Shown here: positions 1 through 46,009 of the stretch, piece after piece
Layout of the letters: the number at the start of each line of letters is the position of its first letter
Numbering within the stretch: the first letter of the stretch is position 1
IMG/VR virus record: IMGVR_UViG_3300024339_000032
Coordinates: 1-46,009 of that record
DNA length: 46,009 nt
Source of the DNA: a virus
Strand: one strand, 5' to 3'
Notes under the pieces: model-generated
What the model saw: the letters and a program-made list of their open reading frames with translations, nothing else
Database searches by the model: none
Told to the model about the DNA's origin: nothing
Translations under genes and position numbers: made by a program

Positions 1-648
1 AGAACCAGCAGGGCCAGTAGCTCCAGTAGCTCCATTAGAACCAGCAGGGCCAGTATTACCAGTAGCTCCAGCAGGGCCAGTATTACCAGTATCACCCTTA
101 GAACCAGCAGGGCCAGTATTACCAGTATCACCCTTCAATGTAGCAACTACAGATGGTGGAAGACTATCAACGTTGCTCATATCAGCATTAGCTTTCATAC
201 TATGACTATGATTACCTTTATCGTAAGCAGCTTTAACAGCAGCACTGTTAGCACCTGTTGAGGTGGATGTACTTGATGTGGAAGAACTCAACTCACTATC
301 ATGTACAACCGAACTTGGTAATGTGTAATTGTTAGCATCAGAAGGTGCATGACTTGCTGTGATGTGAGTTTGAATGTCAGCATCAGCAGATTCATATGTA
401 GTATCTAATTTAGCTGCTGTAACCGATCCATCTACAATTTCTGATGTTCCCACGGAATTAGCTGTTAGTTGGGCATTTGAGACTGTTCCGCTCAGATCAC
501 CACCCACAGTAGCGCCTGATACGTCTACTACTGAGTTGACTGCATTAGAAATCGTTACTTTTTTAGATGTACCTGAGTCATTGACTAGTAACTCTTCCGT
601 ACCATCAATAGATGCTACTGGTAAACTAGATATTTTTCTACTTCCCAT
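1..648 (-). CDS. Collagen-like tail fibre/virion protein, N-terminal part
   Basis: The frame starts at ATG 648 and stays open to the left edge, giving 216 residues of a longer protein. Upstream GGAG and a late promoter at 673-680 support the start. Residues 1 to about 60 (MGSRKISSLPVAS...) look like a fibre N-terminal region with GGDLSGTVSNAQL. The middle is Ser/Thr/Ala-rich. From about residue 175 it becomes Gly-X-Y collagen-like repeats (GDTGNTGPAGSKGDTGNTG), which continue off the window. Collagen-like triple helices are common in phage fibres, so a trimeric fibre or appendage exposed on the virion is the likely role. The C-terminal receptor-binding or chaperone part is not visible. The collagen repeat is also a DNA repeat of about 9-18 bp (1-135), so it may vary in length. 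Confidence 0.8.
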   Translation of the reverse strand, partial: MGSRKISSLPVASIDGTEELLVNDSGTSKKVTISNAVNSVVDVSGATVGGDLSGTVSNAQLTANSVGTSEIVDGSVTAAKLDTTYESADADIQTHITASHAPSDANNYTLPSSVVHDSELSSSTSSTSTSTGANSAAVKAAYDKGNHSHSMKANADMSNVDSLPPSVVATLKGDTGNTGPAGSKGDTGNTGPAGATGNTGPAGSNGATGATGPAGS

Positions 649-672
649 TATATTCTCCGTTAATTATGATAT

Positions 673-680
673 TATTTATC
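673..680 (-). promoter_or_regulatory. Late promoter GATAAATA for the collagen-like gene
   Basis: The minus strand reads GATAAATAATATC, about 25 nt upstream of ATG 648 and its GGAG ribosome site. It matches the late box found throughout this window and resembles the T4 late consensus TATAAATA read by gp55. Confidence 0.7.
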
Positions 681-716
681 ACATCAATTAAATCATATAT
701 TCTATTGATAAGGCAC

Positions 717-902
717 TCAGAAATTGAAGTCGCATTGAGTCACATCTGTATTCAAACAAGGGATTTTAGCTTCTGACTTTTCATTAATCTGCTCTTGCCA
801 ACAATGATCTTTCTTATCACAATGAAAACAACACACCACTGGTTTATACGCGGCATATCCACATGAATACGGCCGTTTAACACTATCACAAAAATATCTC
901 AT
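717..902 (-). CDS. Small cysteine-rich protein
   Basis: This 61-residue protein has ATG at 902 preceded by TGGAGTTATA, a good ribosome site. It begins 10 nt after the end of the 913-1632 gene, so the two are co-transcribed. It has eight cysteines, including CCFHCDKKDHC in the middle and more at the ends, plus two histidines, which suggests a metal-binding (zinc ribbon-like) fold or disulfides. I do not recognise the family. Position between structural-type genes and a fibre gene suggests a late product, but the function is unknown. Confidence 0.6.
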   Translation of the reverse strand: MRYFCDSVKRPYSCGYAAYKPVVCCFHCDKKDHCWQEQINEKSEAKIPCLNTDVTQCDFNF

Positions 903-912
903 TATAACTCCA

Positions 913-1632
913 TTATGTATGAGGGTTCCATCTCCCTGGACCTGATGGTCTTCTCAAAACCGTATATGCATTAGTTTTCTCATTTTGTATCATTAAACCC
1001 TCTTTAGCATTAAGTTTAGCCCAATTCTTAATACCTTCTGCTCTTTCATCCCCATCCAAATGTGATTGCCAACGGCCCGTTTTCCTTTTTCCATTTACAC
1101 ATTTGTGATAAACATCAAGAGAGCAAGTATAATACGGCATTCCCATTGCATATCCATCAGGATCTGATATTAAAGGGGATGGAGATGATGCAACATCTGC
1201 AGACATGACAGCTGATTCATTCACAAGGATCTTCAATGCAATCTCCTCATTCAAATCAACTGTATCATCTTTATTAATGTAATCGAGGAACGCTTCATCT
1301 ATAACATCAGATTTACCACCTTGATTCACCAACTCTTCTCTTAATAGAAAATATGCAGCAGCAGCTTTAGAAATCATACGGGATCCTAGGGGTAGTTTAT
1401 GTAAAAGTCTTTTTAAATTTCTCGTTAATCGGTGGAAAGGGGTATATGCATTCTTTTCTTCATTACCGATTCTATGCTTCTTAATAACTTTACCATCATC
1501 ATCAATAATACCTAACTTGAAAGCTTCCCACTCTTCCCAGGGTAAACTTATAAGTTTAATGAATCTATAAGAGTAATATAGATCTCCTAATCTTCCAAAT
1601 TTAGATCGTTTTCCTTCAGATTTAATCGGCAT
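913..1632 (-). CDS. Conserved T4-like phage protein, function unknown
   Basis: The protein has 239 residues. The N-terminal half (SKFGRLGDLYYSYRFIKLI, WEEWEAFKLGIIDDDG, EEKNAYTPFHRLTRNLKRLL) resembles a conserved protein I recall from marine T4-like phages, but no activity is known to me. The C-terminal part has paired cysteines (YYTCSLDVYHKC) and ends in RRPSGPGRWNPHT. A late promoter lies at 1679-1686. The best GGAG upstream serves a seven-codon ORF (ATG 1651) whose stop overlaps this ATG, so translation may be coupled. A virion or assembly role is a guess from context. Confidence 0.65.
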   Translation of the reverse strand: MPIKSEGKRSKFGRLGDLYYSYRFIKLISLPWEEWEAFKLGIIDDDGKVIKKHRIGNEEKNAYTPFHRLTRNLKRLLHKLPLGSRMISKAAAAYFLLREELVNQGGKSDVIDEAFLDYINKDDTVDLNEEIALKILVNESAVMSADVASSPSPLISDPDGYAMGMPYYTCSLDVYHKCVNGKRKTGRWQSHLDGDERAEGIKNWAKLNAKEGLMIQNEKTNAYTVLRRPSGPGRWNPHT

Positions 1633-1678
1633 TAGATATCCACATATTAAACTCCATTATTTCCTTAATTAACAATAT

Positions 1679-1686
1679 TATTTATC
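1679..1686 (-). promoter_or_regulatory. Late promoter GATAAATA
   Basis: GATAAATAATATTG lies on the minus strand about 47 nt upstream of ATG 1632, between the 1693-2022 gene and the next one. It probably starts the 1632-to-717 transcript. Confidence 0.65.
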
Positions 1687-1692
1687 AACACA

Positions 1693-2022
1693 TCAGATAT
1701 CAAATATTAGTTTATCATATAAAACAGTATCATAATCTGTTATCTCTTGAACATTGATATTAAGATATTTTAAATATGTATTCAATTCAAGATGAGTCGA
1801 TTCCGGAACGCTATGGAACAAAATAACTGATAACGCTCTTGGATCAAATACATTATTTAATATTATAACAGTATTAAGAATAAGTCTACAACGTTTATCT
1901 TCTTCCCCAAGATATCTAATAAGATGTCTTATCTTACTAAAATCTTGTAAGAAGATTCTAGTATCAGATGCCACATCATTATAAAATCGAGCAGCATATG
2001 ATTTAATCTCACTTTCAGTCAT
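1693..2022 (-). CDS. Hypothetical protein, 109 residues
   Basis: This helical protein (MTESEIKSYAARFYNDVASD...) is not recognised as a functional family. It starts at ATG 2022, overlapping the stop of the 2019-2246 gene by 4 nt, which indicates coupled translation. With 2019-2246 and 2246-2443 it forms a tightly packed three-gene late unit behind the promoter at 2472-2479. The central segment CRLILNTVIILNNVFDPRALSVILFH is hydrophobic but reads as buried helices rather than a membrane span. Confidence 0.6.
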   Translation of the reverse strand: MTESEIKSYAARFYNDVASDTRIFLQDFSKIRHLIRYLGEEDKRCRLILNTVIILNNVFDPRALSVILFHSVPESTHLELNTYLKYLNINVQEITDYDTVLYDKLIFDI

Positions 2023-2246
2023 AAAGCCTTCTTGAATTTATTATTAGCCATTGCAGCAGAGAATATTCCAATATTATTCTTTAACGATCCTCCTGCCCCC
2101 ATAATTAACCCTTCAATAACACTTCTTCTAATTGAACTGGAAGCTTGAACATCATTATCATACTGGGAATGTATCTGATTTATCATTTCTTCAATAGAAC
2201 GATACATATCCTCAACGGTTTTGATTATAATCGTTGGTTTAGACAT
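2019..2246 (-). CDS. Hypothetical small protein, 75 residues
   Basis: The sequence starts MSKPTIIIKTVEDMYRSIEE and has a Gly-rich turn (LIMGAGGSLKNNIG) in the middle. The start ATG at 2246 shares one base with the preceding stop (TAATG) and its own stop overlaps the next start, so it is translated as part of the 2443-to-1693 unit. No family recognised; the length and packing argue that it is real. Confidence 0.55.
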   Translation of the reverse strand: MSKPTIIIKTVEDMYRSIEEMINQIHSQYDNDVQASSSIRRSVIEGLIMGAGGSLKNNIGIFSAAMANNKFKKAL

Positions 2247-2443
2247 TACACTTCCCAGAACTTCTCACCTGCATTAGTACCAGTAGCAGAACCAGTTTGA
2301 GCTGGGCCACGATAAAATACACCTGTGGACGCATCTCTAAGAAGAGAATCTCCTTTAGAGGCTGATCTATCAGGTGACTCAACCAACACTTCTACATTTG
2401 ATTTTTCTCGTTTATTTTCATTTTTCTTAGTTTTCTTAAACAT
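2246..2443 (-). CDS. Hypothetical small basic protein, 65 residues
   Basis: The protein begins with a lysine-rich stretch (MFKKTKKNENKREK) followed by a low-complexity Ser/Gly/Thr region, so it is probably largely disordered. ATG 2443 follows AAAAGGATAT, and the late promoter at 2472-2479 stands just upstream, making this the first gene of a three-gene late unit. Function unknown. Confidence 0.6.
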   Translation of the reverse strand: MFKKTKKNENKREKSNVEVLVESPDRSASKGDSLLRDASTGVFYRGPAQTGSATGTNAGEKFWEV

Positions 2444-2470
2444 ATTTTTATATCCTTTTAATTAATAATC

Positions 2471-3031
2471 TTATTTATCAGTCATCAACGTTTGCATTAA
2501 TTTATACTCAGAGTGTAACTTACTCGGCATTAACTTCTTATATGCATTATAGTCATCATCAATAATAGCTTGTCTAACATCAGTAGCACTCGCAATACGC
2601 TTCGTCAATTTAAAGTCTATGTTATACTCAAATTCAGGTTCTAATGTCATACGCTTGAATTGCTTCTCGTATGAAGCTAACCTATCTTCACCAGCGAATA
2701 CTGCAGTCAATTCTTTACCTTCATATCTCAACTCTGCGGCAATCTTAGGTAAAAATCCAGAACTGATCTCTCTTACTTCCGCATGTGGCGCTACCATCTT
2801 GATCCACTTAGTCTGTGTTTTAGCGTCAAATGGATTCTTTTTCTTATCATTAGATGAATCTTTACCCTTCACTAATAATATAATAGGATTATCACCCATC
2901 TCCTTTATTATCGCAAGATGACCTATATGTAACGGTGCCATACGACCTAAAAATAATGATACTTTAGGAGCGTTATCATCTCGAGGTAATATCTCCTTAC
3001 CTTCATTCACAAAATCTTTAAACAATTTCAT
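2471..3031 (-). CDS. HIGH-motif nucleotidyltransferase with capsid-targeting-like tag
   Basis: The protein has 186 residues. After the tag MKLFKDFVNE, residues 24-42 read KVSLFLGRMAPLHIGHLAI, the nucleotide-binding HxGH site of the cytidylyltransferase/NMN adenylyltransferase family. The C-terminal part has IASATDVRQAI, resembling the ISxTxVR motif of that family. It should transfer a nucleotide from NTP to a phosphate substrate, possibly NMN or a phospho-alcohol; the substrate cannot be read. ATG 3031 overlaps the stop of the upstream ligase-fold gene (ATGA). The late promoter at 2472-2479 overlaps its stop codon. The tag matches T4 MKTYQEFIAE with E at position 10, so gp21 cleavage and packaging in the head are inferred. 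Confidence 0.75.
   Translation of the reverse strand: MKLFKDFVNEGKEILPRDDNAPKVSLFLGRMAPLHIGHLAIIKEMGDNPIILLVKGKDSSNDKKKNPFDAKTQTKWIKMVAPHAEVREISSGFLPKIAAELRYEGKELTAVFAGEDRLASYEKQFKRMTLEPEFEYNIDFKLTKRIASATDVRQAIIDDDYNAYKKLMPSKLHSEYKLMQTLMTDK
2472..2479 (-). promoter_or_regulatory. Late promoter GATAAATA
   Basis: GATAAATAAG lies on the minus strand across the end of the nucleotidyltransferase gene, about 29 nt upstream of ATG 2443. It probably drives 2443 to 1693. Confidence 0.7.
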
Positions 3032-4176
3032 TCTACTATTCCTCTAACTCTTAAATCAGCAACTATGTTATTAATCAACTCTTTCCGTTCTCGTGTTAAT
3101 CCTGATGCTTTATGCACTCTCTTCTTTTCTCTAGGCAATGCAAACAATACAACTCGGAATACATCTTCAGCCCACCAACTCTTAATCTTTATCATCTGAC
3201 TAAATCCAACAGGCAACATCTTATGTGTTACAGAAGAGAATCTATTCTCTAGTGCACTATCTTTATACATATCAATATCTTTAAACTGCTTAGACACTTT
3301 ATGCATCAATGAACCAGTTAATGCAGCAGCTAATCTAATATACTTATCATCCAAACTCTTCTCTTTATTAATCTTCTTTAATGTAGTCTTATTAGTCATA
3401 ATAGCATCATATGAAGACTTTATATTCTTGAAGATAACATCTTTCAAAGTGTCATTATAAGTATTATCATTCATCTTCACTTTTTTCATCTTAACTGTAT
3501 CAGTAAAGCCTGGATCTACAATCTTACTCATTGATCCATCATCAAAGTATATCACAATACCTTCAATTAGATCATCAATTAATCCACTAACACTCTTAGG
3601 TGGTAAGAATAAGCCTAAGATGAATTTGGTAAAATCAACTTGTTTATAATCTTCTGGATTATTCAAGAAGTCTTTGATCATACCTTTCTGTTTATTATTC
3701 AACTTACCTTCAAACATAATAGGAGGGGGAGCTATATCAAATAACTTAGCCATCTCTATATTAATAGGATTATTAGGCAACAACCTTTTACCATTGAGTT
3801 CACTGTAAGATATGATCAATCCATTCTTAGGTGTTACAGGATGTTTAATGATAGGCTCAAATTTACCAGTAAACATTTCAGCATATATTCTAATACCATC
3901 TGGCATCTGTTGCCAATCGGATTGTTCTATACGCTCAATGAATGGCTCAAAAAGATCCATACCAGCTCGTTTAACTTTATCAATCTCGATTTTACCTTCT
4001 CTTCCATAAAAGACAAGTTCACCATTCTCTTTACCAAAAACGAATGCACTTACATCAATCTTAAAGTTCACTATAATGTATTGTGAGAGTAACTTATCAA
4101 CAAAAGACTCACCCTTCTTCGTGAGTATTTCAGAGAAGTGCACTAATTCATTAAGGTAACTTTTAAATGTTTTCAT
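3028..4176 (-). CDS. Ligase-fold (covalent nucleotidyltransferase-like) protein with capsid-targeting-like tag
   Basis: I start the gene at ATG 4176, giving 382 residues beginning MKTFKSYLNE, because the late box GATAAATA (4182-4189) lies exactly 5 nt upstream and the tag matches its neighbours. About residues 37-67 read FKIDVSAFVFGK then VFYGREGKIEI, like motif I (KxDG, here KIDV) and the following R-x-GK element of ATP-dependent DNA/RNA ligases. IRIYAEMF resembles motif III, EGIVIYFDDG motif IV and SKIVDPGF motif V. Known ligases act through a lysyl-AMP; the Gly-to-Val change in motif I is unusual and activity is uncertain. It overlaps the next gene by 4 nt. I infer packaging in the head. 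Alternative: a non-catalytic relative. Confidence 0.6.
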   Translation of the reverse strand: MKTFKSYLNELVHFSEILTKKGESFVDKLLSQYIIVNFKIDVSAFVFGKENGELVFYGREGKIEIDKVKRAGMDLFEPFIERIEQSDWQQMPDGIRIYAEMFTGKFEPIIKHPVTPKNGLIISYSELNGKRLLPNNPINIEMAKLFDIAPPPIMFEGKLNNKQKGMIKDFLNNPEDYKQVDFTKFILGLFLPPKSVSGLIDDLIEGIVIYFDDGSMSKIVDPGFTDTVKMKKVKMNDNTYNDTLKDVIFKNIKSSYDAIMTNKTTLKKINKEKSLDDKYIRLAAALTGSLMHKVSKQFKDIDMYKDSALENRFSSVTHKMLPVGFSQMIKIKSWWAEDVFRVVLFALPREKKRVHKASGLTRERKELINNIVADLRVRGIVE

Positions 4177-4181
4177 ATTAA

Positions 4182-4189
4182 TATTTATC
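4182..4189 (-). promoter_or_regulatory. Late promoter, predicted leaderless
   Basis: The minus strand reads GATAAATA-TTAAT-ATG. With T4 late-promoter geometry (box at about -13 to -6), transcription would begin at the A of ATG 4176. Confidence 0.75.
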
Positions 4190-4193
4190 ATCT

Positions 4194-4201
4194 GATAAAT
4201 A
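4194..4201 (+). promoter_or_regulatory. Late promoter of GIY-YIG cassette 1, divergent from 4182-4189
   Basis: The plus strand has GATAAATA. Together with the minus-strand box 4 nt away it makes TATTTATCATCTGATAAATA, two divergent late promoters with 9-base inverted arms. Confidence 0.7.
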
Positions 4202-4205
4202 TACG

Positions 4206-4240
4206 AAAAGGAATGATGAACCAATCACCATTCCCTTTCT
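4206..4240 (+). promoter_or_regulatory. 5' leader hairpin of cassette 1
   Basis: GGAATG (4210-4215) pairs with CATTCC (4229-4234), flanked by A-rich and CTTTCT arms that extend the stem with one mismatch. It is followed by the conserved box CTTTCTAACATAACAATA and GGGAGTATTATC before ATG 4266. The arms differ from those of the other cassettes but still pair. Confidence 0.7.
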
Positions 4241-4265
4241 AACATAACAATACGGGAGTATTATC

Positions 4266-5576
4266 ATGCATACATCTATTTATAACGGCCTCAACTTTTA
4301 CGTTTATCTTATTACTGATCTCAATCCTATAGGAACAGAGATGTATTATATTGGGTCATCACATCGTAAAGAGCTACAAGAGAATAACATAAATCCAGAA
4401 CTAGATACTTATTTTGGGTCTTCTTCTGTTAAACATTTTAGAGCTCTTCAAAAATCCAAATCACCTCAATTAGAACGCATTATTATTAAAACATTTTCTT
4501 CTAAGAAAAGATGTTTAGATTATGAGGAGAAGATACAAAGAGATCATGATGCCGCTTCCAATCCTTTATTCTACAACAAATGTTATGCTAATCGTGGATT
4601 CTCAACAACTGCTGAATCGCAACTGAAAACAGTAAAAACAAAACTCACTAATGTGGATGAGAATGGATTAAATGTATTTGAAAGAGCTATCCTTAAATCT
4701 AACACAACGAGATTAAAAGATATAGATAGTAACGGATTGAACTCTTATCAAAGAGTTGGAGTTAAAGCAAAAGAAACTAGATTAAATGATATCGATGATG
4801 ATGGATTAAACTCTTATCAAAGAAGTGCATTTAAAGTAAAAGAAACTAAATTAAATGACATCGATGATGACGGATTGAATACAAATCAAAGAAGTGCATT
4901 TAAAGTAAAAGAAACTAGATTAAATGATATCAACGATGGATTGAACTCTTATCAAAGAGCTGGTGCTAAAACTTGTGCATCTCGATTAAATAATATAGAT
5001 GATGATGGATTAAATTCATACCAAAGAAGTGTATTTAAAATAAGTGAAACTAAATTAAATAATATAGATGATAATGGATTGAATTCTTATGAACGAGGTG
5101 TTATTAAAACTAAATACACTAAATTAAATGATATAGACGATAGTGGATTGAATTCTCATGAACGAGGTGCTATTAAAACTAAATACACTAAATTAAATGA
5201 TATAGACGATAGTGGATTGAATTCTCATGAACGAGGTGCTATTAAACACATCAAAACTGTAAATAATGTAAAATGGAAAAATACTACCGGAAAAGACGCT
5301 GCACAGAAGAGAAGTAAAACGTTATGTGGTCACAAGTGTTACGGATTTAAAGGAGTGGAGGTTGTTCACACTCCTAAAGCACTCGCTGCTGCTATTAAAA
5401 AACATTACGGATGTAGTTTGAGCTCATCTCGTATTCATGAATTAGCTAAAAGTAATTTCAAAACAATCATCACGAGAAGAGGGAATAGTCCATTTCTCCA
5501 GTCCCTAGAAGATGATCCTACTGGTAAATCATATCACGATTTAGGGTTTTATTATTACGAAGATGTTAAATTATGA
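4266..5576 (+). CDS. GIY-YIG homing endonuclease with nine 23-residue repeats (cassette 1)
   Basis: The protein has 436 residues. Residues 11-30 contain YVYL...YYIG, the GIY-YIG core; R34, E87 and N104 (LFYN) fit the catalytic positions of I-TevI. Residues 125-330 hold nine repeats of 23 residues with consensus TKLNDIDDDGLNSYQRxxxK; the fifth lacks one residue. Residues about 335-350 carry one WKNTTGKDAAQKR unit of the cassette 2 repeat type. The C-terminal 80 residues (YGFKGV...ALAAAIKKHYG..LSSSRI...NFKTIIT) resemble the helix-turn-helix DNA-binding end of I-TevI-like enzymes, ending DLGFYYYEDV. The gene opposes all its neighbours and overlaps the next minus gene's stop by 6 nt. It should cut an intact allele and spread the cassette. 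Confidence 0.88.
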   Translation: MHTSIYNGLNFYVYLITDLNPIGTEMYYIGSSHRKELQENNINPELDTYFGSSSVKHFRALQKSKSPQLERIIIKTFSSKKRCLDYEEKIQRDHDAASNPLFYNKCYANRGFSTTAESQLKTVKTKLTNVDENGLNVFERAILKSNTTRLKDIDSNGLNSYQRVGVKAKETRLNDIDDDGLNSYQRSAFKVKETKLNDIDDDGLNTNQRSAFKVKETRLNDINDGLNSYQRAGAKTCASRLNNIDDDGLNSYQRSVFKISETKLNNIDDNGLNSYERGVIKTKYTKLNDIDDSGLNSHERGAIKTKYTKLNDIDDSGLNSHERGAIKHIKTVNNVKWKNTTGKDAAQKRSKTLCGHKCYGFKGVEVVHTPKALAAAIKKHYGCSLSSSRIHELAKSNFKTIITRRGNSPFLQSLEDDPTGKSYHDLGFYYYEDVKL

Positions 5577-6770
5577 CTTATGCATAACCTTCATGTACAT
5601 ATTAACCTTAGCCTCTAATTGCGGATGTGCTTTAATTTTCAAGAGTTCAATTAGTTTATTATACATAGCCATCTTAATCTCTAAATCCTCTCTTGGATTT
5701 TTAGGCTCAATAGTTTGTGTCCTTCCATCTTCTCCAAACAATATTAACATGAACCTATAATTCACATCTTCCTTACTCTTTTTATCAAGATACTTATTAG
5801 CTATCGCTAATGTCTTAACAAAACTATCTAACTCCTTCTTAGGTATCTTCTTAGAATCAATCTTGCCCCCAAATGCTATCTTAATGAGGTTTCCTAGATT
5901 TCTATCATAAGTCCTCTCTTTAGGCTTCAGCTTACGGAACACCCTCTTCCCATTTACTAAGATAGGTTTATTCTTTGAATCAACCATTAACTCATATGCA
6001 GGATTCGTACCAACACCTGCTTCTCCTCCATACACTATAAGACTCAAGTAAGCAGGCTGTTTCTTTTTGATTGTTATCTTATCAGGTGTACTAGATGGTG
6101 TCGCTTCTAAGAAGTTATCTGTTACTTGTGAAGTGATCCCAATCAACGCTCTCCATAAGAATTTTGATGCTGCTCCTTTAATTCCTGCCTTAGCGTCTTC
6201 AAAGCTACTCGAGTGTATATGAGCACTCCAATCGGTTTGTTTACCTTGTACGAATTCTGATAATTCCATATCTACTTGAGCAGATACTTCTATATCACCA
6301 TAACGAGCTTTCACTATACATATTATAGTATTGCCTAATTTATCTTGAGTTTTAGCGTTATTCCCTATATACTCTAATCCCGGAACCAACTCCTTTCCTC
6401 TAAGTTTAAGAAGTAAGTTATATAGATCAGGACCATATTCTCGAGGGAATGCAACATCAATATCACCAGCAGTTTTTTTATATTTAAGCACTTCTTCATC
6501 AGAGTAATCAGCACTCATAATGAAACTAGTGGAGCCGTTAAAGATACCAGCATTAGTGATTTCCCCAGTATCCGGCCATAGAGGATAATTATACTCTTTC
6601 TCGAATATAGTATTAAGCTTTAAGAAAAATTTTTGGAAAGATTCAACAAATGTTTTACGGCCAATATCCTCTAATGGGATACGAGCTGCATCATGCTCAA
6701 CTCCATGTATATCAGGGATTGTTATATTACCCCCTTCATTCAGATCTATATATTCTTTAAACGTATACAT
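5571..6770 (-). CDS. Pol-beta-type nucleotidyltransferase-like protein with capsid-targeting-like tag
   Basis: The protein has 399 residues and begins MYTFKEYIDLNE, a variant of the tag with the cleavage-type LNE two residues later. About residues 78-106 read GSTSFIMSAD...GDIDVAFP, a GS then DxD arrangement typical of the pol-beta nucleotidyltransferase superfamily; a third acid may be D168 in AQVDMELSE. Members add nucleotides to RNA, proteins or small molecules; the substrate here cannot be read. ATG 6770 follows AAAAAGGTACACTA. The end overlaps GIY-YIG cassette 1 (convergent). I infer packaging in the head and delivery with DNA. Confidence in the fold is moderate. Confidence 0.6.
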   Translation of the reverse strand: MYTFKEYIDLNEGGNITIPDIHGVEHDAARIPLEDIGRKTFVESFQKFFLKLNTIFEKEYNYPLWPDTGEITNAGIFNGSTSFIMSADYSDEEVLKYKKTAGDIDVAFPREYGPDLYNLLLKLRGKELVPGLEYIGNNAKTQDKLGNTIICIVKARYGDIEVSAQVDMELSEFVQGKQTDWSAHIHSSSFEDAKAGIKGAASKFLWRALIGITSQVTDNFLEATPSSTPDKITIKKKQPAYLSLIVYGGEAGVGTNPAYELMVDSKNKPILVNGKRVFRKLKPKERTYDRNLGNLIKIAFGGKIDSKKIPKKELDSFVKTLAIANKYLDKKSKEDVNYRFMLILFGEDGRTQTIEPKNPREDLEIKMAMYNKLIELLKIKAHPQLEAKVNMYMKVMHKS

Positions 6771-6790
6771 TAGTGTACCTTTTTATTTGA

Positions 6791-8155
6791 TTAATGAACT
6801 TTAATATAAACAGAAGAGAGATCTGTTGATGATCTAGCATACCTTATCATACCTTTAATTATATCATCTTTATCAGATCTTTTAGATGTTCCGTTTAAAA
6901 TATCAATGAACTTCAATCCTAAAAACTTACTATAACGGAAGGAGTGTGCTTTTTGAGGATTTGACATCTTCCCAGAAGTAGCTTTAAGGATAAAATCTTC
7001 TAGTGACATAGATTGTTCATCGGAATATTTCTCATACAGTCTATGAAACTCTTTCCAGAACACGTTATTAGGTTCCTTAGCTGCTTTTGATACTCGTTTA
7101 CTATCAGGGAGAATTCTATGCTTCAATCTTCTTAGGAGCATGTTAATCGGGCCTAAACTCATCTTACCCCCACTAGCTAACTTCTCTTTAATCTCAGCCT
7201 GCCATCCCGTAATCTTACCAAATGCTCTCAATTGAATTGTAGTATTTTTATCTGAGAATAGATACACATCAATTGAATTAAAAAAATCATTTCGTTTAGA
7301 TGAAGTTATAAATGAAGAGAATTTATCATCAACAACTTCAACTTCTATATTATAAGCATCTATAGCTACCGATCCCCCAATCTTCTTTAAGGATATACCG
7401 ACTAAATCTCTACTCTGGAATAACCGTTTAATCAATAGATTATAATCATCAATAGATCCACTTCCTCTATTAATCTGCTTCTCCCCTTCAGATGTTACGA
7501 ACCAGACATCCCCTGGATTCCATTTATCTGGATTCAAGTCTGTTCCCAATTCCTTTTTCATTAAATCAGTTTTATTTTGGTATATCTTCTTCATGAATTT
7601 AGATCCACGATGCATTGTATACTTGTGATTACCTAGATAGTTGTATATTTTATTCGCTGCTAATATAGTCCCATCAATCCAATCTTGTTGATTAACGTTT
7701 AAGAGATTATCAAACTGCTCATCCACATCAATGTACTTTGCCGCAGATTTTAAATTATCTGAGAGGAGGTGGAGTGTTGATATATTCCCTTTAACTACAT
7801 TAAACGCTAAAGAACAGTACAAACATTGAAGTGATTCCATCAATCTAGTTGACGCTGCCCCTCCTCCTGATCCCTTGCCCCCTCCAAGTTCTGGGATTTT
7901 GAAGAAGTGCCCAATTGTATGAGGACCGTCCGTTGTATCAATAGATGCAGGAATGGACGAAGGATCATCAGATAACACTGATAATACCGCTTTATCTATA
8001 ACAACCTTCTTAGATCCATGTTTATCTACTAATTCAAATTCAAATCCTTGAGAAATCAACTCTTTAAACTTCTCAAATCTAATTGGATTATCCGAGAAAT
8101 TCGATCTACTTAGAGACGCTTTTCCTTCAAAGATGTATTGGGTAAATGTTTTCAT
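6791..8155 (-). CDS. Tagged internal protein, possible PD-(D/E)XK nuclease
   Basis: I start at ATG 8155, exactly 5 nt after a late box, giving 454 residues beginning MKTFTQYIFE. A glycine-rich loop (LGGGKGSGGGAASTRL) lies near residues 83-98. Around residues 213-256 it reads PGDVWFV then LVGISLKKIG; D...SxK arrangements like this occur in PD-(D/E)XK nucleases (I recall restriction enzymes with PxDI and SLK), so a DNA-cutting role is possible but unproven. The rest is basic and helical. It follows the unknown tagged gene closely, with the promoter overlapping that gene's stop. I infer that gp21 removes the tag after E10 inside the prohead. Confidence 0.55.
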   Translation of the reverse strand: MKTFTQYIFEGKASLSRSNFSDNPIRFEKFKELISQGFEFELVDKHGSKKVVIDKAVLSVLSDDPSSIPASIDTTDGPHTIGHFFKIPELGGGKGSGGGAASTRLMESLQCLYCSLAFNVVKGNISTLHLLSDNLKSAAKYIDVDEQFDNLLNVNQQDWIDGTILAANKIYNYLGNHKYTMHRGSKFMKKIYQNKTDLMKKELGTDLNPDKWNPGDVWFVTSEGEKQINRGSGSIDDYNLLIKRLFQSRDLVGISLKKIGGSVAIDAYNIEVEVVDDKFSSFITSSKRNDFFNSIDVYLFSDKNTTIQLRAFGKITGWQAEIKEKLASGGKMSLGPINMLLRRLKHRILPDSKRVSKAAKEPNNVFWKEFHRLYEKYSDEQSMSLEDFILKATSGKMSNPQKAHSFRYSKFLGLKFIDILNGTSKRSDKDDIIKGMIRYARSSTDLSSVYIKVH

Positions 8156-8159
8156 ATTA

Positions 8160-9113
8160 TTATTTATCAATCTCATTGTATATCAGTTCAATGACTTTAA
8201 AACTCTTCTTATCTAAGAATATTGCCTGCATTGGTTCTGAAGAGTGTATAATTCCCTTTCCATCTTTATCAGCGAAACCCGCATAACCTAAGGATCGTAA
8301 TACACTATTCCATTTTCTTGAAGTCTTATTTCCAATTTTGACACCTCTTGGTTTAAACTGTCCTCCAGTAGCAAGCTTCTCAGCAAGCTTCATAGTAACA
8401 TACCAAAATATTCCAATAGGCGATTTAAAACGAGCGTTTTGTGCTCCCTGCTTCTCTATAAATGATATACTATTAGCAATGAACATATCATTGTGTTTTT
8501 TAAGCTCAACTTCAACTTGTGTATAATCTTTATCAAGGGATTGAAATGCATTTACCTTCAACTTAAACTCATCCCAGCTAATAACTCCAATCTTAATAAC
8601 ATCATAAACATTTTCAATCATAGATCCAAATACAAGATGCTTAGAATCTTGATTAGAGTTAATACCTATAATAGCTCGGGTTATCTTTTTAGCTGAGAAT
8701 AGTATAGCGTCTTTAGTTACAGAGGCCATCGATTCCTTTTCATATAAATCTCTCAACTTCATCATATCTCGATCATAATCACTCGATAAGTAATCCTGAT
8801 TCATGTTTTTTATAAATTTAGTCCCAGTTTGCTTCAACACCCATATATGTTTATATTGACCTGCAAACGGTACTACAATTCGTTTATGTTTATGATCAAA
8901 TCCCTTCCAAATCTCTTTTAAAGGGTAAGTGTATATAGATAAGGGAGTATTGTAATCAGACGCTGGATTAATCCCAATCTTTCGTTTTGAGGTAAAACTG
9001 ATATACATATCAGAATCATCTTTATACTTTAATAGAGCATCATATGCTGATATTCTAGGATTCTGATCTGGATTCCGTCTCCGCTCACTGATATACATCT
9101 CAAATGTTTTCAT
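8160..9113 (-). CDS. Tagged internal protein, function unknown
   Basis: The start at ATG 9113 (MKTFEMYISE, 317 residues) follows GGAGAGTGTATCAA and puts the tag at the N terminus; the open frame extends 23 codons further but without the tag. Notable motifs are DMYISFTSKRKIGINPASDYNTPLSIYTYPL near residues 31-61 and YAGFADKDGKGIIHSSEPMQAIFL near the end. The latter loosely recalls the C-terminal half of some phage ADP-ribosyltransferase-like domains (T4 injects the ADP-ribosyltransferase Alt), but I see no clear catalytic set, so this is only a hint. Cleavage is predicted after ISE. The stop codon is overlapped by the next gene's late promoter. Confidence 0.55.
   Translation of the reverse strand: MKTFEMYISERRRNPDQNPRISAYDALLKYKDDSDMYISFTSKRKIGINPASDYNTPLSIYTYPLKEIWKGFDHKHKRIVVPFAGQYKHIWVLKQTGTKFIKNMNQDYLSSDYDRDMMKLRDLYEKESMASVTKDAILFSAKKITRAIIGINSNQDSKHLVFGSMIENVYDVIKIGVISWDEFKLKVNAFQSLDKDYTQVEVELKKHNDMFIANSISFIEKQGAQNARFKSPIGIFWYVTMKLAEKLATGGQFKPRGVKIGNKTSRKWNSVLRSLGYAGFADKDGKGIIHSSEPMQAIFLDKKSFKVIELIYNEIDK
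8161..8168 (-). promoter_or_regulatory. Late promoter, predicted leaderless
   Basis: The minus strand reads GATAAATA-ATAAT-ATG, with 5 nt to ATG 8155. The box overlaps the last codons of the upstream gene (GAT AAA TAA). Confidence 0.75.
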
Positions 9114-9179
9114 TTGATACACTCTCCAATAACTGTAGTTTCCGTTTGTATACTGTTCACGTCCATCGCAACATCCCAT

Positions 9180-9215
9180 CAAGATTTAGGATTTTACTAT
9201 TACGAGGATGTTTAG
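9180..9215 (+). pseudogene. Scar: last 12 codons of a GIY-YIG homing endonuclease
   Basis: The plus strand reads QDLGFYYYEDV-stop, the same ending as cassettes 1 and 4 (DLGFYYYEDV). The stop codon overlaps the stop of the minus AAA+ gene, exactly as intact cassettes abut their downstream neighbour. No GIY-YIG domain, repeats, promoter or hairpin remain between here and ATG 9113. It is the footprint of a lost cassette. Confidence 0.75.
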
Positions 9216-10630
9216 ACGTACTGTGAAACAAGTCTTTCCCAATCATTGATTCCTGCCTTTTTAATAGCCATAGCAGCCTCAACAGCTCTCATAGTTAGAG
9301 TCGAAGAGTTTTCTGATAACGCATCCACAATAGCAAACTTCTCCTCATCTGATACATCTAAATGAATAACTTTAAGGATTGATTTGATTCGGAGGATTAC
9401 ACTCTCTCTTGTTAAGTTTACATCAATAAACAGTGATCTTGATTGAATAGCAGAGTCAATCTTATTAGGAGGGAGATTACTAATAAATATAACTCTAGAC
9501 GTGAAGATAAACTCTGATGGAAGTTTAACAGCAGAAAGTGAATCAGGATCCAATAACTCTCCATCAACCTTCATCTCATATTCCAATCTCTCTTCTGGAG
9601 TTAGATTTTGAACAGGGAACGTCGCTTTACTAGTCCACGATAATTTTCTCTTCTCATAAGTATCTAAAGCAGATTTGAGGATGTTAACTGCATCAGCATC
9701 CTTCCACACACTATCAGAGTCATCAAATACTATAGTCATATCAGTTCTATTTTGATATAGAGCATTATATAAACCAAAGACTGATAACTTAGCCCCTTTA
9801 TAATGTCTCCATCTCGCGTTTGGACCGTCAGGAGATCCAAACATAGATTCTAGAGTTTTTTCGATGTGATACGTTTTACCAATTCCAGCCATCCCAGCCA
9901 CAATCATACTATTCTGAGCACCTGATGCAACCACTTTAGCTAAATCCTCAATATCATTAAATACTAAATCGGGATCAGCATACTTACGATCTGCTAATAT
10001 TTTATCAGCTTTTTTCATATTAACTTTAACGCTATTAACTTCTGATGAGCTTATCTTCTTATATCCTCTAAACTCATCATTATCCCAATCACCAGATTTA
10101 TTCAATCGGGATTTGAGACTATGCTGTGTTAATGCTACAGCATCCTCTGCTTCCCACCCTTTAGATAATGCGTAGAGGAATAATTTTGACCCTGATTTAA
10201 CTTGAGTCGCTGCTTCATCTAAACTCTCTTTAATAGGATAATTACCTTTAATAACATAAAGAAGTACATCATTCACTACATCTATGATATTATAATGAGG
10301 GTATGCTATAGCTGATCGAGAAGGCTTCGACCAATCCATCCCCGCTTCCCAGAAATCAAAAGTATTAAGCTCATTACTCTTATTCTCGAAACCCTTACCT
10401 TTGCTAACTCCTATACGAAGCATCTGACCTTTTTCATTCATATATAAGGCACCAGATCCTTTTATACCATCAGCTTTCTTAAATTGCACATCAAGGAAGA
10501 TGGATCCCTCAAGTCTCTTAAACTCACTTCCAACTTTTTTACTAGCTAGAGATGCTAGTAAAGTTAACACTGAGTTAATACGTTTAGAGCTGAATTTAAC
10601 CTCATCCAAATGATCTAAGAAACTTTTCAT
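9212..10630 (-). CDS. AAA+ ATPase with capsid-targeting-like tag
   Basis: The protein has 472 residues and begins MKSFLDHLDE, with a cleavage-type LDE at 8-10. The AAA+ core lies in the C-terminal half: Walker A GMAGIGKT (about 246-253), Walker B TIVFDDSD (about 298-305), sensor 1 VIFISN and an arginine in IQSRSLFIDV. The N-terminal 200 residues have no recognised fold. AAA+ proteins remodel proteins or DNA using ATP; the target here is unknown. The start overlaps the previous stop by 4 nt. The tag predicts packaging in the prohead; an ATPase among injected proteins would be unusual. Alternative: a cytoplasmic assembly factor. Confidence 0.75.
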   Translation of the reverse strand: MKSFLDHLDEVKFSSKRINSVLTLLASLASKKVGSEFKRLEGSIFLDVQFKKADGIKGSGALYMNEKGQMLRIGVSKGKGFENKSNELNTFDFWEAGMDWSKPSRSAIAYPHYNIIDVVNDVLLYVIKGNYPIKESLDEAATQVKSGSKLFLYALSKGWEAEDAVALTQHSLKSRLNKSGDWDNDEFRGYKKISSSEVNSVKVNMKKADKILADRKYADPDLVFNDIEDLAKVVASGAQNSMIVAGMAGIGKTYHIEKTLESMFGSPDGPNARWRHYKGAKLSVFGLYNALYQNRTDMTIVFDDSDSVWKDADAVNILKSALDTYEKRKLSWTSKATFPVQNLTPEERLEYEMKVDGELLDPDSLSAVKLPSEFIFTSRVIFISNLPPNKIDSAIQSRSLFIDVNLTRESVILRIKSILKVIHLDVSDEEKFAIVDALSENSSTLTMRAVEAAMAIKKAGINDWERLVSQYV

Positions 10631-10842
10631 GTTACACTCTTTAATTTAGTTAGTGTTTGAGATATCAAAGAAATTCCATGTAAAATCACATCAGAATCTT
10701 GTCCATAATCAACGTTATTACCAGATGATAATTTACGGATTATTGATGATTTTCTTGAGTATAATTTAACGAATCTCTCTAATGTCCGGATATCATCTGA
10801 TATCGTTTTAGATATCAATCTATTTTTATGTTCTTCATTCAT
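10627..10842 (-). CDS. Small helical protein, 71 residues, leaderless start
   Basis: The sequence MNEEHKNRLISKTISDDIRTLERFVKLYSRKSSII is all-helical, with heptad-like hydrophobic spacing. The open frame extends 13 codons upstream, but ATG 10842 is chosen because the late box at 10848-10855 ends 5 nt before it and no ribosome site precedes either start. It overlaps the AAA+ gene start by 4 nt and may be its partner. No family recognised. Confidence 0.55.
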   Translation of the reverse strand: MNEEHKNRLISKTISDDIRTLERFVKLYSRKSSIIRKLSSGNNVDYGQDSDVILHGISLISQTLTKLKSVT

Positions 10843-10847
10843 CTCAT

Positions 10848-10855
10848 TATTTATC
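10848..10855 (-). promoter_or_regulatory. Late promoter, predicted leaderless
   Basis: The minus strand reads GATAAATA-ATGAG-ATG. It lies directly downstream of the gp41 C-half stop and separates late tagged genes from replication genes. Confidence 0.72.
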
Positions 10856-10858
10856 AGT

Positions 10859-11410
10859 TCAATTAACAACGATACTATCAAATTTACTAACTCTAGAGTT
10901 AAATGTAGGTTTATTAGACATCAAATCTTGAGTTTGGGGTGATACTGAATAGTTAGTAGATATATCATCAACATCAGAGAATGTCATTCGAGGGAAATCA
11001 ACATTCACCATAAATGATTTTTTATCCTCAGTATACCTATTTTTAATAGTTTTGAATTTAATTTGACCCATCTCAGATAACTCATCATTAGTCGTTAATG
11101 AAATGAGGAAATCGAGAGTGGCAGCAAGTCCAAATGAATTTTTCGTTAATATGCCATTACAATAGAAAAGATGATCTCCAGTAACTGAAATATCCACAGT
11201 ATCCTTAACTCCCACCTCTTCAATAGCAACTATCTCATCATTATAATCTATTTTAGAGTCAGATAATAACATTCTATCCAAATGCTCTTGACCCATAGAT
11301 ATAAACACTTCAGTGAGGTTTAATAAATCAGTACCAGCGTGTACCAATCCACCTTGTATATATTTTTGCGCTTTTTCATAACAATCCTGCTCAAACTCTT
11401 TTTGTGTCAT
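10859..11410 (-). CDS. 41: Replicative DNA helicase gp41, C-terminal part fused to split-intein C fragment
   Basis: The protein has 183 residues. About residues 50-91 (IDYNDEIVAIEEVGVKD...GDHLFYCNGILTKN) form an intein C fragment very like those of known gp41 split inteins. S92 is the +1 residue and residues 92-183 (SFGLAATLDF...) complete the T4 gp41-like helicase. Joined to the N part this gives 364 + 92 = 456 residues, close to T4 gp41 (475). The penultimate residue before Asn is Lys, not the usual His. The first 46 residues (MTQKEFEQDCYEKAQ...) precede the C fragment and would be removed with the intein; their role is unknown. ATG 11410 has GGAGATTGGA upstream; an internal start at M47 is possible. 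Confidence 0.9.
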   Translation of the reverse strand: MTQKEFEQDCYEKAQKYIQGGLVHAGTDLLNLTEVFISMGQEHLDRMLLSDSKIDYNDEIVAIEEVGVKDTVDISVTGDHLFYCNGILTKNSFGLAATLDFLISLTTNDELSEMGQIKFKTIKNRYTEDKKSFMVNVDFPRMTFSDVDDISTNYSVSPQTQDLMSNKPTFNSRVSKFDSIVVN

Positions 11411-11463
11411 TCCAATCTCCGTTTCTGGTAATCCTATCTTTATATAACCACATCAACAACAGA

Positions 11464-12822
11464 TCATTTAGTATTCAATCTATCCCCAACACACAACCCT
11501 AAATCTATCGATTTACGACCACTCTTAGTAGGGAAAACGTGTTGCTTAGATACAATGATAGTTTTCCCCGATTTTAATGTGATCTTAACACAATCTTTAG
11601 GTTTCACGTGATGAGTAGTCACCACAGTCTTATACATCTCATTATCTAAAATCTTATCACCAATTTCAACATCTTTAATAGCAATGAAATCACCATTAAC
11701 TAACTCAACCTGCTCTTCTACGTATATACATTCAGCAATACTTGTCATATCAGGATCAGAATCGTTAAATGCACCACGATTCGTTTGAGCTGCTGTCCAT
11801 ATTGGAACATTACATTCAATCGCTAATCCCCGCAACTCTTCTGCGACTGCTTTAACGAAATGATAACTATTCTCCGACACTCCACTATATCTAGTAGAAG
11901 AGCAGATCGCTAGATAATCAATTAAAAGAATATCCGGAGTAAAATCCTTCTTTATTTTCAATTCCTTTAACAACCCTCTAAACGTTGCTGCAGATGCTGC
12001 ACCTGTAGGGTATTCCTTTACAATAAGATTACCTTTCACATTACTCATAGCATTCTTAAATTTTGTGGTGTACATATCTCTATCAAGATGTTCCAACTCA
12101 TCCATTGGGGTTTTTAGAATATTAGCATCAATACGTTCAGCAATACGTTCCTCAGCCATCTCCATCGTAATATACAACACATTTTTATGTTGTTTTAAAT
12201 AAGATGCCGCTAATGAACATAAAAATACTGTTTTCCCCACGTTTGTACCCGCCATAGCACAGTTTAACGTTTTTTTAGGTGCTCCCCCTTTCATTGCCAC
12301 ATTCAATCGGCTTAGATCACACGGTATACGTTCCTCTACGTTATGATAAAAATCATATCGTTCTTCAATATCATCCAAATAATCATGACCAACATGATCA
12401 TCTAAAGATACAGATAACGCATCACTCAGTATATCAGGGAGGGATGTATTAGGCTTTTCATTATCATCAATAATAGAGATACTTTCCATTACAGCATTAT
12501 ATACACTCTTATCTTTGATAAACTGATCTGTTGCATCTATAAGCCAATCATTATCATGAGATTCTTCAGATAAATTTTCCAATACATCAATCACATTAAT
12601 ATATTGCTGCTCATTAAGATCATCTCGAGAATCAATATTAATAGCAAGAGCATCTTTACTAGGAGCATTGCCATATTTAATTGTATATTTTATAATCTCT
12701 TCTAGAACCACTCTCTCTGCTGCATCATGAAAATATTCTGGTCTAATATGTGCGATCACTCTTTGAAGATAATCAACGTTAGTCAATAACTCAGATATTA
12801 TAACATTTTCAGTTGTGATCAT
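11464..12822 (-). CDS. 41: Replicative DNA helicase gp41, N-terminal part fused to split-intein N fragment
   Basis: The protein has 452 residues. Residues 1-364 are the DnaB/gp41-type hexameric helicase: Walker A GTNVGKT (192-198), Walker B DILLIDYL (297-304) and AAQTNRG. The extein ends SIAE, and C365 starts an 88-residue intein N fragment (CIYVEEQVELVNG...VSKQHVFPTKSG...GLCVGDRLNTK) with the block B histidine and the GLxVGDxL ending of gp41-type split inteins. A stop follows, so the helicase exists only after trans-splicing with 10859-11410. It unwinds DNA ahead of gp43. The two halves are separated by only 53 nt with no endonuclease gene between. No strong promoter is visible in front; it probably belongs to the UvsX-C transcript. 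Confidence 0.93.
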   Translation of the reverse strand: MITTENVIISELLTNVDYLQRVIAHIRPEYFHDAAERVVLEEIIKYTIKYGNAPSKDALAINIDSRDDLNEQQYINVIDVLENLSEESHDNDWLIDATDQFIKDKSVYNAVMESISIIDDNEKPNTSLPDILSDALSVSLDDHVGHDYLDDIEERYDFYHNVEERIPCDLSRLNVAMKGGAPKKTLNCAMAGTNVGKTVFLCSLAASYLKQHKNVLYITMEMAEERIAERIDANILKTPMDELEHLDRDMYTTKFKNAMSNVKGNLIVKEYPTGAASAATFRGLLKELKIKKDFTPDILLIDYLAICSSTRYSGVSENSYHFVKAVAEELRGLAIECNVPIWTAAQTNRGAFNDSDPDMTSIAECIYVEEQVELVNGDFIAIKDVEIGDKILDNEMYKTVVTTHHVKPKDCVKITLKSGKTIIVSKQHVFPTKSGRKSIDLGLCVGDRLNTK

Positions 12823-12843
12823 ATATACAGTATACCCTATACT

Positions 12844-13158
12844 TTAATGTTTGTATTCTTTACGATTGATTAACTCTTTCTCTTTCTCTTTATATACATT
12901 ATTATATTGTTTCAGAATATCTTCTGATGGAGGAGCCATAACAATAACATGAGATAGAGCGATAGAAAAAACATGTCCTTCAGTAACATAAGGTAAGAAT
13001 GGATGAACAGCTACACCAATACCCCCTTGTTCCATAGGTACTTGGTGTAGAGCTATCACATCCCGTATTTCAATAACAGATTCATTAGTACCTGCATCTA
13101 CAACATTTGCTACAATATCATCCCCTGACAACAACTTCATTACTACAATTTTACTCAT
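12844..13158 (-). CDS. Small conserved protein, possible Sm-like fold
   Basis: I start at ATG 13158 (MSKIVVMKLLSGDDIVANV, 104 residues): GGAG lies upstream and the start overlaps the previous stop. The beginning, KLLSGDDIVANVVD...VIEIRDVIAL, resembles the beta-rich Sm-like small proteins seen in T4-like phages; the end is charged (YKEKEKELINRKEY). An RNA-binding role is only a suggestion. It lies between uvsX-C and gp41-N in a tightly overlapping set and is probably expressed early. Confidence 0.6.
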   Translation of the reverse strand: MSKIVVMKLLSGDDIVANVVDAGTNESVIEIRDVIALHQVPMEQGGIGVAVHPFLPYVTEGHVFSIALSHVIVMAPPSEDILKQYNNVYKEKEKELINRKEYKH

Positions 13159-13375
13159 GTTCATCAATCTCCATTGCTTGTTTAAATACATCTGTTATAA
13201 ATCTTGATATAGCTCCATCAACTTCATCTTTATCATAATCATTAACAGGAACGTCATTTTTATACACTACAATATCAAGTACCACCTCTCCATCTTCCGA
13301 AATCTCAACAGAATCAGGATTAAATTGTATATGATATCCAGATTCTGTAACTAAATTAACTTGATCATTATTCAT
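13151..13375 (-). CDS. Small acidic protein, 74 residues
   Basis: The sequence (MNNDQVNLVTESGYHIQFNPDSVEISEDGEVVLDIVVYK...) is acidic with alternating beta-type segments. It overlaps both neighbours by 8 nt, which supports coupled translation in the uvsX-C to gp41-N unit. I do not recognise it. Confidence 0.55.
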   Translation of the reverse strand: MNNDQVNLVTESGYHIQFNPDSVEISEDGEVVLDIVVYKNDVPVNDYDKDEVDGAISRFITDVFKQAMEIDEHE

Positions 13376-13652
13376 CTGCTATCTCCATCATTGACTTTAA
13401 CATTAACATTGGCTCTCCTTTATTATAATATGTACCGTATATAGATGGGTCATCCCTAGATAAAGCATGTGCATAAAATATAATACCATGGTGATCTATA
13501 ACATCATCAAGACTAACATCAACTAGATCATTCTCATTTATAAATACAATAGCATCTTGGGTGAAGATACCCTTCATATCAGAATATCTATCAACTCCAT
13601 GTTGATCTACACACAACTTATATCTTTTAAGATCTACATCAAGCTCACTCAT
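13368..13652 (-). CDS. Hypothetical protein, 94 residues
   Basis: I start at ATG 13652 (MSELDVDLKRYKLCVDQHG): this ATG overlaps the uvsX stop (ATGAGTGA), while the longer frame would run inside uvsX-C. The protein is acidic, with VFINENDLVDVSLDDVIDHHGIIFYAHAL in the middle. No family recognised. It is the first of three small genes between the two split replication genes. Confidence 0.55.
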   Translation of the reverse strand: MSELDVDLKRYKLCVDQHGVDRYSDMKGIFTQDAIVFINENDLVDVSLDDVIDHHGIIFYAHALSRDDPSIYGTYYNKGEPMLMLKSMMEIADE

Positions 13653-14859
13653 CCATATCACCTTCCATAGGAGAGCTACCCACTTCATAAGAACGTGTAA
13701 TAGCTGTTTTAAATTCATCACTCAACAATAATGGATCCCAAAACTCAGCACACGATGAATCTCCCGCTCTCCAGTTCTTATCACCCTCAATCATGGGTCT
13801 AGTATACCATCCATTCTTAGGTGAGGTAACATACTCCAACTGTCTAGCAATCTCAAGCAATCCTGAATACTTATCAATACCACCTTCCCATGATACTGTT
13901 ATAGGTAACTTAGACTTCTCCCTAACATATCGACTTTTCTCAATGTTCATGATAAAATCATAACCCTTAACCTCAGTACCCTTCTTATTCTGACGTCTTC
14001 CCATGATGAAGATTGTGTCAGCTGAGAGGTACACACCCTGCCCTCCTCCAACGATAGCTTTAGGATATAAACCAATCTCATTATATACATGATTAACAGC
14101 AATCATAGGAATATCCTTCATTGTTAGATAAGGAGTAACCATACGGAATAACGATTTCAACATCTTAGCTCTTGACATATCAGCAACTGATTTTCCATCA
14201 ATAGCATCATCCATTTCCTTCTTACTGGATAGATTACCGATACTATCAATAAAGATTATAACCTTATCATCTTTGCTGATAGCTTCTAACTGTTGCATGA
14301 TATCAAACTTCAACTCCTCAATATTCTTGACTGGAAGATGTATAACTCTATCAACATCTACATCATTAGATGTGAAGTAATTCTCAGGCATACCGAATTC
14401 TGAATCGTAAAATAAACATACAGCATCTTTATGCTTACCCATATAAGCAGAAACGAATTGTAAAGAAACTAAACTATTATGATGAATTAATCCATGACTA
14501 TCATCATTAGTATACCAATGTGGATCTGATATAGCTATATCATACACTTCTTGATCTTTCTTGAAATTGTCAACAGATGTGACTAGTAAATTTCCATGTA
14601 ATGATTTTAATTGATCACCTGGGACTAAATCTTCTGTAACAACAGCATTACCGATTGAATTCATAAAAGCATGCCGATCACCAACAGTCATCTTAATAGC
14701 ACCATCTGAGATATCGATATCATATGTATCAGATTGTTTCTTATTGATACCTATAACCTTTGTAAATTCTCCGTTATGATCCTTAACATGATATTCTATC
14801 ATCTGATCTTTTTCAATCAACTCATACAACTCTTTATACGTTAATTTTAACCGCTTCAT
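13645..14859 (-). CDS. uvsX: RecA-like recombinase UvsX, C-terminal part with large split-intein C fragment
   Basis: The protein has 404 residues. Residues 1-128 form most of an intein: block B-like TVGDRHAF (58-65), VPGDQLKS (79-86) and the terminal HWYT...GLIHHN, with the canonical HN. S129 is the +1 residue. From 129 it is T4 UvsX: DAVCLFYDSEFG, VIFIDSIGNL (Walker B), MPMIAVNHVY-type strand and GGGQG. Spliced onto the 65 residues of 15887-16126 it restores the P-loop as GPSKHFKS and gives 341 residues (T4 has 391; the acidic tail is shorter). UvsX forms filaments on ssDNA and drives strand exchange. It has its own consensus early promoter (14894-14922) and a ribosome site GGAGAAAGTG before ATG 14859. 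Confidence 0.93.
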   Translation of the reverse strand: MKRLKLTYKELYELIEKDQMIEYHVKDHNGEFTKVIGINKKQSDTYDIDISDGAIKMTVGDRHAFMNSIGNAVVTEDLVPGDQLKSLHGNLLVTSVDNFKKDQEVYDIAISDPHWYTNDDSHGLIHHNSLVSLQFVSAYMGKHKDAVCLFYDSEFGMPENYFTSNDVDVDRVIHLPVKNIEELKFDIMQQLEAISKDDKVIIFIDSIGNLSSKKEMDDAIDGKSVADMSRAKMLKSLFRMVTPYLTMKDIPMIAVNHVYNEIGLYPKAIVGGGQGVYLSADTIFIMGRRQNKKGTEVKGYDFIMNIEKSRYVREKSKLPITVSWEGGIDKYSGLLEIARQLEYVTSPKNGWYTRPMIEGDKNWRAGDSSCAEFWDPLLLSDEFKTAITRSYEVGSSPMEGDMDE

Positions 14860-14893
14860 TCACTTTCTCCATAATATCATTAACATTAATATA

Positions 14894-14922
14894 ATTATAC
14901 AACATTAAACGATAAATGTCAA
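14894..14922 (-). promoter_or_regulatory. Consensus early promoter of uvsX-C
   Basis: The minus strand reads TTGACA (14922-14917), 17 nt, TATAAT (14899-14894): a perfect sigma70-type promoter. The spacer ends ATGTTG, like the GTGG-ended spacers of the other early promoters. Confidence 0.9.
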
Positions 14923-14928
14923 CATAAA

Positions 14929-14936
14929 GATAAATA
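14929..14936 (+). promoter_or_regulatory. Late promoter of GIY-YIG cassette 2
   Basis: GATAAATA on the plus strand, 7 nt from the -35 of the divergent early promoter, so early host polymerase and late gp55 polymerase leave the same gap in opposite directions. Confidence 0.7.
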
Positions 14937-14972
14937 AAAAGGATTAATGATTCGAACATTAATCCCTTTCTA
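14937..14972 (+). promoter_or_regulatory. 5' leader hairpin of cassette 2
   Basis: GGATTAATG (14941-14949) pairs perfectly with CATTAATCC (14957-14965) around a 7-nt loop. The conserved box CTTTCTAACACAACAATA and AAGGACG follow before ATG 14997. Confidence 0.75.
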
Positions 14973-14996
14973 ACACAACAATAAGGACGTATTGCA

Positions 14997-15881
14997 ATGT
15001 ATACATCTATTTATAGCGGCCCTAACTTTTATGTTTACTTAATCACTGACCTCAATCCTATAGGAACAGAGAAGTATTATATTGGTTCCTCTTATCGTAA
15101 AGAATTACAAGAAAATAACATTAATCCTGAAGAGGATACTTATTACGGATCATCCTCTGTTGAGCATTTTAAGATCCTTCAAAAAACCCAATCATCTCAA
15201 TTAGAACGTGTAATAATTGAAACATTTGATAACATCAAAGAATGTTTAGATTATGAGGAGAATTTACAACGAGAACACAAAGCAGCTATTAATCCTTTAT
15301 TCTACAACAAAGGATATGCTAATAAAGGATTTGCCCCATCATTTAATTCAAACGCTAAACACATTGAAACTATTACTGATCCTGAATGGAAAGCAACTAC
15401 AGGAAAAAAACAATCAGCTAAAAGATTAGAAACTATTACTGATCCTGAATGGAAAGCAACTACAGGAAAAAAACAATCAGCTAAAATGATAAACACCAGA
15501 AACGATCCTGAGTGGAAAGCAACTACAGGAAAGGATAGTACCGCTAAACACATTGAAACTATTACTGATCCTGAATGGAAAGCGACTATCGGGAAGGATA
15601 AGATACGAAAACATGTAGAGACAAGACACGGTTACAAATTTTACGGGTTCAAGGGAGTTGGAGAATTCCACTCAGCTCAAGCTCTAGTAAACGCTATTAA
15701 AGAGATACACACTTACAGTGTACTAGCGAGAACTATCCGAAGATTGTGTAAACAAGATTTTAATGCTGTAATCAGTAAAGGCAGCATCAATCGAAGTTTA
15801 TTCCTTCAAAACCTCCCCAATAATCCTATAAATAAGACTTGGAAAAGTTTAGGATTTTATTATTATGAAATAGCTAATTAA
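14997..15881 (+). CDS. GIY-YIG homing endonuclease between the uvsX halves (cassette 2)
   Basis: The protein has 294 residues. The GIY-YIG core is at 11-30 (YVYL, YYIG), with R34, E87 and N104 as in cassette 1. Instead of the 23-residue repeats it has four 21-residue repeats (tryptophans at 131, 152, 173 and 194) with consensus ETITDPEWKATTGKKQSAK, somewhat like the short NUMOD3-type DNA-contact motifs. The C terminus (FYGFKGVGEFHSAQALVNAI...) is the shared helix-turn-helix-like module ending LGFYYYEIAN. It sits in the break between the two split-intein halves of uvsX, in the opposite direction. It should cut uvsX alleles lacking the break. Confidence 0.88.
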   Translation: MYTSIYSGPNFYVYLITDLNPIGTEKYYIGSSYRKELQENNINPEEDTYYGSSSVEHFKILQKTQSSQLERVIIETFDNIKECLDYEENLQREHKAAINPLFYNKGYANKGFAPSFNSNAKHIETITDPEWKATTGKKQSAKRLETITDPEWKATTGKKQSAKMINTRNDPEWKATTGKDSTAKHIETITDPEWKATIGKDKIRKHVETRHGYKFYGFKGVGEFHSAQALVNAIKEIHTYSVLARTIRRLCKQDFNAVISKGSINRSLFLQNLPNNPINKTWKSLGFYYYEIAN

Positions 15882-15886
15882 TTAAT

Positions 15887-16126
15887 CTAATCAGCAACGT
15901 AAACAACAATAGGTGTATCAGGTCCACAACATTTAAAATGTTTTGAAGGCCCACAGACTAAAGTCAATCCAGAAGTGAAACCTTTATCCAATTGTCCTGA
16001 ACACGCAATATTAAGAATAGGTAATTCAGTAACTGTATTATCTTTATCAGTGAAAAATTCAGAATTACTCAAAACCTCAACATCTTCAATCGTACTAGCT
16101 TTTTTTAACTTATCTAACAAACTCAT
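15887..16126 (-). CDS. uvsX: RecA-like recombinase UvsX, N-terminal part with very short split-intein N fragment
   Basis: The protein has 79 residues. Residues 1-65 match the T4 UvsX N terminus (KLKKAST, ELPILNIACSGQLDKGFTSGL, then the P-loop start GPSKHFK). C66 begins an intein N fragment of only 14 residues, CCGPDTPIVVYVAD, before the stop. The break falls within the ATP-binding loop, so neither half is active alone. Ultra-short N fragments are known in a few atypical split inteins (for example VidaL and AceL-TerL). A strong ribosome site (AAGGAGATTATAA) and an own early promoter at 16157-16185 precede it. The gene ends 5 nt from the stop of cassette 2. Confidence 0.92.
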   Translation of the reverse strand: MSLLDKLKKASTIEDVEVLSNSEFFTDKDNTVTELPILNIACSGQLDKGFTSGLTLVCGPSKHFKCCGPDTPIVVYVAD

Positions 16127-16156
16127 TTATAATCTCCTTACATTGATACTATCATT

Positions 16157-16185
16157 ATTATACTATATAAAATGATAAAAGTCAA
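16157..16185 (-). promoter_or_regulatory. Early promoter of uvsX-N
   Basis: The minus strand reads TTGACT (16185-16180), 17 nt, TATAAT (16162-16157). The spacer ends ATATAG. It is separate from the promoter of the other uvsX half. Confidence 0.88.
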
Positions 16186-16198
16186 CAACTATTTAACG

Positions 16199-16477
16199 TT
16201 ATTTTCTAATGAAGCGTTTATGGATATACATTGCTGATACAACTCCAAATGAACCTCCTAATCCGATATACGGAACTGCTTCCCATCCAATCTTAACCAC
16301 ATACAACAACATAGCAACTTCAGCTACAGATAATCCCCATGTAGTTAACACTGCCCAATAGTAATATGAGTGAATAACATTTTGTTGTTGAAATCCTCTT
16401 AATAATACCATAATAAAAGAGGCTCCCAATAAGATTAAATTTTGTGTTTCCAATATTATATTACCCAAAAAAACCAC
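16199..16477 (-). CDS. Small three-span membrane protein
   Basis: The 92-residue frame has hydrophobic segments at about 8-27, 36-61 and 68-86 and a basic end (HKRFIRK). It overlaps the end of gp43 by 17 nt, so it depends on the gp43 transcript. The first start codon is GTG (16477); there is no ATG before residue 19, so the exact start is uncertain. A holin-like or membrane-anchoring role near the replisome is possible, but nothing in the sequence decides it. Confidence 0.5.
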   Translation of the reverse strand: MVFLGNIILETQNLILLGASFIMVLLRGFQQQNVIHSYYYWAVLTTWGLSVAEVAMLLYVVKIGWEAVPYIGLGGSFGVVSAMYIHKRFIRK

Positions 16478-18965
16478 TCAAATCAGCTTTTTTCTCATGA
16501 TTCCAGTTTACTGCTTTTAACATTAACTGAAGAGGTTTGATAAACGATTTCTCAAATTGAACATCTCTATCAATCCATTTAGAATCAAATTTTGATGGAA
16601 TGCCATCTTTAAAAGCAATTACATTAGAATGATACGGATTCGGAGTTTTCAGAAATACATATATCATCTTATCTCCATCTCCTATTTCTGTTAACGCTTC
16701 ACCTTCTATCAACAATCTATTATGTATGATAGCAGCTCTACTATTAATCGGAGTTCCTTTAATCAACCCACCATCTAGATCAATATACTTATCAACATAA
16801 GACACTGATTTAGGCATACCAATATCCTCAATCGTATAATCCTTATAATCATCTCGAATTTTATCTATATATGAGATGAGAGTATTGTTATCAGAATCCA
16901 TCATCATCTCTAAAGCACCTTTAAGTTTATCACGAAGGATAGATGGAGTACTTGATTTAATGATATCGAGACCCATAATCTTTAGCTTGGGAGTGTCTAA
17001 TCTAACCCCTTCATTATCATGTACTCTAACAGCATACCTCTTCTTTGATACCCAAATTCCTTGTGTTCCAATAATCTCTCTATCAGCTGCGATACATCTA
17101 TCAGCTACATTAAGATAATCCATCAACTCATCATACACTTCATTGAGCTTAGGTTCCATTTTGTCGGAGCTAAATCTAGCAAGAGCTTCAACTCTCTGAT
17201 CAAGTGATTCATTAGGAAGCATCTTATTAACCAAAGGAGTGACATCAAAATAATTGGAATCAGTGTCAATGTAATAACAATACTTTTTCTTAGATGGTAC
17301 TATACCTTGAAAGAATTGTTCCATTCCAACACTCATCCACTTAACAATCAACTGCCCTGTATGAGTAATCGATCTAGCTGCATCTAAATCAAAGTACCTG
17401 AAGTACACAGATCCAAATGAACCAAAAATAGAGTTTAACGTAATCTTCCTTGTCATCTGAGCATTATCATATAAGACAACTTGTTTGGATGCAGCAGAGT
17501 AATCCTTTCCCTCAGATTTTAACTTCTCCACCTCTCGTTGTGCTTCAAACATCTTCCCTTTATTCCATTTCCGTTCTTTAAATAACCCTTCAATGAGATG
17601 CGGAATCATACCTTGTTTAGATCTATCATACATTACCCCTGACGCACTAATAGTATAATCGATACCCCGAAGATCAATCTCTTTATTTAAAAGAGCGTCT
17701 ATACTAATACCATCTCGATGCCCAATCTTCATTTCAGGACTAATATTTAACGCTCTAATGATACTCGGGTACAACGATGTTAAATCTGAACTGATTATCC
17801 AATCATGTCTTCCTATTACAGGATCTGATACATACCCTCCCATAAATGATGCATCTCCTTGAAATGGACTATTTCGGGGAACGATTATATCATTAGCTAA
17901 ACAGTAATTATATATCCATGCATCTATAGGAGTAACAGTTCCAAACACTTTATCAAACGGAACTTTAACCATATACGAGAAGTTGATACCAATATCCATA
18001 AGACCTAAAGCATCATCTAACCTCTTAACCAACTGAGTATCTTTCAAATTATATTCAAGAAACTTATGATAATCATTCTCATACAACTGCATTAAATCTG
18101 CATGCTCATCATAAGAGATTTTATTATCCCCTAACTCAATATGAGCTATAGTATCTAATTTGTAATTCTCTCTAACGGTAAACGTAAACTTCTGATACAA
18201 CTGGATATAATCAAAAGATGCAATACCCGTGAAATCAACAATCTCTTTATCCTTACCAAACTTATCCCTAATCATACGCTTCTTAACAATTCCCCACGGA
18301 CTTAAACTATCAGCATACGCTTGCCCAAGTATTGATGTGATTCGATTGTAGATGTATGGATTATCAAATGTGTCAATATTCCATCCAGATATTATATCAG
18401 GATCAATGGATCTCCAAAGCTCAATGAAATTCTCAAGAAGAGCGGTTTCAGTATCAAACGCCCTATACTCACACTCATCCGACTCCCATGTATCTGGTCC
18501 TAAACCTAATACCCAATATTTGTCTTCCAATGATGAATATACTGATACAGCATTGATTCTATGTGCTGCCAAATCCGGAAAAGGGAACCCATTTCCTGCT
18601 ACAAACTCAGTCTCAATATCATAGATGAGGATACTAATACCATCAGGTCTCTGAAGATCTCTATCACGATACACATCACCCAGATACGCTAGAACATGAT
18701 TATCCATTCCCCCAACTTCAATCCCATCTACATCTTTATATTGATTAATGAATTGAGATGCTTCCCACATATTATCAAACTTATGGGGTTGCATAGAATT
18801 TCCGTGCAGATCCTTGTGTTTATATTCATCTTTAGATTTAGTGAAGAGTGTAGGTTTATAGGTGACCTTCTCGTTGTGTTTATTACCGTTCTCATCAACG
18901 AAACGGTGAAGAATTTTGTTACCTTGCTTGGCAACAGATACATACGTGTTTTTATTTTTAATCAT
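16461..18965 (-). CDS. 43: Family B DNA polymerase gp43
   Basis: The replicative polymerase has 834 residues from ATG 18965 (T4: 898). The 3'-5' exonuclease motifs are IYDIETEF and SGWNIDTFDNPYI; polymerase motifs are DLTSLYPSII (A), KITLNSIFGSFG (B) and YIDTDSNYF (C), followed by the SKKRYAVR motif. The C terminus LSGFFG fits a sliding-clamp-binding tail. The longer frame adds 25 residues unlike T4, so I use ATG 18965. The TATAAT box ends 6 nt before this ATG and no ribosome site is present, so the early mRNA may be leaderless. It works with gp45, gp44/62 and gp41; RegA lies upstream on the same strand, as in T4 gene order. No intein is seen. Confidence 0.97.
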   Translation of the reverse strand: MIKNKNTYVSVAKQGNKILHRFVDENGNKHNEKVTYKPTLFTKSKDEYKHKDLHGNSMQPHKFDNMWEASQFINQYKDVDGIEVGGMDNHVLAYLGDVYRDRDLQRPDGISILIYDIETEFVAGNGFPFPDLAAHRINAVSVYSSLEDKYWVLGLGPDTWESDECEYRAFDTETALLENFIELWRSIDPDIISGWNIDTFDNPYIYNRITSILGQAYADSLSPWGIVKKRMIRDKFGKDKEIVDFTGIASFDYIQLYQKFTFTVRENYKLDTIAHIELGDNKISYDEHADLMQLYENDYHKFLEYNLKDTQLVKRLDDALGLMDIGINFSYMVKVPFDKVFGTVTPIDAWIYNYCLANDIIVPRNSPFQGDASFMGGYVSDPVIGRHDWIISSDLTSLYPSIIRALNISPEMKIGHRDGISIDALLNKEIDLRGIDYTISASGVMYDRSKQGMIPHLIEGLFKERKWNKGKMFEAQREVEKLKSEGKDYSAASKQVVLYDNAQMTRKITLNSIFGSFGSVYFRYFDLDAARSITHTGQLIVKWMSVGMEQFFQGIVPSKKKYCYYIDTDSNYFDVTPLVNKMLPNESLDQRVEALARFSSDKMEPKLNEVYDELMDYLNVADRCIAADREIIGTQGIWVSKKRYAVRVHDNEGVRLDTPKLKIMGLDIIKSSTPSILRDKLKGALEMMMDSDNNTLISYIDKIRDDYKDYTIEDIGMPKSVSYVDKYIDLDGGLIKGTPINSRAAIIHNRLLIEGEALTEIGDGDKMIYVFLKTPNPYHSNVIAFKDGIPSKFDSKWIDRDVQFEKSFIKPLQLMLKAVNWNHEKKADLSGFFG

Positions 18966-18971
18966 AACACA

Positions 18972-19000
18972 ATTATACCACACAAAACGATAATTGTGAA
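18972..19000 (-). promoter_or_regulatory. Early promoter of gp43, predicted leaderless
   Basis: The minus strand reads TTCACA (19000-18995), 17 nt ending GTGTGG, TATAAT (18977-18972), TGTGTT, ATG. Transcription about 7 nt after the -10 box would begin at the start codon. Confidence 0.8.
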
Positions 19001-19017
19001 CGAGAGATTCTTTAAAC

Positions 19018-19025
19018 GATAAATA
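19018..19025 (+). promoter_or_regulatory. Late promoter of GIY-YIG cassette 3
   Basis: GATAAATA on the plus strand, 18 nt beyond the -35 of the divergent gp43 promoter. Confidence 0.68.
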
Positions 19026-19038
19026 ATCATAGATACAC

Positions 19039-19075
19039 AAAAAGGATTAATGTTCTTAGCATCAATCCCTTTCTA
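19039..19075 (+). promoter_or_regulatory. 5' leader hairpin of cassette 3
   Basis: GGATTAATG (19044-19052) pairs with CATCAATCC (19060-19068) with one A-C mismatch. CTTTCTAACACAACAATA and CTGGAGTATTATC follow, then ATG 19100. Confidence 0.68.
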
Positions 19076-19099
19076 ACACAACAATACTGGAGTATTATC

Positions 19100-20398
19100 A
19101 TGTATACATCTATTTATAGCGGCCCCAACTTTTACGTTTATCTTATTACTGATCTCAATCCTATAGGAACAGAGAAGTATTATATTGGTTCCTCAACACG
19201 TAAAGAACTCATTGAGAAAAATATTAATCCTGAAGAGGATACTTACTTTGGATCTTCTACCGTTGAGCATTTCAAGATCCTTCAAAAAAATCAATCCCCT
19301 CAATTAGAACGCATTATCGTTAAAACATTTTCGTTTAAGAAAGATTGTTTAGATTACGAGGAGAAGTTACAAAGAGAATATGAGGCAGCTTCAAATCCTT
19401 TATTCTATAATCTATCGTATGCTAACTCGTTTATGAATTCAGTAGAAAGTATTAATAAGGGACTCGAAACTAAAAGAAATAATATTGATGATAATGGGTT
19501 AAATGAATTTAACAGAACTAGCTTGAAGATATCCAAACACCATGAAGATGTAAATTGGGTTAATGATGTGTGGAAACCAGCATGCATCCAGATAGGTAAG
19601 AGTAACAGCAAGTATCACAATAACCCTGATTGGAAATCTACAGTGTGGGTAGCAGCTGTAGATAAAATTAAATCACATTACAACGATCCTGATTGGATTG
19701 ATAATGTTAAAATACCATCAACTAAACGGATGATTGAGTCTAAACTAAACAACATAGACGAAGATGGTTTGAATACATTTCAGAGGGTTGGTATTAAAGC
19801 ATCTAATACGAAACTAAATGATATAGACGAAAATGGTTTGAATACGTTTCAGAGAGTTGGTGTTAAAATGCTTAATACTAAATTGAATGATATAGACGAA
19901 AATGGTTTGAATGCTTGTATCCGAAACACAAGAAAAGGAAATGAGACTAAATTAAATGATGTAGATGTAAATGGTTTGAATACGTTTCAGAGAGTTGGTA
20001 TCAAAACCCTCAACACTAGATTAGATGATATAGATGAAAATGGTTTAAATTCGTTTAAGAGAGCTGGTATTAAAATGCTTAGCACAAAATTAAACGATGT
20101 GGATGATACTGGTTTAAATTCATTTGAGAGAGCTCATAAAAAATCAACCAAAACTAAAGGATTTAGATATAGTAACATATGTCATATTGAGTTAGGGTGT
20201 TTCAGAACTGGAGTATTAATGGCTGATCAATTACCACACTTATCACCATCTGTGATCATAAGATTAGCACGGACAAATTTCAACCAAGTGATAACCAAAT
20301 TATCTTATCTTCGTAACAACTACCTTCAATATTTAGGAACAGAGGATGATATTGTTGGTTTGACGTGGAAAGATCTAGGGTTCTATCTAGACAGTTAA
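19100..20398 (+). CDS. GIY-YIG homing endonuclease with mixed repeat array (cassette 3)
   Basis: The protein has 432 residues with the GIY-YIG domain at 11-104 as in cassettes 1 and 2. Residue 124 starts one 23-residue LNDID-type repeat. Next come three units centred on NW/DW (VNWVNDVWKP, NPDWKSTVWVAA, DPDWIDNVKIP; 150-205) related to the cassette 2 type, then six more 23-residue repeats from 214 to about 350. The C terminus (GCFRTGVLMADQLPHLSPSVIIRLARTNF...) is the shared DNA-binding module. It lies between gp43 and the 20395-20781 gene and overlaps the latter's stop by 4 nt. It shows that the two repeat types combine in one protein. Confidence 0.88.
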   Translation: MYTSIYSGPNFYVYLITDLNPIGTEKYYIGSSTRKELIEKNINPEEDTYFGSSTVEHFKILQKNQSPQLERIIVKTFSFKKDCLDYEEKLQREYEAASNPLFYNLSYANSFMNSVESINKGLETKRNNIDDNGLNEFNRTSLKISKHHEDVNWVNDVWKPACIQIGKSNSKYHNNPDWKSTVWVAAVDKIKSHYNDPDWIDNVKIPSTKRMIESKLNNIDEDGLNTFQRVGIKASNTKLNDIDENGLNTFQRVGVKMLNTKLNDIDENGLNACIRNTRKGNETKLNDVDVNGLNTFQRVGIKTLNTRLDDIDENGLNSFKRAGIKMLSTKLNDVDDTGLNSFERAHKKSTKTKGFRYSNICHIELGCFRTGVLMADQLPHLSPSVIIRLARTNFNQVITKLSYLRNNYLQYLGTEDDIVGLTWKDLGFYLDS

Positions 20399-20781
20399 CT
20401 ATCTAATATCACTTTCATCTTATTTAACTGAGAATCGATCATCGGCACCCTCTTAGAACCAGGCCAATAAATGGTATCTGATTCTGGAGATTTTTGTAGG
20501 TTACGAAGCAAAGGTACTATCAATTGCACAATGTCAACCACCTTGCGCTGCGCATTAGCTTCTACTAATTCTTTAGATTCGCTAAAGTCTATCTTAGCTG
20601 CTAATTGATCTAAGTGAGATGTTAGTCCATCTAATTTATGTTCTAGGTTACTATTGCTGTCTGATACTACTTGTTTAATGTCATCAACTTCTTGTTCTTT
20701 GCTGACGCTATCGACGAAGTCAATCCCAAATTCAAAACTTTCGCCATCAAATTGTTTAAAAATATCTTCACTTGTACTCAT
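20395..20781 (-). CDS. Conserved T4-like hypothetical protein
   Basis: I start at ATG 20781 (MSTSEDIFKQFDGESFEFG, 128 residues) because AAAGGAATAATT precedes it. The middle is helical and probably coiled coil (SNSNLEHKLDGLTSHLDQLAAKI). The C-terminal segment DTIYWPGSKRVPMIDSQLNKM looks like a motif I recall from many phages, without a known function. It lies between regA and gp43, where T4 has none, so it may be a phage-specific replication or virion protein. Cassette 3 overlaps its stop. Confidence 0.65.
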   Translation of the reverse strand: MSTSEDIFKQFDGESFEFGIDFVDSVSKEQEVDDIKQVVSDSNSNLEHKLDGLTSHLDQLAAKIDFSESKELVEANAQRKVVDIVQLIVPLLRNLQKSPESDTIYWPGSKRVPMIDSQLNKMKVILDS

Positions 20782-20879
20782 AATTATTCCTTTGGTTGTA
20801 TTACTAGTCATTAACTGGAGTAATACTGTGTATGTTTATCCGCTTATTTTAACTCTATACATTCATACACAGGTAACAT

Positions 20880-21287
20880 CTATCTCCCGAAACTGTATTT
20901 AGGTATCAATTCCCAGTTATGTTTATCTTTATAAGGTATAACTTTAAAATTGTTATAATCAGATCTTGGTTGCTCATTGAAGTTGTCTGATACTATCTCC
21001 AATAACCCCCATTCCTCTAATAAGAGTGTTATGCGATTCCGTCTAGTCATATCTTCCAACGTGAAATTCACGTGTTTACCATCCATAGCAAACATCTCTT
21101 TAAAATGCACTATGAAATATACACCACGTTTATGTAGTATATGACAACTTTGATATAATACATTATCCTTTGTACTGATGCCTATCCTTGACAATGTCTC
21201 TTTAATTTTTAGAAAACTATCTGTATCAATTAACTCAACTTTAATTAAAAGAGAGGTATCCCATTTAACAACTTCTTCAATTTCCAT
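20880..21287 (-). CDS. regA: Translational repressor RegA
   Basis: I take ATG 21287 (MEIEEVVKWDTSLLIKVEL, 135 residues; T4 RegA has 122). The match to T4 is clear: DSFLKIKETLSRIGI, VLYQSCHILHKRGVYFIVHFKEMFAMDG, LLEEWGLLEIV and KHNWELIPKYSFG. RegA binds the start regions of phage early mRNAs and blocks translation; targets in T4 include gp44 and its own message. Position between gp62 and gp43 matches T4. A CATAAATA late-type box lies about 36 nt upstream, unexpected for an early gene. Confidence 0.95.
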   Translation of the reverse strand: MEIEEVVKWDTSLLIKVELIDTDSFLKIKETLSRIGISTKDNVLYQSCHILHKRGVYFIVHFKEMFAMDGKHVNFTLEDMTRRNRITLLLEEWGLLEIVSDNFNEQPRSDYNNFKVIPYKDKHNWELIPKYSFGR

Positions 21288-21322
21288 AATCCAATATTCT
21301 CTGTAAATCATTAATATCAAGT

Positions 21323-21330
21323 TATTTATG
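21323..21330 (-). promoter_or_regulatory. Possible late promoter CATAAATA before regA
   Basis: The minus strand reads CATAAATAACTTG, in the 56-nt gap between gp62 and regA. Same core as the other late boxes, with C in the first position. Confidence 0.5.
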
Positions 21331-21343
21331 ATTCTAGAAAATG

Positions 21344-21727
21344 TTAAACCATGCCTCCTTTATTATACTTAGATCTAAGCATATCAACACCATTATCAGG
21401 CATTAATTTAATATAATCTTCAGCTATATATCGATTAACTTGATATAACTCTTGTATAAACGTTACATCATCATCTGCAACTTGTTTTGGCCATTTACTG
21501 TATCGTTTCCTTTTCGATACACTTCCGATATAATAATCCATTTTAGCTTCATCGTGTATATCGTGCATTTGATCAGCCTGATACGCTTGAAAGATTGTAT
21601 CAGAGTGAAGTGACATACCTCTATTAACCATAAACTCTGGGTATGTTAGTTCTGGATTATCTCTAACAATATTATTCCCATTGTTATTAATCTTGTTTAA
21701 AAAATCAAATGGATTTATTTTAGACAT
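21344..21727 (-). CDS. 62: Clamp loader small subunit gp62
   Basis: I start at ATG 21727 (MSKINPFDFLNK, 127 residues) after GGAAGTAAT; an upstream TTG would add five residues. The segment GSVSKRKRYSKWPKQVADDDVTFIQELYQVN...DYIKLM aligns with T4 gp62 (PRGKRYGKWAKLVED, RYQVNTNDAINYKSIL). It is shorter than T4 gp62 (187 residues). It forms a complex with gp44 that loads the gp45 clamp at primer ends. It directly follows gp44 and is probably coupled to it. Confidence 0.88.
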   Translation of the reverse strand: MSKINPFDFLNKINNNGNNIVRDNPELTYPEFMVNRGMSLHSDTIFQAYQADQMHDIHDEAKMDYYIGSVSKRKRYSKWPKQVADDDVTFIQELYQVNRYIAEDYIKLMPDNGVDMLRSKYNKGGMV

Positions 21728-21728
21728 A

Positions 21729-22673
21729 TTACTTCCACTCAACTGTTACCATCAACTCTGTAAAAAAAGCAACTAAATGAATTTCTGAATCTACTGCGAA
21801 ATTACATTTATGGATATACTCACTCATCATCACAACCGCTTCAGGGATACTCGCAGGATTTAGTAATGGGAGCATATATTCATATACAACTTTGAACATT
21901 CCTTGAATATCATGATCCATATTCTCTCCAACCCAAATTCGCATCTGATTAAAATCTTTCTTCTTTAAAGCATTAACCAACTCATTGATATGATCCTGAG
22001 ATAACATCTCAAGTACATCAACATCTATCACACCTGAACTCGAATATCTCTGAAGCTCATTAATAATCCGTCTATTGTCAGGATAATGTTTCTCAATAAG
22101 AGTCGCTAAAATCTTAGGATCTTTAAGTTCGATTTTTTCTTCTGTGAGAATGAACATCAATCGTTTCATGATTGTAGCCATCATCATAGGTTTATCTGCT
22201 TTACTAGTATTAAATTTAATCTCTGTAGTTCTAGAATGTATAGGCTCGATTAGTTTATTAGTACTGTTAGCGGTTAGAATGAATCTAACCTTATCTGAAT
22301 GTTCTTCAAGAAAATTAAGAAACGCTTTCTGTACTTGAGGACCAAGATGATCAGCTTCATCAATGATAATACATTTAGGTTTACCATTGAGAGATATAGT
22401 AGTAGCGTAATTAAGCATAGATGTTCTAAGAACATCTATTTGACGACCTTCATTTGAACCATTTATCACTATATAATCAAAATCAAGATCTTGACACAAC
22501 GCTTTCGCACAAGAAGTTTTTCCAGTTCCTGGACTAGGACTTGTGAGCATTAAATGAGTAAAATCTCCATTATTCACATAATCTTCAAAAGTAGATTTTA
22601 CTTTATCAGGAAGAATTAAATCTTTAATCGTTTGAGGTCTATACTTCTCAACCCATATCATTTGCATTTTCAA
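21729..22673 (-). CDS. 44: Clamp loader ATPase gp44
   Basis: The protein has 314 residues (T4: 319). Walker A is SPGTGKTSCAKAL, Walker B IIIDEADH (T4 has DEFDR), sensor 1 FILTANS, and the SRC-type arginine lies in PIHSRTTEI. The open frame starts with TTG at 22673, which has AGGA at good spacing and overlaps the previous stop; ATG 22667 is the alternative. The ATPase opens gp45 and places it on DNA together with gp62. It is part of the continuous 45 - small gene - 44 - 62 - regA set. Confidence 0.96.
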   Translation of the reverse strand: MKMQMIWVEKYRPQTIKDLILPDKVKSTFEDYVNNGDFTHLMLTSPSPGTGKTSCAKALCQDLDFDYIVINGSNEGRQIDVLRTSMLNYATTISLNGKPKCIIIDEADHLGPQVQKAFLNFLEEHSDKVRFILTANSTNKLIEPIHSRTTEIKFNTSKADKPMMMATIMKRLMFILTEEKIELKDPKILATLIEKHYPDNRRIINELQRYSSSGVIDVDVLEMLSQDHINELVNALKKKDFNQMRIWVGENMDHDIQGMFKVVYEYMLPLLNPASIPEAVVMMSEYIHKCNFAVDSEIHLVAFFTELMVTVEWK

Positions 22674-22933
22674 TGTATAGTTTCCTGAATACTGTAATCA
22701 ACATTACTATCTATATTATGTATTTGTTCAGTTATCATCTCTTCAGACCAACCTGAATGTCGCATTACACTATACGCCATACAAAACACATCTAAAAACA
22801 CATCATGCATATCATCACTATAACGGTGATATTGATTTTCCTCAACACTTCTAATCATAGGCATTAACGAATCGTAAATAAAGTGTTCACAATCATAACT
22901 GCTATTTTCATAATTACTTTTAGAATCCGACAT
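22670..22933 (-). CDS. Small acidic protein between gp45 and gp44
   Basis: This 87-residue protein (MSDSKSNYENSSYDCEHFIYDSLMPMI...SGWSEEMITEQIHNIDS) is acidic and helical. Its ATG shares a base with the gp45 stop (TAATG) and its stop overlaps the gp44 start, so it is translated in line with them. T4 has no gene at this place. No family recognised; a clamp or loader accessory is a guess from position. Confidence 0.6.
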   Translation of the reverse strand: MSDSKSNYENSSYDCEHFIYDSLMPMIRSVEENQYHRYSDDMHDVFLDVFCMAYSVMRHSGWSEEMITEQIHNIDSNVDYSIQETIH

Positions 22934-23589
22934 TACACCATACTCATTGCAACGTGATATGTAGCATCTCGATTGACATTAGACCATTTAGAAATACCAT
23001 CTCGACATACTTGTATATTATAACTTCCTGGAAGAAGTTTAATATGATAAGTTTTAATACTAGCTTGAAAAACACCACCAGAATATTCTCCGAGTTCAAT
23101 TGTAAAAGAATTAGATCCAGAGGTTTTAATATCAGCAGCTTGCATCACAATTTTACCATCTCCTCCTTTAATCACTATATCCTCAACTCCTAAAACACTT
23201 GATGCTTTTAGAAGAGTGTAGATTGATTCTTCTTTAAGATTAAACTCTACATCTAATGATGGTAGTTTAATATCTTTTTCCGGAGGAGAAATAACTATAC
23301 TTGGATCAGTATAATAGAATACACAGTTATTATTACCTTCTGATATAATTACATTAGTATCATTAAATGTTAATTCAGGATCATCAAACAAGTTAATTGC
23401 TCCTAAGAAACTATTCAAATCATATATAGCACAATCAACTGGGAATGTCTCATCAATCGCGATAGAAGCTAATATATTTTTTTCAGCTGATATTGTATTA
23501 AGTCTACTCTCCCCTGTTTTAAAAATAATACTTTGATTAATGGAAGAAACGTTCTTAATAGCTTCTTGGGTTGTTTTACATAGTTTCAT
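22933..23589 (-). CDS. 45: Sliding clamp gp45
   Basis: The protein has 218 residues (T4: 228), beginning MKLCKTTQEAIKNVSSINQSIIFKTG, which fits the T4 clamp. Other clamp-like features are VDCAIYDLNSFLGAINLF and the repeating beta pattern of a PCNA-like fold. The trimeric ring tethers gp43 and, in T4, also activates late transcription with gp33 and gp55, so it links replication to the late promoters seen here. GAGGATTTTAAT precedes ATG 23589 and an early promoter lies at 23623-23651. Confidence 0.95.
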   Translation of the reverse strand: MKLCKTTQEAIKNVSSINQSIIFKTGESRLNTISAEKNILASIAIDETFPVDCAIYDLNSFLGAINLFDDPELTFNDTNVIISEGNNNCVFYYTDPSIVISPPEKDIKLPSLDVEFNLKEESIYTLLKASSVLGVEDIVIKGGDGKIVMQAADIKTSGSNSFTIELGEYSGGVFQASIKTYHIKLLPGSYNIQVCRDGISKWSNVNRDATYHVAMSMV

Positions 23590-23622
23590 ATTAAAATCCT
23601 CATTAGTTATATTATATTATTA

Positions 23623-23651
23623 ATCATACAGCACATTACTATATATGTTAA
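23623..23651 (-). promoter_or_regulatory. Early promoter of gp45 operon
   Basis: The minus strand reads TTAACA (23651-23646), 17 nt, TATGAT (23628-23623), about 34 nt before the gp45 ATG. Confidence 0.75.
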
Positions 23652-23670
23652 CTGTTATTTTACATTAAAA

Positions 23671-25329
23671 TCACAACATCGTTTCAGTTAAAACAGAAAA
23701 TTGACCATCTTTTGTCACGTTGATATTTCTATTAAAATTACCTGCCATATCATCTTTATGAGATATAACAAATATATGTGATTTATCTTGCTCTCTGATA
23801 ATATTTAAAAAATGCTCAACTCCAGTACTATCCATAGACTTATCAAGAGTCTCGTCTAATATTAATATATTAGTATTTGCGCTGTTTTTAACTCGTGCAA
23901 GTTCTCTAAATGAAAATAGAATAGCAAGATCAACTCTCAGCTTTTCTCCTTCACTAAAATTATTATAACCTGAAATTATTCTGCCATTCTGTGTTATAGT
24001 CTCGTTAAACGTCTCATCTAAATTCAATATCACATTAAATTCAAATACTTGTAAATATTTGTTAATTATACCATTAAGTACAGGAAGATACTTTTTAATG
24101 ATTCTAGTCTTAATTCCTGAATCTTTTAACATAATCTCAATAACACTTAAATGATTAGCAGTTTTATTATATTTACTCAATGATCTCCTAAACAATTTTA
24201 ACTCATCTTCCTTTAACTTAACATCCTCTTTAAGCTTAGAGTCATCTGTAATAGCATCTGATTCTTTTAACATCGTTATCAATGATAACTTCTGATCAAT
24301 AATAGTCTCATTTTCAGATAACTTTTTCATATTCAACTCCATGACACTTAACATATCATTCATAGAATCAAGCACATCAACCATCTCAACTTTCCCCTCC
24401 TCTAACCTATCGATAACACTTTCACTACCAGATATATAACTATTTTTAAATGATTCACTTATAGACTGGGTGCATGTAGGACAAGTTCCATTAGCGTTAT
24501 TAATAATTTTAATCATACTTTTATTTGATTTTATCCGTGCATCCACATCACTTTTAATGGATGTTAATTTCCGAATTTTACCTTTGATATCTGACGTATC
24601 AATTGAACTCAACTCTTTATTCTCGTTGTTGAGTTTTTTAATATCAGCATCAATTTTATTAATTTCTTCATCTAGCTTCTGTAATGACACAGATCGTTTC
24701 ACATCATTATCATTAATATGTTTACGATTAACATCAACTTCTCTTTCTAATATATCATAATCATGTTGAGTAGATTTTACACTATCTTTTACAATACGGA
24801 CATGTTCTTTTAACGTAACATTCATACTAGAGAATATTTCTATATCAAGAAGCTGTTCAATAACCTTTCTTCTATCATTAGATGATAACTGCATAAATGG
24901 GATATAATTACCTGAGCCTAAGACAACAATCTGTCTAAAACTCTTTTCATTCATACCAAGAACACTCTCTAACCAATCCTGTTGATCACGAACAGCAGCA
25001 TCTTTATTACGAGGTTTTCCATCAACCGTGATATCAAACTTAGTAGGTTTCATTCCTCTCCGCACGATATAATTACGATCATTTACATCAAACACAATTT
25101 CAACTTCAGCTGCTTTGTTATTAATACGATTAATCAAATCAATGTTATTAATCTTTCTAAACGCTTTACCATATAAACCATAACACAATGTATCCAATAA
25201 ACTTGATGATTTACCACAACCATTAGCTCCCGTTATTAGAGAAGTTCCGCATACATCTAATTCTATGGTAGTTGGAATATTGCCATACGATAATACATTT
25301 TTGAATGTTATACTCTTAAACTTAATCAC
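23671..25329 (-). CDS. 46: Recombination nuclease ATPase subunit gp46 (Rad50-like)
   Basis: The protein has 552 residues (T4: 560). Walker A is GANGCGKSS (34-42), a long coiled coil runs from about 170 to 400 with a zinc-hook CPTC at 283-286, the ABC signature is NFSEGEKLRVDLAI and Walker B NILILDETLD. With gp47 it resects DNA ends for recombination-dependent replication and, in T4, helps degrade host DNA. The start overlaps the gp47 stop by 4 nt (ATGA). After its stop there is about 80 nt with the gp45 promoter. Confidence 0.97.
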   Translation of the reverse strand: MIKFKSITFKNVLSYGNIPTTIELDVCGTSLITGANGCGKSSSLLDTLCYGLYGKAFRKINNIDLINRINNKAAEVEIVFDVNDRNYIVRRGMKPTKFDITVDGKPRNKDAAVRDQQDWLESVLGMNEKSFRQIVVLGSGNYIPFMQLSSNDRRKVIEQLLDIEIFSSMNVTLKEHVRIVKDSVKSTQHDYDILEREVDVNRKHINDNDVKRSVSLQKLDEEINKIDADIKKLNNENKELSSIDTSDIKGKIRKLTSIKSDVDARIKSNKSMIKIINNANGTCPTCTQSISESFKNSYISGSESVIDRLEEGKVEMVDVLDSMNDMLSVMELNMKKLSENETIIDQKLSLITMLKESDAITDDSKLKEDVKLKEDELKLFRRSLSKYNKTANHLSVIEIMLKDSGIKTRIIKKYLPVLNGIINKYLQVFEFNVILNLDETFNETITQNGRIISGYNNFSEGEKLRVDLAILFSFRELARVKNSANTNILILDETLDKSMDSTGVEHFLNIIREQDKSHIFVISHKDDMAGNFNRNINVTKDGQFSVLTETML

Positions 25330-26333
25330 GTCATAGCCTCTTTATACATTTTAGACAACAACCTCTTAATGGATTTTTTATCTGCAATAGTATGTATATC
25401 AGATTCTAATCTATCAACCCATCCCAACAAATACTTTTCTGTGTCTATCACTTCAAAATCAGCTACATCTACACTTATTACATCATCAGGTAACACTTCA
25501 ATGATCTTAACATCAATCGATTGATCTATCAATTTATATGTAAGTAATTCAAAAGAGCTGTAATTCTCTCTTCTCTCTACAATAAGTTTTACTATTTTAT
25601 CTTTAGGAAGATATTCTAATCCATTATTATATAAACATTGAGCATATATTGTATGAAGATTATCTATATAATCATGTTCTTGTGTTTCTGTATCATATAC
25701 TACAAAACCTCGAGGATCATCATAATCAGCCCAAGTCATTTCATACGGAGCCCCTATATAATACACGTGACCATCATCTGATCTAGTGTGAAAATGTCCT
25801 GAGAATATTTTCTCATATTTGTTTAACGATTCTCTGGATCTAGCTGTGTACTGAGACTTAACACCTTTATTCATATAGAAACCAGCAAGATCAAAATGAC
25901 CTCCTGCAATTCGGTTAGTCGAGTTTTTGATAAACTCCGCAACACTATCTTCATTCTCTGAGTTGATCCACGGAATTAAATCAATCCCCATCCACTCTTG
26001 TGGTACATCTACTATCATATCTTTATCAATTAATAATGATGGGGAATTAACTGATAATGTATCCCTAAAGAATGTATCATGATTGCCTATAATAAATTTA
26101 CACTCATACCCACCCAACTTAGAAAAGAACATATCACGAGCTCGTTTCACAGCAGCTATATGGATACTTCTTCGATTATCAAAAAGATCTCCAAGATGAA
26201 GTATATGAGTTATTTTATGCTCTTCAAGATATGGGAAGAATAATTGTTCATAGAAACGTTGAAAATGATCTGAGAAAATATCAGAACCTTTTTTAAACCC
26301 AAAATGTGAATCAGTTAGAATTGCTATCTTCAA
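25326..26333 (-). CDS. 47: Recombination nuclease subunit gp47 (Mre11-like)
   Basis: The protein has 335 residues (T4: 339). Metallophosphoesterase motifs are all present: DSHFGF, HLGDLFDNRR, IIGNHDTFF, GGHFD and SGHFHTR. It is the nuclease partner of gp46. The start codon is TTG at 26333, well placed after AAGGAGAAAAT, with no nearby ATG, so it is a true non-ATG start. An early promoter stands at 26363-26391. Confidence 0.97.
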   Translation of the reverse strand: MKIAILTDSHFGFKKGSDIFSDHFQRFYEQLFFPYLEEHKITHILHLGDLFDNRRSIHIAAVKRARDMFFSKLGGYECKFIIGNHDTFFRDTLSVNSPSLLIDKDMIVDVPQEWMGIDLIPWINSENEDSVAEFIKNSTNRIAGGHFDLAGFYMNKGVKSQYTARSRESLNKYEKIFSGHFHTRSDDGHVYYIGAPYEMTWADYDDPRGFVVYDTETQEHDYIDNLHTIYAQCLYNNGLEYLPKDKIVKLIVERRENYSSFELLTYKLIDQSIDVKIIEVLPDDVISVDVADFEVIDTEKYLLGWVDRLESDIHTIADKKSIKRLLSKMYKEAMT

Positions 26334-26362
26334 ATTTTCTCCTTAAATATATTATTAATATG

Positions 26363-26391
26363 ATTATACCACATAAAATGTTATATGTAAT
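26363..26391 (-). promoter_or_regulatory. Early promoter of gp47-gp46
   Basis: The minus strand reads ATTACA (26391-26386), 17 nt ending ATGTGG, TATAAT (26368-26363). The -35 is weak but the -10 and spacer end match the family. Confidence 0.72.
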
Positions 26392-26433
26392 TATTATTTC
26401 TTAGGAGTAAATGAAACCCTAATCAACACCACG

Positions 26434-26568
26434 TTAATCCAACAACACCATCACAGGAACATATCGACTAGAGAAATGATTTTCTTGCATAAGATGAATT
26501 ACTAAACAAGGTAAATGACACGTGTTAACTCTACGATTATTACTCTTCGTGTCTATCCATAGCATCAT
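26434..26568 (-). CDS. Possible 44-residue protein overlapping the gp55 end
   Basis: An ATG at 26568 in the +1 frame of gp55 opens 44 codons (MMLWIDTKSNNRRVNTCHLPC...SSRYVPVMVLLD). Most of it lies in the otherwise empty gap after gp55. The ribosome site is weak (TGAG). The hydrophobic, patterned second half looks more like protein than chance, but length alone gives weak support. Confidence 0.3.
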   Translation of the reverse strand: MMLWIDTKSNNRRVNTCHLPCLVIHLMQENHFSSRYVPVMVLLD

Positions 26569-27082
26569 GCTCAGTATGGAACCGCATATCGTCAGCGTCA
26601 TGAGCATCAAGGTGCATGAACATTGTGTTATCCGTTAATGTATCATACATCTTCGTCTTAATACGGGTATGCTTCTTCTCCTTCTCAATTCGACGAAGAA
26701 ACGCTCTCCACACAGTAATGCTAATGTACGCGTACCCTGAATACTTCTGAGGTGCCTTCTCTTTATCATACTTGTGAATGTATTTTAATACATTTTCAAT
26801 TGCATCCAGTTTCATCTCACTGAGCCATCCCCCAACTCTGTACCCTGAAAAATTCGGTCTATGTGACATCTTCTCAACAATCTTCATCACTGCTTCTGCT
26901 ATATCGTGAGGGACAATAGGTTTATCTAAACCAGCTTCAGCCGCGTCGATGCATTCAGCGGCGTATTGTTCTAATCGGATAGATAGCGCCACATTATTTA
27001 CATAGTGCCCTTTTTCTTTATCTGCTGCTATAGACAACTGACGTTTAGTTAACGGTTTCGCTTCAGATAAATCTTCACTCAT
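26540..27082 (-). CDS. 55: Late sigma factor gp55
   Basis: The protein has 180 residues (T4: 185). The segment SHRPNFSGYRVGGWLSEMKLDAIENVLKYIHKYD and the following AYISITVWRAFLRRIEKEKK align with T4 gp55 ([52 protein letters not shown]). It directs host RNA polymerase to late promoters, here presumably GATAAATA. The C terminus is His/Asp-rich and unlike T4. ATG 27082 follows GAGGATTACATT, with an early promoter at 27112-27140, so it is made before the late phase as expected. Confidence 0.95.
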   Translation of the reverse strand: MSEDLSEAKPLTKRQLSIAADKEKGHYVNNVALSIRLEQYAAECIDAAEAGLDKPIVPHDIAEAVMKIVEKMSHRPNFSGYRVGGWLSEMKLDAIENVLKYIHKYDKEKAPQKYSGYAYISITVWRAFLRRIEKEKKHTRIKTKMYDTLTDNTMFMHLDAHDADDMRFHTEHDAMDRHEE

Positions 27083-27111
27083 AATGTAATCCTCATAGTT
27101 TAATTCTCTTC

Positions 27112-27140
27112 ATTATACCATATATAGATCACTTTGTTAA
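27112..27140 (-). promoter_or_regulatory. Early promoter of gp55
   Basis: The minus strand reads TTAACA (27140-27135), 17 nt ending ATATGG, TATAAT (27117-27112). Confidence 0.82.
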
Positions 27141-27150
27141 CTTCCTAAAG

Positions 27151-27158
27151 GATAAATA
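27151..27158 (+). promoter_or_regulatory. Late promoter of GIY-YIG cassette 4
   Basis: GATAAATA on the plus strand, divergent from the gp55 promoter. Confidence 0.65.
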
Positions 27159-27171
27159 ACTATAGATACAC

Positions 27172-27206
27172 AAAAAGGATTAACGCTGAAACGTTAATCC
27201 CTTTCT
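27172..27206 (+). promoter_or_regulatory. 5' leader hairpin of cassette 4
   Basis: GGATTAACG (27177-27185) pairs perfectly with CGTTAATCC (27192-27200). Compared with cassette 2 (GGATTAATG/CATTAATCC) both arms have changed together (T-A to C-G), which preserves pairing. Confidence 0.78.
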
Positions 27207-27234
27207 AACACAACTAACTTCAAAGGAGTTAATA

Positions 27235-28348
27235 ATGTATACATCTATTTATAGTGGCCTCAACTTTTACGTCTACCTCATTACTGATCTCGATCCTATA
27301 GGAACTGAAAAGTATTATATCGGCTCAGCTACTCGAAAAACATTAAAATAATATAGATCCTGAAGAGGATACTTATTATGGATCATCAACAGTTGAACAT
27401 TTTAACACCCTCCAAAAAACTCGTTCACCTCAATTAGAGCGTGTTATCATTAAAACGTTTTCCTCTAAGAAAGAGTGTCTCGATTATGAAGAGAAGTTAC
27501 AAAGGGAGCACGAAGCTGCTTCCAATCCTTTATTCTACAATCTAGCGTATGCTAACGGGGGACATCTAACGACTGTTGAATCAACATTAAAAATGGTAGA
27601 GACTAGGTCAAATAATATAGATTCAACAACTGGTTTAAATTCGTTTCAAATTGGGAGCATCAAAGCGCAAAAAACGATGTTGAATGATATCGATTTGAAG
27701 ACTGGTTTAAACGTTATTGAGCGAACGGCTATCAAAGTTAATAAAACAAAGTCGATTATAAATCCAACTACTGGATTAAACATTCACCAAAGTGTAGCTA
27801 TCCAAGCTGATAAAACGAAGTTGATTGTAGATTCATCAACTAGGTTAAACATTTACCAAAGTGCTGCCATCAAAGGAGCGAAAACAAAATCAATTGTAGA
27901 TCCATCAACTAATTTAAACATCCATCAAAGTGTAGCGATCAAAGTTAATAAAACGAAGTCAATTATAGACCCATCAACTAGTTTAAACCTCCATCAAAGT
28001 GCTGCCATTAAAGCAACGAAAACTAAAAATGATCCTAACTGGAAAAATACTATCGGAAAAGAGTCTTCACAGAAGCGATTCAAAACTATGTATAACCACC
28101 AACGTTACGGATTTAATAATTTAGGGCAATTTAACACTGCACCAGCATTAGTTAAAGCTATTAAAAGGTGTTACGGATATAGCCCATCCACATCTAGTAT
28201 TCAGATACTCAAGAAAACTAATTTCAAAACAACAATCACAAAAGGATCTTTCGCTAGAAGCCAATTCCTTCAATCATTACCAGAGAACCCTGTAGGTAAA
28301 TCATACTATGATTTGGGATTCTATTACTACGAAGATGTTAAATCTTAA
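27235..28348 (+). pseudogene. Frameshifted GIY-YIG homing endonuclease (cassette 4)
   Basis: ATG 27235 begins MYTSIYSGLNFYVYLITD like the others, but 5 nt are missing in the region matching RKELQENN, and the frame stops at 27349-27351 after 38 codons. The other frame resumes at once (NNIDPEEDTYYGSSTVEHF...) and runs to 28348. The rest is intact: about six repeats of 23-24 residues of a variant type (KTKSIVDPSTNLNIHQSVAIK) and the shared C-terminal module ending DLGFYYYEDV. Active enzyme should not form without frameshifting; an internal start at 27593 would give repeats and DNA-binding end only, a possible DNA-binding product. It lies between gp55 and uvsW and overlaps the uvsW stop by 11 nt. 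Confidence 0.88.
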
Positions 28349-29822
28349 TTCGTTTAACAGTGTAGTCCAACTTTTCTTGATTATAATACTTGACGCGTAA
28401 CTGATAATGATTTAATCCGTAATTTTTATGCTTCTTCCACGACAAATCATCTGCGAGATCATATACTATCGCCTTATCTTTAGTTTCGTGTTTTCTCAAC
28501 AAACGTCCTATGGCTTGAATGGTTCTGATGCGTGATTTCGTGGGATGAGCTAAAATCATTGAATGGAGTTTGTTAATTGATATACCCGTACCTATAACCG
28601 AAATATTTCCAACTATTATAGCATCATCGTGACCCTCTATAGCGTTTCGGATTTCTTCTCGGATATCACCTTTAACCTCTCCTGATATATAATACACTTG
28701 CCTATCAGGAGCCATCTCTGATATCCTTGTGAATAAATCCTCTCCTTGTTTGATGAAATTAAACAGCACTATCGTGTTACCTTTTTGCACACTAGCTAAT
28801 TTGGATATAAAATAGTTGCGATTAGGGTTCATCACAATCCAATCAATTTCTTGTTGATATGTTAATCGTTTACAATCTTGTTTTAGTTCATCGGGATAGT
28901 CTAATAATAAACTTTCTATACGCATATCTGCCACAGTATCACTATCAATTAATTTTCTAGTTGTGGTGGTTATGTGTATGGGGCCGAAGAGACCTTGAAG
29001 TTGCAATTTGGTCGTTTTAGATTCGTCAGCTGATAATGTACCAGTTAATCCGACTTTATTTGGACAGTCTGTTAATTTATTAATGATATTTGTTATCGTA
29101 AGACCTTTTGCTAGATGGGCTTCATCAACCAGAACGCTTTTAAATTGGTTCCAATATATTGTCATAGAAGGATCTTTCAATACTTTTCCCAAGCTCTGCC
29201 AAGTAGCTATATACAATCTTCCAGGCCCATCTTTATTGGTACCACCTTTAATAATGTGGATATCTTCTTCGTTGAATGTATCATCGAGTGCAGAGTAGTC
29301 TAGTATATCAGCTTTCATCTGATTGACTAATGATAAGTTAGGAACGATTAAGAGAATTTTATCTTCGTGGCTATCTAACCAATATCTAATGAGTTGGTAT
29401 ATGATAGATGATTTACCGCTTCCAGTTGGGCTAAGGATAATACCTCTATTATTTTCAATAATAAATTTAATAGCAGTTTCTTGGTAATCGTAAAGGGTTA
29501 TTATATTTTGTTTAATCGATATTGGGTATAATGAATGATCAAAGTCTGATGGACCTTTGAATGTATCTTTTATATCTTCTGAATATTCTAGGTTATTAGT
29601 ATCACAATATTCTACTAGGTTATTATACAGTCCGATTGGGATTGTTCTATCTCGGATATTAAATAAGTGAACAAACCCATCCCATCGACCACTTTTATAA
29701 GCAGGCATAAAACGGTATCCAGAGACGCGGAATTTAAACTCTTCATCAATCTGAAGTAGATCACCTGTATCATCTGATGAGATATAAAGATATACATCAT
29801 CTATTTTTGTTATGTCTATCAT
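28338..29822 (-). CDS. uvsW: DNA/RNA helicase UvsW
   Basis: I start at ATG 29822 (MIDITKIDDVYLYISSDD, 494 residues; T4: 503 or 587 depending on the version), right after GGAGGATATTAGAT at the end of uvsY. SF2 motifs: LSPTGSGKSS (I), VLVDEAHLAKG (II), GLTGTLS (III) and QAIGRLLRKHE (VI). The N terminus (YRFMPAYKSGRWDGFVHLF) matches the UvsW DNA-binding domain. It unwinds branched recombination intermediates and R-loops, switching T4 from origin- to recombination-based replication. It follows uvsY directly, as in T4. Confidence 0.95.
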   Translation of the reverse strand: MIDITKIDDVYLYISSDDTGDLLQIDEEFKFRVSGYRFMPAYKSGRWDGFVHLFNIRDRTIPIGLYNNLVEYCDTNNLEYSEDIKDTFKGPSDFDHSLYPISIKQNIITLYDYQETAIKFIIENNRGIILSPTGSGKSSIIYQLIRYWLDSHEDKILLIVPNLSLVNQMKADILDYSALDDTFNEEDIHIIKGGTNKDGPGRLYIATWQSLGKVLKDPSMTIYWNQFKSVLVDEAHLAKGLTITNIINKLTDCPNKVGLTGTLSADESKTTKLQLQGLFGPIHITTTTRKLIDSDTVADMRIESLLLDYPDELKQDCKRLTYQQEIDWIVMNPNRNYFISKLASVQKGNTIVLFNFIKQGEDLFTRISEMAPDRQVYYISGEVKGDIREEIRNAIEGHDDAIIVGNISVIGTGISINKLHSMILAHPTKSRIRTIQAIGRLLRKHETKDKAIVYDLADDLSWKKHKNYGLNHYQLRVKYYNQEKLDYTVKRIKI

Positions 29823-29824
29823 AT

Positions 29825-30235
29825 CTAATATCCTCCAGCTTGAAATTTCCTCCAATCTATAAAGTTTTTAATCTTATACCCCGACACATTAAGAATAGAG
29901 ATCACATCCTTTAGATAATCAACAATGACTTGTTGTAACTCAAGGATCATCTCAATTTCTTGAAGATCTTCATCTGCATTCAGATACTCTTTGATCTCTG
30001 TCTTCTGTAATGCATATTTGAAATAGGATTCACCATATCCAGCGTAGTAGCTATATCGATCTCTTCTGATAGTATCACGTTCTTGGGTATACTTCTTTAG
30101 TTTGATCTTTTCTTTATTAAGATATCTAAGCCATTTGGAAGATAGTAATGGGATGTTAATTGATACCAGATCAATTTTAGATTGATCGATACAAACGTCT
30201 TTCTCCCCTTCAATTTGATATTCATCTAGATTCAT
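29825..30235 (-). CDS. uvsY: Recombination mediator UvsY
   Basis: The protein has 136 residues (T4: 137). It aligns with T4 UvsY: EGEKDVCIDQSKIDL, LLSSKWLRYLNKEK, DRYSYYAGYGES, LNADEDL and the ending NFIDWRKFQAGG (T4 HIQDMRAFEAGK). UvsY loads UvsX onto gp32-covered ssDNA. No ribosome site is seen, and the early promoter -10 box ends 6 nt before ATG 30235, so a leaderless mRNA is predicted. Confidence 0.95.
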   Translation of the reverse strand: MNLDEYQIEGEKDVCIDQSKIDLVSINIPLLSSKWLRYLNKEKIKLKKYTQERDTIRRDRYSYYAGYGESYFKYALQKTEIKEYLNADEDLQEIEMILELQQVIVDYLKDVISILNVSGYKIKNFIDWRKFQAGGY

Positions 30236-30241
30236 ATCACA

Positions 30242-30270
30242 ATTATACTACATGAAATAGTAAAAGTAAA
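30242..30270 (-). promoter_or_regulatory. Early promoter of uvsY, predicted leaderless
   Basis: The minus strand reads TTTACT (30270-30265), 17 nt ending ATGTAG, TATAAT (30247-30242), TGTGAT, ATG. Spacing to ATG is identical to gp43. Confidence 0.75.
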
Positions 30271-30296
30271 TAAAAAGATAAACTATATTATGAGGT

Positions 30297-30800
30297 TTAA
30301 ACAGCTTCCATATTATATGTAGTGTAACTGAGGCTAACAGATGCTATAAGGGGTTCTCCAACACTCTCTGTACTGAAATCAATAGAACTAATAGTGGTAG
30401 GAAATATGTTATGGAATTTCACAACTCTGATTGAATTGTTTCTATTTGATTTTATATATAGCTGTGCTTCCATTAATTGATTTTGAAGATCCCCTGTACT
30501 CCTTCCGGTATCTGGATTATACAACTCCATGATCCAATTATAAATCTCTTTCCAGTTTTCATACTTCTCATCTACTATAAATGATAACTCTAATGAATCA
30601 AATGTAATCGTAGATCCAGGAAGGTTCCAATCAAGTCCTGGTGTGGGATTATTAATAGAGCTAATACTTATACCAGGAAGATTAACTTCCTTTAAGTGAA
30701 ATGTAACTGAAGGCAGTTTCTGGAAAATTAATCTAAATGAATTTCCGCTTGCGGAATCTAGTTCCTCAGGGTCAAATAATGATTCGTTTGGTTTTCTCAT
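30297..30800 (-). CDS. Tail-tube-fold virion protein
   Basis: The protein has 167 residues. NSFRLIFQKLPSVTFHLKEVNLPGISI, STITFDSLELSFIVDEKYENWKEIYNWI and the ending ASVSLSYTTYNME follow the pattern of gp19/gp54-type tail tube proteins (compare T4 gp54 LDPLVISFRMDSEACNYRAMQDWV). It is not gp19, which is at the right end. It could be a second tube-fold or baseplate component. The late box at 30806-30813 ends 5 nt before ATG 30800, so late, leaderless expression is predicted. It stands alone between replication genes and an amidoligase. Confidence 0.68.
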   Translation of the reverse strand: MRKPNESLFDPEELDSASGNSFRLIFQKLPSVTFHLKEVNLPGISISSINNPTPGLDWNLPGSTITFDSLELSFIVDEKYENWKEIYNWIMELYNPDTGRSTGDLQNQLMEAQLYIKSNRNNSIRVVKFHNIFPTTISSIDFSTESVGEPLIASVSLSYTTYNMEAV

Positions 30801-30805
30801 ATTAG

Positions 30806-30813
30806 TATTTATC
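30806..30813 (-). promoter_or_regulatory. Late promoter, predicted leaderless
   Basis: The minus strand reads GATAAATA-CTAAT-ATG. Confidence 0.75.
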
Positions 30814-30836
30814 GTATCTCGAGATTATTTACATCA

Positions 30837-32516
30837 TTAATAATAAGATAAAACAAACTTAACCAGACCCTTTTTAGATTTATCAGTTTCTTTAAACGCT
30901 CTCAATGCAATCAGAAATTGATTCTTTCTTCTTTCATCGTTTACTGGATTTCCATTCATGATATTCTTGATATTAACTCCATTCAAAAGAATATGATATT
31001 TGAATCTAAAATCATTCAACATAAACCTAAGTTTTTCAGTTTTAATAATCTTAAATGCTGGAGTAACTGTATAAATAAATTTACCATCTTTTTCCACTAC
31101 ATACCATAATGGTTTATCACCTGAGAACCCTTCTGAACGATTACCTATATTAGTACCATCATCAATAATAGATCTATCAGTTACATTCTTAGCTTCAAGG
31201 CTGATTAATTTAATGAGTTTTTTGATATAATCATTTCGTTTGTATTGAGGATCAAGAGCAAGTCTCATCCAAGCAGCGTATCTTAATATACTATCTCTTG
31301 TTTGTTTAAGTTTCTTATGGTACGCTCCTCCTAGATATCGGAACTCAATACGATCATCATTGGTAAAATTAACACCAAAGAATTTTCCTCCTCTAATCAT
31401 ATCCTTTACTTTATTCTCTCCCCCTGGACCATCGACTTTTAAAGTTTGAAAATACTCGTTACTAGATACACCATCCCATTTACCATCTAAATCGATGATA
31501 AAATCTTTAACTGGTTTTGCATATCTATTATCTTTTCTATTAAAATCTTTATAGATAGCTCCTTCTTCAATAAACAAGATTAATTTAAGCCAATCAAATT
31601 TACTCATATCATATCCATCAAAACTCATATTAATATGTAAACCTGTATTATATTCATTCCCTGTATCACCATACAGATCGATCCATTTATACATCTTCAT
31701 TAAAGCATCTAAACCATCTTTAAGTGTTAATATAGATGATACTATTTCAACTCCTCCAGCTTCTAAAGACTCATCTCTAGTAATTGTCCAAACAGTATAA
31801 TCAACATCAGAAGAATTTATTTCAATTCTAGGTTCTCGACCAGTTATTTTAACTAAATCTTTCCAAGCAGAACCAGTTTTATCTATAACAAAATCCTCAT
31901 TATAATAATTATCTATTACTACAGGGAGATCCAAGAATAATGTAGATTCATATACATCACCATCTTTAATATTAGTCACACCATAATCTGTTATTTCATA
32001 TACCATTGATATAAATTCTTGATCCTCAGGGAAAAACCCTCCTAAATACTCTACGTAATCTACATACTCACCATACGACACATCATACGACACTGTATCA
32101 AAATATTCTATTACATCTGAATTAACAGACTCACCGTAATCATATGGATCCATAAAATCGAATTCTCTGAGTTCAGCTTCAAGCTCAACTCTTTCATAAT
32201 TAGTAATACTATCACTATTTAATTTATCTTTTACATCAGCTATAGCATTATCAAGCATAGATCCCATATCAGAAACCCAGTCATTTCTAGCTGACACTAA
32301 ATTATTACCATATTCTACCAATTGAAAAACTAAGATATCAAAATCTGATTGTATAACATCAATCTTAAATGTATTGGTCTCAATAAGATCACACTTAGCA
32401 ATCTCAAACTCTATACCAATTCTTATATTAGTATCTTTTTCAGCTGTTTTGAAATCTTGAGCAGATACCTTCTCGAGTAGTGATAGTGCTGTGGAATATT
32501 CTAGAAAATTTTTCAT
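30837..32516 (-). CDS. Putative amidoligase with capsid-targeting-like tag
   Basis: The protein has 559 residues. After MKNFLEYSTALSLLE, residues about 31-38 read RIGIEFEI, then WTITRDESLEAGGVEIVSS (about 244-262), NTGLHINMSF (about 291-300) and RIEFRYLGGAYH. This order (GxEFE, D-SL-GVEIVS, GLHIN) is characteristic of Amidoligase_2, a glutamine-synthetase-like fold thought to form amide bonds between carboxylates and amines in ATP-dependent reactions. Between lies a long acidic, Tyr-rich insert (about 105-210). Substrate unknown. Ribosome site GAGGTACC precedes ATG 32516, with a CATAAATA late box at 32547-32554. A cleavage-type LLE ends the tag, so packaging in the head is inferred. Confidence 0.72.
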   Translation of the reverse strand: MKNFLEYSTALSLLEKVSAQDFKTAEKDTNIRIGIEFEIAKCDLIETNTFKIDVIQSDFDILVFQLVEYGNNLVSARNDWVSDMGSMLDNAIADVKDKLNSDSITNYERVELEAELREFDFMDPYDYGESVNSDVIEYFDTVSYDVSYGEYVDYVEYLGGFFPEDQEFISMVYEITDYGVTNIKDGDVYESTLFLDLPVVIDNYYNEDFVIDKTGSAWKDLVKITGREPRIEINSSDVDYTVWTITRDESLEAGGVEIVSSILTLKDGLDALMKMYKWIDLYGDTGNEYNTGLHINMSFDGYDMSKFDWLKLILFIEEGAIYKDFNRKDNRYAKPVKDFIIDLDGKWDGVSSNEYFQTLKVDGPGGENKVKDMIRGGKFFGVNFTNDDRIEFRYLGGAYHKKLKQTRDSILRYAAWMRLALDPQYKRNDYIKKLIKLISLEAKNVTDRSIIDDGTNIGNRSEGFSGDKPLWYVVEKDGKFIYTVTPAFKIIKTEKLRFMLNDFRFKYHILLNGVNIKNIMNGNPVNDERRKNQFLIALRAFKETDKSKKGLVKFVLSYY

Positions 32517-32546
32517 GGTACCTCGTCAAATACATGTAATACTTTC

Positions 32547-32554
32547 TATTTATG
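32547..32554 (-). promoter_or_regulatory. Late promoter CATAAATA of the amidoligase gene
   Basis: The minus strand reads CATAAATAGAAAG, about 30 nt before ATG 32516. Confidence 0.62.
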
Positions 32555-32570
32555 CTTATTTTATTTACGA

Positions 32571-33230
32571 TTATTCCCATGATTTAGAGTACTCTTCATC
32601 TTTAAATATTACCCCTAATCCAGTAATATGCTTAAAACGCAGAACCTCATCTTGTTGCATCCCAAACTCTTTCATAACTTGTTCATCTGACCAACCTCTA
32701 CGGATTACATCAGCTACCATATCACTTGTAGGAATCACACCATGAACACCTCGAGCTAAATTATGACGAATCGTACTACTCATCCTATCACTAACAGAAC
32801 TGGTAGTATCATTAATAATGCTAATAGGAGCATATCCGTGCAATCTCAGTTTTATATCTTTATCACCTTTAACTGACTTAGTCCTATGAGCACCATCAAC
32901 AATCTCGTACCCTTCTTCATTCTCCATAGTAACGATGGGCATAGTGAAGCCGTCTTTTTGAATAGATAATTTCAGTAAACGCATTTCAGGTCCTGCTACT
33001 GAGTTGGGGTTCCAGTCATTAGGTTTCAATGTATCATTAGGTACCCATTTAACATAATCAACTGGTTCATTTTTAAATGGACTATATTCATGAATAGTTT
33101 TCCGAAGATCGTTAATTACTTCTATTAAAACTTCTCCTTCTAATTGAGATAAAAGATCAATGATAGAATCTTTGATAGGATCTTTAAGTGATAGAGCGGA
33201 CTCATTTAATTGTTGTTCGATTGCATTCAT
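32571..33230 (-). CDS. ParB-like protein, IbrB type
   Basis: I start at ATG 33230 (MNAIEQQLNESALSLKD, 219 residues) after AAAGGAATATATT; the open frame is longer but crosses the promoter. The ParB/Srx-like domain spans about 75-165, with KLSIQKDGFTMPIV, YEIVDGAHRTKSV and RHNLARGVHG. C-terminal helices (SDEQVMKEFGMQQDEVLRF) resemble a helix-turn-helix. Pairs of such proteins with PAPS-reductase-like proteins are known as IbrB/IbrA in enterobacterial prophages, where they affect expression of other genes. The partner is at 34254-35543, now separated by a broken homing endonuclease. An early promoter lies at 33258-33286. Confidence 0.75.
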   Translation of the reverse strand: MNAIEQQLNESALSLKDPIKDSIIDLLSQLEGEVLIEVINDLRKTIHEYSPFKNEPVDYVKWVPNDTLKPNDWNPNSVAGPEMRLLKLSIQKDGFTMPIVTMENEEGYEIVDGAHRTKSVKGDKDIKLRLHGYAPISIINDTTSSVSDRMSSTIRHNLARGVHGVIPTSDMVADVIRRGWSDEQVMKEFGMQQDEVLRFKHITGLGVIFKDEEYSKSWE

Positions 33231-33257
33231 AATATATTCCTTTGAGGTTGTAATATT

Positions 33258-33286
33258 ACTATACCACATAAAATGACAAAAGTTAA
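33258..33286 (-). promoter_or_regulatory. Early promoter of the ParB-like gene
   Basis: The minus strand reads TTAACT (33286-33281), 17 nt ending ATGTGG, TATAGT (33263-33258). Confidence 0.75.
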
Positions 33287-33294
33287 TATATTTT

Positions 33295-33302
33295 GATAAA
33301 TA
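33295..33302 (+). promoter_or_regulatory. Late promoter of GIY-YIG cassette 5
   Basis: GATAAATA on the plus strand, 9 nt from the -35 of the divergent early promoter. Confidence 0.65.
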
Positions 33303-33315
33303 ACTACAGAAACGC

Positions 33316-33349
33316 AAAAAGGAATAACGCACGAACATTATTCCTTTTC
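33316..33349 (+). promoter_or_regulatory. 5' leader hairpin of cassette 5
   Basis: AAAAGGAATAA (33317-33327) pairs with TTATTCCTTTT (33338-33348), 11 bp without mismatch. The arms differ from the other cassettes but pairing is kept. The conserved TCTAACACAACAATAAGGA follows. Confidence 0.78.
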
Positions 33350-33377
33350 TAACACAACAATAAGGATAGTTATTATC

Positions 33378-34291
33378 ATGCATACATCTATTTATAATGG
33401 TTTCAACTTTTATGTTTATTTAATAACTAATCTAAATCCTATAGGAACAGAGAAGTATTACATTGGTTCATCATATCGTAAAAAGCTTCAAGATAACAAC
33501 ATTGATCCAGAAGAGGATAATTATTATGGATCCTCTTCAGTCCCCTATCTCAGAGAGCTTCAAGATAATCACTCAATCCAATTAGAACGAATCATCATTA
33601 AAACGTTTTCGTCTAAGAAAGAGTGTGTCGATTATGAGGAACAACTACAAAGAGAATACGAAGCAGCTTCCAATCCTTTATTTTACAATCTGTCATACGC
33701 TAATGGTAAATTTATATCTGATTCAGAGACAGCTAGAAAATCAGCAAACACAAAATTGAATAACATTGATGTGAATGGACTCAACACTCATCAGAGAGTA
33801 ACTGAAATCAGATTAAATGATATCGATGAGAGTGGTTTAAATTCATATCAGAGAGCTAACAAGAAAGCTAACATTACACGAAGAGGTGATATTGATAAGG
33901 TAATTGGATTCAACAAGGATCCTCTCAGGGACGGTTTAGATGGAGGAACAAAATTAATGGAGATCAAACATCCGCAAAAGAATCTCCCGGAATTGATTGG
34001 GAGAGAGGTTCTAATTTAAAGGGAATTAAACATCCTACCTTTAAAGGATATTATTGTTTCAGAGATGTTATTAAAACCACATCAGCGTTAGATATGGTTA
34101 ATTATATTCAAGAGATGTATCAAGTATCAATATCTGACACATCCATTAAATCATACTGTAAACGTGATATACTAATCAATGATAAGTCATATCAACGAAA
34201 TAAACTCCTACAACAACTAGGATCGATAGATGATGTTGTGGGATTAACTAGCACTAGTCTTGGGTTTCATTTTGAAAGTTATAATCATTGA
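33378..34291 (+). pseudogene. Frameshifted GIY-YIG homing endonuclease (cassette 5)
   Basis: The first frame (33378-34019) has the GIY-YIG domain (MHTSIYNGFNFYVYL...YYIGSS), catalytic-type residues and two or three LNDID repeats, then runs into unrelated sequence. A net -1 (or +2) shift near 33890-33905 restores a frame reading NWIQQGSSQGRF...KGIKHPTFKGYYCF...NKLLQQLGS...LGFHFESYNH to 34291, the usual C-terminal module. So a complete gene was present and broke once. The nuclease domain could still be made without its DNA-binding end. It lies between the PAPS-reductase-like and ParB-like genes and overlaps the former by 38 nt. Confidence 0.85.
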
Positions 34292-35543
34292 CCAACTTAA
34301 CTAATCTATCAAAATCAACCTGAACCCCTTTTCTCACAGCGACTTTAGTTCCAGCTTCAACATCATCAATCCAATCACGAATATTCTTATTCTGAGCAAA
34401 TGATAAACTCTTGCATATGAAGTCAAGTTTTAGAATTGTCATTGACATTCTAGCCCAACTAGGAGCTGATTTATCTCCAAGTGATTTGCCTTCAATGATA
34501 TCCGGAATATCATCAAATGGATACCCATTCCTCCCCCACCATTCAATGAAAACAGCAAACTTCCTCATATACTGAGCAGATGTCACTTTAGGAAGAGTTT
34601 TTAACATATATAATGTATAATCTTTCCATGACGGCATAGCTTCAGGTAATCCAGTACCTCTATAATACCCTAACGCTTTACTTCTAGGATTCTTAGCTCC
34701 GAAATTTGCTCCCTGCACTCTATTAACAGTTCGATTCCAAGTCTCTGGTTCGATTGCATGAAACTGATCCAGTCCTTGTTTCTGATCATCCCCATACGGT
34801 TGACATATTCTCATCTCATGGATACTTTTACCATTAAGATACATATGATCATATAATTTATTATACGATAAATCATTCTTACCAATATATCGCCAAACAT
34901 CTTCCGTCCGCCAATCATATATCGGATATCCATTATAAGTATTTGGATTAACTTTAGTAGTATAATGAACACCTTTATATCTTGACGCTCGTTCTCCTGT
35001 AACCGTTCGGAATCGATTGAGACTCTCATCTGATCTAATTCCAACTAGATTTATTAATGTTCCTCCCAACTTATCATTGAAATATCGTGATAACAAAGGA
35101 GCAAACTCCTCAAACTCCATTCGATCTCTCCAAAAATCAAACTCATGATTATCTATATTAATTACATAAGATTCAGGGGGCATAGGACGAATCCAATGCT
35201 CTTCATCTTCAGGATCCCATGGAGTCCAATAAGGCTCATGTACACTTGTTCCATTTCGAAGGTTTAAAGGTAAACAAATCCAATATGGAATTACATTAGG
35301 AAGCTCAAGAATCTCTTTAATATGAACATCTGTCATCTTATAATTACCTTCAAGATCTATACAATATACATGAAGAGGTCCTATCCCCATCTCTTCTGCT
35401 ACCTCAAGAGCAAGGTGCGTCATAACAGTTGAGTCTTTACCTCCAGAGAATGCAACAGATACGTGATCAAATTCATCGAACATGTATTCCAATCGTTTCT
35501 TAGCGGCTACGTATACGTCATCTGTTTTATAATGTTTAGGCAT
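34254..35543 (-). CDS. PAPS-reductase-like protein, IbrA type (DUF3440)
   Basis: I start at ATG 35543 (MPKHYKTDDVYVAAKKRLEYMFDEFD, 429 residues), which fits the IbrA N terminus better than the frame starting 12 codons earlier. VSVAFSGGKDSTVM (about 28-41) is the PP-loop of the PAPS reductase/ATP pyrophosphatase family; VYCIDLEGNYKMT, VGIRSDESLNRF and YPIYDWRTEDVWRYI follow the usual order. The C-terminal part (PSWARMSMTILKLDFICKSLSF) matches the DUF3440 tail. The PP-loop activates a substrate with ATP, but I see no cysteine redox motif that would prove PAPS reduction. Probably works with the ParB-like gene downstream. No clear promoter or ribosome site. Confidence 0.82.
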   Translation of the reverse strand: MPKHYKTDDVYVAAKKRLEYMFDEFDHVSVAFSGGKDSTVMTHLALEVAEEMGIGPLHVYCIDLEGNYKMTDVHIKEILELPNVIPYWICLPLNLRNGTSVHEPYWTPWDPEDEEHWIRPMPPESYVINIDNHEFDFWRDRMEFEEFAPLLSRYFNDKLGGTLINLVGIRSDESLNRFRTVTGERASRYKGVHYTTKVNPNTYNGYPIYDWRTEDVWRYIGKNDLSYNKLYDHMYLNGKSIHEMRICQPYGDDQKQGLDQFHAIEPETWNRTVNRVQGANFGAKNPRSKALGYYRGTGLPEAMPSWKDYTLYMLKTLPKVTSAQYMRKFAVFIEWWGRNGYPFDDIPDIIEGKSLGDKSAPSWARMSMTILKLDFICKSLSFAQNKNIRDWIDDVEAGTKVAVRKGVQVDFDRLVKLVNDYNFQNETQD

Positions 35544-35741
35544 TATATAAGTATACAATATAAATTTAAAGATGTTCATGATTAATCATTTCAAAATTCC
35601 AAAATTTCCGTATTTTCTGGAAAAAAGGCTATATAACCCCTTATAAACACAGGGGCATTTTTCGGTGATTTACGCGTCTGCAGTGATAGTACCTATTTTA
35701 CACTAAAAATCAACGTTTTCGATGATTTACCAGAATACAGG
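35544..35741. other. Short non-coding gap with one hairpin
   Basis: No convincing ORF. CCCCT (35637-35641) pairs with AGGGG (35651-35655), followed on the plus strand by CATTTTTC, a weak terminator candidate. The rest is AT-rich without other structure I can support. Confidence 0.35.
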
Positions 35742-36325
35742 TTATATTGACTTAAACTTCCCCAGATCAAATTTGAAATATTTATACTCACCATTTTCTG
35801 TATTATAATATGCTACACCTTTAATAGGTCCCCCCAATACCCAATCATCTCCAGGACAGTTAATGGAAGATATACATTGTTCAGTAATAACATTAAACTA
35901 TTGCTTATGATCTGTAGTAAACCCTTGTTTATTATAACATTCACCAGGATCCTCATTGTACCAACTATACAACCCACTTTCAATGTATGATCTATACTTC
36001 GACCACTTTAACTTAGCGTGTTTATACAATCGACTGTTACAATATTGTTGCTTTTTACCATGAAACCGCTCTATTACAGATAACATCTTATACTTATTCT
36101 GCCCTTCAACGAATTTACATAACAAAATGTGAACGATAAAATGCTCCCTAAATGTTAATTTAACTAGATTATCTTTGCTATCCGTTCCCCAAGAGACTTA
36201 GGTATAATGTGATGTACTTCACCATCAACGTAATCTAATCGATCAAGACCACGATCAATAATATTAATATACCATTGGTGATATTTGTTGATAGGGGTAT
36301 TTTGATTTTTATTATAAATAGACAT
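35742..36325 (-). pseudogene. Broken HNH homing endonuclease
   Basis: ATG 36325 reads MSIYNKNQNTPINKYHQWY...DGEVHHIIPKSLG, the first part of an HNH domain like that of 36980-38092. One G is missing in a G-run near 36186-36190; the +1 frame continues GTDSKDNLVKLTFREHFIVHILLCKF...SWYNEDPGECYN. An in-frame TAG at 35898-35900 then interrupts it, after which the same frame continues FNVITEQCISSINCPGDDWVLGGPIKGVAYYN to 35742. So there is one frameshift and one nonsense change in an otherwise intact 190-residue gene. The nuclease is presumably dead. Confidence 0.82.
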
Positions 36326-36355
36326 GTGCTTAATCCTTAAAATTGTTACAGTACC

Positions 36356-36399
36356 GCTCTTGGGATTACAGTCCGCGAAGAGCTTTCATTTTATTTATC
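36356..36399 (-). promoter_or_regulatory. Late promoter and leader hairpin of the broken HNH gene
   Basis: The minus strand has GATAAATA (36399-36392), then GCTCTT (36383-36378) pairing with AAGAGC (36361-36356), with an inner GG/CC pair. The plan (late box, hairpin, ATG) is the same as in the GIY-YIG cassettes but the sequence is different. Confidence 0.6.
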
Positions 36400-36420
36400 G
36401 ATACCATTTACTATATACGC

Positions 36421-36447
36421 AAAAAACCCCAGAATAAATCTGGGGTT
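36421..36447 (-). terminator. Rho-independent terminator after the fibre-like gene
   Basis: The minus strand reads ACCCCAGA, a 5-nt loop, TCTGGGGT, then a run of T. It lies 40 nt beyond the stop of 36487-36879. Confidence 0.88.
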
Positions 36448-36486
36448 TCTATTTTAGCCGTTTCCGACTAAGATTTTAAACTATTA

Positions 36487-36879
36487 CTAGTCTAAAGTTA
36501 CTGTCACAGATCCAGCAGAGAACGTTATAACATCCCCGTTTGTCAAAGTCTTCGCAAAGTTCATTGGTGTATGATAAAGAAGGTTACCAGCAGAAGCAGC
36601 ATCATAGATACCGATATGCGTGTATGTTGCAGCAGAAGCACCGTCAAAAGCAGGGAAGCTGATTGCAGCTGTGTTAGAAGCACTATTACCATTTACATTA
36701 AAAGTAGCAGCTTGACGAGCATAAGAAGGGAAACCAGCTCCAGCTTCGTTAGCAGTTGTGTTAGCATCACTAAGATCAGCAGTTGCTAATGCGATGAAAG
36801 GAGAAACTCCAGCAAGAGCAACACCATTAAGTGTAGCGTTAAGAATAGCAGTTTCAGCGTAATTACTAAATTCAGACAT
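36487..36879 (-). CDS. Virion structural protein, fibre/decoration type
   Basis: The protein has 130 residues, beginning MSEFSNYAETAILNATLNG. It is rich in Ala, Ser, Thr and Asn with beta-strand patterning, and contains FPSYARQAATF, YTHIGIYDAASAGNLLYHTPM and a terminal GDVITFSAGSVTVTLD. This resembles small phage proteins annotated as tail fibre or Gp80-like structural proteins. Higher GC codon use than neighbours fits a strongly expressed late virion protein. A late promoter lies at 36942-36949 and a strong terminator follows the gene, so it is a single-gene unit. Confidence 0.72.
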   Translation of the reverse strand: MSEFSNYAETAILNATLNGVALAGVSPFIALATADLSDANTTANEAGAGFPSYARQAATFNVNGNSASNTAAISFPAFDGASAATYTHIGIYDAASAGNLLYHTPMNFAKTLTNGDVITFSAGSVTVTLD

Positions 36880-36941
36880 GATTTTTAATTCCTATAAAAG
36901 TTAAAGTTGACCAAAGAGGCCATAGATAAAATATCTAGTGT

Positions 36942-36949
36942 TATTTATC
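36942..36949 (-). promoter_or_regulatory. Late promoter of the fibre-like structural gene
   Basis: The minus strand reads GATAAATAACAC, 62 nt before ATG 36879. Confidence 0.7.
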
Positions 36950-36966
36950 TCCAATGTAACCTCCAT

Positions 36967-36974
36967 TATAAATA
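36967..36974 (+). promoter_or_regulatory. Late promoter TATAAATA of the HNH gene, predicted leaderless
   Basis: The plus strand reads TATAAATA-ATATC-ATG, the exact T4 late consensus with 5 nt to ATG 36980. No ribosome site is present. Confidence 0.65.
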
Positions 36975-36979
36975 ATATC

Positions 36980-38092
36980 ATGAATGACATTCAACAACAA
37001 TTCCAAGATCAACATATTCAAATTAACGATAACAAATACTTCAAATGGTATTGTAATGTTATCAATAAGCGATTAACTGATCCTTGTATCGCTTCTAGAA
37101 TCGAGAAGCATCACATAATACCCAAGTGTATCGGAGGGATTAAGCTTGTTCATTTATCATTGAGAGAGCATTTTATAGTGCATTTATTATTAACAAAGTT
37201 CACTTCTGGTAAGTTTAAGTATCAGATGCATCACGCTTTATTGATATTTAAATCTGATAATAGATATCACTCATCAAGATTATATGAGAGTAATAAGATG
37301 CATCATATGAGATACAAAAGTTACAGAAATATAGAGTCTGATAAGTATGAGTGGTTTGATGAAAATCCTGGAGTGGGGTGGGTATTAGAGGGAACCAGTA
37401 AAAACATGAAGTGGTGGATCGATACTATCACGTTAAAGTCTACTATGATGAGAGAGTGTCCTAGTTCCACTCATATTAAATGGGGAACTACTCTTGGTAC
37501 TAATACTTACAATAATGGAGTTAGAGAGATTAAACGAAAAGAATCTCCTGGGGATGGGTGGATTAGAGGTTCTTTATCTAAGATGAAGGGTAATGATAAT
37601 TGGCAAGTGAGTGGTCATTATGAGCTTAATGGATTACATTTTCTACTTGCATCTGAGTTAGCTGATCACACAGGATTAACTGAAGGGACGTGTGTGAATA
37701 TATGTAAGAAAGAATTGGATGTTATCATTACTGAGATGCATTTAAACAGAAATATATATCTTCAAAACCTCTCTTACAATCCTATAGGGTTATCTTGGCG
37801 TGAAATAGGATTTAATTATACAGGAGATTTAGATAAGAAGACGCGTAAAGGAACTTCAGGTATCAACTCTAAAGGGATGTATTCATATCAAGATAAATGT
37901 TATCGAAGTGCTAAAGAGTTATCTGATGCAACTGGAATAGGAATTGGTACCATTAATAGACATAAGTATGCAAATTATGATGTATTAATAACTAAAAGAA
38001 ATATAAGTCAATCTAGTTGGCTTAAAGGGTTACCATTTGATCCTGAAGGTATGTCGTATAGAGAATTAGGATTAGAGTTTCATTCATATTAG
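36980..38092 (+). CDS. HNH homing endonuclease with duplicated C-terminal module
   Basis: I start at ATG 36980 (MNDIQQQFQDQHIQIND, 370 residues). The HNH domain spans about 35-75: EKHHIIPKCIGG then LSLREHFIVHLLL. NPGVGWVLEGTSKNMKWW and SPGDGWIRGS are NUMOD-like contacts. The C-terminal module seen in the GIY-YIG cassettes occurs twice: YELNGLHFLLASELADHTGL...YNPIGLSWREIGFNY and YSYQDKCYRSAKELSDATGI...FDPEGMSYRELGLEF. So GIY-YIG and HNH enzymes here share DNA-binding ends. It opposes the fibre-like gene and is followed by the structured region at 38093. Confidence 0.85.
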   Translation: MNDIQQQFQDQHIQINDNKYFKWYCNVINKRLTDPCIASRIEKHHIIPKCIGGIKLVHLSLREHFIVHLLLTKFTSGKFKYQMHHALLIFKSDNRYHSSRLYESNKMHHMRYKSYRNIESDKYEWFDENPGVGWVLEGTSKNMKWWIDTITLKSTMMRECPSSTHIKWGTTLGTNTYNNGVREIKRKESPGDGWIRGSLSKMKGNDNWQVSGHYELNGLHFLLASELADHTGLTEGTCVNICKKELDVIITEMHLNRNIYLQNLSYNPIGLSWREIGFNYTGDLDKKTRKGTSGINSKGMYSYQDKCYRSAKELSDATGIGIGTINRHKYANYDVLITKRNISQSSWLKGLPFDPEGMSYRELGLEFHSY

Positions 38093-38760
38093 AGAAGCGC
38101 AGCTCCCATAAGTACCTTAAAGAGATTTCTAATGAATAGGTACCTTAAAATCTCTTTAAGGGGGCTAATATATCTTTTAAAGTACTAATTAGTTTTGCTT
38201 CGCAAAACAGGAAGCTGCGCTTCCTATTCTTTTAAAGGATTTAAAGAGTAAAGGATTTAAAGAGTTTATTTAATTCAGGCGCAGTCCCCCCAACCAATAC
38301 CACTTAAATAAAAATAAAATTCAAATTCTTAATTAAATGGTATTGGTATATGAGGTTTGCCTTATTCCTCATTCATCAGAGATCATGTTAATTCATGACT
38401 GTTGATTGGATTCTACATAATACATTGGTTCGCCTTTAGAGCTAAATTCTCAGATATCTGAGCATGATACTTATACAGTGTAGTTGGTGTTTTATTATCC
38501 TGATAGGTTTGATAATTGAAGGGTTGATTAATAATTATTGATTCTTATTAAACTTTGGGAGTTTATCGTCTATACCCATGAACTCTTCTCCTGTTAGGGG
38601 TCCATCTATTATTGAGGCTGTTCATTCATCTAATGGTAGTGGGTATAGACTGAGCATTCGCGACTCGGATACCCTCTCATACAGTTGTGAAGGGATTACC
38701 ATAGGTTTATTAGTTGCTACCTACAAGCTTAATCGAATATTTGAATTATAATAGTATTGT
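38093..38760. other. Hairpin-rich non-coding region, candidate structured RNA
   Basis: No ORF here. Perfect inverted repeats follow one another: GAAGCGCAGCT (38094-38104) with AGCTGCGCTTC (38213-38223), enclosing a 14-bp stem (38115-38128 with 38148-38161) and GTTTTGC-TTC-GCAAAAC (38192-38208); ACCAATACCA (38293-38302) with TGGTATTGGT (38338-38347); CTCAGATATCTGAG (38449-38462); GTCTATACCCA (38568-38578) with TGGGTATAGAC (38640-38650); TAGGT/ACCTA near 38703-38722. A 16-bp unit is repeated in tandem at 38234-38265. This suggests a large folded RNA of about 0.6-0.7 kb; strand unknown. Both flanking genes are complete, so a group I intron in a coding gene is not supported. Confidence 0.55.
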
Positions 38761-38801
38761 ATCATGTAAAAATGTTTTTGTTCACTGCTATTTTATTTAA
38801 T

Positions 38802-38838
38802 GATAAATAATATCACACTAAATTAGTATGATATTAAA
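38802..38838 (+). promoter_or_regulatory. Late promoter and leader hairpin of the 79-residue gene
   Basis: GATAAATA at 38802-38809 is followed by AATATCA pairing with TGATATT (about 38808-38834), then AAAAAGAGGATATAATC and ATG 38853. Same plan as the endonuclease cassettes. Confidence 0.62.
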
Positions 38839-38852
38839 AAGAGGATATAATC

Positions 38853-39092
38853 ATGAAAAGAAGTGATAAAAAGAAAAGTGGGCCACGTAGAACTATTCAA
38901 GTTTGGGGCGTTGAGTTATACGATGGAACCAAAATAAATGCTGGAGATGAGACAGTAGATGGACGTAATATAGTCTCTGTATACAACTTAGGCGGTAAAG
39001 ATGGTGAGGGATATAAAATGGTCTTTGCTGACAACTCTGAGGAGTTTGTCTACACTAACCAAGTATCGATAGGCAACCCTCGGTTTAACTAA
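38853..39092 (+). CDS. Small protein on the plus strand, 79 residues
   Basis: The protein (MKRSDKKKSGPRRTIQVWGVELYDGTKINAGDE...) has a basic head and a beta-rich body with VWGVELYDG and YKMVFADNSEEFVYTNQV, suggestive of a small barrel. GAGG precedes the start and a late promoter is present. It is one of very few plus-strand genes that is not an endonuclease, and overlaps the stop of the convergent HNH gene by 8 nt. No family recognised. Confidence 0.62.
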   Translation: MKRSDKKKSGPRRTIQVWGVELYDGTKINAGDETVDGRNIVSVYNLGGKDGEGYKMVFADNSEEFVYTNQVSIGNPRFN

Positions 39093-40224
39093 TTACTGTA
39101 TCTTTAGATCGTGATTTCAAGTGTCCTAATTTGAAGTTTAGAGGTACTTCATCACCATCTTTAAAGTATACGTTTTGGATTCCGTTATTGTAACACTTCT
39201 TACCTTTTCTACGTGATACTCCAAATCGTCCTTTTATCATGTTAATAGGAGCATCCCCTTCATCAAAGTAATAAGTCTTCTCTCCATCGGTATAAGCTTT
39301 CTTACCTTTATTGCTTATTCCAACAACTCCAATGAAATTGTCGTTAATCTTATCTCCTCGCAATCTGTGAATTGATATATGATCATCAGGGTGAAGTGCT
39401 ATTAAATTTCTAGGGTGATTTATTTGCTCTTCAGTCCATCCACTATCTTTAGCAACTGTTTTGGGTGTTATGTGATGCACAGTGAACCCATTGGGAATGT
39501 TATACAAAGGGTTCATCTGTCTCCAATATTGAATTAAATTTCTTTTATAATCTGTTGAATGATATCCAAAGATGAATGGAGGTATTGTAGTAAACTCATT
39601 GTGTAATAATGAATATCGTTGTTTAAATATAACTAGACCTTTCTCATCGCCATGTCTATCGATATAACCATCTAATGACGATCCAAATGCTTTGTTACTT
39701 CTCATTATGTTATATCTCTTTAAACCCTCTACTTCCCCATATCTATCAATGTAACCATCTAATGATGATCCGAATGCTTTGTTACGGCAGGTAGTTTTGT
39801 ATTTTTCTAATCCAATGACATTACCATAATTTGATATTAACGATTCTAAAGAATTTTTATCAGAATTACACTTCTGGATATCTGATATCCGTAGGGTAGC
39901 GTATTCATTAGAGTGTCCTCTATTAATCCAATATCCTAATTGTAGATGACTTAATATCTTCTGATCATTGTACATTCCCATGTAACTGTATATCACGTTA
40001 TCTAGTTGTGTGGTAGATATACGGTTGTTGTTTAAATTATTTTTAATAATGTGTTCTAGATCTACATTAATATCAATAACAATACTATCACTCGAAGAAC
40101 GTTTCTTTGCTCTTGATCCGTTATTATTAATATGTTCTATTAATTCAGAAGGTGAATGGATGTTGATGTTTGTAACATCTTTACGTCTATTTGTAACGAT
40201 GAAGGGATAAATAGATTTATGCAT
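39085..40224 (-). CDS. HNH homing endonuclease with cassette-type leader
   Basis: The protein has 379 residues. It begins MHKSIY, like the GIY-YIG cassette proteins, although it lacks that domain. Residues about 140-205 have two copies of FGSSLDGYIDRxGxxxGLxxY. The HNH-type core is about 248-285: FTVHHITPKTVAK...HPRNLIALHPDDHISIHRL. The end carries two copies of a KxYxxGxxxxYFxxGDxxPxNxxxG motif, which is common in phage HNH enzymes. It alone on the minus strand has the conserved leader (late box, hairpin, TTCTAACACAACAATACTGGA). It stands just behind the gp23 terminator. Confidence 0.82.
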   Translation of the reverse strand: MHKSIYPFIVTNRRKDVTNINIHSPSELIEHINNNGSRAKKRSSSDSIVIDINVDLEHIIKNNLNNNRISTTQLDNVIYSYMGMYNDQKILSHLQLGYWINRGHSNEYATLRISDIQKCNSDKNSLESLISNYGNVIGLEKYKTTCRNKAFGSSLDGYIDRYGEVEGLKRYNIMRSNKAFGSSLDGYIDRHGDEKGLVIFKQRYSLLHNEFTTIPPFIFGYHSTDYKRNLIQYWRQMNPLYNIPNGFTVHHITPKTVAKDSGWTEEQINHPRNLIALHPDDHISIHRLRGDKINDNFIGVVGISNKGKKAYTDGEKTYYFDEGDAPINMIKGRFGVSRRKGKKCYNNGIQNVYFKDGDEVPLNFKLGHLKSRSKDTVIS

Positions 40225-40249
40225 GATAATATTCCAGTATTGTTGTGTT

Positions 40250-40305
40250 AGAAGAAGAAAGAGACTAGAGATCCCTTTCTTTTTTGCGTTATACGTTTAT
40301 TTATC
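40250..40305 (-). promoter_or_regulatory. Late promoter and leader hairpin of the HNH gene
   Basis: The minus strand has GATAAATA (40305-40298), then AGAAAG (40280-40275) pairing with CTTTCT (40261-40256), then the box TTCTAACACAACAATA found in the GIY-YIG cassettes. Confidence 0.72.
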
Positions 40306-40320
40306 CTTTTTAAACCAAAA

Positions 40321-40352
40321 AAAAAACCCCAAGCCGAAACTTGGGGTTTTTT
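40321..40352 (-). terminator. Bidirectional terminator after gp23
   Basis: CCCCAAG (40327-40333), loop CCGAAA, CTTGGGG (40340-40346), with A-run before and T-run after, so it can act in both directions. It ends the head operon 20 nt after the gp23 stop. Confidence 0.92.
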
Positions 40353-40371
40353 AACATTTATAAATTAAAAT

Positions 40372-41547
40372 TTATAAATTAGCTACCGAGAATTTACGGT
40401 AATAGCTGTTAGTTCCTGCACCTTCACCAGTCATAGGATTACTCAAAATTCCATAACGAGTCTTGAACCCGATTCTTGGAGCAAAGTCCTCTTCACCAGT
40501 TGATTTGTACATCTGAAGTGGAACATAAGGACAATAGAACAGACCTGCGTCCATTTCTGATGATCCTTTATATCCAACGATGACTTCATCAGCAGCAAGG
40601 TAAGGGTTAACAAACACTTTGTATTTTCCGCCTAAGACACCAGCAAACAAGCTCTGAGTCACGTCAGTGCTCATACCTTGTGAGACAACAGCAGAATCAG
40701 TAGCTAGATTAGCAGTCATATCAAGTACAGAAGCGACATCAGCTGAAACAACTAGGAAGTTACCTGCGCCTCGTCCAGTTTCACGAGCGATGATATTAGC
40801 TTCTTTATTGATTTGAGTGATGAGTGATTTGTATCTCTCTCCACCCCAACGAGCGCCTTTATTATCAGCGGTATCAGCAAGATCAAACGTTCCAGCAACT
40901 GTAGCGCCTGCAGCGCCTGCTTTAGCTTCTGAGCTTAGAAGATCCATAATCTCCCAGTTAGTTTCAGCGATAATCTCATTAGAAAGAATTGCAGACAATT
41001 CAGTCTCAGCATCTAGACCATGAATAACTTTAAGGTCATGAGCAATTTCATTTGAGTATTTAGCTTTAAGTGCACGAGTTTTAGCTTCAACAGAAGTTTT
41101 CTCGATTCCAAAGCTCATCTCGCTGAAGTTATTAGTTCCACCATTGAATCCACCTAAAGTCTCACCGTCAGCAGTAGTCATAGGACCAGAGTGAGCGGTA
41201 TTAGGTTTCTGACCAGGAGCAAATGCTTCTGTGCCTGCAGTGTTAGTGTAGTAGCTCTTCATATAGAATACTAGACCAGTAGGACCAGTCATAGGCTGTA
41301 CACCAACAGTCTCATAAGCGAGTAGTTGAGGAGTAGATCTACGAACTAAGCTGATAAGGATTGGATCCCAGTTAGATACATTGCCAGTAGTTACTGCATC
41401 TTCTTTAAGTTGTTTCTCTTGGTTCTCTAAGAGACGGATTGTGATATCACGCTGGGTAGCGTTCTTAATTTCTGGGAGATCAGCGTGCTCTAGAATTGGA
41501 GCCCATTTCTCTCTCAGCGATACTTCTTCTTGTTCAGTTAAAAACAT
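40372..41547 (-). CDS. 23: Major capsid protein gp23
   Basis: The protein has 391 residues (T4: 521). EKWAPILEHADLPEI, RLLENQEKQL, LVRRSTPQLLAYETVGVQPMTGPTGLVFYMKSYY match the T4 gp23 N-terminal region (KWKPLLEGEGLPEI, FENQEK, MVRRAIPNLIAFDICGVQPMNSPTGQVFALR). The likely gp21 cleavage site is after E49 (QLKE-DA), an LxE site, which would leave a mature protein of about 342 residues. It forms the hexamers of the head shell. GGAGAAACAAT precedes ATG 41547, and a strong terminator follows. Codon use is richer in GC than elsewhere, as expected for the most abundant protein. Confidence 0.97.
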   Translation of the reverse strand: MFLTEQEEVSLREKWAPILEHADLPEIKNATQRDITIRLLENQEKQLKEDAVTTGNVSNWDPILISLVRRSTPQLLAYETVGVQPMTGPTGLVFYMKSYYTNTAGTEAFAPGQKPNTAHSGPMTTADGETLGGFNGGTNNFSEMSFGIEKTSVEAKTRALKAKYSNEIAHDLKVIHGLDAETELSAILSNEIIAETNWEIMDLLSSEAKAGAAGATVAGTFDLADTADNKGARWGGERYKSLITQINKEANIIARETGRGAGNFLVVSADVASVLDMTANLATDSAVVSQGMSTDVTQSLFAGVLGGKYKVFVNPYLAADEVIVGYKGSSEMDAGLFYCPYVPLQMYKSTGEEDFAPRIGFKTRYGILSNPMTGEGAGTNSYYRKFSVANL

Positions 41548-41559
41548 ATATTGTTTCTC

Positions 41560-42609
41560 CTATATTGAACTTTTAGTAATAGCGCTCATGTAAGCAGAGA
41601 TAGAATCATCATAAGATGCTTCATTATCGGACGTCTCAGGCTCTACAGCCGGAGTATCGGAATCATCGCTTTCATCAACTTGGTTAAAATGTTTCTCTAT
41701 GAGGATATTTAATTTATCAGAGTAATCCTCATTAGTTTCGTATGTGAGGTCGGTACTTAATGCCTCAAGTTTTGCTTTTTCTGTTTCAGTTAATCCATCT
41801 GTAGCTTTATCGAATACAGCTTTACGATTTGCTTCATGAAGTTCAGCTTTCATTGCAACTTTGCGATTAAGCTCTTCATCAAGAGATCCTTCAAGTTTAG
41901 TAATTTTATCTGCTTGCTCAGCAACAAGATCACGTTTATCATCTGGAATATCTACATAAGCCTCAGTAAACAAATCTTTTAGACCAGTAATAAATGATTC
42001 GGTTAATTCTGATTTAATACCGTTTTCAACAGCAAGTTTATTCTCTGTCATCCACTCTTCTGCGATATAATCGAGATAAGAGTTAAGGTTAACAGTCATT
42101 TCATCTATACCTTCTTTAACACTAACCTCAAATCTTTCTTCTTGTTCTTTGATGTATAATTCAGCTTCGATTTTATGAGTCTCTTCGAGTTTACTGATAT
42201 GAGCATTGATTGTAGATTTAACAGCAGCCTCGTATACAACTTCAGCTTTTTTCTTAAAATCATCTCCAAACTCAGCATCCCCAAACATATCTTGGATATC
42301 TTCTTGGATATTGATGTTTTCGAATGATACACTAGGTTTTATAGTTTCGTTCTGCTCATCATCGTCTTCATCGTCTTCATCATCATCGTCTTCATCATCT
42401 TCATCGTCTTCACCATCATTCTGCTCATCTGATGATTTTTCTTTTTCATCTTCATCATCATCTTCATCATCTTCAGTAACAATTTCAACTTTACCGTCTA
42501 GTATTGCTTGCTCTGCCTCATCTAAAGATAGCATAGTCTCACCATCTTCTGATATATACTGACCATCTTTCAGTTCCAAAATAGAACCATTTTCTAATTT
42601 AATTTTCAT
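41560..42609 (-). CDS. 22: Prohead scaffold protein gp22
   Basis: The protein has 349 residues. An extremely acidic stretch (Asp/Glu runs, about 48-90) is followed by a long helical, charged region (ISKLEETHKIEAELYIKEQEERFEV..., KITKLEGSLDEELNRKVAMKAELHEAN) typical of scaffold coiled coils. It stands between gp21 and gp23 as in T4. It forms the inner core on which gp23 assembles and is degraded by gp21. Several LxE sites are present. The leader is about 75 nt, with a late promoter at 42683-42690 and CGGAGATGTT before ATG. The acidic tract is a low-complexity DNA repeat and may vary in length. Confidence 0.9.
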   Translation of the reverse strand: MKIKLENGSILELKDGQYISEDGETMLSLDEAEQAILDGKVEIVTEDDEDDDEDEKEKSSDEQNDGEDDEDDEDDDDEDDEDDDEQNETIKPSVSFENINIQEDIQDMFGDAEFGDDFKKKAEVVYEAAVKSTINAHISKLEETHKIEAELYIKEQEERFEVSVKEGIDEMTVNLNSYLDYIAEEWMTENKLAVENGIKSELTESFITGLKDLFTEAYVDIPDDKRDLVAEQADKITKLEGSLDEELNRKVAMKAELHEANRKAVFDKATDGLTETEKAKLEALSTDLTYETNEDYSDKLNILIEKHFNQVDESDDSDTPAVEPETSDNEASYDDSISAYMSAITKSSI

Positions 42610-42682
42610 AACATCTCCGTTTAATTATGTTCTATTTTGAACAACTATACTAATATTCAATCTAAACCTATCTTCGTAATAT

Positions 42683-42690
42683 TATTTATC
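42683..42690 (-). promoter_or_regulatory. Late promoter of gp22-gp23
   Basis: The minus strand reads GATAAATAATATTACG between gp21 and gp22. It gives scaffold and capsid their own transcript. Confidence 0.72.
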
Positions 42691-42703
42691 TTTTAAAAAT
42701 ACA

Positions 42704-43357
42704 CTAAATAGTACGTATTATACTCTCAAAAGCTTTAAACATTATATCTTCATGAATACCTTTAGCTTTAACTATTTTATTCACAAATTCTTGATGACAT
42801 TTTAACCGTTTCGCATCTACCTCTAACATCTCACCGTTAATACCCATAGTCCATTCTTTACCTTCCATTATACCTTGAACGAATGCTGAAGGAGCTCCTG
42901 GATTTAACACTGTATCAACTGCGAAAATTTGATAATCATTTTGTACTTCGTTGATACCATTTTTCTTTTTGATTGATCCTGTGCCTCGAGTAGATACTGC
43001 AACTTGCACTCCTCCCTCGATAAGACCTCTTAGAATATTACCTTGTGGTGTATTTAACACTTTAGCTTTACCCACAACATCATTACCAGAGAATATCATT
43101 TCTTTTATAAGGATAGATGCATTAGTCATATCAGGTTGAGGTGATTGAGGGTGATTATTCTCTCCGATAGCTCTATTCTTATCAATCCACTCTGAACGAT
43201 ATTGATTAAGAGCATTTTCCATAACTTTTCTAGGATATATTCGACCGTTATTATTAGAAACATCTGATTGCGCAAACACTCCTTTAATATACAACTCTTT
43301 GTCTTTAGATTCTGTAATTAGAGTTTGATTGGACATTTCTTCTGTTATAAGTAACAT
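42704..43357 (-). CDS. 21: Prohead core protease gp21
   Basis: The protein has 217 residues (T4: 212). YIKGVFAQSDVSNNNGRIYPRKVMENAL, the His region GENNHPQSPQPDM and the Ser region VQVAVSTRGTGSI fit the T4 gp21 serine protease family. It cleaves scaffold, capsid and core proteins after (L/I)xE inside the prohead. That specificity matches the tags on the proteins at 2471-10630, 30837-32516 and 43608-43859. GGAGAAAAGATA precedes ATG 43357, which meets the stop of the previous gene. Confidence 0.95.
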   Translation of the reverse strand: MLLITEEMSNQTLITESKDKELYIKGVFAQSDVSNNNGRIYPRKVMENALNQYRSEWIDKNRAIGENNHPQSPQPDMTNASILIKEMIFSGNDVVGKAKVLNTPQGNILRGLIEGGVQVAVSTRGTGSIKKKNGINEVQNDYQIFAVDTVLNPGAPSAFVQGIMEGKEWTMGINGEMLEVDAKRLKCHQEFVNKIVKAKGIHEDIMFKAFESIIRTI

Positions 43358-43611
43358 TATCTTTTCTCCAATCTCATATTTTCTTTCTTAGCTAATTTAA
43401 CAACATTATTATATGTTTTAGTTGAAGCTACCATCCAGTTACCTGAAAACTCGATATCATCAAACTTATCCATTAAATCCATTGAAAAGTCATCATCATC
43501 AGCTTTAAACATTACCCATGCAGCCTCAATGATAGACGGCATCACAACTTGTTTAACATCAACTTTATCCATTTCAATGACATTTGCCGCAGCGTTAAAT
43601 AAACTACTCAT
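43357..43611 (-). CDS. Small prohead-operon protein, gp68 position
   Basis: The 84-residue protein (MSSLFNAAANVIEMDKVDVKQVVMP...DFSMDLMDKFDDIEFSGNW...) lies between gp21 and the basic core protein, where T4 has gp68. It overlaps both neighbours. Similarity to gp68 cannot be shown from sequence alone, so a head-core role rests on position. Confidence 0.65.
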   Translation of the reverse strand: MSSLFNAAANVIEMDKVDVKQVVMPSIIEAAWVMFKADDDDFSMDLMDKFDDIEFSGNWMVASTKTYNNVVKLAKKENMRLEKR

Positions 43612-43859
43612 AAATTTTTACCTTTTCTGTTAGATTTTTTTCTTTGTATTTTGCTAGAAGCATAACTCTTACCACGCTTAGATCTAACTGCTTTTTTAGC
43701 AGCTTTCTTTCTTGTAATTTTATCTTTTGCTGTTTGTGTTACACACTTTCCCCCTTTAACTATTTTACCAGCAGGACAAACAATCTTCTTAACTATTTTA
43801 CCATTTCGAACGACTCGTTTCTTTTTAAGTTCATTGACAATGCTCTCAAAAGATTTCAC
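43608..43859 (-). CDS. Very basic head-core protein with capsid-targeting-like tag
   Basis: The 83-residue protein begins MKSFESIVNE and then is strongly Lys/Arg-rich (ELKKKRVVRNGKIVKKIV..., RKKAAKKAVRSKRGKSYASS) with two cysteines (CPAGKIVKGGKC). The tag is the same as on the enzymes at 2471-10630, and E10 would be the cleavage point. A basic product inside the head could bind packaged DNA, like T4 internal proteins. It lies in the place of T4 gp67, which is acidic, so it is not a simple equivalent. Overlaps both neighbours by 4 nt. Confidence 0.75.
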   Translation of the reverse strand: MKSFESIVNELKKKRVVRNGKIVKKIVCPAGKIVKGGKCVTQTAKDKITRKKAAKKAVRSKRGKSYASSKIQRKKSNRKGKNL

Positions 43860-44146
43860 TTGTTATCTCCAGTCCATTCAGTTTCAATCTCAGCGAAGAA
43901 TTTATCTTTATCTTCTTTAGACAATTCTGATTGACTTTCTACTCCAAACTTCTCTAATTTTTTATTAAAAAAAGCTTGATAAGCCTCTTTATCACCAGAA
44001 ACTTCTGTAAACATAGTCTTTGCAATTATAGGCCGTTTAGCATCAATTTTACTGTAAATGCGATCTTGTAATAAACTAGAGAACACATCTTTAAATTTTG
44101 ATGCCGCTTTATTGTTACTATGTTTGATTAAATCTTTAATATCCAT
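43856..44146 (-). CDS. Small prohead-operon protein behind the portal gene
   Basis: Two ATGs are 6 nt apart (44152 and 44146); AAAGGAG lies directly against the first but 6 nt from the second, so I choose 44146 (MDIKDLIKHSNNKAASKFKDVF, 96 residues). The end NKKLEKFGVESQSELSKEDKDKFFAEIETEW looks like the small prohead core proteins of marine T4-like phages. It overlaps the end of gp20. T4 has gp67 here. Role in the head core is inferred. Confidence 0.72.
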   Translation of the reverse strand: MDIKDLIKHSNNKAASKFKDVFSSLLQDRIYSKIDAKRPIIAKTMFTEVSGDKEAYQAFFNKKLEKFGVESQSELSKEDKDKFFAEIETEWTGDNK

Positions 44147-45620
44147 CTCCATCTCCTTTATATTGTTTTATATTAAGCTCATCTTTGATATTAGCATCAA
44201 TCTCTTCTATATCATGTTCAGATTGTTTTAACACTTTTTTCCTGATATAATCATGAGAGTAATATGAACCAACATAATCAGTCATATTAGATAACACTTC
44301 CAACCTTTCTTTGAGAATTTCACTCTCTTTTAACTCAACAAAGAAAGTATCATCCATAAACTCGAAGTTGATTAATTCTTTAATACCTTTCCATTCATTT
44401 TTATTTATCACACCTTTCAACACTAATTGGACACGGAGAGCTTGAAATAATATTAATGAGAATTTCTTTCTAAGTTTGTTTATAAATTTAGCGAATTTAA
44501 TCTCATCTCGAGCGATTTCACTTTGACGACCGAATCCATAAGTTGCTCCATCTTCTAATCTAGATGATGGGACGTGTAGTGCTTTATAAGCATTCTTTCT
44601 AAAGTATAATAACTCATCTAAACCGTAATCACCTGATGCTGTAGGGAGCGTATCAATCTCAGTAGTTGAAGAACTAGATCGTCTAGGAATCCAAAAATCC
44701 TCAAGCATACTAACTGTATGTTTAGCACCATTGATAGTACCAGTATTAGAATCATATACCATTTTATTCTTATACTTAGACATAATACTCTTCATATACT
44801 GTTCAGCACGAGTCTTAGGTAAGTCTCCTACATCAATATAAAACACACGTTTTTCTGGAGCTCTTGTTATACGGTATACTGTAGTCGCGTCTTCCAGCAT
44901 ATTAAGCATGTTAAGAGGTTTAATAGCTTTGTGTAAATATGATAATGCTTGATTTGAATTATCATCAAATATACCTGAATCTGCGTATATTATAGATGCT
45001 GGATCAATTTGAAGTGTAGTTGAATGTCCATTTATATCATCAGTATATAGATAATACTCTTTAACCTCTTTTACAACATCAACTTGATTTTCATCCTTTT
45101 CTCTAATAACTTCTTTTATAAGTTGAATCTTAGTCGAATCTATGTAACGGAGTTCTGTGATACCTTTTTTAAGATTACTATCGTTGACTATAATATGAAA
45201 GAATATACGACCATCCACATACCATTTCCGGAATATCTCATCTCCGTTATAATTAAAATCGAACTTTTTTTGAATATTAAAAAATTCACTTGTTATACTA
45301 TCCTTGATATTTTCAGGTAATTCTAACTTATCCAAATTAATGGATACTGAATCTTGATTAACATCAAATACAATAGCTTCATTTATAATATCATCGATTG
45401 CGGTATTAGCTTCTGGTGTATTAGCTATAACTCGATATTGTTTAATAAGCTCTGCACTATTCTTCCAAGTAGCATTAATATCAAACTGAGAAACGTTAAA
45501 ATCAGACGCGTCTATTGCTATAGAACCATCTACATCAGGTGATACAAATGAATGGTTAGTATTCTTTACACCTCCCATTCGTTTGGATAGTTTATCCCCA
45601 ATAGCTTCAAAAATATTCAT
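44136..45620 (-). CDS. 20: Portal vertex protein gp20
   Basis: The protein has 494 residues (T4: 524). IKQYRVIANTPEANTAIDDIINEAIV, LRYIDSTKIQLIKEV, the segment EDATTVYRITRAPEKRVFYIDVGDLP and YKNKMVYDSNTG, then LEDFWIPRRSSSSTTEIDTLP match the gp20 family. It forms the 12-fold ring through which DNA is packed and which starts prohead assembly. It follows gp19 after 22 nt; no clear ribosome site precedes ATG 45620. Confidence 0.96.
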   Translation of the reverse strand: MNIFEAIGDKLSKRMGGVKNTNHSFVSPDVDGSIAIDASDFNVSQFDINATWKNSAELIKQYRVIANTPEANTAIDDIINEAIVFDVNQDSVSINLDKLELPENIKDSITSEFFNIQKKFDFNYNGDEIFRKWYVDGRIFFHIIVNDSNLKKGITELRYIDSTKIQLIKEVIREKDENQVDVVKEVKEYYLYTDDINGHSTTLQIDPASIIYADSGIFDDNSNQALSYLHKAIKPLNMLNMLEDATTVYRITRAPEKRVFYIDVGDLPKTRAEQYMKSIMSKYKNKMVYDSNTGTINGAKHTVSMLEDFWIPRRSSSSTTEIDTLPTASGDYGLDELLYFRKNAYKALHVPSSRLEDGATYGFGRQSEIARDEIKFAKFINKLRKKFSLILFQALRVQLVLKGVINKNEWKGIKELINFEFMDDTFFVELKESEILKERLEVLSNMTDYVGSYYSHDYIRKKVLKQSEHDIEEIDANIKDELNIKQYKGDGDGY

Positions 45621-45642
45621 AATGTAATAAATTCAATAATAG

Positions 45643-46009
45643 TTAAGACACTTCCCAATAATCGTATGCAAATGTTACACCATACTCAGCAGGTGCTCCA
45701 TCTGTTCCCCAAGCTAAATCAATAGCATCTAGAGTAGTGGGGAAAGCTCCGTGGAATGTATAAGTTGCAACAACAACCCCGTTACGATCCATTGGTCTAA
45801 CTTTCATAGTACGTTTGTATTGTGATGGAGCTGCTCCACTAATATTATCGTGACTCGATTGTTCTTTTAACCAACCTTCAACATCAGCACGAATAGCTAA
45901 AGTTTGATCCGCTAAAATAGTAACAGTCCAATCTTCAAACGTTCTATCTCCAGCAATTTTTACAACTCGATTCATAAACGGAACTTCAACAGGTTCTACA
46001 GTAGAACCA
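45643..46009 (-). CDS. 19: Tail tube protein gp19, C-terminal part
   Basis: The frame is open to the right edge; the ATG at 45975 is internal. Visible residues GSTVEPVEVPFMNRVVKIAGDRTFEDWTVTILAD... align with T4 gp19 (VEKIPVGFMNRKINVAGDRTFDDWTVTVMND), and the end GVTFAYDYWEVS matches TLALDYWE. About 122 residues are present, so about 40 N-terminal residues lie outside. It forms the inner tail tube. Gene order 19-20-21-22-23 is as in T4. Confidence 0.96.
   Translation of the reverse strand, partial: GSTVEPVEVPFMNRVVKIAGDRTFEDWTVTILADQTLAIRADVEGWLKEQSSHDNISGAAPSQYKRTMKVRPMDRNGVVVATYTFHGAFPTTLDAIDLAWGTDGAPAEYGVTFAYDYWEVS

Follow-up and report, generated by a model that had tools for sequence, protein, structure and literature searches.

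What occupies the 760-nt non-coding gap (38093-38852) that lies between convergent HNH-type genes, just 5' of a 79-aa gene, in the phage contig studied here, and does it belong to any known class of large RNA? The window (the whole stretch of DNA that was analysed, 46,009 nt) belongs to a phage of the T4 superfamily; this 46-kb contig has portal, prohead protease and major capsid Gp23 genes, the last at 40372-41547. The late-gene set also includes a phosphoadenosine phosphosulfate reductase-type protein (34254-35579; PHROG 2302). The gap is entered on the plus strand by a free-standing HNH homing endonuclease gene (36983-38092), which is outside the proposed RNA and converges on it; its protein matches phage homing endonucleases (PHROG 655, MobE-like), as expected by the earlier note, which took it for an ordinary homing enzyme. 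Across the gap are the 79-aa gene (38853-39092, plus strand, ATG at 38853) and a second HNH-type gene (39085-40224, minus strand), called from its own sequence with no profile matching. The 79-aa protein had no Pfam or PHROG match; its 15 relatives in other phage contigs, one of them cut off by a contig end, were 66-71% identical over most of their length, and their genes sit in varied neighbourhoods. Upstream of the 79-aa gene in the window are a GATAAATA motif and a 14-bp hairpin; the contigs with its relatives mostly have ORFs, not a large RNA, upstream of that gene.

Around the start codon, at least five endonuclease genes of the window have a near-identical stretch in common (4237-4283, 14968-15014, 19071-19117, 33371-33395 and 40207-40253), which we read as a single leader carried by different nucleases, namely SegE-like GIY-YIG genes and the HNH-type gene at 39085-40224; several of these starts are preceded by a GATAAATA-like late-promoter motif, then a hairpin. 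The SegE-like genes contain tandem repeats of 69 (or 63) bp, equal to units of 23 (or 21) residues that are variants of LNDIDENGLNTFQR (4594-5277, 19739-20152, 27701-28045, 15354-15658 and 33750-33875); repeat copy number varies between paralogues, and this may represent a modular DNA-binding region.

The stems that the earlier note had seen in the gap were in place. An outer stem pairs 38094-38107 with 38210-38223 (13 of 14 positions complementary) and encloses a perfect 14-bp stem (38115-38128/38148-38161) and a TTTTGC-TTC-GCAAAA hairpin, and the 16-bp tandem duplication was present at 38233-38264 (the run equally reads 38234-38265). The absence of an ORF was likewise borne out, with none reaching 60 aa from the end of the HNH stop codon (38092) to the ATG at 38853; codon-usage scoring of the gap gave no coding frame, stop codons were found in all of its frames, and its alignment with the homologue described below contained single-base gaps. 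A minus-strand frame beginning MVIPSQLYERVSESR, with one stop in about 58 codons, was considered as a protein-coding remnant and rejected, as it had no PHROG match, insignificant tblastn matches only, no codon signal and no frame conservation in the homologue. The segment GAAGCGCAGCTCCC was also considered as a dispersed repeat and rejected: its matches in viral contigs, at least 119, were all short chance ones except those in the same phage. Folding of the gap 38093-38852 exceeded that of random sequence (z = -3.9 for the plus and -8.1 for the minus strand, 20 shuffles each), which agrees with the earlier supposition of a folded RNA. The GC-hairpin segment 38093-38274 gave z of about -5 on either strand, and the segment 38275-38745 gave z = -1.5 (plus) and -2.8 (minus).

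We examined relatives of the interval. It is identical throughout in a second metagenome contig, IMGVR_3300025468_000030. The search for the 79-aa gene led to IMGVR_3300037805_000447 (hereafter L146), which holds a diverged copy of the core 38275-38745 at positions 1117-1592 (72.6% identity across 372 columns with E 2e-35; blastn with relaxed scoring among the fetched loci gave 67.6% across 537 columns at E 3e-52). The L146 copy is also non-coding and lies among different genes, with a short one (ending at 771) on one side and a DNA-methylase-like one (starting at 1730; the label was read from the sequence rather than from a profile) on the other; both flanking genes are on the plus strand, i.e., against the RNA, and no HNH gene was recognised directly beside the copy. 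Folding of the L146 core gave z = -1.3 (plus) and -2.3 (minus). A DNA-pattern search of viral contigs returned just the two known elements and one chance match, and that of genome contigs five chance matches; blastn against cultured phages and plasmids gave nothing convincing. Two covariance models built here, R1 and R2, found no new copy in 22 and 19 records, respectively, and R2 found nothing new in 764 bacterial genomes under strict filters and without a positive control. In other samples, contigs from near-identical phages end within the GC hairpin domain at 38098 (L005) and 38126 (L003), and another (L007) ends at about 40201, at the shared nuclease leader; these ends suggest that hairpins or repeats interrupted the assembly, or that strains vary there.

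The earlier note had named, beforehand, conservation of the stems in a relative as a check on the RNA, and the helices were indeed kept in L146 with compensatory changes. Helices were read by hand on the minus strand, and because only two independent sequences (n = 2) were available each compensatory change is a single comparison. The 15 helix segments contain 84 pairs aligned between the window and L146, of which 45 are the same in both, 5 differ at one base, 31 differ at both bases yet still pair, and 3 are non-canonical; the compensatory pairs number 23 once H14b, a variable hairpin with little sequence similarity, is left out. The conserved core (38275-38745, minus strand, about 475 nt) opens with H1 (38701-38724), GUAGGU/ACCUAU in the window and GCUACC/GGUAGU in L146, where 5 of 6 pairs are compensatory, followed by the invariant H2 (CCCU-UCA/UGA-G-AGGG, 38672-38694) and by H3 (38652-38666), GAGU/GCUC versus GAGC/GUUC, whose G.U pairs exist on the minus strand only. 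The long helix H4 (38569-38649), UCUAUACCCA/UGGGUAUAGA versus UGGUACACCA/UGGUGUAUCA in L146, is compensatory in 6 of 10 pairs and encloses H5 (38579-38624), UGAAC/GUUCA versus AAGAC/GUCUU, compensatory in 3 of 5 and with the invariant AGAUGGACCCCU inside. H7 (38526-38553) reads GUUUAAUAA/UUAUUAAUC versus GGUGAGAGG/CCACUCAUC, with 4 of 9 pairs compensatory and 2 mismatched, and H8 (38494-38516) is AUUAU/AUAAU with an inner CCU/AGG. H9 (38413-38483), CUACA/UGUAG versus CUGCU/AGUAG, encloses H10 (38449-38462), CUCAG/CUGAG versus CUUAU/AUAAG; H12 (38382-38399) is GUCAUG/CAUGAU versus GUCAUG/CAUGAC. The core closes with H13 (CCUC/GGGG, together with H14 in 38288-38355), for which the L146 counterpart is a GGGG run after GGUU, and with H14 (38347-38333/38307-38293), a variable hairpin whose helix is kept in L146 with a different inner sequence. 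The best-conserved part is the less conspicuous 38280-38745, which the earlier note had missed, along with the strand.

Shuffle controls on the pair of homologues gave stronger evidence than the folding scores of the gap. RNAalifold on the two-sequence alignment scored below 100 of 100 column shuffles on either strand (z = -8.6 minus, -4.9 plus), and a structural alignment made with a home-made structural aligner gave z = 7.7 (minus) and 2.5 (plus) against 15 shuffled alignments. The invariant minus-strand stretches AGAUGGACCCCU, GCUCUAAAGGCG, AAUCAACAGUCAUGAA and AUAAGGCAAACCUC lie between helices with paired letter changes, and the pattern of conserved columns is that of an RNA. The RNA is most likely on the minus strand, and the sequence support for this strand is good: the fair strand tests (the shuffle-controlled scores and the core folding z) all favour minus. 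The helices contain 12 G.U and no A.C minus-strand cells, a count that illustrates rather than proves the strand because the helices were chosen on minus. A structured RNA of the plus strand, whether the HNH transcript's 3' untranslated region or an independent RNA, would account for the conservation beyond shuffles seen there too (z = -4.9), for the better pairing of H2 on that strand, and for the plus orientation of the genes flanking the L146 copy; a few further pairs, in the H2 loop and at the termini of H9 and the helix surrounding H12, also fit plus better. We regard it as quite unlikely, as the minus strand scores far higher in every shuffle-controlled test, positions in H1, H3, H4, H9, H12 and H14 that are G.U on minus become A.C mismatches on plus, and both promoters described next are on minus.

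Upstream of H1 on the minus strand, at a distance of 31 nt in the window and 58 nt in L146, are candidate sigma70-type promoters with an extended -10: TGAACA-17-TG.TACAAT at 38756-38784 (9/12) and TTCACA-17-TG.TATAAT at L146 1659-1631 (11/12). None of 2000 shuffles of the 160-nt segment in L146 reached the score of the site there; for the window site, 3.2% of shuffles did. The proposed RNA would run from near 38749 to 38093, or stop before it, on this strand (about 655 nt); we placed its ends from where the promoter lies and from the HNH stop codon next to it; promoter and 3' domain positions give lengths of about 655 nt in the window and about 850 nt in L146. An AU-rich linker (38225-38278, minus), which carries the 16-bp tandem repeat and differs from that of L146, follows the core, and a 3' domain (38093-38223, minus) with a GC-rich closing stem of 14-15 bp (38094-38107/38210-38223) follows the linker and holds the 14-bp stem and GC-TTC-GC hairpin. 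L146 has a like 3' domain, closed by CGCGAAGCG/CGCUUCGCG or CGCGAAGCG/CGCTTCGCG (1033-1041 with 788-796 or 807-815). Both copies show the linker and then the GC-stem-closed domain 3' of the core, reaching the end of the convergent gene.

Such a position between convergent genes also fits a cis element, i.e., an attenuator, terminator array or antisense leader separating late minus-strand transcription from the plus-strand HNH and 79-aa genes. The GC-rich hairpins of 38093-38223 could stop both polymerases, and one terminator-like site for the HNH transcript, by consensus match only, is on the plus strand (AGGAAGC-TGC-GCTTCCT then ATTCTTTT, 38209-38225). This explanation appears unlikely, since a terminator would have no need of 475 nt of conserved branched structure and the core is kept in L146 despite different neighbours. 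The perfect inverted repeats in 38093-38223 might instead serve at the DNA level, for instance by forming cruciforms at an origin of replication or a site of recombination; we give this very little credence, as strand-asymmetric conserved pairing, G.U pairs within helices and a promoter all point to RNA. A conserved, structured, minus-strand RNA in this region is, in our judgment, highly probable from the compared sequences.

The adjoining HNH gene raises two further readings. Group II introns are on record from phages, at times between genes and at times together with homing endonucleases (PMC12350094), and the RNA could be a self-splicing or once-mobile group I or group II intron that lost its exons and left its endonuclease gene nearby. 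We consider this highly improbable: the group I and group II intron models gave no match even at E 10, with no D5/D6 or D1-D4 found; no minus-strand gene is interrupted; the RNA has a promoter of its own by sequence match; and the L146 copy has no recognised HNH gene beside it. The likeness to group II introns (RF00029, CL00102) is that of a large structured phage RNA sometimes associated with a homing endonuclease; in contrast, there are no exons, and the present RNA is intergenic in both phages. An RNA of the HEARO type, an option of the earlier note, shares with HEARO and the IscB/IsrB omega RNAs a position next to an HNH gene. The HEARO model gave no match even at E 10, however, and the RNA here is on the strand opposite the HNH gene, with no same-strand adjacent IscB/IsrB-type protein; the idea is unsupported because the neighbour is a free-standing homing endonuclease. 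The association of RNA and HNH gene is probably incidental: the two face each other from opposite strands, the RNA running towards the 3' end of that gene, and the L146 copy has no recognised HNH gene directly beside it.

Comparison with described families was made using cmscan against all 4227 families of Rfam 15, which gave nothing at gathering level in the window. The permissive scan of the window gave weak matches far below gathering, almost every one to a eukaryotic microRNA, snoRNA or comparable family, and that of L146 no match at all. ARAGORN found no tRNA genes in the window or L146. The GOLLD model (RF02032) had no match at E 5 in the two records, nor in cmscan; the ROOL model (RF03087) had no match in the two records or in cmscan, its search of the two records being the weaker test, as the ROOL control genomes were also silent in it. 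Of the earlier suggestion, the large folded phage RNA, possibly of a new class, stands, and the GOLLD, ROOL and HEARO identities do not. The conserved fold, with no Rfam match, therefore suggests that this large phage RNA, some 650-850 nt long, is so far undescribed.

We propose that host sigma70 RNA polymerase would start a minus-strand RNA near 38749, with the promoter recognised as a sequence match; that this RNA would fold into a core of about 475 nt with at least 12 helices, then the AU-rich linker, then the GC-stem-closed second domain; and that it would stop close to 38093, up against the convergent HNH gene's 3' end. During infection it may act in trans, as a folded scaffold or RNA-only particle. 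A fold kept in two neighbourhoods, a host-type promoter and the size argue for a trans-acting RNA; we infer its expression, exact ends and independence of protein. Phages keep few non-coding bases, so that 650-850 nt of conserved structure implies a worthwhile function, and to our knowledge only a few RNA classes of such size are known. A third independent class, in T4-like phages, would be a further system for asking about the roles of large phage RNAs, and the locus is a worked case of strand, promoter and covariation recovered from just two sequences.

GOLLD is phage-encoded, exceeds 600 nt and has a complex branched fold of unknown function, with a universally conserved domain at the 3' end and a variable one at the 5' end, and it forms a homo-oligomeric nanocage; ROOL, likewise from phages, is about 600 nt long and has a variable linker, no known protein partner and no known function; the solved examples, 659 and 833 nt long, assemble into cages made of RNA only (PMC12286853). 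The present RNA resembles GOLLD in size, branched fold and the pairing of one conserved with one variable domain in a phage, and differs in that its conserved domain is 5' and no tRNA genes are near. It resembles ROOL as a phage RNA of similar size with a variable linker, and differs in helix layout, as far as resolved, and in having no tRNA island, although ROOL is often near tRNA genes without this being a strict requirement. By analogy with these unrelated RNAs, a trans-acting scaffold or particle role is the likeliest mode of action, though one that we hold a little short of probable. More tentatively, and on balance rather doubtfully, the RNA could be a new class of rare ornate phage RNA that forms an RNA-only multimer, unrelated to GOLLD and ROOL in sequence and layout; if so, phages would have reached such particles at least three times.
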